From Streptomyces toxytricini (GTDB taxonomy: Bacteria > Actinomycetota > Actinomycetes > Streptomycetales > Streptomycetaceae): a stretch of DNA of 64,000 nt. Every line of letters starts with the position of its first letter. Position 1 is the stretch's first letter. The notes beneath the pieces are model-generated. The model made no database searches, was not told where the DNA came from, and was given only the letters and a program-made list of their open reading frames with translations. Below are positions 1 to 64,000 of this stretch, in pieces. The stretch spans positions 62,001 through 126,000 of the forward strand of contig NZ_BMTY01000021.1 in NCBI RefSeq assembly GCF_014649915.1, read 5' to 3'. A program made the position numbers and the translations under genes.

Positions 1-655
1 GCTGCTCGACGCGGCCGCCGTTCATCACGGCCACGGTGTCGGCCATGGTCATGGCCTCCTCCTGGTCGTGGGTGACGTGCACGAAGGTGATGCCGACCTC
101 GGTCTGGATCCGCTTGAGCTCCAGCTGCATCTGGCGGCGCAGCTTGAGGTCGAGGGCGCCGAGCGGCTCGTCCAGGAGGAGCACCTGGGGGTGGTTGATG
201 AGCGCGCGGGCGACCGCGACGCGCTGCTGCTGGCCGCCGGAGAGCTGGTGCGGCTTGCGCTGGGCGAACTGGCCGAGCTCGACGAGCTCCAGCATGTCCT
301 CGACCTGCTTCTTGACGGACTTGATGCCGCGGCGGCGCAGCCCGAAGGCGACGTTCTCGAAGATGCTCAGGTGCGGGAAGAGGGCGTAGCTCTGGAAGAC
401 CGTGTTGACGGGCCGCTTGTACGGGGGCAGCTGCGTGACGTCGCGGTCGCCCAGGTGGACGGTGCCGGTGGAGGGCTCCTCCAGGCCGGCGATCATCCGC
501 AGGGTGGTGGTCTTCCCGCAGCCGGAGGCGCCGAGCAGGGCGAAGAACGAGCCCTGCGGGATGGTCAGGTCGAGGGGGTGCACGGCCGTGAAGGTGCCGT
601 AGTGCTTGCTGATCCCGGCGAGGCGGACATCTCCGCCCGCGGTCTTGTCAGTCAT
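1..655 (-). CDS. potA: Polyamine ABC transporter ATP-binding protein (PotA-type), partial
   Basis: This is the ATPase that powers spermidine/putrescine import at the inner face of the membrane. The first 218 residues lie in the window and the C-terminus runs off the left edge. Walker [10 protein letters not shown] is at residues 42-50, the signature LSGGQQQR at 138-145, Walker B with LLLDEP at about 159-164, and the H-loop THD near 194-196. The missing part should hold the TOBE regulatory domain. The start is the ATG at 655, read as MTDKTAGG. It lies 62 bp after the polyamine-binding protein gene on the same strand, so the two are probably co-transcribed, with permease genes expected beyond the edge. 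Substrate is inferred from the neighbours; the ATPase alone does not show it. Confidence 0.9.
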
Positions 656-717
656 GGGTCGCGGCCTTCGGTGGTGGTGTTCGTCGGAAGAGGGCGGGGG
701 TGCCGGCACGGGGTCCG

Positions 718-1968
718 TCAGGCTCCGATGAGCTTGGCGAACTTCTCCTCGTACTCGGTCTCTTCCTCGCTGGTGAGCATGCGGAAGGCATGGGCCCTGG
801 CGGCCATTTCCTCGTCGGGGATGATCAAGGGGTTGTCCGCGAGCGCGGGATCGATTTTCGCAAGGTCGTCCTTGACCCCCGCCACCGGGCACACGTAGCT
901 GATGAAGGCGGCGAGCTGGGCTGCGATCGGGGGCTCGTAGTAGAAGTCGATGAGCTTTTCGGCGTTGGCCTTGTGCCGGGCGCGGGCCGGTACGAGCAGG
1001 TTGTCGCTGGAGGTGATGTAGCCCACGGCCGGAATCGCGTACTGGATGTCCGGGTTGTCCGCTTGCAGCTGGATGACGTCGCCGGCCCAGGCGAGGCAGG
1101 CCGCCAGGTCGCCCTTGTCCAGGTCCGCGGTGTAGTCGTTGCCGGTGAAGCGGCGGATCTGCTTGCTGTCCACGCCCTTCTGCAGGCGTGCGATGGCCGC
1201 GTCGTAGTCGGCGGTGGTGAAGGACTCCGGGGACTTGCCCTGGTCGAGGAGGGTCATGCCGACGCTGTCGCGCATCTCGCTGAGGAAGCCGACCCGGCCC
1301 TTGAGGGTGGGGTCGTCGAGCATCTGCGTGACGGAGTCGACCTTCCTGCCGCCCGTCGCCTTGGTGTTGTAGGCGATGACGGTGTTGATGCCGGTCCACG
1401 GGTAGCTGTACGCCCGGCCCGGGTCCCAGTCGGGGCTGCGGTACTGCGGGATCAGGTTGGCGAAGGCGTGCGGCAGGTGGGAGGGGTCGAGTTTCTGGGC
1501 CCAGCCGAGGCGGATGATGCGGGCCGCGAGCCAGTCGGTGACGACGATCAGGTCGCGGCCGGTGTCCTGGCCGGCCGCCAGCTGGGGGCGGATCTTGCCG
1601 AAGAACTCGACGTTGTCGTTGATGTCCTCGGTGTAGTTGACCTCGATGCCCGTCCGCTTCGTGAACTCCTCCAGCGTCGGGTGGACCTTCTCGTCTTCGC
1701 TGACGTCCATGTACTCGGTCCAGTTGGAGAAGTTGACGGTCTTCTCCGCCTGCGAGCGGTCCTCGGACGCGGCGGCGTCCTCGCCGCCGCGCTTCGCGGG
1801 CGGGATACCGCACGCGGACAGCGACGCCAGGCCGCCGAGGGTGAGCGCCCCGGTGCCGGAGGCGCGCAGCAGCGAGCGGCGGGTGAGGGCGCCGCGCCCG
1901 CTGGTGAGGCTGCGCCGCATCGCGGCGAGCTGTGCCGCGGAGAGCCGGTCGGGCTCGTTGTGCTGCAT
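718..1968 (-). CDS. Polyamine ABC transporter substrate-binding lipoprotein (PotD-like), copy 1
   Basis: This 416-residue protein is an extracytoplasmic binding protein for putrescine/spermidine. The N-terminus has a twin-arginine motif ([10 protein letters not shown]) followed by a hydrophobic stretch and a lipobox ending LSAC near residue 53, so a Tat-exported lipoprotein is likely. The body has the family pattern [11 protein letters not shown], then [14 protein letters not shown], then [14 protein letters not shown]. It sits between an aminobutyraldehyde dehydrogenase gene and the potA-like gene on the same strand. That context fits uptake and oxidation of polyamines. A closely related second copy lies at 7435-8628. 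Ligand choice between the two cannot be read from sequence. Confidence 0.9.
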
Positions 1969-2022
1969 GGACTGTGCCCTTTCGGGATGGACGGGCCGCT
2001 GGTCGGGCGGACCCTGCTGCTG

Positions 2023-3537
2023 CTATCGGTCCCCGAAGATCGTGCGGTGCCAGTCCTTGGCCGCCACCGCGGTGTTGTCATACATGACGTGCTTGACCTG
2101 CGTGTACTCCTCGAAGGAGTACGAGCTCATGTCCTTTCCGAAGCCGCTCGCCTTGTAGCCGCCGTGGGGCATCTCGCTGATGATCGGGATGTGGTCGTTG
2201 ATCCAGACGCAGCCCGCCTTGAGTTCGCGGGTCGCGCGGTTCGCACGGTAGACGCCGCGGGTCCATGCGGAGGCGGCGAGGCCGTAGGGGGTGTCGTTGG
2301 CCAGGGCGAGGCCCTCGTCGTCGGTGTCGAAGGGGAGCACGACGAGGACCGGTCCGAAGATCTCGGCCTGGACGGCCTCGCTGTCCTGCGGCGCGCCGGT
2401 GATGAGGGTGGGCCGGTAGTAGGCGCCGCCGGCGAGGGCCCCTCCGGGGGCGGAGCCCCCGGTGACGACGGTGGCGTAGCCGCGGGCCCGCTCGACGAAG
2501 CCGGCGACGCGGTCGCGGTGGGCGTGGGAGACGAGGGGGCCCAGGTCGGTGGCGGGGTCGAAGGGGTCGCCGAGGCGGACGCCCTCCATCAGCTCGGCGA
2601 CACGGGCGGTGAAGGCCTCGTACAGCGGGCGCTGGACGTAGGCGCGGGTGGCGGCGGTGCAGTCCTGGCCGCTGTTGATCAGGGAGGCGGCGACGGCGCC
2701 GTGGGCGGCGGCCTCCGGGTCGGCGTCGTCGAAGACGACGAAGGGGGCCTTGCCGCCGAGCTCCAGGTGGAGCCGCTTGACGGTGGCGGTGGCGATCTCG
2801 GCGACGCGCCTGCCGACGGCGGTGGAGCCGGTGAAGGAGGTCATGGCGACGCCGGGGTGGCCGACGAGGTGCTCGCCGGCGTCGCGGCCGGCTCCGGTGA
2901 CGATGTTGACGACGCCGTCCGGGATGCCCGCCTCCGCCGCGGCCCGCGCGAACATCAGGGAGGTGAGCGGGGTGGTCTCGGCGGGCTTGAGGACGACGGT
3001 GTTGCCCGCGGCGATGGCCGGCAGGACCTTCCAGGCAGCCATCTGGAGGGGGTAGTTCCAGGGGGCGATGGAGCCGACGACGCCGATGGCCTCGCGGCGT
3101 ACGTACGAGGTGTGGTCGCCCGAGTACTCGGCGGCGGCCTGCCCCTGGAGGTGGCGGGCGGCCCCGGCGAAGAACGCCGTGTTGTCGATGGTGCCCGGCA
3201 CGTCGAACTCGCGGGACAGCTTGATCGGCTTGCCGCACTGGAGGGATTCGGCGTACGCGAAGTCCTCCGCCTGCTCGGCGAGGACGGACGCCAGCCGGTG
3301 CAGGGCCTCGGAGCGCTCCCCGGGGGTGGCGCCGGACCAGGCCGGGAAGGCTCCGGCGGCCGCGGCGACGGCCGCGTCCACGTCGGCGGCGGAGGCCAGG
3401 GCGTAGGTCAGCACCTCCTTGCCCGTCGCGGGGTCGACCACGGTGTGGGACCGGCCGGAGCTGCCGTGTGACGGCCGGCCGCCGATGTACTGCGCGCCGT
3501 CTGCGAAGCGTTCCTCAACCTGGAAGCGATTACCCAT
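2023..3537 (-). CDS. Gamma-aminobutyraldehyde dehydrogenase (NAD-dependent ALDH), copy 1
   Basis: The product oxidises 4-aminobutyraldehyde to GABA in putrescine breakdown. It is a 504-residue class-3-fold ALDH. The visible signatures are [12 protein letters not shown] (oxyanion Asn), [10 protein letters not shown] (cofactor Lys), [11 protein letters not shown], the catalytic Glu in LELGGK and the catalytic Cys in NSGQDC. The start is the ATG at 3537 ([11 protein letters not shown]); the open frame continues 540 bp upstream but would overlap the divergent NADAR gene. It precedes the polyamine-binding protein gene by 54 bp on the same strand. The aminobutyraldehyde assignment rests on similarity to the second copy and on polyamine context. 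A related aldehyde is possible. Confidence 0.88.
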
Positions 3538-3718
3538 CACGCTCTCACGCTCTCGTGGCTTCAGCTCGAATGGAGTGCCGATCCTGACAGAGGTGTTACC
3601 CGCGGCCAAGGGATTCCGTTGTTGCCTTTTGATTACGCGACGGAATCGGTCGACCATGTGTCGAGACACTCCGCAAATCCCGTACGAAGTGTCCGTGGAG
3701 ACTGCCAGACTCCCGTGC
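3538..3718. promoter_or_regulatory. Divergent promoter region between ALDH copy 1 and the NADAR gene
   Basis: These 181 bp separate two divergent genes and must hold both promoters. The stretch around 3620-3640 is unusually AT-rich for this genome (it contains TTTTGATTAC), which is where I would look for a -10 element. I could not fix a -35/-10 pair with confidence. If the NADAR gene starts at the upstream in-frame ATG at 3656, the region shrinks to 118 bp. Confidence 0.4.
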
Positions 3719-4270
3719 ATGGAGAAGATCGACAAGTTGATCGAGCAGGTCAGCAGCGGTGACCGGGTGAAGTTCCTGCCGTTCTGGGGGCACCGGCCGC
3801 GGCCCGACGGCTCGCTCGGCCCGAGCTGCCTGAGCCAGTGGTGGCCGTCTCCGTTCACCGTGGACGGCGTCCGGTACGAGACGGCGGAGCACTGGATGAT
3901 GTCCGGGAAGGCCCGCCTGTTCGGGGACGCGGAGGCCGAGCGCGCCGTGCTGGCCGCGGCGACCCCGGCGGAGGCGAAGAAGGCGGGGCGGCTCGTGCGC
4001 GGTTTCGACGACGCCGTGTGGGAGCGGGAGCGCTTCGGGATCGTCGTGGAGGGCAGCCTCCACAAGTTCCGCTCCACGCCCGAGCTGACCGGCTACCTGC
4101 TCTCGACGGGGCGGCGCGTGCTCGTCGAGGCGAGCCCGATGGACCGCATCTGGGGCATCGGACTCGCCGCGGACGACGAGCGGGCGTCGGACCCGGCCCG
4201 ATGGCGCGGGCTGAACCTGCTGGGCTTCGCCCTCATGGAAGCCCGCGAGCGGCTCCTCGCCGGGGAGTAG
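3719..4270 (+). CDS. NADAR family protein (YbiA-like N-glycosidase fold)
   Basis: The 183-residue product belongs to the NADAR/DUF1768 family. Known members hydrolyse N-glycosidic bonds of riboflavin-pathway intermediates (YbiA) or remove ADP-ribose from modified guanine. Family features seen are FLPFWGH, the LSQWWPSPF segment, the ETAEHWMMSGKARLF motif containing the key Glu and His, and DRIWGIGL near the C-terminus. I place the start at the ATG at 3719 (MEKIDKL); an in-frame ATG at 3656 is an alternative. It ends 10 bp before a convergent membrane-protein gene and has no DarT-like partner in view. The substrate is not decided by the sequence. Confidence 0.85.
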   Translation: MEKIDKLIEQVSSGDRVKFLPFWGHRPRPDGSLGPSCLSQWWPSPFTVDGVRYETAEHWMMSGKARLFGDAEAERAVLAAATPAEAKKAGRLVRGFDDAVWERERFGIVVEGSLHKFRSTPELTGYLLSTGRRVLVEASPMDRIWGIGLAADDERASDPARWRGLNLLGFALMEARERLLAGE

Positions 4271-4280
4271 CCGGCCCCGG

Positions 4281-5024
4281 TCAGACCTTCTCGCGCATGC
4301 GGGTGTCCGAGTACGGGCTGTCGTTCACGGAGTCGGGCCCGCCCTGCAGGAAGCCGGCGATGGCGAACGCGAGCATGAGCGCGCCGAGGAGCGCGCCCGT
4401 GACGCCGAGGATGAGGCCGGCCAGCGCCATGCCGCCGTTGGTGGCCTCACCGCGGGCAGCCCGGTTGCGGCCGAGCACGCCGAAGACGATCGCCGCGACG
4501 CCGAGTCCGACGGCGATGACGTTCAGGCCGCACCCGACGACCGCGACGATGCCGAGCACGAGCGCGGCGACGCCGAAGCCGTTGCGCGGCTGGGCGCCGT
4601 ACAGGGGGTGGCCGAGGGGTCCGGCGCCGGGGTACGCCTGGGGGGCGAAGGGCTGCGGGCCGTACGGCTGCTGCCCGTATGGCTGCTGCCCGAACGCCGG
4701 GGGCGCGGGTACGGGTGCCGCGCCCGGGTGGGCGTACCCGGGGACGCCGGGCGCCGGCGGGGCGGGGTAGGCGTACACGGGCGGCACGGGGGCCGGTCCC
4801 GGCGCGGGCGCCGCGTACGGCCCGGGGAGCGGCGCCTGCGCTGCGGGCGGCCCGGGGAGCGGCGCGGGCGGCGCCCCGGCGCCGGGCATCCCGGCGAGGG
4901 TCGGCTGGTCGTGGACGGACGGCGGGCCCGGCACCCCGGGGGCGCCCTGCAGCCTCCCCGGATCCGCCGGCGCCCCCTCCGGCGGGGCCCACGGGTCCCT
5001 CGGGTCAGGGCTGTTGTCGGTCAT
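4281..5024 (-). CDS. DUF4190-type membrane protein with Pro-rich N-terminus
   Basis: The 247-residue protein has about 150 N-terminal residues rich in Pro, Gly, Ala, Gln and Tyr, including tandem QQPYG units. Two membrane segments follow, at about 153-186 (starting VAALVLGIVAVVG) and 199-226 (MALAGLILGVTG). The pair with the intervening GRNRAARGEATN loop matches the DUF4190 pattern common in actinobacteria. Function is unknown. The Pro-rich part is probably cytosolic and disordered. It is convergent with the NADAR gene and divergent from the deaminase gene 105 bp away. Confidence 0.8.
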   Translation of the reverse strand: MTDNSPDPRDPWAPPEGAPADPGRLQGAPGVPGPPSVHDQPTLAGMPGAGAPPAPLPGPPAAQAPLPGPYAAPAPGPAPVPPVYAYPAPPAPGVPGYAHPGAAPVPAPPAFGQQPYGQQPYGPQPFAPQAYPGAGPLGHPLYGAQPRNGFGVAALVLGIVAVVGCGLNVIAVGLGVAAIVFGVLGRNRAARGEATNGGMALAGLILGVTGALLGALMLAFAIAGFLQGGPDSVNDSPYSDTRMREKV

Positions 5025-5129
5025 GCGGCACCCCCCTCTCGTACGGCCATGCTATGCCGTCCCGCCGGGGCGACCCCTGCTGCCTACCATGGGGGCCGAT
5101 CAGTCCGCACCGTCCCCCGGAGGCCCGCC

Positions 5130-6155
5130 GTGCCCGACCTGACCCCCTTCATCGCAGGGCTGCCCAAGGCGGAGCTGCACGTGCACCACGTCGGCTCGGC
5201 CTCCCCCCGCATCGTCGCCGAACTGGCCGCGCGGCACCCCGACTCCAAGGTCCCGACCGACCCGGAGGCGCTCGCCGACTACTTCACCTTCACCGACTTC
5301 GCGCACTTCATCGAGGTCTACCTGTCCGTGGTCGACCTGGTCCGCACGCCCGACGACGTCCGCACGCTGACGTTCGAAGTCGCCCGCGACATGGCCCGGC
5401 AGAACATCCGCTACGCCGAACTGACCATCACCCCCTACTCCTCCACGCGCCGCGGCATCGAGGAGAAGGCGTTCATGGAAGCCATCGAGGACGCCCGGCG
5501 GGCGGCCGAGGCCGAGTTCGGGACCGTGCTGCGCTGGTGCTTCGACATCCCCGGCGAGGCCGGTCTGGAGGCCGCCGCGGAGACCGCCCGCCTCGCCGTC
5601 GACCTGCGCCCGGAGGGGCTGGTCTCCTTCGGCCTCGGCGGGCCCGAGATCGGCGTCCCCCGCCCGCAGTTCAAGCCGTACTTCGACGCCGCCCGCGCCG
5701 CGGGCCTGCACAGCGTCCCGCACGCCGGCGAGACCACCGGACCGGAGACCGTCTGGGACGCCCTGCGCGCACTCGGCGCCGAGCGGATCGGCCACGGCAC
5801 GAGCGCGGTGCAGGACCCCGCGCTGCTGGCTTACCTGGCGGAGCACCGCATCGCCCTGGAGGTCTGCCCGACCTCCAACATCGCCACCCGCGCCGTGGAG
5901 GACCTGGAGCTGCACCCCATCCGGGAGATGGTGCAGGCGGGCGTGCTCGTCACCGTCAACAGCGACGACCCGCCGATGTTCGGCACGGACCTCAACAACG
6001 AGTACGCGGTCGCCGCCCGGCTGCTCGGCCTCGACGAGCGCGGCCTCGCCGCGCTCGCGAAGAACGCGGTGGAGGCGTCCTTCCTCGACGCCGCGGGCAA
6101 GGCGCGGATCGTGCAGGAGATCGACACGTACACCGAGGCGTGGTCGGCCCGCTGA
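5130..6155 (+). CDS. Adenosine deaminase family protein, possibly aminodeoxyfutalosine deaminase
   Basis: This is a 341-residue metal-dependent purine deaminase of the amidohydrolase superfamily. Visible ligands and catalytic motifs are HVHHVGSASP near residue 17, HAGETTG, the GAERIGHGT loop, CPTSNIATR and the NSDDPPMFG aspartate motif. The start is the GTG at 5130, seven bases after a GGAGG. The first motif reads HVHHVGS, where classical adenosine deaminases have HxHLDGS. Family members from Streptomyces with this form have been reported to deaminate 6-aminodeoxyfutalosine in futalosine-pathway menaquinone synthesis, so that role is a reasonable inference. The next gene starts 13 bp downstream. 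Confidence 0.85.
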   Translation: MPDLTPFIAGLPKAELHVHHVGSASPRIVAELAARHPDSKVPTDPEALADYFTFTDFAHFIEVYLSVVDLVRTPDDVRTLTFEVARDMARQNIRYAELTITPYSSTRRGIEEKAFMEAIEDARRAAEAEFGTVLRWCFDIPGEAGLEAAAETARLAVDLRPEGLVSFGLGGPEIGVPRPQFKPYFDAARAAGLHSVPHAGETTGPETVWDALRALGAERIGHGTSAVQDPALLAYLAEHRIALEVCPTSNIATRAVEDLELHPIREMVQAGVLVTVNSDDPPMFGTDLNNEYAVAARLLGLDERGLAALAKNAVEASFLDAAGKARIVQEIDTYTEAWSAR

Positions 6156-6168
6156 CCGCCGCGGGACA

Positions 6169-6867
6169 ATGGGCGCCATGCGCACCCTGACGGCCGTGGC
6201 CCACCGCGGCGATCCCCACCGCTTCCCCGAGAACACGCTCCCGTCGGTCCGCTCGGCGTTCGCGCTCGGCGCGGACGCGGTGGAGGTCGACGTACGGCTG
6301 ACCCGCGACGGCGAGGCGGTCCTCCTCCACGACGAGACGCTGCAGCGGCTGTGGGGTTTCGACGTGCGCCTCGACGAGGTGACGGCCGCTCAGCTGGCCG
6401 AGCTGACGCGGGGCGGGGTGCCGACGCTGCGTCAGGCGCTCGCCGAGGCCGGGCCGGGGCGCCTGCTGCTGGACCTGCCGGGCGCCGCGCCGGAGGCGGT
6501 GCGGAAGGTCGTCGGCCTGGTCGGCGAGTGCGGGGCGCGGGAGCGGGTCTACTACTGCGCGGGCCCGAACACGATGCTGGCCGTGCGGGCCGCCGACCCG
6601 GCGGCGGAGATCGCGCTGACCTGGACGACGCTGTCGCCGCCGCGCCGGGTCCTGCTCGACGCGGTGGCGCCGGCCTGGCTGAACTACCGCTTCGGGCTGG
6701 TGGACCGGGGGCTGGTGGAGGCGCTGCACCGGGACGGCCTGCGGGTCTCGGCGTGGACCGCCGACACCAAGCGGACGATGCGCCGGCTGGCCGCGGCGGG
6801 CGTGGACGCGATCACCACGAACCGGATCGACGCCCTGGCGGCGGTGCGCGCCGCGGCCGGCCGCTGA
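6169..6867 (+). CDS. Glycerophosphodiester phosphodiesterase (GDPD/UgpQ family)
   Basis: The product hydrolyses glycerophosphodiesters to glycerol-3-phosphate and an alcohol. The 232-residue TIM-barrel protein shows the family signatures AHRGDPHRFPENT (first catalytic His), the metal pair in EVDVRLTRDG and the second His in LLHDETL. The C-terminal strand reads VDAITTNRID. No signal peptide is present, so it acts in the cytosol. Starts at 6169 and 6178 are both ATG in frame; GGGA sits about six bases before the first, which I prefer. It lies 13 bp after the deaminase gene, so the two probably form an operon. Confidence 0.88.
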   Translation: MGAMRTLTAVAHRGDPHRFPENTLPSVRSAFALGADAVEVDVRLTRDGEAVLLHDETLQRLWGFDVRLDEVTAAQLAELTRGGVPTLRQALAEAGPGRLLLDLPGAAPEAVRKVVGLVGECGARERVYYCAGPNTMLAVRAADPAAEIALTWTTLSPPRRVLLDAVAPAWLNYRFGLVDRGLVEALHRDGLRVSAWTADTKRTMRRLAAAGVDAITTNRIDALAAVRAAAGR

Positions 6868-6882
6868 GCCGGCCGGGCGCCG

Positions 6883-6910
6883 CTGCCCGCCGTCACGCGG
6901 CGGCGGGCAG
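6883..6910. terminator. Bidirectional terminator hairpin
   Basis: A perfect 10-bp inverted repeat (CTGCCCGCCG / CGGCGGGCAG) with an 8-nt loop lies between the convergent GDPD and membrane-protein genes. The stop codon of the minus-strand gene (6893-6895) falls in the loop, and its last codons form one arm. Confidence 0.6.
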
Positions 6911-7363
6911 GGCCTCCAGGCGCTTGACGAGGCGCCGCAGGATCAGGAGCGGGATGATGCCGAAGACGCCGAACGAGATGTCGATGAGGCGCCATCCGAA
7001 GGGGATGTCGCGGATCTGACCGCAGATCAGGGCGAGCGGGACGACTCCGGCGCAGGCGATCATGCCGGCTTCCAGGATCCAGACGTTGCGGACGGGATCG
7101 CGCAGGACCCCGTAGAAGAAGACCGCGATGACGAGGTGGGCGAAGGCCAGCCAGTCGTTGCCGTAGAGGAGGAACGGGTACTGGGCGTCGGCCGTGTCGA
7201 GGCCCTCGCCGACCCGGGTCAGCCACTCGTGCCCGATCAGCGAGTTGGCCAGGCGGACCTCGGCGACCAGGGGGAAGGCGGTGAGGCCGCTGAGGACCAG
7301 GCAGACGAGGAACAGGACGAGCCAGCCGCGGATCCGCCGCTGGAGGGCGCTTCTCTCACTCAT
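6893..7363 (-). CDS. Hypothetical four-helix integral membrane protein
   Basis: I do not recognise a named family. The 156-residue protein begins with a positively charged MSERSALQRRIR. Four predicted membrane segments follow, near residues 13-33, 70-86, 96-115 and 127-145. A short extracytoplasmic stretch between helices 1 and 2 contains VAEVRLANSLIGHEW. It lies downstream of the second polyamine-binding protein gene but is separated from it by a strong AT-rich hairpin, so co-transcription is doubtful. The stop codon is inside a terminator loop. Confidence 0.75.
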   Translation of the reverse strand: MSERSALQRRIRGWLVLFLVCLVLSGLTAFPLVAEVRLANSLIGHEWLTRVGEGLDTADAQYPFLLYGNDWLAFAHLVIAVFFYGVLRDPVRNVWILEAGMIACAGVVPLALICGQIRDIPFGWRLIDISFGVFGIIPLLILRRLVKRLEALPAAA

Positions 7364-7382
7364 GGCAGCAGCCTACGCCCAA

Positions 7383-7422
7383 AATTGAACACGTTCAGCC
7401 GATTCTCTGAACGTGTTCAATT
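7383..7422 (-). terminator. Intrinsic terminator, AT-rich 16-bp palindrome with U tail
   Basis: Perfect 16-bp arms at 7383-7398 and 7407-7422 enclose an 8-nt loop just after the polyamine-binding protein gene (stop at 7435). On the minus strand the stem is followed by TTTTGG. Each arm also holds a near-palindrome, TGAACACGTTCA or its complement, which looks like an operator half. It is far more AT-rich than the surroundings. Confidence 0.75.
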
Positions 7423-7434
7423 CTGTGGTGGCGA

Positions 7435-8628
7435 TCACATGCCGACGAGGGCGTTCCAGCGGCCGGCCAGGGTGCGGCGCTCCGCCGCCGTGACGTCCCG
7501 GGCCACGGCGAGCCGCCCGCGCATCGCGTCGTCGGGGAAGACCAGCGGGTTCTCGGCCAGTTCCGCCGTCTCCCGGTCCGGCGAGGCGGCCAGCACCTCT
7601 CGGGCCGCCGGCACCGGGCAGGCGTAGGCGACGGCGGCCGCGAGCTCCGCGGCCACCTCCGGGACGTAGTAGTGGTCGACCAGGGCCTCCGCGTTGGCCT
7701 TGTGGCGGGCCAGGTTGGGGACGAGGAGGCTCTCCGCCCACAGTTCGCCGCCCTCCTCCGGCACGACGAACTCGATGTCCGGGTTGTCGGCCTGCAGTTG
7801 GACCGCGTCGCCGGAGTACGCCTGGCAGGCCAGCACGTCGCCCTTGCCGAGGTCGGAGGTGTAGTCGTTGCCGGTGAAGCGGCGGATGTGCCCGCGGCGC
7901 ACCAGTTCCTCGACCCGGTCGCACATCCGGTGGAAGTCGGCCTCGGTCCAGCGGGTGACGTCCACCCCGTCGCCCTGCATCAGCAGCGCGAACGACTCGT
8001 CGAGGCCGGAGAAGAGGGTGACGCGGCCCGCGAGGTCCGGGTGCCACAGGTCCCCCACCGACCGGATCTCCCGGCCGAGCGCCCTGCGGTTGTAGGCGAT
8101 CCCGGTGATGCCGGACTGCCAGGGCACCGTGTGCAGGCGCCCCGCGTCGAAGGCCGGCGAGCGCAGCTGCGGGTCGAGGTGGGCGGCGACGTTGGGCTGC
8201 CGGGCGCGGTCCATCGCCTGCGCCCAGCCCAGGCGGACGAACCGGGCGGCCATCCAGTCGCTGACCACGACCAGGTCGTGGCCGGTGTCCTGGCCGTTCA
8301 TCAGGGCCGGGCCGACCTTGCCGAAGAACTCGTCGTTGTCGTTGATCTCCTCGGTGTACCGGACCTCGATGCCGGTGCGCTCCGTGAAGGCCTCCAGCGT
8401 GGGCCGGCGTTCCTCGTCCTCGGCGTCGGTGTCTATGTACATCGGCCAGTTGGCGAAGGCGAGGCTCCGCTCGCGCGCGGAGCGGTCCGCGCCCGCCCGG
8501 CGGTCCTCGGGGACGTACGCGGAGGGCACGCCGCAGCCGGCGAGGGCCGAGAGGAGGCCGGCGGCGCCGAGGCCGCGCAGCGCCGCACGGCGCGTGACGC
8601 GGCGGCGGGAGGGGGTGGGAGCGGGCAT
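7435..8628 (-). CDS. Polyamine ABC transporter substrate-binding lipoprotein (PotD-like), copy 2
   Basis: A 397-residue extracytoplasmic binding protein clearly paralogous to the product of 718-1968; both share TGIEVRYTEEINDNDEFF-type and GQDTG-DL-VVSDWMAAR segments. The N-terminus MPAPTPSRRRVTRRAAL has twin arginines, then a short hydrophobic stretch and a lipobox ending LAGC, so it is a Tat lipoprotein. I chose the ATG at 8628, eight bases after GAGG; an upstream in-frame start at 8673 would run into a large hairpin. No ATPase or permease gene is adjacent, so it may share the PotABC complex encoded at the left edge. It follows the second aminobutyraldehyde dehydrogenase gene. Confidence 0.88.
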   Translation of the reverse strand: MPAPTPSRRRVTRRAALRGLGAAGLLSALAGCGVPSAYVPEDRRAGADRSARERSLAFANWPMYIDTDAEDEERRPTLEAFTERTGIEVRYTEEINDNDEFFGKVGPALMNGQDTGHDLVVVSDWMAARFVRLGWAQAMDRARQPNVAAHLDPQLRSPAFDAGRLHTVPWQSGITGIAYNRRALGREIRSVGDLWHPDLAGRVTLFSGLDESFALLMQGDGVDVTRWTEADFHRMCDRVEELVRRGHIRRFTGNDYTSDLGKGDVLACQAYSGDAVQLQADNPDIEFVVPEEGGELWAESLLVPNLARHKANAEALVDHYYVPEVAAELAAAVAYACPVPAAREVLAASPDRETAELAENPLVFPDDAMRGRLAVARDVTAAERRTLAGRWNALVGM

Positions 8629-8652
8629 GGGTGAAGCCTCGGGGAACGCGGA

Positions 8653-8691
8653 GGGGGCGGGCAATGGACACATTGTCCACTGCCCGCCCCC
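8653..8691 (-). terminator. Intercistronic hairpin, 18-bp stem
   Basis: Arms 8653-8670 and 8674-8691 pair over 18 positions with one G.U wobble on the minus-strand transcript and a 3-nt loop. It lies 43 nt after the dehydrogenase stop and only 24 nt before the next start codon. There is no U tail. It may terminate or attenuate transcription, or protect mRNA ends. Confidence 0.75.
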
Positions 8692-8733
8692 GTGCGGGGC
8701 CGCGTTGACCGCCCCGGCGGCCGCGGCCCGGCG

Positions 8734-10173
8734 TCAGCCGTCGAGCGAGGTCATCACGTGCTTGATGCGGGTGTAGTCCTCGAAGCCGTACGCGGAGAGG
8801 TCCTTGCCGTAGCCGGACTTCTTGAAGCCGCCGTGCGGCATCTCGGCGACGAGCGGGATGTGGGTGTTGATCCACACGCAGCCGAAGTCGAGGTGCTTGG
8901 ACATGCGCATCGCGCGGGCGTGGTCCTTGGTCCACACGGAGGAGGCGAGGGCGTACTCGACGCCGTTCGCGTACTCCAGCGCCTGGGCCTCGTCCGCGAA
9001 GGACTGGACGGTGATGACCGGGCCGAAGACCTCGTTCTGGACGATCTCGTCGTCCTGCTTGAGGCCGGAGACGACGGTCGGGGCGTAGAAGTAGCCCTTG
9101 TCGCCGACGCGGTGGCCGCCGGCCTCCACCTTGGCGTGCGCCGGGAGGCGGTCGATGAAGCCCGCGACCTGCGCCAGCTGGTTGGGGTTGTTCAGCGGGC
9201 CGTAGAGGACGTCCTCGTCGTCCGGGGCGCCGGTCTTGGTGTCGGCGGCGGCCTTGGCGAGGGCGGCCACGAACTCGTCGTGGACGGACTCGTGCACGAG
9301 GACGCGGGTGGCCGCGGTGCAGTCCTGGCCGGCGTTGAAGTAGCCGGCGACGGCGATGTCCTCGACGGCCTTGGCGATGTCGGCGTCCTCGAAGACCACG
9401 ACCGGGGCCTTGCCGCCGAGCTCCAGGTGGACGCGCTTGACGTCCTTCGAGGCGCTCTCGGCGACCTGCATGCCGGCGCGGACGGAGCCGGTGATGGAGG
9501 CCATCGCCGGGGTGGCGTGCTCGACCATGGCCTTGCCGGTCTCGCGGTCGCCGCAGACGACGTTGAAGACGCCCTTGGGCAGGATCGAGTCGATGATCTC
9601 GGCCATCAGGACGGTCGAGGCGGGGGTGGTGTCCGAGGGCTTGAGCACCACGGTGTTGCCCGCGGCGATCGCCGGGGCGAACTTCCACACGGCCATCATC
9701 ATCGGGTAGTTCCACGGGGCGACCTGGGCGCAGACGCCGACCGGCTCGCGGCGGATGATCGAGGTCATCCCGTCCATGTACTCGCCGGCGGAGCGGCCCT
9801 CCAGCAGGCGGGCCGCGCCCGCGAAGAAGCGGATCTGGTCCACCATCGGGGGCAGCTCCTCGCTGGCGGTCAGGCCCAGCGGCTTGCCGGTGTTCTCCGA
9901 CTCGGCGGCGACCAGCTCGTCGGCGCGCGCCTCGAAGGCGTCGGCGATCTTGAGGAGGGCCTTCTGCCGCTCGGAGGGCGTGGTGTCGCGCCAGCCCGGG
10001 AAGGCGGCCGCGGCGGCGGCCATGGCGGCGTCGACGTCGGCCTGCCCGGACAGCGGGGCGGTGGCGTACACCTCGCCGGTGGCCGGGTTGACCACATCGG
10101 TGGTCCGCCCGTCGGCGGCGTCCTTGAACTCCCCGCCGATGTAGTTGCGCAGACGACGCAGTTCGGTGGTCAC
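8734..10173 (-). CDS. Gamma-aminobutyraldehyde dehydrogenase (NAD-dependent ALDH), copy 2
   Basis: A 479-residue aldehyde dehydrogenase that converts 4-aminobutyraldehyde to GABA. Diagnostic residues are in APWNYPMMMAVWKF, VVLKPSDTTP, LELGGK (catalytic Glu) and NAGQDC (catalytic Cys). The C-terminus has MPHGGFKKSGYGKDLSAY, nearly the same as in copy 1 ([18 protein letters not shown]). The start is the GTG at 10173, ten bases after AGGAG; longer in-frame starts lack such a site. It is divergent from the Lrp-type regulator, which is its likely controller. A strong hairpin separates it from the binding-protein gene downstream. Confidence 0.9.
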   Translation of the reverse strand: MTTELRRLRNYIGGEFKDAADGRTTDVVNPATGEVYATAPLSGQADVDAAMAAAAAAFPGWRDTTPSERQKALLKIADAFEARADELVAAESENTGKPLGLTASEELPPMVDQIRFFAGAARLLEGRSAGEYMDGMTSIIRREPVGVCAQVAPWNYPMMMAVWKFAPAIAAGNTVVLKPSDTTPASTVLMAEIIDSILPKGVFNVVCGDRETGKAMVEHATPAMASITGSVRAGMQVAESASKDVKRVHLELGGKAPVVVFEDADIAKAVEDIAVAGYFNAGQDCTAATRVLVHESVHDEFVAALAKAAADTKTGAPDDEDVLYGPLNNPNQLAQVAGFIDRLPAHAKVEAGGHRVGDKGYFYAPTVVSGLKQDDEIVQNEVFGPVITVQSFADEAQALEYANGVEYALASSVWTKDHARAMRMSKHLDFGCVWINTHIPLVAEMPHGGFKKSGYGKDLSAYGFEDYTRIKHVMTSLDG

Positions 10174-10342
10174 TACAGCCACACTCCTGATCACATGTCC
10201 AATGATTGAGACGAATCCCAAGCCTAGCCTCTCGGCGGACGCTTTCGACAGGGCCGCCCACCACCAACTACGAAATCAGTAAGATCCGGATGCCAGAACA
10301 ACGGATTTCATTGGTTTCATCTTGCGGAACGGAGGACTCCTC
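10174..10342. promoter_or_regulatory. Divergent control region between ALDH copy 2 and the Lrp regulator
   Basis: The 169-bp spacer is the natural binding place for the adjacent Lrp/AsnC regulator. On the plus strand it contains a direct-repeat-like TTCATTGG-TTTCATC around 10306-10320. Near the dehydrogenase start lies ATTGGACATG, whose GGACA core recurs in the hairpin at 8653-8691. Operator assignment is inference only. Confidence 0.4.
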
Positions 10343-10846
10343 GTGCAGAGTGAGGTCGTGGTCAGTCGAAGCGCAGATTCCAGGAACAGGCAGCCGTCCC
10401 CTTCGGTCGATGCTGTGTCGCTGGCGATCATCGAGCAACTGCAGGAGGACGGACGCCGTCCCTACGCGGCGATCGGCAAGGCCGTGGGCCTGTCGGAGGC
10501 CGCCGTGCGCCAGCGCGTGCAGAAGCTGCTCGACCAGGGCGTCATGCAGATCGTCGCCGTCACCGACCCGCTCACCGTGGGCCTGCGGCGCCAGGCCATG
10601 GTCGGCATCAACGTCGAGGGCGACGTCGACCCGGTGGCCGACGCACTGACCCAGATGGCCGAGTGCGAGTACGTGGTGATGACCGCGGGCTCCTTCGACC
10701 TGATGGTGGAGATCGTCTGCGAGGACGACGACCACCTGCTGGAGACGATCAACAAGAAGATCCGCGCCCTCCCCGGCGTGCGATCCACCGAAAGCTTCGT
10801 TTACCTGAAGCTGAAGAAGCAGACCTACATGTGGGGAACCCGATAA
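10343..10846 (+). CDS. Lrp/AsnC family transcriptional regulator
   Basis: A 167-residue regulator. The N-terminal helix-turn-helix spans about residues 20-65, with DAVSLAIIEQLQEDGRR, then AIGKAVGLSEAAVRQR. The C-terminal RAM ligand-binding domain includes VMTAGSFDLMVEIVCEDD and ends with the STESFVYLKLKKQTY strand. The start is the GTG at 10343, eight bases after GGAGG. Its stop is two bases before the aminotransferase start, so both are in one operon. It is divergent from the aminobutyraldehyde dehydrogenase gene. Control of polyamine/GABA genes in response to an amine or amino acid is inferred from this layout. Confidence 0.9.
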   Translation: MQSEVVVSRSADSRNRQPSPSVDAVSLAIIEQLQEDGRRPYAAIGKAVGLSEAAVRQRVQKLLDQGVMQIVAVTDPLTVGLRRQAMVGINVEGDVDPVADALTQMAECEYVVMTAGSFDLMVEIVCEDDDHLLETINKKIRALPGVRSTESFVYLKLKKQTYMWGTR

Positions 10847-10848
10847 CC

Positions 10849-12210
10849 GTGACCCAGGACCTGTCCAAAACCGCGTACGACCACCTGTGGATGCACTTCA
10901 CCCGGATGTCGTCGTACGAGAACTCCCCCGTCCCCACGATCGTGCGCGGCGAGGGCACCTACATCTACGACGACAAGGGCAAGCGCTACCTCGACGGCCT
11001 TGCCGGCCTCTTCGTGGTCAACGCCGGTCACGGCCGCAAGGAGCTCGCCGAGGTCGCCTACAAGCAGGCCCAGGAGCTCGCGTTCTTCCCCGTGTGGTCC
11101 TACGCCCACCCCAAGGCCGTGGAGCTCGCCGAGCGCCTCGCGGACTACGCCCCGGGCGACCTGAACAAGGTGTTCTTCACCACCGGCGGCGGCGAGGCCG
11201 TCGAGACCGCCTGGAAGCTCGCCAAGCAGTACTACAAGCTCAAGGGCAAGCCGACCAAGTACAAGGTCATCTCCCGCGCGGTCGCCTACCACGGCACCCC
11301 GCAGGGCGCCCTGTCCATCACCGGCCTGCCGGCCCTCAAGGCCCCCTTCGAGCCGCTGGTCCCCGGCGCGCACAAGGTGCCGAACACCAACATCTACCGC
11401 GCCCCGATCCACGGCGACGACCCCGAGGCCTTCGGCCGCTGGTGCGCCGACCAGATCGAGCAGCAGATCCTCTTCGAGGGCGCCGACACCGTCGCCGCCG
11501 TCTTCCTGGAGCCGGTGCAGAACGCCGGCGGCTGCTTCCCGCCGCCGCCCGGGTACTTCCAGCGGGTCCGCGAGATCTGCGACGCCTACGACGTGCTCCT
11601 CGTCTCCGACGAGACGATCTGCGCCTTCGGCCGCCTCGGCACGATGTTCGCCTGCGACAAGTTCGGCTACGTACCGGACATGATCACCTGCGCGAAGGGC
11701 ATGACCTCGGGCTACTCCCCCATCGGCGCCTGCATCGTCTCCGACCGCGTCGCCGAGCCCTTCTACAAGGGAAACAACACCTTCCTGCACGGCTACACCT
11801 TCGGCGGACACCCGGTGTCCTCCGCGGTGGCCCTCGCCAACCTCGACATCTTCGACAAGGAAGGCCTCAACCAGCACGTGCTGGACAACGAGGGCGCCTT
11901 CCTGAAGACCCTCCAGAAGCTGCACGACCTGCCGATCGTCGGCGACGTCCGCGGCAACGGGTACTTCTACGGCATCGAGCTCGTCAAGGACAAGACCACC
12001 AAGGAGTCCTTCTCCGACGAGGAGACCGAGCGCGTCCTGTACGGCTTCCTCTCCAAGGCGCTCTTCGACAACGGCCTCTACTGCCGGGCCGACGACCGCG
12101 GCGACCCGGTCGTGCAGCTGGCCCCCCCGCTGATCGCGGACCAGGGCACCTTCGACGAGATCGAGGGGATCCTGCGCTCGGTGCTCACCGAGGCGTGGAG
12201 CAAGCTGTAA
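10849..12210 (+). CDS. PLP-dependent class III aminotransferase (putrescine/GABA type)
   Basis: A 453-residue fold-type I aminotransferase that moves an amino group from an omega-amine such as putrescine or GABA to a keto acid. Features are TTGGGEAVETAWKLA (phosphate-binding region), AYHGTPQGALS, the Asp of VSDETICAFGR that contacts the pyridine nitrogen, and the Schiff-base Lys in ITCAKGMTSGYSP. The start is the GTG at 10849, two bases after the regulator's stop, implying translational coupling. With the aldehyde dehydrogenases it would form a putrescine to aminobutyraldehyde to GABA route. Putrescine and GABA cannot be told apart as substrate from sequence alone. Confidence 0.88.
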   Translation: MTQDLSKTAYDHLWMHFTRMSSYENSPVPTIVRGEGTYIYDDKGKRYLDGLAGLFVVNAGHGRKELAEVAYKQAQELAFFPVWSYAHPKAVELAERLADYAPGDLNKVFFTTGGGEAVETAWKLAKQYYKLKGKPTKYKVISRAVAYHGTPQGALSITGLPALKAPFEPLVPGAHKVPNTNIYRAPIHGDDPEAFGRWCADQIEQQILFEGADTVAAVFLEPVQNAGGCFPPPPGYFQRVREICDAYDVLLVSDETICAFGRLGTMFACDKFGYVPDMITCAKGMTSGYSPIGACIVSDRVAEPFYKGNNTFLHGYTFGGHPVSSAVALANLDIFDKEGLNQHVLDNEGAFLKTLQKLHDLPIVGDVRGNGYFYGIELVKDKTTKESFSDEETERVLYGFLSKALFDNGLYCRADDRGDPVVQLAPPLIADQGTFDEIEGILRSVLTEAWSKL

Positions 12211-12232
12211 GCGGACCCCCAGGACCGTAGGC

Positions 12233-12280
12233 CACGGCCCGGGTGCCCCGTTCGAGTGGGAACGGGGCACCCGGGCCGTG
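12233..12280 (+). terminator. Terminator hairpin, 21-bp perfect stem
   Basis: Arms 12233-12253 and 12260-12280 are exact inverted copies with a 6-nt loop (GAGTGG), starting 22 bp after the aminotransferase stop. It closes the regulator-aminotransferase operon. There is no clear U tract, as is common in Streptomyces. Confidence 0.9.
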
Positions 12281-12378
12281 TGCTGTCGGAATTCCCGACC
12301 TTCATCTCCTTACATCTCAGTGCGGGCGCCAGTGACCGAAGGGGTCCCGCTTCGTTCCCCCGGACGGAGGTGTACGCC

Positions 12379-13128
12379 ATGGAGGCTCCACCGGACAGCG
12401 ACGTGCTCTGCGCACGGTCCGTGCACTACTCCCACGACGGCTCGCCCGGCATCGCCGGAGTCTCGGTCGCCGTCCGCAGGGGCGAGGTCCTCGCCGTGAC
12501 CGGACCGCGCGGAAGCGGCAAGACCACGCTGCTGCACTGCCTCGGCGGCCGGCTGGTCCCCCGGGACGGCGAGGTCTGGTTCGACGGCGTGCCCGTCCAC
12601 TCCATGGGCGCCCTCGCACGCGAACGGCTGCGGCGCGACCGGTTCGGCTGGATCGGCCCGGAGCCGGCGCTGCTGCCCGAACTCACCGTCTGGGAGAACG
12701 CCGCCCTGCCGCTGCTCGTCGCCGGTACCGCGCACCGCACCGCCAAGCGGACCGCCTGCGAGTGGCTCGACCGCCTCGACATCGGCGGCCTGGCCCGCAG
12801 GCGGCCCGGCGCCCTGACCCGCGCCGAGGCCCAGCGCGCCGCCCTCGCCCGGGCCCTCGTCCACGAGCCCGCCGTCGTCTTCGCCGACGAGCCGACCGCG
12901 CCCCTGCACCGCGCCGAACGGGCCATGCTGCTGCGCACCCTCACCACGGCGGCCCGCTCCCACGGCATCACCGTCGTCCTCGCCAGCCACGACGAGGAGA
13001 CCGCGGCCGCCGCCGACCGGTGCCTCCCCCTCCTCGACGGCCGCCCCGCTGCAGACCCCACCGCCGCGGGCCCCGGCGCGCCCGGCGACACCCCGGAAGG
13101 CCAGGCCGCGTGCTCGCTCTCCGCCTGA
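12379..13128 (+). CDS. ABC transporter ATP-binding protein with degenerate signature motif
   Basis: A 249-residue ATPase of the MacB/LolD/FtsE type by overall layout. Walker A GPRGSGKTT and Walker B VVFADEPT are intact, and the H-loop His is present in LASHDEE. The LSGGQ signature is replaced by LTRAEAQR, the expected Gln of the Q-loop region is not apparent (WIGPEPALLPELT), and the D-loop reads PLHRAE where NLD is usual. The start is the ATG at 12379, nine bases after GGAGG. It overlaps the downstream membrane-protein gene by 19 bp, so the two form one unit. The substrate is unknown, and ATP hydrolysis may be impaired. Confidence 0.82.
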   Translation: MEAPPDSDVLCARSVHYSHDGSPGIAGVSVAVRRGEVLAVTGPRGSGKTTLLHCLGGRLVPRDGEVWFDGVPVHSMGALARERLRRDRFGWIGPEPALLPELTVWENAALPLLVAGTAHRTAKRTACEWLDRLDIGGLARRRPGALTRAEAQRAALARALVHEPAVVFADEPTAPLHRAERAMLLRTLTTAARSHGITVVLASHDEETAAAADRCLPLLDGRPAADPTAAGPGAPGDTPEGQAACSLSA

Positions 13129-14183
13129 CCCGCGGCTCCCGGCCGCTCGTCCAGCTGCGCCGCCTGCTCGTCGCCGCCGCAGCCGCCGGCAGCGGCTTCC
13201 TGCTGCTGTACGTGCTCGCCGAGGCCGCGGCCCGGCCGGCCGGATCGTTCCCGCGCCTTCTGTGGGCGCTGCTCCCGCTCGCCGCCACCGTGCACCTCGC
13301 CGTCCGCACCGCCCGCACCGACCCCGCCACCCGCCCCCGGGAGGGCATGGACGCGGTCGGGCTCGGGCCGCTGCACCTCGCGCTGGCCGCCGCCGTCTCC
13401 ACCGCCGTCGCCTGCACCCTCGGCAGCGCCGTCGCCCTCGCCGCCTTCCTCCACCTGCGCGGCAACCTCGGCGGACTCCCCTTCGACGGCGCGGGCGCCG
13501 CCCTGCTCCACGCCGACCGTCCGCTGCCGCTCGCCGCCGCCCTCACCCTGCTGTCCCTCACCCCCCTCGCCGCCGCAGCAGCCGCCGCGGCGCTCGCACT
13601 GCGCCCCCGCACCCCCGCCGCACCGGCGGCCGGGCTGCCCTGGGGCATCGCCCTCGCCGCCTGCGGGCTCGCCGTCCTCGGCCACGCCGGACCCGGCGGC
13701 CGCGCCCTCCCGGCCGGCTGGGCGCTCACCGCCGCCGGGCTGGCCCTCGCCGGGCCGGGGCTCGCGTACGCCTGCGGCGCCCTGGTCCAGGCCGTCCGCC
13801 CCGGCGCCCTCCGGCTGCTCGCCGGGCGCACCCTCCAGGAGGAGGCGCCCCGGCTGGGCCGCCCCCTCGGCGTCCTGTGCGCGGCCGGCACCGCCGCTAT
13901 CGCCGCCGCCCTGCCCGGCCGGGGCGGCATCGGCGCCCCGCTGGGTCCGCTGACCGGCCCCGCCTTCGCGCTCACCGTCCTGTGCGCGGCCGCCACCCTG
14001 CTCGCCGCCGCCGTAGAGGTCCGCCAGTCCCGCGCCGCGAGCCGGGCCGCGCTCGCCGACCTCGGCGCCCCCGGCAGCGTGCTGCGCACCGCCGCCACCG
14101 TGCGGGCCGCCGCCCTGCTCGCCGTCTGCCTGCCCGTCTGCTGGGGCGTCGCCCGGCTGACCTCCCTGGCGCTGACCGGCTGA
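13110..14183 (+). CDS. ABC transporter membrane protein partner (unrecognised family)
   Basis: A 357-residue, very Ala/Leu-rich membrane protein with roughly seven to eight hydrophobic segments, beginning with LLVAAAAAGSGFLLLYVLAE near residue 20. The start is the GTG at 13110, nine bases after GGAAGG and inside the end of the ATPase gene. The cytosolic stretch VEVRQSRAASRAALADLGAPG before the last helix resembles the coupling region of FtsX-like permeases. I cannot match it to a named family. Role as the channel half of the exporter is inferred from gene overlap. Confidence 0.75.
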   Translation: MLALRLTRGSRPLVQLRRLLVAAAAAGSGFLLLYVLAEAAARPAGSFPRLLWALLPLAATVHLAVRTARTDPATRPREGMDAVGLGPLHLALAAAVSTAVACTLGSAVALAAFLHLRGNLGGLPFDGAGAALLHADRPLPLAAALTLLSLTPLAAAAAAAALALRPRTPAAPAAGLPWGIALAACGLAVLGHAGPGGRALPAGWALTAAGLALAGPGLAYACGALVQAVRPGALRLLAGRTLQEEAPRLGRPLGVLCAAGTAAIAAALPGRGGIGAPLGPLTGPAFALTVLCAAATLLAAAVEVRQSRAASRAALADLGAPGSVLRTAATVRAAALLAVCLPVCWGVARLTSLALTG

Positions 14184-14296
14184 CCGCTCCCCCGCGGGCA
14201 CCTCGGGACGAAACGGCCGTACGAGGCAACCTCCCGGGGCGTTCCGCACGTCTGGCAGTGGTACGCACAACTTGCCGGAAGTGATCGGAGCCCTCG

Positions 14297-15229
14297 GTGC
14301 TCATAGGCCTGCTGACCGCGATAGCGGCGTCCATCTGCTACGGCACGGGATCCGTCCTGCAAGCCGTCGGCTCGCGCCGGGCGGCCCGGGCCATGCCCGC
14401 GGACGCGGGGGTGACCGCGCACGGCGGCCCGAACCTGTCGTCGACCGCGAAGGCGGCGATGACCTGGGAGTTCATCGTCGGCACCATCCTGGACTTCGCG
14501 GGCTTCGGCCTCGGCGCGCTCGCCTCGCGGATGCTGCCCCTCTTCCTGTCCCAGACCGTCATCAGCGCGAACCTCGTCATCACCGCGGTGCTCAGCGTGC
14601 GGATGCTCGGCATCCGGCTGACCCGCAAGGAGTGGGTCTCCATCGGCGTGGTCTGCACGGCCCTCGTGCTGCTCGCCAGCGCCGCCGGGCACGAGGGCGG
14701 CCACCACGCCCCCATCGCCACCCACTGGTGGCTGCTCGCCGTGACGGCCCTGATCATCGTGGGCGGCACGGTCGCGGTCCGGCTCCTCGGCGGGCGGGCC
14801 GCCATCCTCGCCGGCCTGCTCTCCGGCCTCGCCTTCGGCGCCCTCGGCGTCGGGGTCCGCATCCTGAACGGCATCGACCCGTTCGACCCGGCCGCCCTGC
14901 TCACCGACCCCGCCCTGTACGCGATCGTCCTCGCCGGCGCCGGCGGCATGTACCTGCACACCGTCGCCCTGCAGATCGGCTCCGTGAACGGGGCGACGGC
15001 CGCGCTCGTCGTCGGCGAGACCGTCCTGCCCGGAGCGATCGGCGTGCTGTGGCTCGGCGACGCCTCCCGGCCGGGCCTGGCCTGGCTCGCCGTGACCGGC
15101 TTCGTCCTCGCCGTCGCGGGCGCGGTCGCCGTCGCCTGGTACGGCAACCACGACGGCGCCGACCCGGCCGCAGCCGGCCCCGCGGCCGACCCGGCCGCCC
15201 CGGCCCGGGAGCCCGCCGGCGTGAGCTAG
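14297..15229 (+). CDS. DMT superfamily permease (EamA-like)
   Basis: A 310-residue transporter with about nine to ten hydrophobic helices, starting MLIGLLTAIAASICYGTGSVLQA. An internal duplication typical of drug/metabolite transporters is suggested by LLSGLAFGALGVGVR in the second half. The last 30 residues are hydrophilic and rich in Ala, Pro and Asp. The start is the GTG at 14297, six bases after GGAG. Its stop codon overlaps the stop of the convergent ABC ATPase gene at the CTAG at 15226-15229, leaving no room for a separate terminator. The substrate is unknown. Confidence 0.82.
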   Translation: MLIGLLTAIAASICYGTGSVLQAVGSRRAARAMPADAGVTAHGGPNLSSTAKAAMTWEFIVGTILDFAGFGLGALASRMLPLFLSQTVISANLVITAVLSVRMLGIRLTRKEWVSIGVVCTALVLLASAAGHEGGHHAPIATHWWLLAVTALIIVGGTVAVRLLGGRAAILAGLLSGLAFGALGVGVRILNGIDPFDPAALLTDPALYAIVLAGAGGMYLHTVALQIGSVNGATAALVVGETVLPGAIGVLWLGDASRPGLAWLAVTGFVLAVAGAVAVAWYGNHDGADPAAAGPAADPAAPAREPAGVS

Positions 15230-16257
15230 GGCGCCTGGGAGGCGGGGATGACGACGACCTCCGACGGGGCGAACGCCACCGCCACCCGGTCCCCCGGGGC
15301 CGGCGCCCCGGCCAGGTCGCACTCGGCCTCCAGGGCCGGCCCGCCCGCCGGCCGCAGCCGCAGCGCCACGTGCGCACCGCGGAAGGTCCGCGATTCCACC
15401 TCGCAGGCCAGCCCGTCCGCGGCGAGCCGGACGCCCGCCGGGCGGACCAGCAGCCGGTGGTCCCCCCGCGGGGAGTCCTCCGGCACCGGGACCTCGCCCC
15501 ACGGGGTGACCGCGGACCCGTCGGAGACCGTCGCGGGGACGACGTTGTCGAAGCCGAGGAAGCGCGCCACGAACTCGGAGGCCGGCCGCTGCCACACCTC
15601 CAGCGGGGTGCCCGCCTGCGCGATGCGGCCCTCCCGCATCACCACCACCCGGTCTGCCAGGGCGAACGCCTCGCCCTGGTCGTGCGTGACGGCCAGCACC
15701 GTGGTGCCCAGGCGGGTGAACAGCTCCCGCAGCTCCACCACGAGGCGCTCGCGCAGCCCCCGGTCCAGCTGGCCCAGCGGCTCGTCCAGCATCAGCAGGC
15801 GCGGCGACGGCGCGAGCGCCCGCGCCAGGGCGACCCGCTGCTGCTCGCCGCCGGACAGCGAGGACACCGGCCGCCGCCCCGCCCCGGGCAGCCCGACGAG
15901 CTCCAGCAGCTCGGCCACCCGGGCCTGCTGCGCGGCGCGGGAGGCGCCCTGCATGCGCAGCCCGAACGCGACGTTCCCGCCGACGTCCCGGTGCGGGAAC
16001 AGCTGGTGGTCCTGGAACATCAGGCCCACCCCGCGGCGGTGTGCGGGCACCCGCGCCTGGTCGGCTCCGCCGAGCAGCACCCGGCCCTCCGACACCGGCT
16101 GGAGCCCGGCGACGACCCGCAGCAACGTGGACTTGCCGCTGCCGCTGGGGCCGAGGACGCACACCGTCTCGTGCTCGGCGACCTCCAGGTCGACGCCGTC
16201 CACGGCGGCGCGTCCGCCGAAGCGGACCGACACCCCGGCCAGTTCGAGCAGGGTCAT
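15226..16257 (-). CDS. ABC transporter ATP-binding protein, thiamine-type importer
   Basis: A 343-residue ATPase of the CysA/FbpC/PotA group. Walker A GPSGSGKST is at residues 36-44, followed by the Q-loop LMFQDHQLFPHRD, signature SLSGGEQQR, Walker B LLMLDEP and H-loop AVTHDQ. About 100 C-terminal residues form a TOBE-like domain that ends EVVVIPASQAP. The start ATG at 16257 shares one base with the stop codon of the permease gene upstream (TGATG on the minus strand), so translation is coupled. The thiamine assignment comes from the TPP riboswitch ahead of the operon. Confidence 0.9.
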   Translation of the reverse strand: MTLLELAGVSVRFGGRAAVDGVDLEVAEHETVCVLGPSGSGKSTLLRVVAGLQPVSEGRVLLGGADQARVPAHRRGVGLMFQDHQLFPHRDVGGNVAFGLRMQGASRAAQQARVAELLELVGLPGAGRRPVSSLSGGEQQRVALARALAPSPRLLMLDEPLGQLDRGLRERLVVELRELFTRLGTTVLAVTHDQGEAFALADRVVVMREGRIAQAGTPLEVWQRPASEFVARFLGFDNVVPATVSDGSAVTPWGEVPVPEDSPRGDHRLLVRPAGVRLAADGLACEVESRTFRGAHVALRLRPAGGPALEAECDLAGAPAPGDRVAVAFAPSEVVVIPASQAP

Positions 16258-17963
16258 CAGAACTCTCCCGAGGTCTTGTCGGGGCGCAGCCGCTCCAGCA
16301 CCAGCAGGGCGGCCGCGCACACCAGCATCAGCACGGTGCTCAGCGCCATGGCCTGCCCGTAGTTCAGGTCCCCGGCCCGCCCCAGCAGCCGGGCCACCGC
16401 CACCGGCAGGGTCGGCCGGTCGGCCCGGGCGATGAACACGGTCGCGCCGAACTCCCCGAGGGACACGGCGAAGGCGAACCCGGCCGCGATGAGCAGCGCC
16501 CGCCGCACCAGCGGCAGGTCCACCTCCCGCCAGGCCCGCAGCGGGGAGGCGCCGAGCACGGCGGCGGCCTCGCGCAGCCGCTCGTCGACGGCGCGCAGCA
16601 CCGGCAGCATGGTGCGGACGACGAACGGGACGCCGACCAGCGCCTGCGCCAGCGGGACGAGCAACCAGGAGGTCCGCAGGTCCAGCGGCGGCTCGTCGAG
16701 GGTGATCAGGAATCCGAAGCCGACGGTCACGGCGGACACCCCGAGCGGCAGCATCAGCAGCGCGTCGAAGCCGCGGACGAAGGGCCCGGCGCGCCGGGTC
16801 AGGGCGGCGGCCGCGAGGCCTCCGACGAGCAGGGCGATGCCGGTGGCGGCGAGGGCGTACTCCAGGGAGTTGCGGACGGCCTCCAGCGGCGGGACCAGGA
16901 AGGTGCCGCCGCCGGAGCCGGCCCGCGACAGCGCCTCGTAGTAGCCGGTGCCGTAGCCGCCGGGGGTGTCGAAGGACCGCTCGACGAGCACGCCGAGCGG
17001 CAGCACGATCAGCAGGGCCACGGTCAGCAGCACCCCGCCGAGCAGCAGCCGCTGCCCGGTGCCGCGCGGCGGGTGCGCGGTCCGCGCGGGGTCCACGAGG
17101 CGCAGCGCGGTCTCGCGGCGGCGCACCGTCCACGCGTGCACGGCGAGGATCCCCGCGACGGCGGCGAACTGGACCAGCGTCAGCACGGCGGCGGTGGACA
17201 GGTCGAGGAGCTGGGCGGTCTGCCGGTAGACCTCCACCTCCAGGGTGGCGTACGAGGGCCCGCCGAGGATCTGCACGACGCCGAACGAGGTGAAGGTGAA
17301 GAGGAACACCATGACGGCGGCGGCTGCGACGGCCGGAGCCAGCGCCGGCAGGGTGACCTGCCGCCAGGCGGCGAGGCGGCCCGCGCCGAGCACCCGGGCG
17401 GCCTCCTCCTGCCGCGGGTCGAGCTGCGCCCACAGCCCGCCGACGGTGCGGACGACGACGGCGTAGTTGAAGAAGACGTGCGCGAGCAGGATCGCCCACA
17501 CGGTCGTGTCGAGCCGGACCCCCCACAGCTCCTGCGTCAGCCCGCCGCGGCCCACCAGGGCGAGGAAGGCGGTGCCGACGACCACGGTCGGCAGCACGAA
17601 GGGGATGGTGACGACGGCGCGCAGGACCTGCTTGCCGGGGAAGTCGAGCCGGGCGAAGACGTACGCGGCGGGCAGCGCGACCAGCAGGGTGAGGGCCGTG
17701 GAGGCGAGCGCCTGCCAGGCGGTGAACCACAGGACGCCGGCGATGCCGGGCTCCGCGAGCACGTCGCCGATGCGGCCGAGCTGCCATCCGGCGTCCGTCT
17801 TCAGGCCCCGGCCGACGATGGCGGCGACCGGGTAGGCGAAGAACAGCCCGAAGAAGGCCAGCGGCACGGCCATCAGGGCGAGCCTGGCGGCCGCGCCGCG
17901 TGCGGCGCGGGGCCGGGAGGGCCCCGCGCCGGCGCCGGCTACTTCACGACGAGCGAGGTCCAC
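16257..17963 (-). CDS. Thiamine-type ABC transporter double permease (ThiP-like)
   Basis: A 568-residue membrane protein made of two fused BinT-type permease halves, each with about six helices. The EAA loops are visible as QEEAARVLGAGRLAAWRQV and LREAAAVLGASPLRAWREV. This fused form is usual for ThiP. The start is uncertain: I chose the in-frame GTG at 17963, which overlaps the binding-protein gene by 25 bp and keeps a positively charged N-terminus. The next ATG, near 17873, would begin at the first helix. It is the middle gene of the binding protein, permease and ATPase operon. Confidence 0.88.
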   Translation of the reverse strand: MDLARREVAGAGAGPSRPRAARGAAARLALMAVPLAFFGLFFAYPVAAIVGRGLKTDAGWQLGRIGDVLAEPGIAGVLWFTAWQALASTALTLLVALPAAYVFARLDFPGKQVLRAVVTIPFVLPTVVVGTAFLALVGRGGLTQELWGVRLDTTVWAILLAHVFFNYAVVVRTVGGLWAQLDPRQEEAARVLGAGRLAAWRQVTLPALAPAVAAAAVMVFLFTFTSFGVVQILGGPSYATLEVEVYRQTAQLLDLSTAAVLTLVQFAAVAGILAVHAWTVRRRETALRLVDPARTAHPPRGTGQRLLLGGVLLTVALLIVLPLGVLVERSFDTPGGYGTGYYEALSRAGSGGGTFLVPPLEAVRNSLEYALAATGIALLVGGLAAAALTRRAGPFVRGFDALLMLPLGVSAVTVGFGFLITLDEPPLDLRTSWLLVPLAQALVGVPFVVRTMLPVLRAVDERLREAAAVLGASPLRAWREVDLPLVRRALLIAAGFAFAVSLGEFGATVFIARADRPTLPVAVARLLGRAGDLNYGQAMALSTVLMLVCAAALLVLERLRPDKTSGEF

Positions 17964-19072
17964 GTCTTGACCCACTGCTCCCGGTTCTTGGCGATGGCGT
18001 CGGGAGCCACGGTCTCGGGCTTCTCCACGACGGCGCCGTGCTTGGTGAACAGCTCGGGCAGCTGCGCGTCCTTGACGACGGGGTTCACGAACATCTTGAG
18101 CGGCATGTCCTCCTGGAACTTCTTGCCGATCATGAAGTCGATGAGCGCCTTGCCTCCCGCCTCGTTCTTCGCTCCCTTGAGCAGGCCAGCGAACTCGGTC
18201 TGGCGGAAGCACGTGCCGGTGGCGACGCCCGTGGGGGCCTCGGCCGGCTGCGGCTCGGCGTAGAGGACCTCGACCGGCGGGCTGGAGGCGTACGAGACGA
18301 CCAGCGGGCGGTCGCCCTTGGCCTTCTTGCCGCCGGCGGAGCCGGAGAAGCGCTCGTTGTAGGCCTGCTCCCAGCCGTCGACGACCTCGACGCCGTTGGC
18401 CTTCAGCTTGGCCCAGTAGTCCTTCCAGCCTCCCCCAGAGGCTCCGCCCTGGGAGGTGCCCCCATCGCCGTACTTGCCGACGGTGGCCAGCAGGAAGCTG
18501 AGGCCGGGCGAGGAGGTCGCCGCGTTCTCGACGACCAGCAGGTCCTTGTACTCGGGCTTGGCGAGGTCGTCGAGGGTCTGCGGCGGGGCGAGCTTCCTGT
18601 CGGCGAAGTACGCCTTGTCGTAGTTGACGCAGATGTCGCCGGAGTCGACGGGAGTGACCCGGTGCTGCGCGTCGAGGACGAACTCCGGCTTGACCGCGTC
18701 GAGGCCCTTCGCCTCGTACGGGGTGAAGATCCCGTTGTCGAGGGCGCGCGAGAGGAGGGTGTTGTCGACGCCGAAGAAGACGTCTCCGCGGGGGGAGCCC
18801 TTGGTGAGGATCTCCTGGTTGAGGGCGGTGCCGGCGTCCCCGGAGTTGAGGACCTTCACGGTGTGGCCGGTCTGCTGCTCGAACTCCTTGAGGACCGCAT
18901 CGGTCACGGCGAAGGAGTCGTGGGTGACGAGCGTGACGGTCTTCTGCGCCGGCTTTCCGCTGCCGTCGGCCGCGGACCCGTCCCCGCTGCCGCCGCCGCA
19001 GGCGGTGAGCGCGGAGGCGCCGAGGGCGGTCGCGAGCGCGGTGGCCGCGAGTCTCCGGGTGGTGGTGCTCAC
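17939..19072 (-). CDS. Thiamine-type ABC transporter substrate-binding lipoprotein (ThiB-like)
   Basis: A 377-residue binding protein with a signal peptide and lipobox SALTAC near residue 25. Its mature part begins with a Gly/Ser linker, then VTLVTHDSFAVTD. The segments GDAGTALNQEILTKGSPRGD and FFGVDNTLLSRAL are characteristic of thiamine-binding proteins. The start is the GTG at 19072, eight bases after AGGAGG. A TPP riboswitch lies upstream, so thiamine or a phosphate ester is the likely ligand. Twelve residues (GGTSQGGASGGG) come from a 36-bp palindromic element inserted in frame at 18429-18464. Confidence 0.92.
   Translation of the reverse strand: MSTTTRRLAATALATALGASALTACGGGSGDGSAADGSGKPAQKTVTLVTHDSFAVTDAVLKEFEQQTGHTVKVLNSGDAGTALNQEILTKGSPRGDVFFGVDNTLLSRALDNGIFTPYEAKGLDAVKPEFVLDAQHRVTPVDSGDICVNYDKAYFADRKLAPPQTLDDLAKPEYKDLLVVENAATSSPGLSFLLATVGKYGDGGTSQGGASGGGWKDYWAKLKANGVEVVDGWEQAYNERFSGSAGGKKAKGDRPLVVSYASSPPVEVLYAEPQPAEAPTGVATGTCFRQTEFAGLLKGAKNEAGGKALIDFMIGKKFQEDMPLKMFVNPVVKDAQLPELFTKHGAVVEKPETVAPDAIAKNREQWVKTWTSLVVK
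18429..18464 (-). repeat. Dispersed Streptomyces palindromic element inserted in thiB
   Basis: On the minus strand this 36-bp stretch begins TGGGGGCACCTCCCAG and ends CTGGGGGAGG. It is the layout of a short palindromic repeat that I recall as abundant between Streptomyces genes. Here it is 12 codons long and keeps the frame, adding a Gly/Ser-rich loop between KYGD and WKDYW. Confidence 0.65.
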
Positions 19073-19109
19073 TGGTGATTCCTCCTGGGTGTGACCAGGA
19101 GAAGACGCG

Positions 19110-19148
19110 GCCCTGCCGGGCGCTTCGCGAGCGGACGCCGGGCAGGGC
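19110..19148 (-). terminator. Hairpin between TPP riboswitch and thiB, likely expression platform
   Basis: Arms 19110-19122 and 19136-19148 pair at 12 of 13 positions. The hairpin lies just downstream of the aptamer and 38 nt before the thiB start. It could be the terminator arm of the riboswitch. The ribosome binding site itself (AGGAGG) is outside the stem. Confidence 0.6.
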
Positions 19149-19164
19149 GCAACAGCTTGAGTGG

Positions 19165-19260
19165 TGACCGAACTCCCTACCCCGAATGACCGGGGCGAGG
19201 TTCAGAGGGTCTGCGGTGGACGGTGACCGCACTCTCAGCGCTGTGGCGCTCCCCTGTCGG
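19165..19260 (-). ncRNA. TPP riboswitch (THI element)
   Basis: Read on the minus strand, the segment opens with ACAGGGGAGC, continues with GCGCTGAGAGTGCG and ACCCTCTGAACCT, and closes with TTCGGGGTAGGGAG. These are the conserved P1, P3 and pyrimidine/pyrophosphate-sensor parts of the thiamine pyrophosphate aptamer. It precedes the thiamine-type ABC operon and should switch it off when TPP is plentiful. Confidence 0.93.
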
Positions 19261-19339
19261 AATGTGGAATTGGTTCGGCCACAGGGTACCCCGCGGCCGG
19301 TTCCCCACCTCTCGGGCCTCCGCTGTCCGGCCGGGGCCG

Positions 19340-20455
19340 TCAGCGCTCGGCGGCCGCCAGCTGCCCGCAGGCGCCGTCGATCTCCTGGCCGCGGGTGTCG
19401 CGGACGGTGACCGGCACGCCGTGGCGGGCGATGGCCTCGACGAAGGCACGCTCGTCCTCGGGCCGCGAGGCGGTCCACTTGGAGCCGGGCGTCGGGTTCA
19501 GCGGGATCAGGTTGACGTGGACGCGCTTGCCCTTGAGCAGCCGGCCGAGGAGGTCGCCGCGCCAGGCCTGGTCGTTGATGTCGCGGATCAGGGCGTACTC
19601 GATGGAGACGCGGCGGCCGGACTTCTCGGCGTACTCCCACGCGGCGTCGAGGACCTCGCGGACCTTCCAGCGGGTGTTCACCGGGACGAGGGTGTCGCGC
19701 AGCTCGTCGTCGGGGGCGTGCAGGGAGACGGCGAGGCGGCACTTGAATCCCTCGTCGGCGAAGCGCAGCATCGCCGGGACGAGGCCGACGGTGGAGACGG
19801 TGATGCCGCGCTGCGACAGGCCGAGGCCGTCGGGCTCGGGGTCGGTCAGCCGGCGGATCGCGCCGACGACGCGGTTGTAGTTGGCGAGGGGCTCGCCCAT
19901 GCCCATGAAGACGATGTTCGACAGCCGGGCGGGGCCGCCGGGGACCTCGCCGTCGCGCAGGGCGCGCATGCCGTCGACGATCTGGTGGACGATCTCCGCG
20001 GTGGACAGGTTGCGGTCCAGCCCGGCCTGGCCGGTGGCGCAGAACGGGCAGTTCATGCCGCAGCCGGCCTGCGAGGAGATGCACATGGTGACCCGGTCGG
20101 GGTAGCGCATCAGGACGGACTCGACGAGGGTGCCGTCGTGCAGGCGCCACAGGGTCTTGCGGGTGGTGTCGTCGTCGCAGGAGATGTGCCGTACGACCTT
20201 CATCAGCTCGGGCAGCAGCTCCTCGCGGAGCTTCTCGCGGGAGCCGGCGGGGATGTCGGTCCACTCGGCCGGGTCGTGGGCGTAGCGGGCGAAGTAGTGC
20301 TGCGAGAGCTGCTTGGCGCGGAACGGCTTCTCGCCGATCGCGGCGACGGCCTCGCGGCGCTCGGCCGGCGTCATGTCGGCCAGGTGCCGCGGCGGCTTCT
20401 TCGCGGCCTTCGGCGCGACGAAGGTGAGCTCTCCCGGAGCGGGGCGGGGTGCCAT
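19340..20455 (-). CDS. rlmN: 23S rRNA (adenine-2503-C2)-methyltransferase RlmN
   Basis: A 371-residue radical-SAM enzyme that methylates C2 of A2503 in 23S rRNA and of A37 in some tRNAs. The 4Fe-4S ligands are in CGMNCPFC at residues 132-139. The second catalytic Cys is in DGACGQL close to the C-terminus, and [12 protein letters not shown] is the GGEP-like motif. Length and motifs are normal for the family. The start is the ATG at 20455 ([10 protein letters not shown]). It is transcribed separately from cdsA, which ends at a strong terminator upstream. Confidence 0.96.
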
Positions 20456-20569
20456 GTTCGGTCCTCCTCAGGGCGACGAGGTCTGACGACCCCCGCGCGT
20501 GCGGAGCCGATGGCGATGGCGCTGTCCGCGCCCGGAGACCTCACAGATGCATCCCCGCGATCACGGGGA

Positions 20570-20600
20570 AAGGGCGCACCACCGGTGGTGGTGCGCCCTT
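20570..20600 (-). terminator. Terminator of the cdsA operon
   Basis: A perfect 14-bp stem (20570-20583 with 20587-20600) and 3-nt loop lies 18 nt after the cdsA stop. On the minus strand it is followed by CCCCGTGATCGCGGGG, a second small hairpin that resembles one type I-E CRISPR repeat. Confidence 0.9.
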
Positions 20601-20618
20601 CAGGATAACCCGGTCGGC

Positions 20619-21695
20619 TCAGCCCGTGCCGACGAAGAGGGCCAGCAGCAGCCAGACCACGGGGGCGGTCGGCAGCAGCGAGTCCAGCCGGTCCATGATC
20701 CCGCCGTGGCCGGGGAGCAGCGTGCCCATGTCCTTGATCCCCAGATCCCGCTTGATCATCGACTCGCCGAGGTCGCCGAGGGTGGCGCTGACGGCGACCG
20801 CGAGGCCGAGGACCAGCCCCTGCCACCAGGCGCCCCCGTCGACCAGGAACTCCATGCACAGGGCGCCGGCGGCCATGGCGAAGACGACGGCTCCGAGGAG
20901 CCCCTCGCGCGTCTTGCCGGGACTGATGCGCGGGGCGAGCTTGGTCTTGCCGAAGCGCCAGCCGACCGCGTAGGCCCCGGTGTCGCTGACCACGGTCAGG
21001 ACGAGGAAGGTGACCACGCGCTGGGGGCCGTCGTCCGCGGTGAGGAGCATCGCGACGAAGGTCGCCAGGAACGGCACGTAGAAGGCGGCGAAGACACCGG
21101 CGGTGACGTCCTTGAGGTAGTCCTCCGGCGGTTCGGTCATCCGCCAGACCAGGACCGCGAGCGCGGTCAGGGCCATCGCCACCCAGGCGCCCTCGGCGCC
21201 GCGGACGTACCCGGCGATGACCATGGCGGCGCCGCCGATGGCCAGCGGCACGAGCGGCGCCTTGATGCCCTTCTTCTCCTGGAGCCGGGAGGTGAGCTCC
21301 CACAGGCCCACGACGACCGCGACGACGATGACGCCGACGAAGACCGCCTTGACGATGAACAGCGAAGCGAAGATCACCGCTCCGAGGCCGACACCGACCC
21401 CTATCGCGGCGCGCAGGTCTCGGCCCGCCCGCTTCTTGGGGGGCGGTGGCGAGGCGTCCTGCGGCGCCTGCGAGGGCGGGGGCGGGGGGCTGGGCATGGG
21501 CTCCTGCGGCGGCGTCTCGGCGCGGAACGGGGGGCCGCCTCCAGCGGCGGCCCCCCGATCGCGTGCATCCCGGTCGTCGAAGTCACGGCCGGCGGCATCG
21601 GGCACGATGGGCATGGGCCGAGTCTGCGGGCCCACCAGCGCATCGTATGCGGGACCCGCCGGAACCGGCTCCGCGGCCCAGGGAGAGTCGTTCAT
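20619..21695 (-). CDS. cdsA: Phosphatidate cytidylyltransferase
   Basis: This membrane enzyme makes CDP-diacylglycerol from phosphatidic acid and CTP for phospholipid synthesis. The 358-residue protein has a hydrophilic, Pro-rich N-terminal extension of about 90 residues, then about eight membrane helices. The family signature is near the C-terminus: LGDLGESMIKRDLGIKD followed by GHGGIMDRLDSL. The start ATG at 21695 overlaps the frr stop (ATGA), so it is translationally coupled to frr. The N-terminal extension is common in actinobacteria. Confidence 0.95.
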   Translation of the reverse strand: MNDSPWAAEPVPAGPAYDALVGPQTRPMPIVPDAAGRDFDDRDARDRGAAAGGGPPFRAETPPQEPMPSPPPPPSQAPQDASPPPPKKRAGRDLRAAIGVGVGLGAVIFASLFIVKAVFVGVIVVAVVVGLWELTSRLQEKKGIKAPLVPLAIGGAAMVIAGYVRGAEGAWVAMALTALAVLVWRMTEPPEDYLKDVTAGVFAAFYVPFLATFVAMLLTADDGPQRVVTFLVLTVVSDTGAYAVGWRFGKTKLAPRISPGKTREGLLGAVVFAMAAGALCMEFLVDGGAWWQGLVLGLAVAVSATLGDLGESMIKRDLGIKDMGTLLPGHGGIMDRLDSLLPTAPVVWLLLALFVGTG

Positions 21696-22252
21696 CAGAC
21701 CTCGAGGAGCTCGGCTTCCTTGTGCTTGAGCAGCTCGTCCACCTGCGCGACGTACTTCGCGGTGGTGTCGTCGAGCTCCTTCTCCGCGCGGCGGACCTCG
21801 TCCTCGCCCGTCTCCTTGTCCTTGACGAGCTTGTCGAGGGCGTCCTTGGCCTTGCGGCGGACGGAGCGGATGGAGACGCGGGAGTCCTCGGCCTTGGTGC
21901 GCGCGACCTTGATGTAGTCGCGGCGGCGCTCCTCGGTCAGCTCGGGGAACACCACACGGATGATGTTGCCGTCGTTGCTGGGGTTGACCCCCAGGTCCGA
22001 GTCGCGGATGGCCTGCTCGATGTTGCGCAGGGCGCTCTTGTCGAACGGGGTCACCACGGCCATGCGCGGCTCGGGCACCGAGAAGGACGCGAGCTGGTTG
22101 ATGGGGGTGATGGCGCCGTAGTAGTCCGCCATGATCTTGTTGAACATCGCCGGGTGCGCACGGCCGGTGCGGATCGCGGCGAAGTCTTCCTTGGCGACGA
22201 CGACGGCCTTCTCCATCTTCTCCTCGGCCTCGAGGAGGATTTCTTCGATCAC
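21695..22252 (-). CDS. frr: Ribosome recycling factor
   Basis: This 185-residue factor splits post-termination ribosomes together with EF-G. The sequence shows [17 protein letters not shown], the hinge region and the C-terminal helix [19 protein letters not shown], all typical. I chose the GTG at 22252, with AGGAG six bases upstream, because it gives the usual length; an in-frame ATG at 22267 would add five residues. It follows pyrH after a spacer holding a 13-bp GC hairpin and overlaps cdsA. Confidence 0.95.
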
Positions 22253-22297
22253 CACGTGCTCCTGCATGTCTTGAATGGATGGTTCAGGCGGGCGGTG

Positions 22298-22325
22298 CGG
22301 GTCCGGCCGCGTGCGGCCGGACCCG
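22298..22325 (-). terminator. Intercistronic hairpin between pyrH and frr
   Basis: A perfect 13-bp stem (22298-22310 with 22313-22325) lies 12 nt after the pyrH stop and 45 nt before the frr start. It either terminates most pyrH transcripts or attenuates transcription into frr-cdsA. Confidence 0.75.
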
Positions 22326-22337
22326 GCTGCGGACCGC

Positions 22338-23117
22338 TCAGGCCCGGGTTCCCTGGTCGCTCACGAGCGTGCCGATCTTCTCACCCTTGACGGCGCGGGC
22401 GATATTGCCCTCGGCGAGCAGTTCGAACACCAGGATCGGCAGATCGTTGTCGCGGCACAGCGTGATGGCGGTGGCGTCGGCGACCTTGAGGTCGCGGGAG
22501 AGCACCTCGCCGTACTCCAGTGCGTCGAACTTCACCGCGTCGGGGTTCTTCTTGGGGTCGGAGTCGTAGACCCCGTCGACGCCGTTCTTGCCCATGAGCA
22601 GGGCCTCGGCGTCGATCTCCAGGGCGCGCTGGGCGGCCGTGGTGTCGGTGGAGAAGTACGGCATGCCCATGCCCGCGCCGAAGATCACGACGCGGCCCTT
22701 CTCCAGGTGCCGCACGGCCCGCAGGGGGATGTACGGCTCGGCGACCTGGCCCATGGTGATCGCCGTCTGCACACGGGAGTCGATGCCCTCCTTCTCCAGG
22801 AAGTCCTGGAGGGCGAGGCAGTTCATGACGGTGCCGAGCATGCCCATGTAGTCGGAACGGGCGCGGTCCATGCCGCGCTGCTGGAGTTCGGCGCCGCGGA
22901 AGAAGTTGCCGCCGCCGATCACGACGGCGATCTCCGCGCCGTCGCGGACCACCGCGGCGATCTCACGCGCGATGGCGTGGACGACGTCGGGGTCGACGCC
23001 CAGTCCGCCGCCGCCGGAGAAGGCTTCGCCGGACAGCTTCAGCATGAAGCGGCGGCCCTTCTTCCCGTGGTCGCTCTTGTCGTCGGAAGCGTTGTGGGTG
23101 TCCACGCCCTGATTCAT
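22338..23117 (-). CDS. pyrH: Uridylate kinase (UMP kinase)
   Basis: The enzyme phosphorylates UMP to UDP in pyrimidine synthesis. The 259-residue amino-acid-kinase-fold protein shows [11 protein letters not shown], the nucleotide-binding [25 protein letters not shown], and the acceptor-site [16 protein letters not shown]. The start is the ATG at 23117 (MNQGVDTH), six bases after AGGAG. About 15 extra hydrophilic residues precede the core. A terminator between tsf and pyrH indicates that pyrH begins its own transcription unit. Confidence 0.96.
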
Positions 23118-23144
23118 GGAGATCTCCTCGTGCACATACGAAGA

Positions 23145-23191
23145 AGGCCATTGCCGGTGGGTCCTCGCGGTTCCCTCTACGGCAATGGCCT
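23145..23191 (-). terminator. Terminator of the rpsB-tsf operon
   Basis: Perfect 12-bp arms AGGCCATTGCCG (23145-23156) and CGGCAATGGCCT (23180-23191) enclose a 23-nt loop, 89 nt after the tsf stop. It separates tsf from pyrH. Confidence 0.85.
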
Positions 23192-23279
23192 CCTCGTCAG
23201 ATCTGCGGTCGTTCCACGCGTACGCGGACGACTGCCTCAGACCCTACCGGGGTCCGGTGCCCGTCGTGTACGGACGGAC

Positions 23280-24116
23280 TCAGATGCCGACCTTGATGCG
23301 CGTGAAGCGCTTCAGGGTGACACCGGCCTCGTCCAGGACCTTCTGGACGGACTTCTTGTTGTCCAGCGCGTACGGCTGGCCCAGGAGGGTGGCGTCCTTG
23401 AAGAAGCCGTTCACGCGGCCCTCGACGATCTTGGCGATGGCGGCCTCGGGCTTGCCCTCCGCGCGGGTGACCTCTTCGGCGATGCGGCGCTCGGACTCGA
23501 CCTTGTCGGCCGGGACGTCCTCGGCGGACAGCCACTGCGGGGCGAACGCGGCGATGTGCTGCGCGACGCCGCGGGCGACCTCGGCGTTCTCCTTGTCCAG
23601 CTCGACCAGGACGCCGATCTGGAACGGCAGGTCGGGCATGGTGCGGTGCATGTAGGAGGTGACGTAGCCACCGGTGAACTGCGCGAAGCGGTCCAGGACG
23701 ATCTTCTCGCCGAGGTTGGCGTTGGCCTCGTCGACGAAGGCGGTGACCGTCTTGCCGGGCTCGATCTCGGAGGCGAGCAGGGCCTCGATGTCGGCCGGGG
23801 AGGTGGCGGCGACGTGGGCGGCCAGCTGGTTGGCGACGGCGAGGAACTTCTCACCCTTGGCGACGAAGTCCGTCTCGCACTTCAGCTCGACGAGGACACC
23901 GGAGGTGTTGTCGTCGGCGATGAGGGAGACGACGGCACCGTTCTCGGCGGAGCGGCCCTCGCGCTTGGCGACGCCCTTCTGACCCTTGATGCGGAGGGCC
24001 TCCTGGGCCTTCTCCACGTCGCCGTCGGCCTCGACGAGCGCGTTCTTGCAGTCCAGCATGCCGGCGCCGGTGAGCTCGCGGAGCTTCTTGACGTCAGCGG
24101 CGGTGTAGTTCGCCAT
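23280..24116 (-). CDS. tsf: Elongation factor Ts
   Basis: EF-Ts exchanges GDP for GTP on EF-Tu. The 278-residue protein begins MANYTAADVKKLRELTGAGM and contains the conserved CETDFVAK segment, whose Asp-Phe contact EF-Tu. The C-terminal module ends VTLKRFTRIKVGI. Length is normal for actinobacteria. It follows rpsB by 136 bp with a strong hairpin between them and is closed by the terminator at 23145-23191. Confidence 0.97.
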   Translation of the reverse strand: MANYTAADVKKLRELTGAGMLDCKNALVEADGDVEKAQEALRIKGQKGVAKREGRSAENGAVVSLIADDNTSGVLVELKCETDFVAKGEKFLAVANQLAAHVAATSPADIEALLASEIEPGKTVTAFVDEANANLGEKIVLDRFAQFTGGYVTSYMHRTMPDLPFQIGVLVELDKENAEVARGVAQHIAAFAPQWLSAEDVPADKVESERRIAEEVTRAEGKPEAAIAKIVEGRVNGFFKDATLLGQPYALDNKKSVQKVLDEAGVTLKRFTRIKVGI

Positions 24117-24158
24117 GAGTCTTTTGCTTCTCTCTCGAAGTCGTAGATCTACGGGTGA

Positions 24159-24199
24159 ACGGCGGAGGAGGCGCGCTCGTGGCGCGGCTCCCCCGCCGT
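24159..24199 (-). terminator. Intercistronic hairpin between rpsB and tsf
   Basis: A stem of 16 pairs in 18 positions (24159-24176 with 24182-24199, two mismatches) lies between the rpsB stop and the tsf start, 42 nt from the latter. It may attenuate or process the rpsB-tsf transcript. Confidence 0.65.
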
Positions 24200-24252
24200 C
24201 ATCGTCCGTGCTGCAAGTGCCCGGAGCGTGAACCCCGGGCCCTTCCAGTGGG

Positions 24253-25101
24253 TCAGGCCTGCTCGGCCTCGGCGGCCGGGGCAGCCTCGGCGGCCGGGGC
24301 GGCCTCGGCGGCGTCGGCCTTCTTCTCGCCCTCGAGCAGGTCGCGCTCCCACTCGGCGAGCGGCTCGCCGGCGGCCTTGTCGCCCGGCTTCGAGTCGCCG
24401 GTCGCAGCGCCGGAGCGGGCGATCAGGCCCTCGGCGACGGCGTCGGCGATGACGCGGGTGAGCAGGGTGACGGAGCGGATCGCGTCGTCGTTGCCCGGGA
24501 TCTTGTAGTCGACCTCGTCGGGGTCGCAGTTGGTGTCGAGGATCGCGACGACCGGGATGTTCAGCTTGCGAGCCTCGCCGACGGCGATGTGCTCCTTCTT
24601 GGTGTCGACGATCCAGACGGCGCTGGGCACCTTCTGCATCTCGCGGATACCACCGAGGGTCTTCTCCAGCTTGGCCTTCTCGCGGGAGAGGACCAGGAGC
24701 TCCTTCTTGGTCAGACCCGAGGACGCGACGTCCTCGAAGTCGATCGCCTCGAGCTCCTTCAGGCGCTGCAGGCGCTTGTAGACCGTGGAGAAGTTGGTGA
24801 GCATGCCGCCGAGCCAGCGCTGGTTGACGTACGGCATGCCGACGCGCGTCGCCTGCTCGGCGATGGCCTCCTGGGCCTGCTTCTTGGTACCGACGAACAT
24901 GATGGAGCCGCCGTGCGCGACGGTCTCCTTGACGAACTCGTAGGCGCGGTCGATGTACGACAGCGACTGGAGCAGGTCGATGATGTAGATGCCGTTGCGC
25001 TCGGTGAAGATGAAGCGCTTCATCTTCGGGTTCCAGCGACGGGTCTGGTGACCGAAGTGGACGCCGCTCTCCAGCAGCTCCCGCATCGTTACGACGGCCA
25101 T
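24253..25101 (-). CDS. rpsB: 30S ribosomal protein S2
   Basis: S2 of the small ribosomal subunit, 282 residues. Landmarks are [44 protein letters not shown] and ILDTNCDPD. The C-terminus ends in an acidic Ala/Glu-rich tail with repeated APAAEA units, usual in actinobacteria. The start is the ATG at 25101, after AAGGAG. It is the first gene of the rpsB-tsf operon. The 252-bp region up to the divergent M23 gene holds its promoter; the leader contains a small CCGGTC/GACCGG hairpin. Confidence 0.97.
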
Positions 25102-25353
25102 GGCCATCTCCTTGGTTTTCTCGGTTTTGGTCCTGACGCCCCGCTGCGTCCTGCCCCCGTCGAAGGGGACCGAGAGACGCCGGCACCCGGTCTTGCCGAC
25201 CGGCCCCGGGGCGTGCGAAGTCGACCCGGTGACCCGGATCGCCGTAAGAAGTGTACGGGACCGGGCGGTATGCCAGGTGACGCCGCAGTCCACAACCGGC
25301 CCGCCGTCCACAGGCCCGCCCGCGCCCCGCGGCGGCGGGGGCACGCTGGCCGC

Positions 25354-26688
25354 ATGACCCTGACGACGCTGCTGATCGCGCTGCTGCTGCTCACCGCCCG
25401 CGCGGCGGCCCCGGGCCCGCCGGGGGCGGCGGACGCCCGCGAGGCCGCCCGCGCGCCCGCGCGTGCGCCGGGGGCAGTGCGGTCCGGCGCGGCGCCGGCC
25501 GGGACGGTGCGGCCGCTGCCGGGGGCGGTGCGGCCGCTGCCGGGGGCGGTGCGGCCGCTGCCGGGTCCGCTGGCGGTGGCCCGCTGGTGGGACCCGCCGC
25601 CGACCCCGTACGCGGCCGGGCACCGGGGGGTGGACCTGGCGGCCCCTGCGGGAGTGCGGGTGCGGGCGGTGGGCCCGGGGCGGGTGCACCACGCGGGGCC
25701 GGTCGCCGGGCGCGGGGTGCTGTCGCTCACCCTGCCGGGCGGCCTGCGCACCACGTACGAGCCGGTGCGGCCGCTCGTCGCGGAGGGGGAGGCCGTCGCC
25801 GCCGGGCAGGTCGTCGCCGTCCTGGAGGCGGGCGGCCACTGCGGGGCGCGGCCCTGCCTGCACTGGGGCCTGCTCGCGGGCGGGGAGTACCTCAACCCGC
25901 TCGGCCTGCTCCCGCGGCCGTCGCCGCGGCTGCTGCCGGCCGCGGGAGCGGCGCTCAGCCCCGGACGCCCCGCAGGGCCATCGCGACGGCCGTCTCGGTC
26001 ACCACGGCCGGGTCCTCGGCCGCGCCCAGCTCGATGCGGCGCACCGCCGCGTCGACGACGCCCTGGAGCAGCATCGCCGCCAGCTTCGGCTCCTCCTGGC
26101 CCAGCGCGGCCAGCGCCTCCACGATCAGCGCGACGAGCCCGCCGTGCGCGGCGCGGATCTTCTCCCGGGCGCCCGCGTCCAGCTCGCTCGCCGAGATCGC
26201 CACCACAGCCCGGTGGCGCCGGTCCCCGACGAGGCCGAGCTGGCTGCGCACGTAGGCCTCGATCTTGGCCTCGGGCGTGGCGGCCCGCTCCATGGCCGCC
26301 TCGATCTCCGCGGCCCAGACGGGGAAGTCCACCGCGCACAGCTCCTCGACGACGGCGGCGCGGGAGCGGAAGTACTCGTAGACGGAGGACCGGGCCAGGC
26401 CGGTCCGCTCCGCCAGGGCGGGGAAGGTCAGGGCCTCGGTCCCGCCTTCGGACAGCAGGGAGCGCGCCGCGTCCAACAGGGCGCCGCGCTGCATCGACCG
26501 GTGCTCGGCCACGGAGGCCGCTCGAATCCTGGGCACCCGTCCACTGTACGGAGGTACCGGCGGGTCAGCGCCCCACATCGGCCAGCTTTGCGCGCAGTTG
26601 CAGCACCGACTTGGTGTGGATCTGGCTGACGCGGCTCTCGGTGACGCCGAGGACGTTGCCGATCTCGGCCAGGGTCAGGCCCTCGTAG
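25354..26688 (+). CDS. Secreted M23-family peptidase, open frame runs on antisense to tetR
   Basis: The recognisable protein is about 205 residues: a signal sequence [19 protein letters not shown], a Pro-rich linker with three 7-residue repeats, then a LytM/M23 domain from [16 protein letters not shown] to [15 protein letters not shown]. The HxxxD and HWG metal-ligand patterns are present, so it may cleave peptidoglycan crosslinks. No stop codon occurs where the domain ends (about 25955). The frame stays open to 26688, adding some 240 Arg/Pro-rich residues that are antisense to tetR. The real C-terminus, or a sequence error there, cannot be decided from the window. Confidence 0.6.
25505..25567 (+). 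repeat. Three tandem 21-bp repeats in the M23 gene
   Basis: Three nearly identical 21-bp units, containing CGGTGCGGCCGCTGCCGGG, encode the linker repeats VRPLPGA between signal peptide and catalytic domain. Confidence 0.85.
25955..26536 (-). CDS. TetR family transcriptional regulator
   Basis: A 193-residue regulator. The N-terminal DNA-binding domain spans residues 17-65, with [18 protein letters not shown] and the helix-turn-helix [19 protein letters not shown]. The C-terminal ligand domain is not specific enough to name an inducer. The start is set at the GTG at 26536 ([14 protein letters not shown]); an in-frame start at 26578 would overlap whiG. It lies 28 bp after whiG on the same strand and is entirely antisense to the extended M23 frame. 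Confidence 0.85.
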
Positions 26689-27401
26689 TAGTAGAGCGTC
26701 ACCACCGTCTTCTCCCGCTCGGGCAGCGTGTTGATGGCCCGGGCCAGCAGCCTGCGCAGCTCGCGGTCCTCGGCCACCTCCACGGGGTCGTCGGCGGCGG
26801 TGTCCTCCAGGGTGTCCATCAGGGAGAGGCGGTCGCCGCCCTCCCCGCCGACGTGCAGCAGCTCCTCCAGGGCGACCACGTTCGCCAGGGACAACTGGCT
26901 GAACACCGTGTGGAGTTCCTCCACGGCGATGCCCATCTCGGCGGCGACCTCGTGCTCCGTGGGGGTGCGGCGCAGCTGCGCCTCCAGCGTGGCGTACGCC
27001 CGCTCGACGGCCCGCGCCTTCTGCCGCACCGAGCGCGGGATCCAGTCGAGCGCCCGCAGCTCGTCGATCATGGCGCCCCGGATGCGGGTGATGGCGTACG
27101 TCTCGAACTTGATGGAGCGGTCGAGGTCGAACTTCTCGATGGCGTCGATCAGCCCGAAGACGCCGGAGGAGACGAAGTCGGCCTGCTCCACGTTGGGCGG
27201 GAGGCCCACGCTGACCCGGCCGGCGACGTACTTGACGAGGGGCGAGTAGTGGAGGATCAGCTGCTCGCGCAGCCGTCCGTCACCCGATGCCTTGTACGAG
27301 CGCCACAGCGCCTCCAGGGACGAGGGCGCGGTGGGCCGCACACCGCCGCGGGCAGCGGTGGGCACAGCAGCGCGGTCGGACCGTGAGGTGTGCTGGGGCA
27401 T
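26565..27401 (-). CDS. whiG: RNA polymerase sigma factor WhiG (FliA/SigD type)
   Basis: This 278-residue alternative sigma factor starts spore formation in aerial hyphae. It has region 2 with [17 protein letters not shown] and [28 protein letters not shown]. Region 3 includes [16 protein letters not shown]. Region 4 has [23 protein letters not shown] and ends with [13 protein letters not shown]. Motility-type sigma signatures together with Streptomyces gene order support whiG. In the family, anti-sigma RsiG with c-di-GMP controls it; rsiG is not in this window. It begins its own unit after the dprA terminator region. Confidence 0.95.
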
Positions 27402-27519
27402 GCTTCGCCTTTGCCGGAGCCGGATTCCTTGTGAGCGTAGCGTGACGGAGTAGTCGCGGTGCGCGAAGAGTACGGGATCGTATGAGGCCCCGGAGGCGTC
27501 CCGGATCGCACGGATGGCC

Positions 27520-27547
27520 CGGGACCGGCGCCGGGCGCCCGGTCCCG
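27520..27547 (-). terminator. Putative dprA operon terminator
   Basis: A 9-bp GC stem (27520-27528 with 27539-27547) with a 10-nt loop lies 63 nt after the dprA stop, within the 209-bp spacer ahead of whiG. The rest of that spacer should hold the whiG promoter; I could not place it. Confidence 0.5.
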
Positions 27548-27610
27548 GCCGCTGCCGGCGGAAAGACCGCGGTATTCATCGGCTTCACTCTTTCACCGGA
27601 ACGCCCCAGG

Positions 27611-29935
27611 TCACGGACCGCCTCGCCGTTCGCCACCGGTTCGTGTGCCTTCCCGGCGTGTCCTCTTGGCCAACCGCCAGGCGTCGCCCAGCCGTTCGAC
27701 GAACCCCAGAGAGTGAAGTTCGTACAGTCTGCCGATGACTTCATCGGTGCCGGTCCCCGCGGCGAGGGCGATGTCGCCGGCCTGCGCCGGCCCTGCGGCC
27801 GGCAGGGCGTCCAGCACCCGCGCGGTGTCCGGGTCCAGCAGGTCGCGGGCGAGGACCGGCCCGCGCCGTTCGGGCGCCAGCTCCCCCATGCCGCCGACGA
27901 GTTCGACGACCTCGGCCGCGTCGGTGACGAGCACCGCCTCCCCGCGCAGCAGCTCGTGCACCCCGGCCGACAGCGCGCTGGTGGCGGGCCCGGGGACGCC
28001 CATGGTGAACCGGCCCAGCTGCCGGGCCCGGCGGGCGGTGACCAGCGATCCGCTGCGGTAGGCCGCCTCGACCACGACGGTGCCGCGGGTCAGGGCGGCG
28101 ATGACCCGGTTGCGCAGCACGAACCGGGCCGGCGTCGGGTGGCTGCCGGGCGGCAGCTCGCCCAGCACCAGCCCCTGTCCGGCGATGGCGCCGAGCAGCC
28201 CGGCGTGGCCCCGCGGGTACGCGGTGTCGACCCCGCAGGCCAGGACCGCGGCCGTCGCCCCGCCGGCCCCGAGCGCACCGCGGTGTGCGGCGCCGTCGAC
28301 CCCGTACGCGGCCCCCGACACCACGACCCAGCCGCGCTCGGCGAGCCCGGCGGCCAGGGTGTGCGCCATGTGCGCCCCGTACGGGGTGCAGGCCCGCGCC
28401 CCGACGAGGGCGACGGAGCGCAGCGCCCAGGTCCGCAGGTCGGGGGTGCCCCGCACCCACAGGCCGACGGGTCTGGCGTCACCGAGGTCGTCGAGCTGGG
28501 TGGGCCACTGCGGGGTGCCGGGGCAGAGGAACCGGCAGCCCAGCTCGGCCGCCCGGTCCAGGTCGGCGCGGGGATCGGCCTGGGCGGCCCTCAGCCGGTA
28601 TCCGGCGACCCGCTGCCGCCCCGCCCCGGCCAGCTCCGGGGGCTCGGGGTCGGCCCCGGTGAGCATCCGCATCAGCCCGGCGGCCCCGTACTCGCGCAGC
28701 CACCGTCCCCCGTGCACGTCCCCCGGCTCCAGCACCCGCGTCAACGCAACCCGCGCAAGCAGCTCCTCCTCGTTCCCCCGGAGCGCGCCTTCCACTTCGG
28801 CCGGGGCTCGCCCCTCCGCCCCGGGACCACCGGGCGCCCCGAAGCCGGCCACCCGCTCGGGCCCCCGGCCCTGCGGCGACTCCGCACCCGCCCCCGACCC
28901 GAAGCCAGGGCCGTGCGGCCCCAAGCCCGCCACCGGCTCGCGACCGGTGCCGTGCAGCGGCCCCGAGCCCGCCGCCGGCTCGGGACCGGAGCCGTTCGGC
29001 TGGTCGACTCCGGGCATCGGCTCGGAGTCAGGGCCCTGCTGCTCCCCCGCTCCGTGCAGCAGCGGCTCGGAGCCGGAGCCGTCCGGCGGTCCGGAGCCCA
29101 TCACCGCCCCGGAACCGGGGCCATGCGGCCGCCCCGCTTCGGACATCGGCTCGCGACCAGGGCCCTGCGACGGTCCGGAGCCGGTCACCGGCTCGCGACC
29201 GGGGCCGCGCTGGTCGACGCCAGGGCCCTGCGGCGGCCCGCAGCCAGGCCCGTGCGGCGGCCCTGAGCCTGCCGCCGGCTCGGAACCGGAGCCACGGCCA
29301 ACTTCGGGCATCGGCCCGGAATCAGGGCTTTGCGGCGGCCCGTTACCGAGACCATGCGGGGCCCCGGAGCCCGCCACCGCCCCGGAGCCAGGGCCATGCG
29401 GCTGCCCCACTCCGGACAGCGGCTCGCAACCAGGACCGTGCGGCGGCCCGAAGCCCGCCACCTGCCCGGAGCCTGAGCCGTGCGGCGGCCCGGAACCCGC
29501 CATCAGCTCGGGGCCGCGGCGCTGTGGCGGCCCGGAACCCGTCACCGGACCGGAGCCAGGGCCATGCGGCTGCCCCACTCCGGACAGCGGCTCGCAACCA
29601 GGACCGTGCGGCGGCCCGGAGCCGGCGCCCTGCCGCTGCCCCGCTTCGGGCAGCGGCTCGGCGCCAGGACCGTGCGGCGGCCTGAAGCCCGCCACCTGCC
29701 CGCGACCGGGGTCGTGCGGCTGGTCGACTCCGGGCATCGGCTCGCAACCGGGACCCTGCGGCGGCCCGGAGCCCGTCACCGGCCTCGGATTGGGGCCGTG
29801 CGGTCGCCGGGAGCCCGTCGTCGGCCCGGCGCCGCGGCCGTGCGGTGATGCGGAGTCCGGCGCCGCCCGCCCCGGACCGGGGCCGTGCGGCTGCCCGGAG
29901 TCCGGCAGCGGTTCGGGAGTGGGGGGCGGGGTCAT
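27611..29935 (-). CDS. dprA: DNA-processing protein DprA with long N-terminal repeat domain
   Basis: DprA binds single-stranded DNA and loads RecA during uptake or repair of incoming DNA. The conserved 389-residue protein (about residues 386-774) has ARACTPYGAHMAHTLA, the Rossmann-type SGAAYGVDGAAHRGAL, PRGHAGLL and FVLRNRVIAALTRGTVV, then a C-terminal winged helix. It is preceded by about 370 residues of 14-residue Gly/Pro repeats (28835-29890). The frame is continuous, and the ATG at 29935 overlaps the comM stop as ATGA, so the extension is expected to be translated. An internal start near the conserved domain cannot be excluded. Confidence 0.88.
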   Translation of the reverse strand: MTPPPTPEPLPDSGQPHGPGPGRAAPDSASPHGRGAGPTTGSRRPHGPNPRPVTGSGPPQGPGCEPMPGVDQPHDPGRGQVAGFRPPHGPGAEPLPEAGQRQGAGSGPPHGPGCEPLSGVGQPHGPGSGPVTGSGPPQRRGPELMAGSGPPHGSGSGQVAGFGPPHGPGCEPLSGVGQPHGPGSGAVAGSGAPHGLGNGPPQSPDSGPMPEVGRGSGSEPAAGSGPPHGPGCGPPQGPGVDQRGPGREPVTGSGPSQGPGREPMSEAGRPHGPGSGAVMGSGPPDGSGSEPLLHGAGEQQGPDSEPMPGVDQPNGSGPEPAAGSGPLHGTGREPVAGLGPHGPGFGSGAGAESPQGRGPERVAGFGAPGGPGAEGRAPAEVEGALRGNEEELLARVALTRVLEPGDVHGGRWLREYGAAGLMRMLTGADPEPPELAGAGRQRVAGYRLRAAQADPRADLDRAAELGCRFLCPGTPQWPTQLDDLGDARPVGLWVRGTPDLRTWALRSVALVGARACTPYGAHMAHTLAAGLAERGWVVVSGAAYGVDGAAHRGALGAGGATAAVLACGVDTAYPRGHAGLLGAIAGQGLVLGELPPGSHPTPARFVLRNRVIAALTRGTVVVEAAYRSGSLVTARRARQLGRFTMGVPGPATSALSAGVHELLRGEAVLVTDAAEVVELVGGMGELAPERRGPVLARDLLDPDTARVLDALPAAGPAQAGDIALAAGTGTDEVIGRLYELHSLGFVERLGDAWRLAKRTRREGTRTGGERRGGP
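28835..29890 (-). repeat. Coding minisatellite, about 27 copies of a 42-bp unit in dprA
   Basis: Most units encode 14 residues of the form PHGPGxxPxxGxGP; a few are 8, 12, 13 or 15 residues. Copies at 29382-29450 and 29550-29618 are identical over about 69 bp at an offset of exactly 168 bp, or four units. That points to recent duplication. Confidence 0.93.
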
Positions 29936-31563
29936 GCGGTGGCTCCTGCCGTGAGGGCGCCGCGGGCGACGCCGGTGCGGAGTTCCAGGGCGACGGCCAC
30001 GTCCAGGGCGTCCGGGTGGTCGTTGCCCCGCAGGTCGGCCACGGTCCAGGCGACCCGGAGCACCCGGTCGAGCCCGCGGGCGGTGAGGAGGCCGCGCTCC
30101 AGATCGCGCTCGGCCTGGGCGAGCGCGCCGGGGGCGGCCGGCCAGCGGGTGCGGAGCTCGTGTCCGGGAACCTCGGCGTTGAGCCGCCACGGCGTCCCGG
30201 CGAGCCGGGCCGCGGCGCGCTCCCTGGCCTGGAGGACCCGGGCGGCGACGACAGCCGTCGGCTCGCCGCGGCTGCCGGGCCGGGCCAGGTCGCGGCGGCC
30301 GACCGGCTCGACCTCCACCCGCAGGTCCACCCGGTCCAGCAGCGGCCCCGACAGCCGGGCCTGGTACCGCCGCACCACCGAGGCGGGGCATTCGCAGCCC
30401 GCGCCGTACAGCCCGTGCCGCCCGCAGGGGCAGGGGTTGGCGGCGAGGACCATCAGGAAGCGGGCCGGCAGCTGGACCACCCCGGCGGCCCGGGCGATGA
30501 CCACCCGCCCGGACTCCAGGGGCTGGCGCAGCGCGTCCAGCGCCTTCGCACTGAACTCGGCGGCTTCGTCCAGGAAGAGGATTCCGCGGTGTGCCAGCGA
30601 GACGGCCCCCGGCCGCGGCACCCCGGCCCCGCCGCCGACGAGGGACTGCATGGTGGCGGAGTGGTGCGGCGCGCAGTACGGGGCGCGGGTGACGAGGGGG
30701 TCCCCCGGCGGGAGGATCCCGGCGACCGAGTGGACGGCGGTCACCTCCAGGGAGTCCTGCCGGGTGAGCGGCGGCAGGATGCCCTGCATCCGTTCGGCGA
30801 GCATCGTCTTGCCCGCGCCCGGCGGCCCGCTCAGGAACAGGTGGTGCCCTCCGGAGGCGGCGACCTCCAGGGCCCGGCGGGCCGCCTGCTGCCCGGCCAC
30901 ATCGGCCAGGTCCGGCAGATCGCCCGGGCCGCCCTCCGCCGGCCGGCCGGACAGGACCCCGGTGCCCAGGCCCGCGCCGGGCACCAGCAGCGCCGAGGGC
31001 CCCGGGCCGGGCGGCCCTGCCTCCTCCTCGGGCTCGGCGGCCGCCCCGTCGGCGCCGGTGAGCACCGCGATCAGCCGGCGCAGGCTGCCGACGCCGAGCA
31101 CCGACACCCCGGGCACCAGCTCCGCCTCGGCGGCGCAGCCCCGCGGCACGACGACGTGGCGGTGGCCGGCCTCCGCGGCGGCGAGCACCGCCGGGAGGAT
31201 GCCGGGCACCGGCCGGACCCGGCCGTCCAGTCCCAGCTCCCCGATCAGGACCAGGTCGGCGATGACCGCCGGGTCGACCACCTCCGCGGCTCCGAGCACC
31301 GCTGCCGCGACGGCGAGGTCGAATCCCGAGCCGCCCTTGGGGACGGAGGCAGGGCTGAGCCCGACCGTGAGCTTCTTCTGCGGCCAGGCGGCGCCGGAGT
31401 TGGCGACCGCGGCCCGCACCCGGTCCCGGCTCTCGACCAGGGTCTTGTCGGGCAGCCCCACCAGGGTGAAGGCCGCCACGCCCGGTTCGAGGTCGGCCTG
31501 GACCTCCACGACCACGCCCTCGACGCCGACGAGGGCCACCGAGCAGGCTCGCGCGAATCCCAT
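29932..31563 (-). CDS. comM: ComM/YifB family AAA+ ATPase (Mg-chelatase-like)
   Basis: A 543-residue protein with an N-terminal Lon-like domain (KLTVGLSPASVPKGGSGFDL), then an AAA+ module. Walker A is GPPGAGKTM, Walker B ILFLDEAAEF, and the zinc-like cluster reads NPCPCGRHG with CECPASVVRRYQ. ComM is a helicase that aids branch migration during integration of foreign DNA. The start ATG at 31563 overlaps the yraN stop and its own stop overlaps dprA, both as ATGA, so yraN-comM-dprA is a tightly coupled operon. Confidence 0.92.
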   Translation of the reverse strand: MGFARACSVALVGVEGVVVEVQADLEPGVAAFTLVGLPDKTLVESRDRVRAAVANSGAAWPQKKLTVGLSPASVPKGGSGFDLAVAAAVLGAAEVVDPAVIADLVLIGELGLDGRVRPVPGILPAVLAAAEAGHRHVVVPRGCAAEAELVPGVSVLGVGSLRRLIAVLTGADGAAAEPEEEAGPPGPGPSALLVPGAGLGTGVLSGRPAEGGPGDLPDLADVAGQQAARRALEVAASGGHHLFLSGPPGAGKTMLAERMQGILPPLTRQDSLEVTAVHSVAGILPPGDPLVTRAPYCAPHHSATMQSLVGGGAGVPRPGAVSLAHRGILFLDEAAEFSAKALDALRQPLESGRVVIARAAGVVQLPARFLMVLAANPCPCGRHGLYGAGCECPASVVRRYQARLSGPLLDRVDLRVEVEPVGRRDLARPGSRGEPTAVVAARVLQARERAAARLAGTPWRLNAEVPGHELRTRWPAAPGALAQAERDLERGLLTARGLDRVLRVAWTVADLRGNDHPDALDVAVALELRTGVARGALTAGATA

Positions 31564-31934
31564 CACGCCACCCCCCTGACGTGCTCCACGACGGGCGCCC
31601 CGCGCCGCGGGAGCACGACCCCCACGAGGTCGATCCGCACCCCGCCCGGCGGCGGTCCCCCGTGGTCGGCGAGCCAGCGCCCGGCGAGCCTGCGCAGCCG
31701 CTCGGCCTTGCCCGGCCGCACCGCGGCCATCGGGTGCTCGAACGGGCCCGCCCGCCGCGTCTTGACCTCGCACACCACGAGCGCGTCCCCGTCCCGGGCG
31801 AGGATGTCGATCTCCCCCGCCCGGCACCGCCAGTTCCGCTCGATGACGGTCATGCCGGCCTCCGCCAGCCGCCGCACGGCGAGCTCCTCGCCGTACCGCC
31901 CCATTGCCTGCCGCGCCACGCCCTTCGCGTCCAT
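31563..31934 (-). CDS. YraN family endonuclease-like protein (UPF0102)
   Basis: A 123-residue protein with a predicted restriction-endonuclease-like fold. The conserved residues are in [31 protein letters not shown] (Glu and Asp) and VCEVKTRR (the ExK motif). Its cellular role is not established in the family. I set the start at the ATG at 31934, nine bases after GGAGG; the open frame extends 30 codons further but without such a site. First gene of the yraN-comM-dprA operon. Confidence 0.9.
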
Positions 31935-32074
31935 CGCGCACCACCTCCACCGCCACGGTCCCGCGGACCGCAGAAGCGAGTGGATCTTGGTGGACGAAGA
32001 GGCCGTTGTGGACGGCGCCCTCACCCCTCAGGGGGACGGGAGCGCCGCCGGCGGGTGCGGCCGGGCCGCCGCGA

Positions 32075-32383
32075 TCAGCTGCCGGGCAGTTCGAGGTCGC
32101 TCTTGTTGAGCTCCTCGATGTTCACGTCCTTGAAGGTCAGCACGCGCACCTGCTTGACGAAGCGGGCCGGCCGGTACATGTCCCACACCCAGGCGTCGGC
32201 CATCGTCACCTCGAAGAACACCTCCCCCTGGACCGAGTGCACCTGCATCTCGTAGTCGTTCGTCAGGTAGAAGCGGCGTTCCGTCTCGATCACGTACTTG
32301 AACAGCCCGACGACGTCGCGGTACTCCCGATAGAGCTTCAGCTCCATCTCGGTCTCGTACTTCTCGAGGTCCTCGGCGCTCAT
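32075..32383 (-). CDS. DUF2469 family protein
   Basis: A 102-residue acidic cytosolic protein beginning MSAEDLEKYETEMELKLYRE and ending KDVNIEELNKSDLELP. It matches the actinobacterial DUF2469 family in length and sequence. Function is unknown. The start is the ATG at 32383; the upstream in-frame codons lack a ribosome binding site. It lies 140 bp before yraN and 43 bp after the Nudix gene, in the place often next to rnhB, but no rnhB is present here. Confidence 0.85.
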   Translation of the reverse strand: MSAEDLEKYETEMELKLYREYRDVVGLFKYVIETERRFYLTNDYEMQVHSVQGEVFFEVTMADAWVWDMYRPARFVKQVRVLTFKDVNIEELNKSDLELPGS

Positions 32384-32426
32384 GGCATGTTCCCCTTCAG
32401 CCGTGCGTCCCCCCATTGTGCGGCAG

Positions 32427-32945
32427 TCACGCGGGCGGCCGGTCGATTTCCGTCGCGAGGTCCACCGGCGCGCCCGGCGGGCCCTCCGCCAGCAGGGTCT
32501 CCAGGAGCCCGGCGAGCCGCGCGGGGTAGACGGTCTCCCGGGTCGTGAGGAGTTCCTCCACGGTCCACCACCTGGCCCCGGTGACGCTGCGCCGCTCCAG
32601 TTCGGTGAGGCCCTTCATCTCGGTGCGCGTCTGCCCGGTCCGGGCCAGGAAGTACCACTCGTCCTGCTCCCACCGCCGCCCGTCGAAGGGGAAGGCGCAG
32701 TGGCGCCGCCACAGCACCGGTCCGAGCTCGACCTCGGTGATGCCGGTCTCCTCCGCGAGCTCCCGCAGGGCGGCCTCCTCGCGGGTCTCCGCGCCCTCCA
32801 GCCCGCCGCCCGGGGTGAACCACCAGTCGACCTCCGGCGCCGCGGGCTCGAAGCCGTGCAGCAGCAGGATCCGGTCCGCGGGGTCGAGCAGGACCACCCG
32901 GGACACCTTGCGGAAGCCGGCCGCGCCGGCCGGGTCATCGGGCAC
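32427..32945 (-). CDS. Nudix hydrolase
   Basis: A 172-residue pyrophosphohydrolase of unknown substrate. The Nudix box begins GGGLEGAETREEAALREL and ends EETGI, fitting the GX5EX7REUXEEXGU consensus. The C-terminal part has ARWWTVEELLTTRETVYP. The start is the GTG at 32945, overlapping the end of the signal peptidase gene by 11 bp, so it is translated from the same message. A house-cleaning role is usual for the family; nothing here shows which nucleotide is cleaved. Confidence 0.9.
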   Translation of the reverse strand: MPDDPAGAAGFRKVSRVVLLDPADRILLLHGFEPAAPEVDWWFTPGGGLEGAETREEAALRELAEETGITEVELGPVLWRRHCAFPFDGRRWEQDEWYFLARTGQTRTEMKGLTELERRSVTGARWWTVEELLTTRETVYPARLAGLLETLLAEGPPGAPVDLATEIDRPPA

Positions 32946-33732
32946 CGGCCGCCGCCTTCCGGCGGGCGAGCACCCGCGCCAGGGGCCCGTACGCGCACCC
33001 GAGCAGGACGAGCGCGGCACCGGCCGCGGCCGCGGCCAGCTGGATCCGCAGAGGCCCGGGCCGCGAGGTCCCGCCGGGCAGGTCCGCGTACGCCGCGGGC
33101 CGGCCGACCATGGTCGCGGAGGGCCAGGCGAGGGCGTCGACGCGGCCCCGAACCGCGGAGCGCGGCACGGTCCCCTGCCCGGCCTCCTGGAGGTGTGCCC
33201 GCGAGTCGAGGGAGGCGGAGCGGCGGTCGCCCAGGAGGAAGAGGTTCCCCTCGGGGACGGTCACCTCGAAGGGGGTCTGCGACGCGGGCCGCAGCCCGTT
33301 CGCGGCGGCACCGGGGTCGTCGAGGTCGGCGTACGGCTCGTCGAGCTCGCGGCCGTTGAGGGTGAGCCGCCCGCCCGCGCCGCAGCACTTCACGGTGTCG
33401 CCGCCGACGCCGACGACCCGCTTGACCATGGGCGAGTCGGCCCATCGGGTGTCGGTGAAGACGACCACGTCGCCCCGGCGGACCTCGGCGCCGTCGATCC
33501 GCTGGGCGAGGACCCGGTCGCCCGGCCTGACGGTCGGGACCATCGAGTCGGTCGGCACCGTGAAGGGCTGGTAGACCACGGCCCCCCACACGAAGGCGCC
33601 CAGGAAGAGCACGAAGCCGACGGCGACGGCGATGCCCGACAGGACGCTGCCGGCACCACGGCGGCCGCCTCCGCTCCCGCGTGCTCCCTGCGTGCTGCCG
33701 TCCTGCGTTCTGCTGTCCTGCGTTCCGCCCAT
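32935..33732 (-). CDS. sipZ: Type I signal peptidase, fourth gene of the cluster (SipZ-like)
   Basis: A 265-residue membrane peptidase that removes signal peptides outside the membrane. An N-terminal helix spans about residues 32-54, the catalytic Ser is in VPTDSM and the catalytic Lys in MVKRVVGVGGD. The box GDRRSASLDSR replaces the usual GDHRxxSxDSR, so His is missing there. A second helix near the C-terminus ([20 protein letters not shown]) gives two anchors. Last of four tandem signal peptidase genes; the name follows S. coelicolor order. Confidence 0.9.
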   Translation of the reverse strand: MGGTQDSRTQDGSTQGARGSGGGRRGAGSVLSGIAVAVGFVLFLGAFVWGAVVYQPFTVPTDSMVPTVRPGDRVLAQRIDGAEVRRGDVVVFTDTRWADSPMVKRVVGVGGDTVKCCGAGGRLTLNGRELDEPYADLDDPGAAANGLRPASQTPFEVTVPEGNLFLLGDRRSASLDSRAHLQEAGQGTVPRSAVRGRVDALAWPSATMVGRPAAYADLPGGTSRPGPLRIQLAAAAAGAALVLLGCAYGPLARVLARRKAAAGAR

Positions 33733-33774
33733 GGCTGCGCCCCCTGTCCGGGATGGACCACCCTGGGCGGCACC

Positions 33775-34668
33775 CTACCTGCCGGTAGTACCGCCGGTCA
33801 GCCTCCGTCGGCGCCACAGGACGAGGGGGACGGCTCCGGCGAGGCCGAGCGCGGCCGGGGCGGCGCTGAGCGCCTTCGCCGGGGCCTGGTTGCCGATGCC
33901 CGGCTGGTCGAAGGTGTCCGGGACCGGCAGGGTCGACCAGCGGGTGACCGGCCAGGCGACGACCACGGCGCGCCCGACGACCTTGTCGACGGGGACGAAG
34001 CCCTGGGTGGAGTCCTGCATGTGGTAGCGGGAGTCCTGGCTGTTCTGGCGGTGGTCGCCCATCACCCAGATCTTGCCCTCGGGCACCTTCAGCGGCCCGA
34101 ACGGCGCATCGTCGCAGGGGGTGTTGCCGGGGAAGATGTACGGCTCGTCGAGCGGCTTGCCGTTGACGACGACGGGGCCGCCCTTCTTGCACTCGACCGT
34201 GTCCCCGCCGATGGCGATGGTCCGCTTGATCAGGTCCTTCTCGTCGGCGGACGGCATCAGGCCGATCTTGCTGAGGATCTGCTGGACGAGGTTGGGCTCC
34301 GGGGTGGGCTCGCCGGCCAGCCAGTTCGCCGGGTCGTGGAAGACCACGACCTCGCCGCGCTCGGGCTCCGAGCCGAACCACGGGGTGAGCTTGTCGACGA
34401 GGACGCGGTCGCCGCGCTGGAGGGTGTTCTGCATCGAGTCCGAGGGGATCGAGAACGCCTGCACCAGGAACGTCTTGATCAGCAGGGCGAGCAGCAGGGC
34501 GATGCCGATGAGGAGCGGCAGCTCCTTCCAGAACGACCGCTGCGGCTGCGCCTCGGCGTCGTCCTCCGCCTCGTCCCCGGCGGCGCCACCGGCAATGTGC
34601 TCGGCGTCGGCCGGGCGCTCCTCGCCGTCGTCGCGTCCGGACCGTGCGCCAACCGCCACGTCCCCCAC
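33775..34668 (-). CDS. sipY: Type I signal peptidase, third gene of the cluster (SipY-like)
   Basis: A 297-residue signal peptidase with an acidic N-terminal cytosolic tail of about 45 residues, then a helix near residues 50-70. The catalytic Ser is in IPSDSM and the Lys in DLIKRTIAIGGD; GDHRQNSQDSR is the conserved box. A second helix and a basic tail (LVLWRRRRLTGG) follow at the C-terminus. I chose the GTG at 34668, five bases after AGGAG; a GTG two codons earlier is too close to it. It is preceded by a 101-bp spacer that may contain a promoter. Confidence 0.9.
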   Translation of the reverse strand: MGDVAVGARSGRDDGEERPADAEHIAGGAAGDEAEDDAEAQPQRSFWKELPLLIGIALLLALLIKTFLVQAFSIPSDSMQNTLQRGDRVLVDKLTPWFGSEPERGEVVVFHDPANWLAGEPTPEPNLVQQILSKIGLMPSADEKDLIKRTIAIGGDTVECKKGGPVVVNGKPLDEPYIFPGNTPCDDAPFGPLKVPEGKIWVMGDHRQNSQDSRYHMQDSTQGFVPVDKVVGRAVVVAWPVTRWSTLPVPDTFDQPGIGNQAPAKALSAAPAALGLAGAVPLVLWRRRRLTGGTTGR

Positions 34669-34769
34669 ATCCACTCCTCACTCGGAACTGCCGCCCGGCC
34701 GGTTCGGCACGGGCCCTCCCCTCCCTTAACGAGCGGGAGTTCCCTAAGGCGCGGGAGACCGAGGACACA

Positions 34770-35654
34770 CTATGCGACGGGTGCGCCCGCGCGGCGCCCG
34801 CTGCGGCCGCGTCGCCCGCTCCGCCGCGGATCGGGGACGGTGAGGAAGGTGGCGGGTTGTTCCAGCTTGCGCCAGTGGTCGAACGGCCATGCGATGACGA
34901 CGGCCTCGCCGACGACGCCCTCCTCCGAGATGGTGCCCTGGAAGGCCTCGTCGAGGTGGAAGCGGGAATCGGCCGAATTCGAGCGGTGGTCGCCCATGAC
35001 GAAGAGCCGGCCGGGCGGCACGGCGACTTCGAACCTGATGTCGGAGGGGGAGTTCCCGGGCTTCACGTACGGCTCGTCCAGTGGCGCGCCGTTGACGGTG
35101 ACGCGCCCCTTGGCGTCGCAGCAGGCGACGGTGTCGCCGCCGACCCCGATGACGCGCTTGATGAGGTCCTGTTCGTCGGCCGAGGGCAGCAGGCCGATGA
35201 AGGTCAGCGCCTGCTTGACCTGCTTGACGCCGACGGGGTCGCGCGGCGGGCGCGCCGCCTCGCCCTTGAGCCAGCCGCCGGGGTCCTCGAACACGACGAC
35301 GTCTCCACGCTCGATCGGGGAGCCGAACCAGGGTGTCAGCTTGTCCACGAGGACCCGGTCGCCGATCCGGATGGTCTCCTCCATGGAGCCCGAGGGGATG
35401 AAGAAGGCCTGCACCAGGAACGTCTTGAGCAGCAGGGCGATGCACAGCGCGGCGACGACGAGCAGCGGGAGCTCGCCGGCGCGCCGGGTGCGCCGGCGCC
35501 GCCGGACGCGGCGGGCCAGCCGGCGCCGCTCGGCCCGCCCGCCCGGCTCGGGCGCCGGGGCCTCCTCGGCGGCGGGCGCGGCGGCGGCGCGGGCCGGCCG
35601 GGCGGCCTGCCTGCGGCGCTCGCGCTCGCTGCGCTGCCGGCCCCGGCTACCCAT
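34770..35654 (-). CDS. sipX: Type I signal peptidase, second gene of the cluster (SipX-like)
   Basis: A 294-residue signal peptidase. The first 60 residues are highly basic (RRVRRRRRTRR) and precede a membrane helix starting LPLLVVAALCIALLL. The catalytic Ser is in IPSGSM, the Lys in DLIKRVIGVGGD, and the box is GDHRSNSADSR. Only one clear helix is present, unlike the neighbours. The start is the ATG at 35654, overlapping the previous signal peptidase gene by 8 bp. Confidence 0.9.
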   Translation of the reverse strand: MGSRGRQRSERERRRQAARPARAAAAPAAEEAPAPEPGGRAERRRLARRVRRRRRTRRAGELPLLVVAALCIALLLKTFLVQAFFIPSGSMEETIRIGDRVLVDKLTPWFGSPIERGDVVVFEDPGGWLKGEAARPPRDPVGVKQVKQALTFIGLLPSADEQDLIKRVIGVGGDTVACCDAKGRVTVNGAPLDEPYVKPGNSPSDIRFEVAVPPGRLFVMGDHRSNSADSRFHLDEAFQGTISEEGVVGEAVVIAWPFDHWRKLEQPATFLTVPDPRRSGRRGRSGRRAGAPVA

Positions 35655-36429
35655 GGCCGCCGCCGGAGGCGGGCGCCGGGACGGCCGGCCCCGGACCGGG
35701 GGCGGTGCGGCCCCAGCGCGAAGGCGGCCAGCCGATCCAGTCGGCCCGCCCGATGACCTTCTCCACCGGCACCATCCCCCCGCCCGGCGCGCCCAGGTGG
35801 TCCCGGGAGTCCCGGGACTGCGACCGGTGGTCGCCCATGACCCAGAGGTGGTCCAGCGGGACGACGATCCGGAAGGGCACCTTCGAGGGAGCGTCACCCG
35901 GATACAGGTACGGCTCCGCCAGCGGCACGCCGTTCACCGCGAGGCGCCCCCGGGCGTCGCAGCAGACGACGTCGTCCCCGCCGACGCCGACGACCCGCTT
36001 GACGAAGTCGCTGTCGGACGGCCCGCCGATGCCCAGGGCGGAGGCCGCCCCGCCGACGAGCCCGGCCAGCGGGCCCGGCGCCGCGTCCGGTTCCGGCACG
36101 AAGGAGCCGGTGCCGTCGAACACGACCACGTCGCCGCGGCGCGGTACGTCGCCGAAACGGTACGCCAGCTTGTTCACGAGCAGCCGGTCGCCGACCCTGA
36201 GCGTGGGCTCCATGGACCGGCTCGGGATCAGGAACGGCTGGACGACGAACCCGGCGAGCAGCAGCAGGAAGACGGTGCAGACCACCCCGAGCAGGGCGGC
36301 CCCGCGCAGCGGGGACAGCCGCCGCCAGCCGTCCGGGGCGAGGAACCGGGCAAAAGCGGAACGCGGCCGCCCCTCCCCCGTGCCGGGGGAGGAGTGGCCG
36401 CGTTCGGTGAGCTCTGCTTCGGTGTCCAT
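35647..36429 (-). CDS. sipW: Type I signal peptidase, first gene of the cluster (SipW-like)
   Basis: A 260-residue signal peptidase with one N-terminal helix at about residues 42-65. The catalytic Ser is in IPSRSM, the Lys in DFVKRVVGVGGD, and the conserved box is GDHRSQSRDSR. The start is the ATG at 36429 (MDTEAELTERG). It follows rplS by 43 bp on the same strand and overlaps the next peptidase gene, so the cluster can be transcribed with the ribosomal genes upstream. Confidence 0.9.
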   Translation of the reverse strand: MDTEAELTERGHSSPGTGEGRPRSAFARFLAPDGWRRLSPLRGAALLGVVCTVFLLLLAGFVVQPFLIPSRSMEPTLRVGDRLLVNKLAYRFGDVPRRGDVVVFDGTGSFVPEPDAAPGPLAGLVGGAASALGIGGPSDSDFVKRVVGVGGDDVVCCDARGRLAVNGVPLAEPYLYPGDAPSKVPFRIVVPLDHLWVMGDHRSQSRDSRDHLGAPGGGMVPVEKVIGRADWIGWPPSRWGRTAPGPGPAVPAPASGGGHG

Positions 36430-36472
36430 CGGGGGGAGCCTATCCGGCCGCCCCCTGGATCCGGAGAGGAGA

Positions 36473-36823
36473 TCAGCGGTCGCGCTTCTCCTTGATCTTC
36501 GCGGCCTTGCCGCGGAGCTCACGGAGGTAGTACAGCTTGGCGCGGCGGACGTCACCACGGGTGACCAGCTCGATCTTCTCGAAGATCGGGGAGTTCACCG
36601 GGAAGGTGCGCTCGACACCGACGCTGAAGGAGACCTTGCGAACGGTGAAGGTCTCGGAGACGCCGGAGCCCTGGCGGCGGATGACGACGCCTTTGAACTG
36701 CTGGATACGGGAGCGGTTGCCCTCGATGACGCGGACGTGCACGTTGACGGTGTCACCCGGGCGGAAGGCCGGGACGTCCGAGCGCAGGGAGGCGGCGTTC
36801 ACGCCGTCGAGCAGGTGAGACAT
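36473..36823 (-). CDS. rplS: 50S ribosomal protein L19
   Basis: L19 sits at the 30S-50S interface. The 116-residue protein shows [56 protein letters not shown] and a basic C-terminus. The start is the ATG at 36823. There is no strong Shine-Dalgarno sequence; the preceding bases are AAGAAAGCAGACGAAGAAC. A 133-bp spacer separates it from trmD and may contain its own promoter or leader. Confidence 0.97.
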
Positions 36824-36956
36824 GTTCTTCGTCTGCTTTCTTCGCACGACGCCACAGGTCGCCGATGCGGGTTTTCGGGGAGAATTCCGTAGCCGTGCCA
36901 CCCCTCGTGCGACGGTCCCCCTGTGGCAGGGGCGCACGCGAGCACACAGCAGCCGC

Positions 36957-37778
36957 TTATTCTTCCACGGCCCGCGGCCTGCGCCAAAATCGGCCGTCCG
37001 CAGACGGCTGCCAGCCCAGGGCCGCCAGCAGCTCCCGGTCCTTCTTGTCGTACGCGGAGGCCTCGCAGCGCTCGATCAGGTCCGGGCGGTTGGCGGCGGT
37101 CCGGCGCAGCGCCTCGTCTCGCCGCCAGCGGGCGATCTTCCCGTGGTGGCCGCTGAGCAGCACCTCCGGAATGCCGCGGCCGCGCCACTGCGGCGGCTTG
37201 GTGTAGACGGGGCCCTCCAGGAGGTTCGCCATCCCGCCCGGCGCGAAGGAGTCGTCCCGGTGCGATTCGGCGTTGCCGAGGACGCCGGGCAGCAGGCGGG
37301 CCACCGCTTCGGTCACGACCAGGACGGCGGCCTCGCCGCCCGCGAGGACGTAGTCGCCGATGGAGACCTCGTAGACCGGCATGCGCGTGGCGTACTCGTC
37401 CATGACGCGCCGGTCGATGCCCTCGTAGCGGGCCGGGGTGAAGATCAGCCAGGGCCGCTCGGAGAGCTCGACGGCGAGCTCCTGTGTGAACGGCCGCCCG
37501 CTGGGCGTGGGCACGACGAGGACGGGACCCCGGGAGCCGGCCTCGTAGCCGTCGGCGAGCACCTCGTCGAGGGCCTCGCCCCAGGGGTCGGTCTTCATGA
37601 CCATGCCGGGGCCGCCGCCGTACGGGGTGTCGTCGACGGTGTTGTGCCGGTCGTGGGTCCAGTCGCGCAGGTCGTGGACGTGCACGCCGAGCTGCCCGCG
37701 GGCCCGCGCCTTGCCGACGAGGGAGACGTTCAGCGGTTCGAGGTACTCGGGGAAGATCGTGACGACGTCGAGCCGCAT
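36957..37778 (-). CDS. trmD: tRNA (guanine-37-N1)-methyltransferase
   Basis: TrmD methylates G37 next to the anticodon and prevents frameshifting. The 273-residue SPOUT enzyme shows [16 protein letters not shown], the [14 protein letters not shown] motif, [13 protein letters not shown] in the trefoil knot and the catalytic Asp region in ESHRDDSF. Its start ATG overlaps the rimM stop (ATGA at 37776-37779). The C-terminal 40 residues with [20 protein letters not shown] are usual in actinobacteria. Confidence 0.97.
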
Positions 37779-38329
37779 CAGGCCCCGTCCTCCTCGTCCC
37801 GGGTGGAGGCCACCACGGCACGGTCGTCGATCAGGCCCGGCGGCGGCGTGATGACGCAGCGCTGCTCCTCCAGGTCGATCTCGGCGACGATCTCCTCCAC
37901 GAAGGGGATCATCACCTCGGAGCCGTCCTCCCGCTCGACGATGAACAGGTCCTGCGAGGGCAGGTGGGAGATCTCGGTGATCCGGCCGACCGCGGTGCCG
38001 TCCTCCAGGACCACGTCCAGGTCGATGAGCTGGTGGTCGTAGAACTCGTCGGGCTCCTCGGGCAGCTCCGACGGGTCCACGTCGGCGATGAGCAGCGTGT
38101 TGCGCAGCGCCTCGGCGGCGGTGCGGTCCTTCACGCCCTCGAACCGCAGCAGGAGGCGCCCGCTGTGCACCCGTCCCGTCTCGACGGTGAGGGGGCCCGC
38201 CGAGGCCGGCTCCGTCTGCAGCACGGCGCCGGGCCCGAGCCGCAGCTCCGGCTCGTCCGTCCGCACCTCGACGGTGACCTCACCCTTGATCCCGTGGGCG
38301 CGGCCGATCCGCGCGACTACCAGCTGCAC
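37778..38329 (-). CDS. rimM: Ribosome maturation factor RimM
   Basis: RimM binds S19 and helps assemble the 30S head. The 183-residue protein has the N-terminal barrel ([18 protein letters not shown]) and the PRC-barrel domain, with [16 protein letters not shown] and [18 protein letters not shown]. The start is the GTG at 38329, after GAAGGAAGA. It is coupled to trmD by a 2-base-shared stop/start. A 16-bp hairpin lies 26 nt upstream, between khpA and rimM. Confidence 0.96.
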
Positions 38330-38354
38330 TCTTCCTTCTCCTGTCCATACGACG

Positions 38355-38392
38355 ACGGGCCGGGGCGGGCACGAATGCCCTCCCCGGCCCGT
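38355..38392 (-). terminator. Intercistronic hairpin between khpA and rimM
   Basis: An 11-bp stem, one mismatch, then 5 more pairs close on a UUCG-type loop (TTCG on the minus strand). It starts 18 nt after the khpA stop and ends 26 nt before the rimM start. It could lower rimM-trmD expression relative to rpsP. Confidence 0.8.
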
Positions 38393-38409
38393 GCCGGTGA
38401 TTCAACTGC

Positions 38410-38649
38410 TCAGCGGACCTGGTCCACGTCGACGAGGTCGACGCGGATGCCGCGGCCGCCGATGGCGCCCACGACGGCGCGCAGCGCACGTGCGGTGCGG
38501 CCGTTGCGGCCGATCACCTTCCCGAGGTCGTCGGGGTGGACCCGGACCTCGAGCACCTGCCCGCGGCGCAGGTTGCGCGAGGCGACCTGCACGTCGTCGG
38601 GGTTGTCCACAATGCCCTTTACGAGGTGCTCAAGAGCCTCCTCGAGCAT
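38410..38649 (-). CDS. khpA: KH-domain RNA-binding protein KhpA
   Basis: A 79-residue single KH domain. The GxxG loop is in KVIGRNGRTARALR, and the N-terminus MLEEALEHLVKGIVDNPDDV is family-typical. KhpA often pairs with KhpB (Jag) to bind small RNAs and mRNAs; the partner gene is not here. The start ATG is two bases after the rpsP stop, so it is coupled to rpsP, a common actinobacterial and Gram-positive arrangement. Confidence 0.93.
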   Translation of the reverse strand: MLEEALEHLVKGIVDNPDDVQVASRNLRRGQVLEVRVHPDDLGKVIGRNGRTARALRAVVGAIGGRGIRVDLVDVDQVR

Positions 38650-38651
38650 GC

Positions 38652-39092
38652 TCAGGCCTCGGTCGACTCGGCGGCGGCCTCGGCCTCGTCCGCCTTCTTG
38701 TCGGCCTTCTTCGCCTTCTGCGTGATGGCCTCGCCCTTGCCCTCGCCGATGCCCTCGAGGGCCTTGGCGAACTCGTCGAAGGAGCGGCGCTTGTCTTCCT
38801 TCGTCTGCGGCTGCAGCAGCGGCGCCGGGGCCGGCAGGCCCTTGTGCTTCTGCCAGTCACCGGTCAGCTTGAGGATGGCGAGCACGGCGTCGGTGGGCTG
38901 GGCGCCGACCGAGAGCCAGTACTGGGCGCGCTCGGCGTTGACCTCGATGCGCGACGGGTTGTACGTCGGCTGGTAGATGCCGATCTCCTCGATCGCGCGG
39001 CCGTCCCGGCGGGTGCGGGCGTCGGCGACGACGATGCGGTAGTGCGGGGAGCGGATCTTGCCGAGGCGCTTGAGCTTGATCTTGACTGCCAC
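38652..39092 (-). CDS. rpsP: 30S ribosomal protein S16
   Basis: The 146-residue S16 begins [19 protein letters not shown], with [18 protein letters not shown] and the [25 protein letters not shown] region split between helices. The last 60 residues form a Lys/Ala/Glu-rich tail usual in actinobacteria. The start is the GTG at 39092, eleven bases after AGGAG. It opens the rpsP-khpA-rimM-trmD operon; the 186-bp spacer upstream should hold the promoter. Confidence 0.97.
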
Positions 39093-39278
39093 TGGAGTGG
39101 TGTCTCCTGAACTTGACGTGGTTGGGCACTTGAGATGCCACGTGGGGTTGCGGTACTCGGGTGCCCGATGGACGCGTCAGCCGGAGGAGAGAGGGGTCCT
39201 GTGCGACTGTCGAGTACAGCCATCCATTCTGCCACATGCCGGTGGCGGTCCGTGGCCCGCCCCCGGCGGCCGGTGCCG

Positions 39279-39306
39279 CCCGCCGCGCGCCGCACCGCGC
39301 GGCGGG
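39279..39306 (-). terminator. Terminator of the SprT-like gene
   Basis: A perfect 11-bp GC stem (39279-39289 with 39296-39306) and 6-nt loop begins one base after the stop codon of the gene at 39308-39907. Confidence 0.75.
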
Positions 39307-39307
39307 T

Positions 39308-39907
39308 TCAGGACGCGGCTGCGGCGACCGCGACTTCCGGGATGCGGAACGGCTTCATGCAGCCGCCGCAGACGATCGGGGCCTGCGCCAGCACGGAGGG
39401 CACCACCCGCACGTTGCGCCCGCAGTCGCAGACGGCCTTGACCCGCACGCCCCCGCCGGACGAGCCGTGCCGCGCGGCCGGGCCGCGGAAGGTGCGCTTG
39501 GTGTCGGCCGTCGTGGCCGCCGTGTGGGCCTTCAGGGCGCGCTGGAGTCGCTCGATGGTCGGGCGGTAGCGCCTCTTCGCCTCCGCGTTGAGCGTGACCA
39601 GCGAGAAGCCGCTGCTCGGATGCGGCTCGTCGGAATGGTCCAGCCCCAACTCCTCGGCGATCGCGAGGAATCTGCGGTTGTGGTAGCGGCCGGCCCGGGA
39701 GGTGTCGCGCACTCCGCGGGCGGCGGCGATGCCGTGGACTGCCTCGTGCAGCAGTCGCTCGAAGGAGAGCTCCGCGCCGCAGGCGGACGAGGACTCTCCG
39801 ATCAGGGACTCGGGCGCGGCAAGGTCCGGCAGCTCGGGGTGGTGCCGCTGAATGTCGGCCCACGCCTGCGCCAGCTCTGCGGCGAGAACAGGTGGTGTCG
39901 TGCTCAC
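39308..39907 (-). CDS. SprT-like metalloprotease-fold protein with C-terminal zinc ribbon
   Basis: A 199-residue protein. An HExxH motif (HEAVHGIAAARG) near residue 55 with a downstream RYHNRRFLAIAEELG fits the SprT-like zinc-peptidase fold. The C-terminus has two Cys pairs, CDCGRNVRVVPS and CGGCMKPF, forming a zinc ribbon. SprT/Spartan relatives degrade DNA-crosslinked proteins, but bacterial members of this type have no proven substrate. The start is taken as the GTG at 39907; the frame extends further upstream without a better site. It is monocistronic between rpsP and proS. Confidence 0.78.
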   Translation of the reverse strand: MSTTPPVLAAELAQAWADIQRHHPELPDLAAPESLIGESSSACGAELSFERLLHEAVHGIAAARGVRDTSRAGRYHNRRFLAIAEELGLDHSDEPHPSSGFSLVTLNAEAKRRYRPTIERLQRALKAHTAATTADTKRTFRGPAARHGSSGGGVRVKAVCDCGRNVRVVPSVLAQAPIVCGGCMKPFRIPEVAVAAAAS

Positions 39908-40062
39908 GTCGTGACAACGAGCCGGAGGCCCCCGGTGTTCCGATTCCGGGCCATTCCAAATTTTTTGCACGTACCCGTCAGTTGTGCCTGATGCGCGACG
40001 ACGAGGACGGGTGCGCCGATCCCAGGAGGAGTCGGTACACAACGCCGACGGCAAAACATCAG

Positions 40063-40095
40063 CCCCGGCGCGCGGCGGTCGGCCGCACGCCGGGG
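40063..40095 (-). terminator. proS terminator
   Basis: Arms 40063-40076 and 40082-40095 pair at 13 of 14 positions with a 5-nt loop, 22 nt after the proS stop. The remaining 150 bp up to the SprT-like gene contains an AT-rich patch (AAATTTTTTGC at about 39958-39968) that may be part of a promoter. Confidence 0.75.
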
Positions 40096-40117
40096 CGCGA
40101 TGGCGTGTGCGCGGGCG

Positions 40118-41530
40118 TCAGTACGAGCGCGCGACGATGGCGAGCGTACCGGGGGCGTCGTCCGACTCGGGCACCGACCCGTCCTCGGCGACCAGGCAGC
40201 GCACGGTGACGGCCTGCTCGCCCAGCTTGGCCTCGCCCTCGGGGCCGAGGTCGGCCCACGGGATCCGCGCCCAGCCGCCGGCGGCCGCGGCCTCGGCGGC
40301 CTCCTCCAGCGTGGAGACGTCGCTGGTGCGGGCCTCACGGCGCTCGCGGGACTCGCGCAGCAGCTGCGCCTGGTCCTCGTCCAGCACCTTGGGCAGCAGG
40401 TCGGCGAGGGCGTCGATCTGCACCGGCTCCTTGCCGCCGGGGATCCGGCGGGCCAGCATCGCGGTGCCGGCCTCCAGGTCGCGGGGGCCGATCTCGACGC
40501 GGACCGGGACGCCCTTGAGCTCCCAGTCCACCGCGCGGCGGCCGAAGGGGATGTCGACGCGGTCGTCCACGTGGACGCGGATGCCGGCGGCCTTCAGGCG
40601 GTCGCCGAGCTCGCGGACCTTCGCCACGGCCTCGTCGCCCTTGATCGCCATGACCACGACCTGGACGTGCGCCAGCCGGGGCGGCACGCGCAGGCCGTTG
40701 TCGTCGCCGTGGGACATGATCAGGCCGCCGACCATGCGGGTCGACACGCCCCAGGAGGTCTGCCAGACGAACTCCTGCTTGCTGTCCTTCGACAGGTACT
40801 GGGTGTGGAAGGCCTTGGCGAAGTTCTGGCCGAGCTCGTGGCTCGTGCCCATCTGGAGGGCCTTGCCGTCGCCCATCATGCCCTCCAGGGTGAGGGTGTT
40901 GATGGCGCCGGCGAAGCGCTCCTTCGGCGTCTTGCGGCCGAGCACGACGTCGATGCCGAGCACGTTGACCATGAAGTCGCCGTACACGTCGCGGTGGATC
41001 CGGGCCGCGTAGTCGCGGGCGTCCTCGTACGTGGCGTGGGCCGTGTGGCCCTCCTGCCACAGGAACTCGCTCGTCCGGAGGAAGACGCGCGGGCGCATCT
41101 CCCAGCGGACCACGTTCGCCCACTGGTTGATCAGCAGCGGCAGGTCGCGGTAGCTCTGGACCCACTTCGAGAAGTAGTCGTTGATGATCGTCTCGGAGGT
41201 GGGGCGGACGACGACCGGCTCCTCGAGCTGCTTGCCGCCGCCGTGCGTGACGACCGCGAGCTCGGGGGCGAAGCCCTCGACGTGCTCGGCTTCCCTCGTC
41301 AGGTAGGACTGCGGGATGAACATCGGGAAGTAGGCGTTCTGGGCGCCCGCTTCCTTGATGCGCGCGTCCATCTCCTGCTGCATCCGCTCCCACAGCCCGT
41401 AGCCGTACGGCCGGATGACCATGGTGCCGCGCACCGGGCCGTTGTCGGCCAGCTCGGCCTTGTTGATCAGATCCTGGTACCAGCGGGGGAAATCCTCCGC
41501 CTGGGGGGTGAGAACGGGAGCCTTTGCCAT
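40118..41530 (-). CDS. proS: Prolyl-tRNA synthetase, archaeal/eukaryotic-type
   Basis: The enzyme charges tRNA-Pro. The 470-residue class II synthetase has motif 2 in RWEMRPRVFLRTSEFLW and motif 3 in a long MGTSHELGQNF to GVSTRMVGGLIMSHGDD stretch. It also has the anticodon-binding domain and a C-terminal extension with AAAGGWARIPWADLGPEGE. It lacks the large INS editing insertion of bacterial-type ProRS, so it belongs to the archaeal/eukaryotic-like group. Streptomyces often encode more than one ProRS; whether a second copy exists lies outside this window. Separate from neighbours by its own terminator. Confidence 0.93.
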   Translation of the reverse strand: MAKAPVLTPQAEDFPRWYQDLINKAELADNGPVRGTMVIRPYGYGLWERMQQEMDARIKEAGAQNAYFPMFIPQSYLTREAEHVEGFAPELAVVTHGGGKQLEEPVVVRPTSETIINDYFSKWVQSYRDLPLLINQWANVVRWEMRPRVFLRTSEFLWQEGHTAHATYEDARDYAARIHRDVYGDFMVNVLGIDVVLGRKTPKERFAGAINTLTLEGMMGDGKALQMGTSHELGQNFAKAFHTQYLSKDSKQEFVWQTSWGVSTRMVGGLIMSHGDDNGLRVPPRLAHVQVVVMAIKGDEAVAKVRELGDRLKAAGIRVHVDDRVDIPFGRRAVDWELKGVPVRVEIGPRDLEAGTAMLARRIPGGKEPVQIDALADLLPKVLDEDQAQLLRESRERREARTSDVSTLEEAAEAAAAGGWARIPWADLGPEGEAKLGEQAVTVRCLVAEDGSVPESDDAPGTLAIVARSY

Positions 41531-41661
41531 GGCGCGAATGGTACGGCGCCCGGGGGTCTATCCGTGAATCGGGTGGCGCACTCCTCTGGACGCGGGGGCG
41601 GATGGGGAGTTCCCTGGCATCGGGGGCAAGGGGGCGACAAGGAATCAGGAGCGCTCTTTCG

Positions 41662-42342
41662 ATGACACCTACGCCTGTGCCGACACTCGTCGCCCGCGAC
41701 TGGGCGGAGATCCAGGAACGGATGCTCGTACCGCTGTACGAGGCGGTTTACGACCGGCTGGAGGTCGGTCCGGGCGACCGGCTGCTGGGCCTGGACTGCG
41801 GGGCCGGGCTGGCCCTGCTGCTTGCCGAGGGCCGGGGCGCCGCCGCGACGGGGGTGGAGGCGGACCCCGAGCGGCGGGCCCTGGCGCGCGAGCGCCTGCT
41901 GGACGTGCTGCCGGCGGCGCCGGTACCCGGCGGGCGCCCGTACGACGTGCTGTTCGCCTTCGCGCCGTCCCGGGCGGCCCTCGCCGCGGCCCTGCCCTCG
42001 CTGCGCGGCGGTGCCGCGGTGGTCCTGGCGGGCTGGGGGCCCGCGGAGAGGTGCACGGTCCCCTCGCTGCCGGGCGGCGGGCCGGCCCCGCAGGACCTGG
42101 AGGCGCTGGTGTCGGCTGTCGGGCTGCGGCCCGACGGCTCGGGGCGGGTGTTCTGCCCGTTCGGGTACGCGGACGCCGACAGCGCGGTGCGCGGGCTGCT
42201 CTCGACGGGGCTGTACGGCTCCGCGGGCGACACGGGGCAGGTGGAGAAGGAGCTCGCCGAGGCCCTTCACCCGTACGAGCGAGGCGACGGCTCGGTCTGG
42301 CTGCCGAACATCCTGCGCTACGTGCTGGCCCGGGTGCCCTGA
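41662..42342 (+). CDS. SAM-dependent methyltransferase-like protein
   Basis: A 226-residue protein with a class I methyltransferase motif I in LLGLDCGAGLALLLAEG and a following acidic residue at TGVEADPER. The remaining motifs are weak and no substrate-specific feature is seen. The start is the ATG at 41662 (MTPTPVPTLVARDW), about ten bases after GGAG. It is divergent from proS (131 bp) and convergent with the ftsH-like gene, so its role cannot be inferred from an operon. Confidence 0.78.
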   Translation: MTPTPVPTLVARDWAEIQERMLVPLYEAVYDRLEVGPGDRLLGLDCGAGLALLLAEGRGAAATGVEADPERRALARERLLDVLPAAPVPGGRPYDVLFAFAPSRAALAAALPSLRGGAAVVLAGWGPAERCTVPSLPGGGPAPQDLEALVSAVGLRPDGSGRVFCPFGYADADSAVRGLLSTGLYGSAGDTGQVEKELAEALHPYERGDGSVWLPNILRYVLARVP

Positions 42343-42372
42343 CGGTGCCCCGCCCGGCCGCGGCGGGCCGTC
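42341..42372. terminator. Shared terminator between convergent genes
   Basis: A bulged hairpin (GACGG/CCGTC outer pairs plus six inner pairs) spans the whole 28-bp gap and touches the stop codons of both the methyltransferase and ftsH-like genes. Confidence 0.5.
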
Positions 42373-44293
42373 ACGCGCTGGTGCGCGGGATGCCCGCCGC
42401 GGCGTAGGCGGCGGCCTCGTCGAGGGTCTCGTTCGCGAGGAGCGCCTCGGCGAGGGCGTCGAGTTTCGGCCGGTGCTCGCGCAGCAGGCGGCAGGCCTCT
42501 GAGTAGCACTCGTCCACGATCCGCCGCATCTCGGCGTCCACCGCGTCGAGGGTGGCGGGGGCGGCGACCAGGCCGTACGGGCTCTGCCCGTCGGAGGGGA
42601 CGGCGGTGAGGCGGCCGATGCGCTCGCTCATGCCCCAGCGGCCGACCATGCCGCGGACGATGCCGGTGACCTGTTCCAGGTCGTTCTCGGAGCCGGTGGT
42701 GATCACGTCGTAGACGGTGTGCTCGGCCGCCATCCCGCCGAGCGCGCCGATGATCCGGCCGCGCAGGTACTCCTCGGTGTAGGCGTACCGGTCGGCCTCC
42801 GGGGTGGAGAGGGTGACGCCGAGCGCCCGGCCGCGGGGCACGATCGTGATCTTGCGTACGGGGTCCGCGCCCTGGTGGAGCATGCCCAGCAGGGCGTGGC
42901 CGCTCTCGTGGTAGGCGGTGCGCCGGCGCTCCTCCTGTGGCATGACGAGCGGGCGCTCCGCGCCGAGTTGGACCTTCTCCAGCGCTTCCGAGAGGTCGCC
43001 CTGGGTGACCCGGTCGCGCCCCCGCTTGACGGCGAGGAGGGCGGCCTCGTTGGCGAGGTTGGCGAGCTCGGCGCCGGTCATGCCCGGGGTGGTGGCGGCC
43101 ATCTGCGCGAGGTCGGCGTCCGGGGCGAGGGGGATCTCGCGGGTGTGGATGCGCAGGATCGCCTCGCGGCCGCTCTTGTCGGGCGGGGAGACCGTGACGG
43201 TGCGGTCGAAGCGGCCGGGGCGGGTGAGGGCGGGGTCGAGGACGTCCGCGCGGTTGGTGGCGGCGATCACGACGACCCCCTCGGAGCCGGAGAAGCCGTC
43301 CATTTCGGTCAGGATCTGGTTGAGGGTCTGCTCGCGTTCGTCGTGGCCGCCGATGCCGCCGCCGGCGCCGCGGGCCCGGCCGATGGTGTCGATCTCGTCG
43401 ATGAAGATGATCGCCGGGGCGACCTTGCGCGCCTCGGTGAACAGCTCGCGGACCCGGGAGGCGCCGACGCCGACGATCATCTCGATGAACTCGGAGGCGG
43501 ACGCGGAGAAGAACGGCACGCCCGCCTCGCCGGCCACCGCCCGGGCGAGCAGCGTCTTGCCGGTGCCGGGCAGTCCGGCGAGCAGGACGCCGCCGGGCAT
43601 GCGGGCGCCCATGGCCCGGTAGCGCTGCGGGTTCTTGAGGAAGTCGACGACGTCGTGGAGCTCGCCCTGGGCCTCGTCGATGCCGGCGACGTCCTCGAAG
43701 GTGGTGCGCTTGCCGCCCTCCTGCAGCTCCACGGGCCGGGGCGGCGTTTTGCGGCCGAGGCCGCCCAGGCCGCCGCCGAGCGCCGAGCCCATCCGGCGGG
43801 CGAGGAGCACCCACAGCAGGACGAGCAGCAGCATCGGGGCGAGCGAGAGCAGGACGTTGGCGAGGAGGCTGCGCTGGACGACCACCGGGGAGGCGGTGAC
43901 GGTGGTGTTCTGCTTGCTGAGCTCGGCCCAGAGGTCGTCCTCGGCGAAGGCGGGGCGCTGGGTGGTGAACTTGGTGTAGTCGCCCTTCCCGCCGTCGGGG
44001 AGGGGCCGCTTCGCCTTCAGCTCGCCCTGGATGGCGTCGCCCTTGGCGTAGATCTTGGAGACGTTGCCGGAGGCGACCTGTCGGCTGAACTCGGTGTAGG
44101 AGACGGTCGGCTCGTCCCCCTCGTTGAAGAACGACAGGACGAGGTTGGTGACGAGGAAGACGAGCAGGGCGGCCAGGACCAGCCAGCGCCAGCCGCCGGG
44201 CATCCGCTTCTTCGGCGGGGAGGGCGGTGCGCCTTCGGAGCGCCAGGGCGTGTCGGCCCGGTCGCGCGGCGGCGCGGGGGTGGGGCTGGGCAC
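42371..44293 (-). CDS. ftsH: ATP-dependent zinc metalloprotease, FtsH family
   Basis: A 640-residue membrane AAA+ protease that extracts and degrades membrane and cytosolic proteins. Two helices, at about residues 36-54 and 148-166, flank an external domain. The AAA module has [29 protein letters not shown] and the second-region [20 protein letters not shown]. The zinc site is HESGH, with the later Asp in a TGSENDLEQ segment. The C-terminus is shorter than in some paralogues and lacks a long tail. Streptomyces usually have another FtsH elsewhere; this one corresponds to the copy near ffh. Confidence 0.93.
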
Positions 44294-44413
44294 CGGGGGC
44301 CTCCTTACTGCCGTCCTCCTGGCCGACCATAAGGGATATTCCGGACGGCGGCTTCCGGACGGGACCTGCCATCCCGGACCACCCCACCCCCCTCCGGATC
44401 CGGACGCACCGGA

Positions 44414-44440
44414 GCCCCGGCCGCGGTGGGCGGCCGGGGC
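44414..44440 (-). terminator. ffh terminator
   Basis: A perfect 11-bp stem (GCCCCGGCCGC / GCGGCCGGGGC) with a 5-nt loop ends 17 nt after the ffh stop. Confidence 0.75.
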
Positions 44441-44457
44441 CCCGGGGGACGCCGGTA

Positions 44458-46026
44458 CTACTTCATGAACTTCTTGAACTCGTCCGGCAGCTCGAAGTCC
44501 TCGCCCGGAGCTCCGCCCGGCAGGCCGAAGGGGCTGCCCGCGGCGTCCGGCTGACCGCCCAGCGCGGCCTGCTCGCGGCGGGCGGCGGCGGCCGCCTCCT
44601 CCGCCTTGCGCTTCATCGGGTTGCCGCTCTTGCGCTTGCCCTTGGCCTGCTTGACCTGCTTCTTCTGCCGGCCGGGGCCGCCGCCCATGCCCGGGATGCC
44701 CGGCATCCCCGGCATGCCGCCGCCCTGGGCCATGCGCGACATCATCTTGCGGGCCTCGAAGAACCGCTCGACGAGGTTCTTGACGGCGCTGACCTCGGTG
44801 CCGGAGCCCTTGGCGATACGGGCGCGGCGCGAGCCGTTGATGATCGTCGGGTCCTGGCGCTCGGCCGGTGTCATCGACTTGATGATCGCGGCGGTGCGGT
44901 CGACGTCGCGCTCGTCGATGTTGTTGATCTGCTCCTTGATCTGCCCCATGCCGGGCAGCATGCCGAGCAGCTTGGAGATGGAGCCCATCTTGCGGACCTG
45001 CTCCATCTGGGCCAGGAAGTCGTCGAGCGTGAACTCCTTGGGGCCCTTGGCGAGCTTCGCCGCCATCTTCTCGGCCTCGGCCTGCGAGAACGTCCGCTCG
45101 GCCTGCTCGATGAGGGTGAGCATGTCACCCATGTCGAGGATCCGGCCCGCCATGCGGTCCGGGTGGAAGGCGTCGAAGTCGTCGACCTTCTCGCCGTTCG
45201 AGGCGAACATGATCTGCTTGCCGGTGACGTGCGCGATCGAGAGCGCGGCACCGCCGCGGGCGTCGCCGTCGAGCTTGGACAGCACCACGCCGTCGAAGCC
45301 GACGCCGTCGCGGAACGCCTCCGCGGTGTTGACCGCGTCCTGGCCGATCATCGCGTCGACGACGAAGAGGACCTCGTCGGGGCTGACGGCGTCGCGGATG
45401 TCCGCGGCCTGCTGCATCAGCTCCTCGTCGATGCCGAGGCGGCCGGCGGTGTCGACGATGACGATGTCGTACTGCTTGGTGCGCGCGTACTCGACGGAGT
45501 CCTTCGCGACCTGGACCGGGTCGCCGACGCCGTTGCCCGGCTGCGGGCCGTAGAAGCCGACGCCGGCCCGCTCGGCGACGATGCCGAGCTGGTTGACGGC
45601 GTTGGGCCGCTGGAGGTCGCAGGCGACGAGCAGCGGGGCGTGCCCCTGGCCCTTGAGCCAGTATCCGAGCTTTCCGGCGAGGGTGGTCTTGCCCGCACCC
45701 TGGAGGCCGGCCAGCATGATCACGGTCGGGGCGGTCTTGGCGAACCGCAGGCGGCGGGTCTCGCCGCCGAGGATCGAGACGAGCTCCTCGTTGACGATCT
45801 TGAGGACCTGCTGCGCCGGGTTGAGGGCCTTGGAGACCTCGGCCCCGCGGGCGCGCTCCTTGACGTTCGCGATGAAAGAGCGGACGACCGGGAGGGCGAC
45901 GTCGGCCTCGAGGAGGGCGATACGGATTTCCCGGGCCGCGGCGTCGATGTCCTGTTCGGAGAGGCGGCCCTTGCCCCGGAGGGACTTGAAGGTCGCGCTG
46001 AGGCGGTCGGAAAGCGTATCGAACAC
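44458..46026 (-). CDS. ffh: Signal recognition particle protein Ffh
   Basis: Ffh binds signal sequences and 4.5S RNA and hands ribosomes to FtsY. The 522-residue protein has the N domain, then the G domain with GLQGAGKTTLAGKLG, DTAGRLGIDEELM and SKLDGDARGG. The Met-rich M domain includes MLPGMGQIKEQ and a GMPGMPGIPGMGG stretch. The C-terminal 60 residues are a basic/Ala-rich tail. FtsY is encoded at 53327-54544. The start is the ATG at 46026. Confidence 0.97.
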   Translation of the reverse strand: MFDTLSDRLSATFKSLRGKGRLSEQDIDAAAREIRIALLEADVALPVVRSFIANVKERARGAEVSKALNPAQQVLKIVNEELVSILGGETRRLRFAKTAPTVIMLAGLQGAGKTTLAGKLGYWLKGQGHAPLLVACDLQRPNAVNQLGIVAERAGVGFYGPQPGNGVGDPVQVAKDSVEYARTKQYDIVIVDTAGRLGIDEELMQQAADIRDAVSPDEVLFVVDAMIGQDAVNTAEAFRDGVGFDGVVLSKLDGDARGGAALSIAHVTGKQIMFASNGEKVDDFDAFHPDRMAGRILDMGDMLTLIEQAERTFSQAEAEKMAAKLAKGPKEFTLDDFLAQMEQVRKMGSISKLLGMLPGMGQIKEQINNIDERDVDRTAAIIKSMTPAERQDPTIINGSRRARIAKGSGTEVSAVKNLVERFFEARKMMSRMAQGGGMPGMPGIPGMGGGPGRQKKQVKQAKGKRKSGNPMKRKAEEAAAAARREQAALGGQPDAAGSPFGLPGGAPGEDFELPDEFKKFMK

Positions 46027-46098
46027 GGTGGTCGCGATTCCTCGGGTCGGGGGCGGTGTGGTCGTACCCCAGGGTATCGGTCCGGCCCGCCTGCCAGA

Positions 46099-46125
46099 CC
46101 CCGCGGGCGCTTTTCCCCCGCGGGG
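46099..46125 (-). terminator. Terminator of the amtB-glnK-glnD operon
   Basis: A 9-bp CCCCGCGGG / CCCGCGGGG stem with a 9-nt loop lies 9 nt after the glnD stop. Confidence 0.65.
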
Positions 46126-46134
46126 GGCCCGGCG

Positions 46135-48570
46135 TCAGGCCAGCGCGCGGGCGACGGCCCCGGCCACGGAGGCGGCCTCCGCCGGGGCGAGGGGTTTGCC
46201 CTCGGCCGAGGTCACGTACAGCGAGTCCACCGCGTTGGCGCCCAGCGTCGAGACGTGCGCGCTGCGGACCCGTACGCCGGCGTCCTCCAGGGCCCGGCCG
46301 ATGCGGTGCAGCAGCCCGACGGCGTCGGGGGCGCGCACTTCCAGGACCGTGGCGAGCGAGGACACCTCGGGGACGACGGTGACCCGGGGCGGCGGCGGGA
46401 CCACGCCGCGCCGCCGCGGGTACGCCGCCTCCCGCTCGGCGAGCTTCGCCGAGACGTCCAGTCCGCCCTCCAGGGCCCGGACGAGGTCGGCCCGCAGCCG
46501 GGACCCCTCGGGGAGCGAGCCGTACCCGGCGGCCACTTGCCAGCGCAGGACGAGCGCCTCGCCGAGCCGGCCGGGCAGTTCCAGCGAGCGCAGGTCGGCG
46601 GCGCGGACGGTGAGCCGGTGCAGGGCGAGGACGCCGGCGACCGCGGGCAGCACGCCGGGCTGGTCGGGGACGGCGACGGCGAGCTCCGCGCCGACGGCGT
46701 CCTCCTCCGGGCGGGCGTGCAGCGCGAGGACGGGCTCGCCGGTGCGCAGGGCCTCCACGGCGAGCCGCTCCTCCTCCGCGGTGGGCGCCGGGTCGGGCCG
46801 CCCGGGGTCGGGGGCGCCGCCGAGGACGGCCGCGACCCGGCGGACGAGGTCGGCGACGAGCGAGGCCCGCCAGGCGGACCAGGCGGCCGGCCCGGTGGCC
46901 AGGGCGTCGGCCTCGGTGAGGGCGTGCAGCAGTTCCAGGGTGCCGGGGGTGCGGACGGCGTCGGCGACGGTGCGGACGGTGGCGGGGTCGTCGAGGTCGC
47001 GCCGGGTGGCGGTGTCGACTAGCAGCAGGTGGTGGCGGACGAGGGCGGCGAGGACGTCGGCGTCGGCCGCGCCGAAGCCGGTGCGCAGGGCGACCCGGCG
47101 GGCGACGGCCTCCCCGGCGGCGGAGTGGTCGCCGGGCAGGCCCTTGCCGATGTCGTGCAGGAGGGCGGCCATCAGCAGCAGGTCGGGCCGTCCGACGCGG
47201 CGGGTCATGGCGGCGGCCCGTACCGCGGTCTCCACGAGGTGGCGGTCCACGGTCCAGGTGTGGACGGGATTGCGCTGCGGGCGGCAGCGCACGTGCTCCC
47301 ACTCGGGCAGCATCCGGGATACCAGGCCCTCGGCCTCCAGGGCCTCCCAGACGGCGACGGTCGGCTCACCCGCGCCGAGCAGGGTGACCAGCTGCTCCCG
47401 CGCCTCGGCCGGCCAGGGCTCGGGCAGCGGCCGGGCCTGCGAGGCGAGGCGCCGTACGGCGTGCAGCGAGACGGGAAGCCCGGCCTGCGCGGCGGCGGCG
47501 CCGAGGCGCAGCGGCAGGACGGGGTCGCGTTCGGGGCGGGCGGCGAGCGCCAGGACGGCTTCGCCGTCGGCTTCGACGACGCCCTCGGCGAGCGGGGCGC
47601 GGTCGGCGGCTCCGGCGGCGCCGCCGCGGCCGCGGGGGCCGAGCAGTCCGCGCAGGCGGGGGCGGGCGGCGCGGGCGCGCAGGACGCGGCCGACCTCGCG
47701 CCAGGTGACGTCGGCGGCGTAGGAGATGGTGCGGGCGGCCTCGTAGACCTCGCGCAGCAGGGTGTCGGCGTCGGAGTGGCCGGTGCGGGCGGCGACCTGG
47801 GCCTGTTCCTGGAGGGCGAGCCGGTCGCCGGCGCGGCCGGTGGTGAGGTGGAGGGCGTCGCGGGTGTCGAGGAGCCGGCGGCGGGCTTCGTCGAGGCCTT
47901 CGCGGGGGGCGTCGGCGAGCCAGGAGGCGGCGACGGCGCGCAGGGCGGCGGCGTCGCGGAGGCCGCCGCGGGCCTCCTTGAGGTCGGGTTCGAGGAGGAA
48001 GCGGAGCTCGCCGCACTGTTCGGCACGTTCGCGGCACAGGGCGTGCAGTTGCGGCAGGCGGGCGGGGGCCTGGTTGCGCCAGTCTGCGAGGACGGCGGTG
48101 CGCAGGCCGGCCAGGAGGCCGAGGTCGCCGGCGACGGGGCGGGCGTCGAGGAGGCCGAGGTGGACCTTGAGGTCGTCGGCGGCGGTGCGGCGGGCTTCGG
48201 CGGGGGTGCGGACGGAGTGGTCGAGGGAGAGGCCGAGGTCCCACACCGGGTACCAGAGGCGGTCGGCGAGGCGGGCGAGGTCGGCGGGGGCGGCCTTGCC
48301 GTCGTGGAGGAGGAGCAGGTCGAGGTCGCTGCGGGGGGAGAGTTCGCCGCGCCCGTAGCCGCCGACGGCGACGAGGGCGGCGCCGCGGACTCCGGTGTCG
48401 CGTGCGGCGCCGGCGAACAGTTCGCTGAGCCAGTCGTCGGTGAGCCGGGCGAGCGCGGAGCGCCGCGACGGCCCGGACCGCGGCTCCTCCCCGAGGAGCC
48501 GCAGCCGGGCCGCGGCGTAGCCGCCGGGTCCCGGGTCGGACGTGCCCGTGGTCGCGCCGGCGCTCGTCAC
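46135..48570 (-). CDS. glnD: PII-modifying nucleotidyltransferase GlnD
   Basis: An 811-residue nitrogen-sensor enzyme. The N-terminal nucleotidyltransferase has VGGYGRGELSPRSDLDLLLL with the metal-binding Asp pair. A central HD domain follows, with VDRHLVETAV and ALLHDIGKGLPGDHS, then two ACT domains that bind glutamine (starting AVAVPDQPGVLPAVAG and LEVRAPDAVGLLHRIG). In S. coelicolor the homologue adenylylates GlnK, whereas the enteric enzyme uridylylates. The start is the GTG at 48570, seven bases after GGGAGG. Third gene of the amtB-glnK-glnD operon, 16 bp after glnK. Confidence 0.95.
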   Translation of the reverse strand: MTSAGATTGTSDPGPGGYAAARLRLLGEEPRSGPSRRSALARLTDDWLSELFAGAARDTGVRGAALVAVGGYGRGELSPRSDLDLLLLHDGKAAPADLARLADRLWYPVWDLGLSLDHSVRTPAEARRTAADDLKVHLGLLDARPVAGDLGLLAGLRTAVLADWRNQAPARLPQLHALCRERAEQCGELRFLLEPDLKEARGGLRDAAALRAVAASWLADAPREGLDEARRRLLDTRDALHLTTGRAGDRLALQEQAQVAARTGHSDADTLLREVYEAARTISYAADVTWREVGRVLRARAARPRLRGLLGPRGRGGAAGAADRAPLAEGVVEADGEAVLALAARPERDPVLPLRLGAAAAQAGLPVSLHAVRRLASQARPLPEPWPAEAREQLVTLLGAGEPTVAVWEALEAEGLVSRMLPEWEHVRCRPQRNPVHTWTVDRHLVETAVRAAAMTRRVGRPDLLLMAALLHDIGKGLPGDHSAAGEAVARRVALRTGFGAADADVLAALVRHHLLLVDTATRRDLDDPATVRTVADAVRTPGTLELLHALTEADALATGPAAWSAWRASLVADLVRRVAAVLGGAPDPGRPDPAPTAEEERLAVEALRTGEPVLALHARPEEDAVGAELAVAVPDQPGVLPAVAGVLALHRLTVRAADLRSLELPGRLGEALVLRWQVAAGYGSLPEGSRLRADLVRALEGGLDVSAKLAEREAAYPRRRGVVPPPPRVTVVPEVSSLATVLEVRAPDAVGLLHRIGRALEDAGVRVRSAHVSTLGANAVDSLYVTSAEGKPLAPAEAASVAGAVARALA

Positions 48571-48586
48571 CCAGGGCCTCCCGTCG

Positions 48587-50608
<2,022 letters not shown>

Positions 50609-50627
<19 letters not shown>

Positions 50628-52117
50628 GGGGGCAGCGCGAAGGCGAGGTGGTCGGTCAGCCGGACGACCTCGGCGACGTCGCCGTACTCACGGGCGGCGG
50701 TGTCGACGGTCTTGCGGAGCCGGGTGTTCACCCTTTCGGACCGAACCTTTCCGGCCACCACGAGGGCGCGGTCGACGTAGGAGGCGGCCTGCTCGGGTTC
50801 GCGCTGGAGGAGGTGCACGGTGGCCATGCCGATGAGGTTGAGCGCGTACGAGCGCTGGTGCACCTCGTCCCGGCCGAAGAGCTCGACGGCGCGCTCCATG
50901 ACGGGCGCGGCGAGCGAGGCGTACATGGGGCTGCGGCCGGCGACGTAGGCGAGGTCGCGGAAGGAGTGGGAGTTCTCGCCGTTGAGCTCCGCCTCGGAGA
51001 AGAAGCGGATCCAGTCGGGCTCGGGGGCGTCGCCGGGGCCGATGTCCTCGAAGGTGTCCTCGGCCATGCGGACGGCCCGCTTGCAGCGGCTGGGCTGGCC
51101 CATGTTGGCGTACGCGCGGGCCTCCATCGCATACAGCATCGCCTGGGTGCGGGGGCCGGCGCAGTCGCGGCTGCCGTACTGGGCCAGGTGGATGAGCTCC
51201 AGGGCGTCCTCCGGACGGCCCAGGTGGATCATCTGGCGGCTCATGTTGGAGAGGATGTACGAGCCGAGGGGCTTGTCGCCGGCCTCCTTCGCGGCGTGCA
51301 GCGCGAGGACGAAGTACTTCTGCGCGGTGGGGTGCAGGCCGATGTCGTAGCTCATCCACCCGGCGAGCTCGGCGAGTTCGGCGGCGACCTTGAAGAGCCT
51401 CTTCATGACGGGCGCGGGGTGGGTCTCCTGGAGCAGGTCGGTGACCTCGTGGAGCTGGCCCACGACGGCCTTGCGGCGCAGGCCCCCGCCGCACTGGGCG
51501 TCCCACTGGCGGAACATGACGGTCGTCGTCTCGAGGAGGTCGAGTTCCGGTTCGGACAGGCGCGGGGGCCGGTGGCCGCCGAGGGCCCCGCCGCCCTGGC
51601 CGCCCCGCGCGGCAGCGGGCTCGGCGGCCGGGGTGGGGACGAGCCAGCGCTGCATGGGCTCGATGAGGGCGGGGCCGGCGGAGAGGGCGAGGGAGGTGCC
51701 GAGGAAGCCGCGCCGGGCGAGCATGAGGTCGCTGCGGGAGAACTCCCCGAGGAGCTCCACCGTCTGCGGGCCGGCCCACGGCAGGTCGACCCCGGAGACG
51801 GAGGGGGTCTGGTGGGCGGTGCGCAGGCCGAGCTGCTCGATGGCGACGACGGAGCCGAAGCGCTCGGAGAACAGCTCCGAGAGGATCCTCGGGACGGGTT
51901 CGCGGGGCTGCTCGCCGTCGAGCCAGCGGCGCACCCGCGAGGTGTCGGTGCTGATGTGGTGGGCGCCCATCTGCCGGGCGCGCCGGTTGACCTGGCGGGC
52001 GAGTTCGCCCTTGGACCAGCCGCTGCGCACGAACCAGGAGGTCAGCTGCTCGTTGCGGGCGGCGGGCCCGGATCCGTCCGGTTGCCCGCTCGTTCCGCTT
52101 GCGCCGTTGCCGCCCAC
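50609..52117 (-). CDS. nsdA: NsdA-type negative regulator of differentiation and antibiotics
   Basis: A 502-residue cytosolic protein. The first 90 residues look like a helix-turn-helix region, with RSGWSKGELARQVNRRA, then ISTDTSRVRRWLDG. A Tat-like RRGFLGTSLALSAGPAL segment is at about 134-150. The C-terminal 300 residues are helical TPR-like repeats, such as GRPEDALELIHLAQYGSRD. Position next to amtB and overall layout match nsdA of S. coelicolor, whose loss raises antibiotic output and sporulation. Partner proteins are unknown. The start is taken as the GTG at 52117. Confidence 0.88.
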
Positions 52118-52506
52118 TGGAACGCCCCCATCCGCTCAGCCCTGTTCCTACGCAAACCCTGGCCGGGAGGGCAGGCGCCGCCAGGGGACCTTCACAGGTC
52201 CTTCACGCCTTGCCTCCGGCATAACCACGAACGGTACGCCTTCAGGGTCGGTCTACCGAAAGTAATCCTACGATCACCCGCACGGCGAGCCGGTTCGCCG
52301 AAACGCCACCATTCGCCACCCCCGTCAACGAACGCGCCACCCGCCAGGCGCGATTCACTGGGCGGTGGAGCAGAAGCGATCGGATGGACAGGAGTGCGCC
52401 CGGGGCGCGCGCGGCGTGGAGTGCGCCGGGCGGCACCACAGGGCAGGCCGCGCCCGGTCCCCCCGAACGTCGTAACCACCGGCGCGTCCGACCCGTTGGA
52501 GGGGGC
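52118..52506. other. Divergent spacer nsdA / PrimPol-like gene
   Basis: This 389-bp gap between divergent genes holds no convincing small gene. It must contain both promoters. The AT-richer patch at 52250-52275 (GTAATCCTACG) is the likeliest core promoter area, but I could not define a -35/-10 pair. Confidence 0.4.
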
Positions 52507-53181
52507 ATGGGCATGGGCTTCACGATCGGCGGCAGCCGCAGCACCAAGGAATTCCGCTCCGGGACGCGCCGCCGCGGGCGGACGTCGGAGTGCACGGCGG
52601 TCGCCGAGTACACGGGCCTGTGGGGCTGGGACGTGGTCCCCGGGGCGCGGGCGGCCGGCCCCCAGCGCGACTGCTCCTGCGGCCGCGCGGACTGCCCGGC
52701 CCCGGGCGCCCACCCGCTGCCGCTCGCCCCGACCGTCGCGGCCGGCGCCACCCTGGACGAGGTCACCGGGACGTGGGGCGAGTACCCGGGCGCCGCGGTG
52801 CTGCTGCCGGCGGGACGCGCCTTCGACGTCATCGAGGTCTCGCAGGAGGCCGGGCGCCGCGCCCTCGTCCGGCTGGAGCGGATGGGCCTGCCGCTCGGCC
52901 CGGTCACCGCGACCCCGGACGGGCGGGCGCAGTTCTTCGTGGCGCCCGGCGCCGCGGACGGGCTGCCTCAGCTGCTGTACCGGATGGGCTGGGACGACGC
53001 CGACCTGGACCTGCGCGCGCTGGGGCACGGCGCGTACGTGACCGCCCCGCCCTCGGACCACGCGGGCCTCGGCCCGGTCGGCTGGCTGCGCCCGCCGGCC
53101 CTGGACTGCGCCGGCAGCCCGCCGCAGGCCCGGCTGCTGCTGGGCACGCTGGCGTACATCTGCCACCGGCTGCGCCGCTAG
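52507..53181 (+). CDS. Stand-alone PrimPol-like protein (bifunctional primase/polymerase domain, degenerate)
   Basis: A 224-residue protein with the layout of the N-terminal primase/polymerase domain of replicative plasmid and phage proteins. It shows a [16 protein letters not shown] zinc-like Cys cluster, [15 protein letters not shown], and [11 protein letters not shown] where active enzymes have a DxD metal motif. The later [10 protein letters not shown] lacks the usual His. Catalysis is therefore doubtful, and a nucleotide- or DNA-binding role is possible. The ATGs at 52507 and 52513 are both possible starts after GGAGG. It is conserved beside ftsY in Streptomyces; function unknown. Confidence 0.8.
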
Positions 53182-53182
53182 A

Positions 53183-53235
53183 GCCTGTCGTCAAACTCCC
53201 GTCGTCGCCCGGAGGGCGGGAGTTTGACGACAGGC
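53183..53235. terminator. Perfect 19-bp inverted repeat after the PrimPol-like gene
   Basis: Arms 53183-53201 and 53217-53235 (GCCTGTCGTCAAACTCCCG and its complement) enclose a 15-nt loop, beginning one base after the PrimPol-like stop. It is less GC-rich than the usual terminators here and may be a dispersed element used as a terminator. Confidence 0.75.
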
Positions 53236-53266
53236 CCTGGCACTCCCGCCGTATGCCCGCCCCCGT

Positions 53267-53315
53267 ACACGGCGGTGCCCCCGGTTCCGTCGGGAACGCG
53301 GGGGCACCGCCGTGT
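53267..53315 (-). terminator. ftsY terminator
   Basis: A perfect 16-bp stem (53267-53282 with 53300-53315) with a 17-nt loop ends 11 nt after the ftsY stop. Confidence 0.85.
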
Positions 53316-53326
53316 GCAGAGGCCGG

Positions 53327-54544
53327 TCAGTCGCCGATCAGGGCGTCGACGAAGGCCTGCGGCTCGAACGGCGCGAGGTCGTCGGGGCCCTCGCCGAGGC
53401 CGATGAGCTTGACCGGGACGCCGAGTTCGCGCTGCACCGCGACCACGATGCCGCCCTTGGCGGTGCCGTCGAGCTTGGTCAGCACGATGCCGGTGATGTC
53501 GACGACCTCCGCGAAGACGCGGGCCTGGGTGAGGCCGTTCTGCCCGGTGGTGGCGTCCAGCACCAAGAGGACCTCGTCCAGCGGGCCGTGCTTCTCCACG
53601 ACGCGCTTGACCTTGCCGAGCTCGTCCATGAGGCCGGTCTTGGTGTGCAGGCGGCCGGCGGTGTCGATGAGCACGACGTCGGCGCCCTCGGCGATGCCCT
53701 CCTTGACCGCGTCGAAGGCGATCGAGGCCGGGTCGCCGCCCTCGGGCCCGCGCACCGTGCGGGCGCCGACGCGCTCGCCCCAGGTCTGGAGCTGGTCGGC
53801 CGCGGCGGCGCGGAAGGTGTCGGCCGCGCCGAGGACGACGCTGCGGCCGTCGGCGACGAGGACGCGGGCCAGCTTGCCCGTGGTGGTGGTCTTGCCGACG
53901 CCGTTGACGCCGACGACCATCACGACGCCGGGGGTGTCGGCGCCGCTCTCCGTCTTCACGGACCGGTCGAGGTCGGCCCCGACCAGGGCGACGAGCTCCT
54001 CCTTCAGCAGGGTGCGCAGCTCGGCGGGGGTGCGGGTGCCCAGCACCCTGACCCGCTCGCGGAGCCGGTCGACGAGCTCCTGCGTCGGCACGACGCCGAC
54101 GTCGGCGACGAGCAGGGTCTCCTCGATCTCCTCCCACGTGTCCTCGTCGAGGTGCTCGCGGGACAGGAGCGTCAGCAGCCCCTTGCCGAGGGAGTTCTGC
54201 GAACGGGCGAGGCGCGCGCGCAGCCGGACCAGGCGGCCGGCGGTGGGCTCGGGAACCTCGATCGCGGGGGCGGCCGGGGCCTCGGCCTCGGCGACGGGCG
54301 CCTCGGGGGCGGCGGCCTCCGCCTCGGGGAGGCCGACCTCCTCGATCGTGCGGCGCTGCTCCTCCGCCGTCGTGGCGGCGTCCTCCCCCACCTGGGGTTC
54401 GGCGGGCGGGGCGGTGATGGTCGGCGTGCTGGGCGGCGCCGGCGGCGGCAGCTGCTTCTTCTTGCGGCTGCTGACCACGAGCCCGCTGACCGCGCCGACC
54501 GCGACCAGGGCGATGAGTACTACGGCAAGGATGAGGATGTCCAT
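53327..54544 (-). CDS. ftsY: Signal recognition particle receptor FtsY
   Basis: A 405-residue SRP receptor GTPase. It has an N-terminal membrane helix at residues 3-25 ([18 protein letters not shown]), a basic SRKKK, and an acidic/Pro-rich A domain of about 75 residues. The NG domain follows, with [16 protein letters not shown] (G1), [21 protein letters not shown] (G3) and [10 protein letters not shown] (G4). A membrane-anchored FtsY is typical of actinobacteria. The start is the ATG at 54544; no strong ribosome binding site precedes it. Confidence 0.96.
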
Positions 54545-54676
54545 AACGGCTTCAGTATGCGCGAACCTCCGCCCGGCACCGGGGCCGCGCACCGGGACCT
54601 TCCCCGCCGTTCGTGCTTTTGCGGCGGAAACTACGATGAGGGTCGAATTCCCGAAAATCACCTCATCGGAGCACGT

Positions 54677-56143
54677 ATGCCTGCCGAGACTCCCGACGGC
54701 GCGATAGAGACCCGGGGTCTGGAACCCGTCCCCGACGCGGAGCGCACCGGGCGCGTCCGCGAACTCGTCCCCACCTGGGTCGCCGCCAACATCAGCGTGC
54801 TGCTGCTGACCATGGGCGCCGGCCTGGTGATCTCCAACGGGCTCAACGTCTGGCAGGTCCTCGTCGTCGCCGTGGCCGGGCCGGTCGTCTCGTACGGGCT
54901 CGTCGGGCTGATCTCGCTGGCCGGCAAGCGCGGCGGCTCGCCCGGCATGGCGCTGTCGCGGGCCGTCTTCGGGCAGCGCGGCAACCTCTTCCCCGGCGCG
55001 CTGATCTGGGTCGCCCGCTGGGGCTGGGAGACCATCAACGCGGTCAGCGGCGCCTTCGCCCTGCTCACCGTCGTGGACCTGCTGTTCGGGGTGGAGAAGA
55101 ACACCTTCCTGATCGTGGTGGCCCTGCTGCTCTTCGTGGGCTGCACGTTCCTGGTCTCGGGCCTCGGCATCAGCGCGCTGCGCGCCTGCTCGACCTGGTC
55201 GACGTACCTCTTCGGCGCGTTCAGCGTGCTCGTCCTCGGCTACCTGGTCGCCGAGACGGACTGGCGGGCCGTCTTCGACCGGCCGGCCGGCTCCACCGCG
55301 ATGATGGTCGCCGGCATCGGCACGATCGCCGCGGGCGGCATCAGCTGGGTGCCGTCGGGCCCCGACTTCACCCGCTACCTGCCGCGCACGGCCTCCGCCC
55401 GCGGCGTGGTCGGCGCGACGGTCGGCGGCGCGGCCGTCGTCGTGATCCCGATGGTGCTGATGGGCGCCGTCATGGCGGTGGGCACCCCGGACCTGGCCTC
55501 CGCGCAGGACCCGGTCTCGTTCATCGGGGAGCTGCTGCCCGCCTGGATCGCGGTCCCGTACCTGCTGATCGCCCTCGTCGGCATGCTGCTGATCAACTCG
55601 ATGTCCATGTACTCGGCCGGGTTCACTGCGCAGACCCTGGGCATCAACGTGCCGCGCGCGGCCGCGGTCAGCGTCAACGCCGCCATCAGCCTGGTGTTCG
55701 GCTTCCTGCTGATGGTCGTCGCGACGAGCTTCTTCGGCTCGTTCATCTCCTTCCTGACGCTGCTGGCGGTGGCCTTCTCCGCCTGGATCGGCGTGTTCGG
55801 CGCCGACATGCTGCGCCGCACCTCGTACGACGGGGAGGCGCTGATGGACACGACACGGACCAGCGCCTACTGGTACCGCGGCGGCTACGCCTGGCAGGCG
55901 ATGGCCGCCTGGGGCGCGGCGCTCGCCGCGGGCCTGCTGTTCACCAGGGTGGACTGGTTCGCGGGCCCGCTCGCGGACACCTGGATCGGGGCCAACGGGC
56001 TGGGCTGGGCCGTCGGCATCCTCACCTCGGGCGTGCTGTACGCCGTCCTCCCGCGCCCGGCGGCGCCGCGGCCGGGCGGGCCGCAGGGCGGGGCGGGCGC
56101 GTCCCGGCCTGAGGCCGAGCCCGCAGGGGCCCTGTCCATCTGA
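54677..56143 (+). CDS. NCS1 family purine/cytosine permease
   Basis: A 488-residue transporter with twelve predicted helices, starting near residue 33 (TWVAANISVLLLTMGAGLV). The helix-3 region reads ALIWVARWGWETINAVSG and the helix-6 region ISWVPSGPDFTRYLPR, both typical of bacterial cytosine/purine NCS1 permeases. The cytosolic tails are hydrophilic. The start is the ATG at 54677, six bases after CGGAG. The ligand may be cytosine or a related base; the sequence does not decide. The next gene follows after 62 bp. Confidence 0.87.
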   Translation: MPAETPDGAIETRGLEPVPDAERTGRVRELVPTWVAANISVLLLTMGAGLVISNGLNVWQVLVVAVAGPVVSYGLVGLISLAGKRGGSPGMALSRAVFGQRGNLFPGALIWVARWGWETINAVSGAFALLTVVDLLFGVEKNTFLIVVALLLFVGCTFLVSGLGISALRACSTWSTYLFGAFSVLVLGYLVAETDWRAVFDRPAGSTAMMVAGIGTIAAGGISWVPSGPDFTRYLPRTASARGVVGATVGGAAVVVIPMVLMGAVMAVGTPDLASAQDPVSFIGELLPAWIAVPYLLIALVGMLLINSMSMYSAGFTAQTLGINVPRAAAVSVNAAISLVFGFLLMVVATSFFGSFISFLTLLAVAFSAWIGVFGADMLRRTSYDGEALMDTTRTSAYWYRGGYAWQAMAAWGAALAAGLLFTRVDWFAGPLADTWIGANGLGWAVGILTSGVLYAVLPRPAAPRPGGPQGGAGASRPEAEPAGALSI

Positions 56144-56205
56144 CGCCCCCTCGGCTACCGTCCCCCTTCGCCCGCGCACCGCATCCGGCGAAGGGGGACT
56201 TCCGC

Positions 56206-57183
56206 ATGCCCGCCACCGTGGCCCGGTTCAACCTGGTCGACCCGCACGGCACGCCGCGGACCCTGTCGGCCCGCTACCGGGCTGCCCTGGAGATGGCCCG
56301 GTACGCGGACGACCGCGGCATCGACACCGTCCAGACGGAGGAGCACCACGGCACGGGCAACAACTGGCTGCCCTCCCCGCTGGCGTTCGCGGGCGCCGTC
56401 CTCGGGGCGACGCGGCGCATCACCGTCACCGTCTCGGCGATCATCGGCCCGCTGTACGACCCGCTGCGCGCGGCCGAGGACATCGCCGTCCTCGACCTGC
56501 TGAGCGGCGGGCGGCTCGTCACCGTCGCGGGCCTCGGCTACCGCCGGGAGGAGTACGAGCAGCACGGCGTCGACTGGGCCCGTCGCGGCCGGCTCCAGGA
56601 CGAGCTGCTGGAGGCGCTGCTCGCCGCGTGGACGGGCGAGCCGTTCGCCTTCCGCGGCCGCACGGTGCGGGTGACGCCGGCGCCGTACACCCGCCCGCAC
56701 CCGCCGCTGCTGGTCGGCGGCAGCTCGAAGGCGGCGGCGCGGCGCGCGGCCCGGCTGGGGCTGCCCTTCTTCCCGGGCGCGCACCTGCCGGAGCTGGCGG
56801 CGTACTACGCGGAGCAGCTCGCGGCGTACGGCCGGGAGGGGTTCTGCATGATGCCGTCGGCGCGGACGGCGCTGCTGCACCTCGCGGATGACCCCGACCG
56901 GGTCTGGGCCGAGCACGGCGCGTGCTTCCTGCACGAGGCGCGGGCGTACGCCTCCTGGCAGTCGGGGGGCGTGCGCAGTGCGGTGCGTTCGGCGGCGGGC
57001 TCGGTGGCGGAGCTGCGCGCCGAGGGCGTCTACCGGGTGCTGACGCCGGAGGAGGCGGTGGAGTACGCCCGGGGGGCGGAGAGCCTGGTGCTGCACCCGC
57101 TGTGCGGCGGGATGCCGCCGGACGAGGGCTGGCGGAGCCTGCACCTGATGTGCGAACGGGTGCTGCCCCGGCTCGGGAAGTGA
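56206..57183 (+). CDS. LLM-class flavin-dependent oxidoreductase
   Basis: A 325-residue luciferase-like TIM-barrel protein. Seen features are QTEEHHGTGNNWLPSP, AAEDIAVLDLLSGGRLVTVAGLGYR and PPLLVGGSSKAAARRAARLG, typical of group-I flavin monooxygenases using FMNH2 or F420. The substrate is unknown. The start is the ATG at 56206, preceded by a G-rich stretch. It may be co-transcribed with the NCS1 permease 62 bp upstream, which hints at catabolism of a base or heterocycle. Confidence 0.85.
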   Translation: MPATVARFNLVDPHGTPRTLSARYRAALEMARYADDRGIDTVQTEEHHGTGNNWLPSPLAFAGAVLGATRRITVTVSAIIGPLYDPLRAAEDIAVLDLLSGGRLVTVAGLGYRREEYEQHGVDWARRGRLQDELLEALLAAWTGEPFAFRGRTVRVTPAPYTRPHPPLLVGGSSKAAARRAARLGLPFFPGAHLPELAAYYAEQLAAYGREGFCMMPSARTALLHLADDPDRVWAEHGACFLHEARAYASWQSGGVRSAVRSAAGSVAELRAEGVYRVLTPEEAVEYARGAESLVLHPLCGGMPPDEGWRSLHLMCERVLPRLGK

Positions 57184-57232
57184 GCCGGGGCAGCACCGCC
57201 TGCGTGAGGAGCGGGGTGGTGGCGGGGGATGG

Positions 57233-58666
57233 TTACCCCATCTCCTCCAACGCCTTGCCCTTGGTCTCCGGCACCCACTTGAGGATGAACGGGATCGAGA
57301 GCACGGCGAAGACGGTGTAGATCACGTAGGCGCCGGACAGGTTCCAGTCCGCCAGCGACGGGAACGTGACGGTGATGAGCCAGTTGGCGACCCACTGGGC
57401 CGCGGCGGCTACGCCGAGCGCGGCGGCGCGGATGCGGTTGGGGAACATCTCGCCGAGGAGGACCCACACCACGACGCCCCAGGAGAGCGCGAAGAAGAGC
57501 ACGAAGGAGTGGGCGGCGACGAGCGCGACGGCGGCCTGGAGGTCGGGCATGGTGATGTCGTCGCCGGTGCCGGTCGTGTACGAGAACGCCCAGGCGGCGG
57601 TGCCGAGCGAGAGGGCCATGCCGACCGAGCCGATGAGGGCGAGCGGCTTGCGGCCGAGGCGGTCCACGAAGATCATCGCGATCACCGTGCCGACGATGTT
57701 GATGATCGACGTGGTGAACGAGTAGAGGAAGGAGCTCGAGGGGTCGATGCCGACGGACTGCCACAGCGAGGAGCTGTAGTAGAAGATCACGTTGATGCCG
57801 ACGAGCTGCTGGAAGACCGACAGGCCGATGCCGACCCAGACGATGGGCAGCAGGCCGAAGCGGCCGCCGAGGAGGTCCTTGAAGGTGGACTTGTGCTCGG
57901 AGCGCATCGCGTGCTCGATCTCGGCGACGCGGGCGTCGAGGTCTGCGTGCGAGCCCTCGACCTCGGCGAGGACCTTGCGGGCCTGCTCGGTGCGGCCGGC
58001 CGAGATCAGGAAGCGGGGGGACTCGGGGATGACGAAGGACAGCAGCCCGTAGAGCACGGCCGGGACGACCATGACGCCGAGCATCCACTGCCAGGCCTCC
58101 AGGCCGGCGAGGTCGCCGCGCTGGTCGCCGCCCGCGAGGTTGAGGATGGCCCAGTTGACCAGCTGGGAGACGGCGATGCCGATGACGATCGCGGCCTGCT
58201 GGAAGGAGGCCAGGCGGCCTCGGTAGGCGGGCGGGGAGACCTCGGCGATGTAGGCGGGGCCGATGACCGAGGCCATGCCGATGCCGAAGCCGCCGACGAT
58301 GCGCCAGGCGGCCAGGTCCCACAGGGCGAACGGCAGGGCGGAGCCGATGGCGCTCGCGGTGAAGAGGACGGCGGCGATCTGCATGCAGCGGATTCGGCCG
58401 ATCCGGTCGGCGATGCGGCCGGCGGTGGCGGCGCCGAGCGCGCAGCCGATCAGGGCGGCCGCGATGACCTGGGCCAGGGCCTCGGACCCGACGTCGAAGC
58501 GGTCGCGGATGGCGACGACGGCGCCGTTGATGACCGAGCTGTCGTAGCCGAAGAGGAAACCGCCCATCGCGGCGGCCGCGGTGATGAAGATGACGTGCCC
58601 GAGGTGGTCGGACCGGGCGGCGCGCCCTCCGTCCGGAGCCGGCGCCTTCTCTGTGCTGCTGCTCAA
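57233..58666 (-). CDS. glcP: Glucose permease GlcP (sugar porter MFS)
   Basis: A 477-residue proton-sugar symporter with twelve helices. Sugar-porter signatures are GGFLFGYDSSVINGA, GRIADRIGRIRCM, PESPRFL, QQLVGINVIFYYS, DRLGRKPLALIGS and the closing VPETKGKALEEM. The match to S. coelicolor GlcP and the position next to smc support glucose uptake. The start is the ATG at 58666. A promoter-like TTGACT/TAAGCT pair lies at 58776-58803. In Streptomyces glucose induces this gene and it is needed for catabolite control. Confidence 0.93.
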   Translation of the reverse strand: MSSSTEKAPAPDGGRAARSDHLGHVIFITAAAAMGGFLFGYDSSVINGAVVAIRDRFDVGSEALAQVIAAALIGCALGAATAGRIADRIGRIRCMQIAAVLFTASAIGSALPFALWDLAAWRIVGGFGIGMASVIGPAYIAEVSPPAYRGRLASFQQAAIVIGIAVSQLVNWAILNLAGGDQRGDLAGLEAWQWMLGVMVVPAVLYGLLSFVIPESPRFLISAGRTEQARKVLAEVEGSHADLDARVAEIEHAMRSEHKSTFKDLLGGRFGLLPIVWVGIGLSVFQQLVGINVIFYYSSSLWQSVGIDPSSSFLYSFTTSIINIVGTVIAMIFVDRLGRKPLALIGSVGMALSLGTAAWAFSYTTGTGDDITMPDLQAAVALVAAHSFVLFFALSWGVVVWVLLGEMFPNRIRAAALGVAAAAQWVANWLITVTFPSLADWNLSGAYVIYTVFAVLSIPFILKWVPETKGKALEEMG

Positions 58667-58775
58667 GGTGTGCTCCTGTGCCCTGCTGCGACGGCGGGCG
58701 GGTGGGGTGTTTTTTCCTTCCAGTGGGGCACAGGTCTACAACCGGCACCACTCGAAGGGAAGAGGCGGCGCAGCG

Positions 58776-58803
58776 AGCTTATGTGTTCATTTCTTGAAGT
58801 CAA
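58776..58803 (-). promoter_or_regulatory. Candidate glcP promoter
   Basis: On the minus strand TTGACT (58798-58803) and TAAGCT (58776-58781) are separated by 16 bp, giving a leader of about 100 nt. The box is in the only AT-rich patch of the 268-bp glcP-smc spacer. Confidence 0.5.
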
Positions 58804-58934
58804 TACCCAGAGGTGAACTCGAACGAAAGGTTATGTGCCTCGAATGCCGTGACCTGCTGGGACGCACCCTGGGCAGAGGCTTCACTTCTTGAAGGTCCGG
58901 GGCTGAGAAAGAGGCTCGGAGTCACCCGGACGGC

Positions 58935-61900
58935 TCAGCGGAGCCGCTGGCTGATCACCTTCGAGACGCCGTCGCCCTGCATGGAGACGCCGTAGAGGGC
59001 GTCGGCGACCTCCATCGTGCGCTTCTGGTGCGTGATGACGATCAGCTGCGAGCTCTCCTGGAGCTCCTCCATGATCCTGATCAGCCGCTGGAGGTTGGTG
59101 TCGTCGAGCGCCGCCTCGACCTCGTCCATCACGTAGAACGGGCTCGGCCGGGCCTTGAAGATCGACACCAGGAGGGCGACGGCGGTCAGCGACCGCTCCC
59201 CGCCCGACAGCAGCGACAGCCGCTTGACCTTCTTGCCCGGCGGGCGGGCCTCGACGTCGACCCCCGTGGCGAGCATGTCGTCCGGGTCGGTGAGCACCAG
59301 TCGGCCCTCGCCGCCGGGGAAGAGCCGCGCGAAGACGCCCTCGAACTCGCGTGCCGTGTCGTGGTAGGCCTCGGTGAAGACCTGCTCGACCCGCCGGTCG
59401 ACCTCCTTGACGACCTGGAGGAGGTCGGAACGGGTCCGGCGGAGGTCCTCCAGCTGCTCGCTCAGGAACTTGTGCCGCTCCTCCAGGGCCGCGAACTCCT
59501 CCAGCGCCAGCGGGTTGACCTTGCCGAGCTGCTGATAGGCGCGCTCGGCGGCCTTCAGCCGCTTCTCCTGCTCGGCGCGCACGAAGCGGCCGGGCCGGTT
59601 GCGGGGGTGCTCCGGGTCCTCGGGGAGCGCCTCGCCCTCCGCGGGCGGGCTCGGCGGGACCGGCTGGTCGGGCCCGTACTCGGCGGTGAGCGACTCGGCG
59701 CCCATGCCGAACTCCTCCAGGGCCCGGGCCTCCACCTGTTCGATCCGCAGCCGCTTCTCGGCGCCGAGAACCTCCCCGCGGTGCACGGAGTCGGTGAGCT
59801 TGTCCAGCTCCGCCTTCAGGTCGCGGCCGCGGGTGCGGGCTTCGCCGAGCTCGCGTTCGCGCACGGCCTTGGCCTCCTCGGCGGCCGCACGCTCCTCCTG
59901 GGCGCGGCCGAGGGAGACCTCGATGTGCGCGAGCAGCTGGCGGGCGCCGTCGGCGACGGCGCGGGCGACCCCGGCCTCCCGGCGCAGCCGCTCGCGGCGG
60001 GCCGCGGCCCGGGCCCGCGCCTCGCGTTCGGCGCGGGCGCCCCGGTCGAGGGCGTCGGCCCGGCCGGCCAGGGCCTTGACCCGCTCCTCGTGGGTACGCA
60101 GCTGCAGGCGCGCCTCCATCTCGGTCTGGCGGGCGTTGGCCCCGTCGGCGGCGAGCCGGTCGCGCACGGCGGTGTCGGGCTCCTCCTCGGCTTCGCCGTG
60201 GCTCTCCTCGGCGGCGGCCAGCCGTTCGGCGCATTCCTGGGCCTCCGCCAGCGCCTCCTCCAGCGCGGCCCGCGCCTTCTCGGCGGCGGCGGCGCTGCGC
60301 TCGGCCTCGCCGGAGGCGCCCTTCGCCTGGCCGGCGAGCCGGCCGAGCTGCTGGGCCGTTCCGGCCCGGGCCTGCTCGGCGGCCCGGCGCCGCTCCCCGA
60401 GTTCCTCGACGCGGGCGGCGCAGACCCGGCGGTGCTCCCGCGCGGCCTCCTGGGCGGCGGCCAGCTCCCGGCACTGCCCGTCCAAGCGGTCGAGCTCGGC
60501 CGCGGCCTCGTCGACGGCGGCCTGCACCTCGATGAGGCTGGGCGCACCGGCGGACCCGCCGTGCGCGAGGTGCGCCGCGAGCACGTCCCCGTCCCGGGTC
60601 ACGGCCACCGCGTCGGGCCGCGCCGCAAGGAGCGCCTCGGCCTCGCCGAGATCGGCGACGACGTAGTGCCCGTGCAACACCCGGGCGACGGCCCGCACGA
60701 GCCCGGCGTCCCCGTGTACGAGCCCCCCGGCGGGCGTCCCGAACAGCGCGTCCGCGCCCAGCGGGCCGCCTTCGGCTGCGGAATCCCAGCCCCCGGTGCC
60801 GGCCCCCGCGACATCGGCCGCCGAGGCCGCAGCGCCCTCGGGAGCGACCGCGGTGACGTGACGTCCGCCCGGAGCGACTGGAGCCGCCGGCACACCCGCG
60901 GCTTCGCCGACGGCCGGGAACCCGGGCGCGGCAGGGGAGCCCCCGCAGGCGGCAGGGTCGCCGGCCCGGCGGCCGGCCGACGCGGGCGGGCCCGCCGGGA
61001 CAGCCGGGGAATCGGGTGCGGCCGGCCCGGCCGGACCCCCTTCGAGCATGGCAGCGGCACTTGCCTGGCCTCCGCCGGACAGGGTCGGCCCCGCCGGGGA
61101 GCCTTGGAACTCCTGGGGGGCGGGAACGGCCGCGGCACCTGCGGCGGTCGCAGGGTCGCCGGCTTGGCGGCCGGCCGGCACGGTCGGGCCCGCCCCGACG
61201 GCCGCACATACGGCAGCGGCCGGTGCGCCCTCGGCAGCGGCCGGGACCCCGGCTTGGCCACCGGTCGGCACGGTCGGGCCCGCCCCGACGGCCGGAGATC
61301 CGGGGGCGGCCGGGGCAGCCGGGGAGGTCCCAGGGTCGCCGGCCCGGCGGCCGGCCGGCACGGTGGGGGCGGCCGAAGGGTTCTGTTCGGGGGCTGGGAG
61401 CCGGTCCCCGGCGGGAGACGGGAGCGCGGGCCGGCCGGGTACGGCCGGGGCCGTGATCAAAAACGAGGCGCGGCCTGCGTCCGTGGCGCGCAGGTGGCGG
61501 ATGGCTCGGGCCGCTGCGGAGGGGGAGTCCGCCGCCAGGGCGTCGGCCGAGGCGCCGAGGGCCGCCGCCACCGCGGCTTCCCAGCCGGGGGCCACCGTGA
61601 GGCGTTCCGCGGCCGGGCCGAGCAGGCCGGTCAGCCGGTCGCGGGCGGCCAGGGCCGCGCCGGTGCCGTCCTTGCGGCGCAGGCCCAGGGCGAGGGCGTC
61701 CCGCCGGGCCGCGACCGCCGCGCGGGAGCGTTCCGCGGCCGTCGCCGCGTCCCGGGCCGCGGCGAGCGCCGCCTCCGCCTCCGCGAGCTCCGCCTTCGCG
61801 GCCTCGTGCTCGCCGTCGGCCGAGGGCTCCTCCAGCCCGCCGACCTCCTCGGCCAGGGCCTCGTACTCCTCCTGCGCGGCATGCGCCCGCTGCCGGGCCG

Positions 61901-63161
61901 CGTCGCGCGCGGCGGCCAGCCGGTCGGCCTCCGCCTGGGCGGCCCCGGCCCGCGAGCGGGCGGCGCCGAGCCGCCCGGTCAGCCGGGCCAGGCCCTCGCG
62001 CCGGTCGGCGATGGCCCGCGCGGCGTCGCGCAGCCGCCGCTCCTCCTCGGCGAGGGCCCGCTCCAGTTCGGCACGGTGCGCGGAGGTGTCCTCCAGGGCC
62101 CGCGAGGCCGCCTCCAGCGCCGCCGCCAGCTCCGCCTCCTGTTCGCGGATGCGGGCGGCCTCGCGCTCCATGTCCTCCGGGTCGCGGCCCCGCCGCTCCT
62201 CCTCCTCCTGCGGCGCGGACGCCGACCGGACGCGGGCGTCGGCCAGGGAGGCCGTCCCGCGGACCCGCTCGGCCAGCTGCGACAGCTCGTACCAGGTCTG
62301 CTGGGCGCGCTGCAGCCGCGGAGCCAGGCAGCGCACGGCCTCCTCCAGCTCCGCCTCCCGGCGGACGGCGTCGGCGAGCTGCGCCTCGGCGGCGTCCTTG
62401 CGCTCCTTCAGCGCGGCCTCGTCGGCGAGCTCGGCCTGCAGCGCGGCCCGCAGTGCCACCAGGTCGTCCGCGAGGAGGCGCAGCCGGGCGTCGCGCAGGT
62501 CGGCCTGGATGACGGCGGCTCGGCGGGCGACGGCGGCCTGCCGCCCCAGCGGCTTGAGCTGCCGGCGCAGCTCCTCGGTGAGGTCCTGCACGCGGGAGAG
62601 GTTGGCCTGCATCGCGTCGAGCTTCCGCAGCGCCTTCTCCTTGCGCTTGCGGTGCTTGAGGACGCCGGCCGCCTCCTCGATGAACGCGCGGCGCCCCATC
62701 GGGTCGGCGTGCAGGACGGAGTCCAGCTGGCCCTGCCCGACGATGACGTGCATCTCGCGGCCGATGCCGGAGTCGGAGAGCAGCTCCTGGATGTCGAGGA
62801 GGCGGCAGGTGTCGCCGTTGATCTGGTATTCGCTGCTGCCCCCGCGGAACATGATCCGCGTGATGGTGACCTCGGCGTACTCGATGGGCAGGGCGCCGTC
62901 GGAGTTGTCGATGGTCAGCGAGACCTCGGCCCGCCCGAGCGGCGGGCGGCCGGTCGTCCCGGCGAAGATGACGTCCTCCATCTTCCCGCCGCGCAGCGAC
63001 TTCGCGCCCTGCTCGCCCATGACCCAGGACAGCGCGTCCACCACGTTCGACTTGCCGGACCCGTTGGGGCCCACCACGCAGGTGATGCCCGGCTCGAAGC
63101 GCAGGGTGGTCGCGGACGCGAACGACTTGAAGCCGCGCAGGGTCAGGGACTTGAGGTGCAC
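58935..63161 (-). CDS. smc: Chromosome segregation protein SMC with enlarged hinge
   Basis: A 1408-residue condensin ATPase that organises and segregates the chromosome. It starts MHLKSLTLRGFKSF, with Walker A VVGPNGSGKSN at about residues 31-40. Two long coiled coils flank a hinge (about residues 500-860). The C-terminal head holds LSLLSGGERSLTAVALL and Walker B FYVMDEVEAALDD. Streptomyces SMC is usually near 1190 residues. The excess of roughly 225 sits in the hinge at about residues 574-800 as a Gly/Pro/Ala repeat insert. The frame is intact throughout. ScpA and ScpB are not in this window. Confidence 0.95.
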   Translation of the reverse strand: MHLKSLTLRGFKSFASATTLRFEPGITCVVGPNGSGKSNVVDALSWVMGEQGAKSLRGGKMEDVIFAGTTGRPPLGRAEVSLTIDNSDGALPIEYAEVTITRIMFRGGSSEYQINGDTCRLLDIQELLSDSGIGREMHVIVGQGQLDSVLHADPMGRRAFIEEAAGVLKHRKRKEKALRKLDAMQANLSRVQDLTEELRRQLKPLGRQAAVARRAAVIQADLRDARLRLLADDLVALRAALQAELADEAALKERKDAAEAQLADAVRREAELEEAVRCLAPRLQRAQQTWYELSQLAERVRGTASLADARVRSASAPQEEEERRGRDPEDMEREAARIREQEAELAAALEAASRALEDTSAHRAELERALAEEERRLRDAARAIADRREGLARLTGRLGAARSRAGAAQAEADRLAAARDAARQRAHAAQEEYEALAEEVGGLEEPSADGEHEAAKAELAEAEAALAAARDAATAAERSRAAVAARRDALALGLRRKDGTGAALAARDRLTGLLGPAAERLTVAPGWEAAVAAALGASADALAADSPSAAARAIRHLRATDAGRASFLITAPAVPGRPALPSPAGDRLPAPEQNPSAAPTVPAGRRAGDPGTSPAAPAAPGSPAVGAGPTVPTGGQAGVPAAAEGAPAAAVCAAVGAGPTVPAGRQAGDPATAAGAAAVPAPQEFQGSPAGPTLSGGGQASAAAMLEGGPAGPAAPDSPAVPAGPPASAGRRAGDPAACGGSPAAPGFPAVGEAAGVPAAPVAPGGRHVTAVAPEGAAASAADVAGAGTGGWDSAAEGGPLGADALFGTPAGGLVHGDAGLVRAVARVLHGHYVVADLGEAEALLAARPDAVAVTRDGDVLAAHLAHGGSAGAPSLIEVQAAVDEAAAELDRLDGQCRELAAAQEAAREHRRVCAARVEELGERRRAAEQARAGTAQQLGRLAGQAKGASGEAERSAAAAEKARAALEEALAEAQECAERLAAAEESHGEAEEEPDTAVRDRLAADGANARQTEMEARLQLRTHEERVKALAGRADALDRGARAEREARARAAARRERLRREAGVARAVADGARQLLAHIEVSLGRAQEERAAAEEAKAVRERELGEARTRGRDLKAELDKLTDSVHRGEVLGAEKRLRIEQVEARALEEFGMGAESLTAEYGPDQPVPPSPPAEGEALPEDPEHPRNRPGRFVRAEQEKRLKAAERAYQQLGKVNPLALEEFAALEERHKFLSEQLEDLRRTRSDLLQVVKEVDRRVEQVFTEAYHDTAREFEGVFARLFPGGEGRLVLTDPDDMLATGVDVEARPPGKKVKRLSLLSGGERSLTAVALLVSIFKARPSPFYVMDEVEAALDDTNLQRLIRIMEELQESSQLIVITHQKRTMEVADALYGVSMQGDGVSKVISQRLR
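60760..61440 (-). repeat. Repeat insert inside the SMC hinge
   Basis: About five imperfect 30-33-residue units are built on PTVPAGRRAGDP and are separated by Ala/Pro/Gly filler. They lie between ASFLITAPAVPG and GADALFGTPAGG, which are hinge sequence. At the DNA level a 28-bp string at about 61176-61203 recurs at about 61268-61295. Confidence 0.88.
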
Positions 63162-63272
63162 GCCGCCGGACTCTACCTTTCGCGTTCGGTTTCACCCGCG
63201 AAGGTGCAGGGCAGGAGTCTGGCCGAGCCCCGGCGGGGGCCGCTCTGCGAGGAGGGGGCGGGGAAAGGAAAG

Positions 63273-63294
63273 AAGGGACGCCGAAGCGTCCCTT
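63273..63294 (-). terminator. Intrinsic terminator with TTCG loop
   Basis: A 9-bp stem AAGGGACGC / GCGTCCCTT closes a TTCG loop and is followed on the minus strand by CTTTCCTTTCC. It lies 43 nt after the stop of the small coiled-coil gene and isolates it from smc. Confidence 0.85.
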
Positions 63295-63337
63295 GCAGTT
63301 TCGTGCGGGGCTGGAATCGAGCGACGATGAGCGCGGA

Positions 63338-63553
63338 TCAGGTGAGCGCAGGCTCCGCCTGGGGTACGTCGATGTCGATGCGGTCCAGCAGCGAGTCTCC
63401 GTGCTGAGCGGCGGCCGCGTTCAGCGCGTCGTTTTCGGACTGAATCCGTACGAGCTCGGACTCGAGGTCCTGTACGCGCTGCTGAAGCCGTCGCATCTCG
63501 GCGAGGAGTCGCGGGTCGGAACCGCCGACGTAACCGAGAAGCGCCTTTGCCAT
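63338..63553 (-). CDS. Small conserved coiled-coil protein
   Basis: A 71-residue protein, MAKALLGYVGGSDPRLLAEM, then a heptad-patterned helix RRLQQRVQDLESELVRIQSE and a hydrophilic tail ending VPQAEPALT. It looks like a homodimeric zipper of the kind found next to smc in streptomycetes. Function is unknown. The start is the ATG at 63553, eight bases after GGAGG. It has its own terminator, so it is not co-transcribed with smc. Confidence 0.85.
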   Translation of the reverse strand: MAKALLGYVGGSDPRLLAEMRRLQQRVQDLESELVRIQSENDALNAAAAQHGDSLLDRIDIDVPQAEPALT

Positions 63554-63901
63554 GATGGATGGTCCTCCACACTGAGTGACCGACCGAAGCGGTGTGGGTC
63601 GTGAGGGTTCGCACCCGCGGATGTCCGACAGCGACTGTCAGTCACTGCGCTTAACTCTGCCAGCACTGCCAAACAGCTAGGGTGCGCGGGGCTTCCAGCG
63701 TCTCACCAAAAAGTTTGACGGTCAACACGATCACGCCCCGTATCGGCGGGCAGGCCGGTTCGCGCAGAGGATGTGGAGATCGTCCGCTCTTCCGAGCCTT
63801 CCACGCCCGCGCCGGCCCGGCAACGCGTCGGGCGCGAACGTGCAGATCCGGAGCCGTGCGGGCCGCTTCCGGGTGTGATCAGTACATGATCAGCCGGTAG
63901 G
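63554..63901. other. Spacer upstream of the small coiled-coil gene
   Basis: This 348-bp gap has no supported gene. On the minus strand it carries a possible -35 in TGTTGACCGTCAAAC (near 63713-63727) and the palindrome TGATCA-GTACA-TGATCA at 63876-63892 just after the acylphosphatase stop. Both are suggestive only. Confidence 0.45.
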
Positions 63902-64000
63902 TCAGCGGATCGCGAAGCCTTCGTAGCCGCCCCGCGGCGTGCCCCAGATTTCCGTCACCCCGTCGACCCTGCCGGGCGTGTCGCCGGAGCGGAGCCAGTC
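63902..64000 (-). CDS. Acylphosphatase, C-terminal part
   Basis: Thirty-two residues are visible, beginning [18 protein letters not shown] and ending GGYEGFAIR before the TGA at 63902-63904. This is the last helix and strand of an acylphosphatase, a small enzyme that cleaves carboxyl-phosphate bonds. The start and the catalytic Arg/Asn lie beyond the right edge. The smc-adjacent position agrees with other Streptomyces. Confidence 0.75.

Follow-up and report, generated by a model that had tools for sequence, protein, structure and literature searches.

A coding repeat array, probably translated, at the 5' end of dprA in Streptomyces toxytricini, and the variable DprA tails of its relatives

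Introduction

How does a conserved recombination protein come to carry an N-terminal segment that changes in length much faster than its own core or the neighbouring ComM? The question is raised by dprA of Streptomyces toxytricini, where a frame that begins at the end of comM runs through several hundred Gly/Pro-rich residues before the usual protein begins. The gene lies in the window analysed here, a stretch of 64,000 nucleotides of contig NZ_BMTY01000021.1 (positions 62,001 to 126,000 of the forward strand), to which all coordinates below refer.

The domains of Deinococcus DprA and the effect of losing its N-domain have been described (PMC7314969, in the part available), and L-forms of Kitasatospora have been found to take up DNA, in a report whose available text does not contain the word dprA (PMC9500057). 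What DprA does in Streptomyces seems to have received little study and, judged by title, none of the matches listed by the literature search studies it. Nor was any report of DprA repeat tails found in the literature searched, which comprised titles and the openings of abstracts, mostly outside subscription journals.

Results

A conserved core behind a long tail

The first-pass annotation had read an ATG overlapping the comM stop, and a frame unbroken from there into a DprA otherwise normal in length. Both statements hold: the frame is open from 29935 to 27611 for 774 residues, 378 of them Gly/Pro-rich and ahead of the core, and the body of the protein is about 379 residues long (Table 1). Residues 464-671 match PF02481 at 203 bits against a cut-off of 29.6, and TIGR00732 is matched at 191.7 bits, just over its cut-off of 191.15.

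Table 1. Features of the comM-dprA locus of S. toxytricini (window coordinates)
Feature	Position	Strand	Evidence
dprA, open frame, 774 codons + stop	27611..29935	-	PF02481, E 4.2e-60; TIGR00732
C-terminal part taken as winged helix, residues 700-755	27671..27838	-	pLDDT blocks 80-95; phmmer to 3maj
Rossmann-like DprA domain, residues 464-671	27923..28546	-	PF02481; phmmer to 3maj and 3uqz
N-terminal helical part of core, residues 379-464, taken as SAM-like domain	28544..28801	-	AlphaFold helices
Possible internal GTG start, residue 381, beside core	28793..28795	-	duplex energy -6.9
N-terminal DprA tail, residues 1-378	28802..29935	-	translation; AlphaFold pLDDT blocks
Array of 14-residue (42-nt) units, 22 whole, residue 2 to residue 367	28835..29932	-	profile placement; Tandem Repeats Finder
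Possible internal GTG start, residue 362	28850..28852	-	duplex energy -8.6
Exact 69-bp repeat, copy A	29382..29450	-	identity comparison
Exact 69-bp repeat, copy B, 168 bp from copy A	29550..29618	-	identity comparison
ATGA overlap of dprA start and comM stop	29932..29935	-	read from sequence
comM, 543 codons, directly upstream of dprA	29932..31563	-	PF01078, PF13541, PF13335
AGGAG, Shine-Dalgarno for the 29935 start	29943..29947	-	sequence; duplex energy -7.5

In phmmer, core residues 54-373 align to 3maj, and a Foldseek search with the modelled core also placed 3maj at the top (E 4e-11), but with a TM-score of about 0.2; since the Rossmann part of the AlphaFold core is poorly modelled (pLDDT below 50), the latter result is not taken as structural proof. 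The helical part is modelled with pLDDT blocks of 78-95 over residues 391 to 470, and the name SAM for residues 379-464 is carried over, without a model match, from the DprA architecture in the available part of PMC7314969. Overall, the core appears conserved and presumably does the usual work of DprA. In this core, and in its place directly downstream of comM, the protein is like other members of the DprA (Smf) family (TIGR00732, PF02481), such as R. palustris 3maj and S. pneumoniae 3uqz, and it departs from them in having a repeat tail of 378 residues where a short tail is usual (the median start-to-core distance in 171 Streptomyces loci is 21 residues).

Structure of the repeat array

The tail (27% Gly, 22% Pro) is built of 14-residue units with the consensus PHGPGSEPVAGSGP. 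An iterated 14-residue profile placed 22 whole units in the tail; in 200 shuffles it found 0.3 on average and never more than 2. The first of the 22 has a low profile score, and the spacing is exactly 14 residues in 15 of the 21 intervals. The array announced by the first-pass annotation is thus real, but its 'about 27 copies' comes from dividing the length by 14, and 22 whole units with fragments and register shifts is the more exact description. Tandem Repeats Finder gave periods of 42, 66 and 84 in the array and, on the cut-out tail alone, minor rows of 24, 29, 129 and 150 as well; the unit lengths 42, 66 and 84 and the lag of 24 are divisible by three, and the 29-nt minor row is not. Identity at lag 42 is 0.558, compared with a top value of 0.416 among 1000 codon shuffles (lags 9-297, in steps of 3).

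The two blocks 168 bp apart are indeed identical over 69 bp, which is the longest exact repeat in the array; a second exact pair measures 28 bp, with its members 720 bp apart, and the units differ from one another. The further claim that the array is young and expanding by four-unit steps is not supported. Most of it is diverged, with DNA identity at lag 42 of about 56%, and because exact agreement covers 69 of the 168 bp of one step, a recent clean four-unit duplication is unlikely, and the pattern is better explained by a partial exchange or by an older duplication. The likeness to collagen, likewise suggested at first, is ruled out by a longest GXY run of 4 triplets and by Gly fractions of 0.26, 0.25 and 0.30 in the three phases.

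The array occurs once in the genome and sits inside a 157-kb contig of a 53-contig draft; a second genomic copy was considered and rejected, the four further matches being short (61-119 bp) and 71-77% identical. A search of plasmids gave matches of at most 47% coverage and below 60% identity. AlphaFold models the tail at pLDDT 36-53 (10-residue blocks) with zero secondary structure, which is weak evidence of disorder because the Rossmann part scores as low.

Tail length across Streptomyces

Loci came from a scan of contigs (80 of 329 relatives), from 61 genomes and from 392 genomes of the genus, 388 of them with a match. After 2 of 137 had been dropped, 135 loci including that of S. toxytricini were measured, together with 59 of 60 further stretches, these 60 being drawn non-randomly, roughly by score, from the genomes with a match; removal of 23 that shared the first 300 core bases with another left 171 distinct loci. 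Three loci (L069, L114 and L144) were left out because a comM match was absent beside dprA. Distance runs from the -4 codon, which overlaps the stop of comM, to core residue 14, and was taken for intact and broken frames alike. The species are related, so counts of loci are non-independent throughout.

The pre-core length differs greatly between species: over the 171 comM-dprA loci, broken junctions included, it ranges from 4 to 391 residues, with a median of 21 and a 95th percentile of 118. S. toxytricini holds the maximum, and the next clean in-frame tail (L094) has 138 residues. Two loci at 179 residues contain stops, and an apparent 147-residue tail (L079 and L146) holds an N and, by eye, sequence resembling antisense comM, and is probably an assembly error. 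At the other end of the range, 44 of the 135 loci have distances of 4-10 residues. The flanks are far steadier: ComM measures 537-549 residues (5-95%, largest 573) in the 72 of 135 loci whose alignment reaches its start, and the DprA body 373-386 residues (5-95%, n=135).

Close relatives differ as well. At about 96% identity of core DNA, tails measure 128 and 51 residues in one pair and 85 and 21 in another, and a pair at 94% has tails of 37 and 92. Equal lengths, mostly of short tails, occur in 29 of the 124 pairs whose core identity reaches 88%, and the differing tails of close pairs have, by eye, at most a few end residues in common. In a tree of DprA cores (60 of 117 distinct rows) S. toxytricini stands beside a row with a 39-residue tail, at 99% SH-aLRT by a quick method. 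The front end of dprA therefore changes fast among the Streptomyces examined, and S. toxytricini is the extreme case in the sample. DNA alignment to 12 relatives' tails, with 100 shuffles each, gave no clear ancestor of the unit: ten were no better than z 2, and the tails of L118 (z 3.4) and L049 (z 4.2) align to it above all 100 shuffles.

The gene itself is disturbed in a few genomes. In a near relative with 86% core identity (L144, G158:C1), dprA matches only from about core residue 97 and the 4.4 kb examined around it are without comM, a 5' truncation or rearrangement. In G027:C1, dprA appears split by about 13 kb (1540334-1541116 and 1554160-1554504), and in 4 of the 392 genus genomes, with four candidates scored per genome, a dprA match is absent. 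The split gene and these four genomes suggest that dprA may be dispensable.

Are the tails translated?

For S. toxytricini itself, the frame of dprA is also open upstream within comM, for 926 residues from 30391, so that an upstream stop does not fix the start; 29935 was chosen on account of the ATGA overlap, the AGGAG and the pattern in relatives. The DprA frame of the tail is free of stops, and the two remaining forward frames contain 5 and 3. Three in-frame codons have better duplex energies than 29935 (-7.5), namely GTG 28852 (-8.6), ATG 29146 (-7.9) and TTG 28924 (-7.8); random core positions have a mean of -5.3 and a lower quartile of -7.1, and the overlapping starts of relatives a median of -8.4. 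Because internal in-frame starts score well, the tail could be skipped or be present in only part of the DprA. Translation from 29935, the reading first proposed, is nevertheless the best one and probable, though unproven, given the overlap, the AGGAG, the lack of stops and the behaviour of relatives.

That behaviour provides a natural comparison of in-frame with broken junctions, which can reveal translation from sequence alone. Among junctions of at least 30 codons, 59 of 72 are in frame, stop-free and begin at -4 (L079 included; p 3e-17 against one third). A start at -4 is found in 169 of the 171 loci, which is partly automatic because any base other than C in front of TGA yields a start codon. 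Of the in-frame tails with 30 residues or more, 6 of 58 have a start near the core (ATG, GTG or TTG, 7-12 residues before core residue 14), and of the broken junctions 15 of 17 do (p 3e-9); this start is ATG in none of the six in-frame cases and in 9 of the 15 broken ones. S. toxytricini, with its near-core GTG, belongs to the six. Here L079 is left out, as it is from the composition counts below, and L083 and L139 are left out of the broken set, their frame being open and a start at -4 absent. Among in-frame tails of at least 60 residues, 11 of 27 have no start codon 5-40 residues before core residue 14; any DprA produced from these loci would therefore include some of the tail. At -4 the Shine-Dalgarno energy averages -9.2 in long in-frame tails (58), -8.2 in short tails (72) and -7.0 at broken junctions (17). 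Taken with the repeat periods described below, frame and start-codon contrast make it likely that in-frame tails are translated as a class.

Repeats, composition and constraint

Tandem repeats are enriched in the tails of relatives, and these carry repeats other than the S. toxytricini unit. Among tails of 100 nt or longer, 46 of 67 (45 of 66 without S. toxytricini) reach a tandem repeat score of at least 40, as do 117 of 1340 control segments (Fisher p 3e-30), and a score of at least 100 is reached by 18 of 67 and 13 of 1340 (Fisher 2e-17); the control segments are matched in length and drawn from the same loci, and they include conserved genes intolerant of repeats. All 36 in-frame tails that bear repeats have a best period divisible by three, as do 5 of the 10 broken ones (p 2e-4), and repeats in an earlier control set also favour multiples of three (75 of 103). 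It follows that duplications of other lengths arise at the junction, and that they are never the best period of a continuous tail in this sample.

Within the array, selection on the unit sequence appears slight. The difference between units at lag 42 is 0.37, 0.37 and 0.38 by codon position, the major-base frequency is 0.78, 0.78 and 0.76, and pN/pS between units is 0.92 over eight lags; the even positions and this ratio point to little, perhaps not zero, selection. At several other lags the third position is the most variable (0.32, 0.34 and 0.44 at lag 276, for instance), a hint of weak constraint on the peptide. GC3 is 0.83 in the tail, 0.92 in the core and 0.95 in comM. Lys+Arg amount to 5% of the S. 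toxytricini tail, 10% of 57 other in-frame tails (at least 30 residues) and 23-26% of the other forward frames, and Asp+Glu to 8.5%, 14% and 2-4%, respectively. Together, these values would suit a tail that is near-neutral, disordered and loosely limited in composition.

Discussion

A probable origin and its alternatives

We consider it probable that the 5' end of dprA holds a coding minisatellite that is translated, and that recurrent duplication at the junction grows a probably disordered and nearly neutral tail. Where comM meets dprA, in GC-rich sequence, slippage or unequal exchange would duplicate short segments again and again. Duplications by multiples of three would lengthen the tail and leave the start at the codon overlapping the comM stop, and those of other lengths would be removed, or bypassed through a start codon beside the core. 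The sequence of the tail would then drift almost freely, filtered by frame, by the absence of stops and by a Gly/Pro-rich, Arg-poor composition.

It is unlikely, on present evidence, that the tail is instead maintained for a selected function, as a long, slightly acidic Pro/Gly chain that tunes self-association, holds DprA away from DNA or draws it into condensates with SSB or RecA. Its composition is bounded (Lys+Arg 5% and Asp+Glu 8.5%, against 23-26% Lys+Arg in other forward frames), third positions are slightly more variable at several lags, and DprA tails can hold conserved elements, as the motif of a second genus shows in five of six proteins (see below); however, the tails of close Streptomyces are often without visible similarity by eye, 44 of 135 loci make do with 4-10 residues before the core, and units diverge at a pN/pS of 0.92. 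Quite unlikely, too, is a tail that is mostly untranslated, with DprA starting internally (for example at GTG 28795 or 28852) and the array serving as an in-frame spacer. The 29935 start overlaps comM, has an AGGAG and is followed by no in-frame stop, and 52 of the 58 in-frame loci lack a near-core start, with ATG in none of the other six; what speaks for internal initiation is that three in-frame codons outscore 29935 and that, of 17 other loci whose junction is out of frame or stopped, 15 have a near-core start.

Two further explanations are highly improbable. An assembly artefact or an inactivated gene might be suspected in a draft of 53 contigs, as repeats are prone to mis-assembly and dprA is truncated in one relative and apparently split in another, but exact repeats reach at most 69 bp, the units differ, the array lies within a 157-kb contig, and the core agrees with the family and with relatives along its whole length. 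A role at the level of DNA or of the antisense strand, for instance through a 624-codon open frame on the plus strand (28080-29954), could draw on the nearly equal major-base frequencies across codon positions and on an antisense frame that is open and has the lowest pN/pS of the six frames (0.76). Long antisense frames are, however, usual in high-GC DNA, many standing among the open frames of this window, and the tails of relatives bear other repeats. Moreover, the third positions of the antisense and DprA frames coincide, so that the low antisense ratio is no separate signal; an antisense gene was rejected.

Beyond the near-neutral minisatellite, one might imagine a genus-wide evolvable hotspot, in which duplication at the junction keeps remaking a disordered tail, and the length and charge of this tail tune DprA self-association or its contact with SSB or RecA, so that related Streptomyces would differ in recombination or in the uptake of foreign DNA. 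We regard this as doubtful. If it were true, no case would be stronger than that of S. toxytricini, and a second genus, with its motif-bearing tails, would show a fixed version of the device.

Relation to known coding repeats and to tails in a second genus

That coding tandem repeats can create disorder is already known; the present repeat is real and extreme, and it is the place that is unexpected and recurrent. In Borg elements, according to the available text of PMC9879509, every coding repeat has a unit length that is a multiple of three, and the repeats give rise to disordered regions. The dprA repeats resemble these archaeal repeats in unit lengths divisible by three and in independent origins, and perhaps in making new disordered regions. 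The Borg repeats are, as far as that text describes them, mostly perfect, A-rich and extrachromosomal, whereas those of dprA are diverged, GC-rich, chromosomal and recurrent at one end of a gene; near-perfect units of the Borg kind are not found in the array, where lag-42 identity is 56%. Prokaryotic proteins have low-complexity regions in which Pro, Gly and Ala are enriched and the codons GGC and CCG are prevalent, and slippage is discussed as a possible cause (PMC6821194, in the part available). The same part stresses conserved, role-bearing regions, unlike the dprA tails, which vary in length and have little sequence conservation. The ends of tetrapod proteins have been described as hotspots of low complexity (available text of PMC11285758). 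In this setting, the dprA tails could be a simple system in which to follow the birth of disordered tails and to ask whether such tails matter.

The first-pass annotation had also held that such a tail would be new for DprA. For a tail of this length among the Streptomyces examined this stands, but a second genus of the same order has apparently independent tails of up to 346 residues. Eight of its 10 genomes had a close DprA match, and six proteins were read from their likely ATG: five (L205, L206, L208, L210 and L213) have tails of 176-346 residues with 2-5 copies of a SLLAPxSLFYA-like motif, and the sixth has a 53-residue tail from which the motif is absent. The motif is possibly a binding motif. 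An element that is repeated and common to several species suggests that DprA tails may become functional.

Repeat growth in the window is not confined to dprA, as an SMC-like protein (by eye; 1408 residues, 58935-63161, reverse strand) has a Gly/Pro/Ala repeat insert mid-protein, at 61127-61368, with a period of 90 nt. Short tandem repeats also lie at 33687-33729 and 25501-25565, near the N-termini of frames that look, by eye, signal-peptidase-like and peptidase-like.
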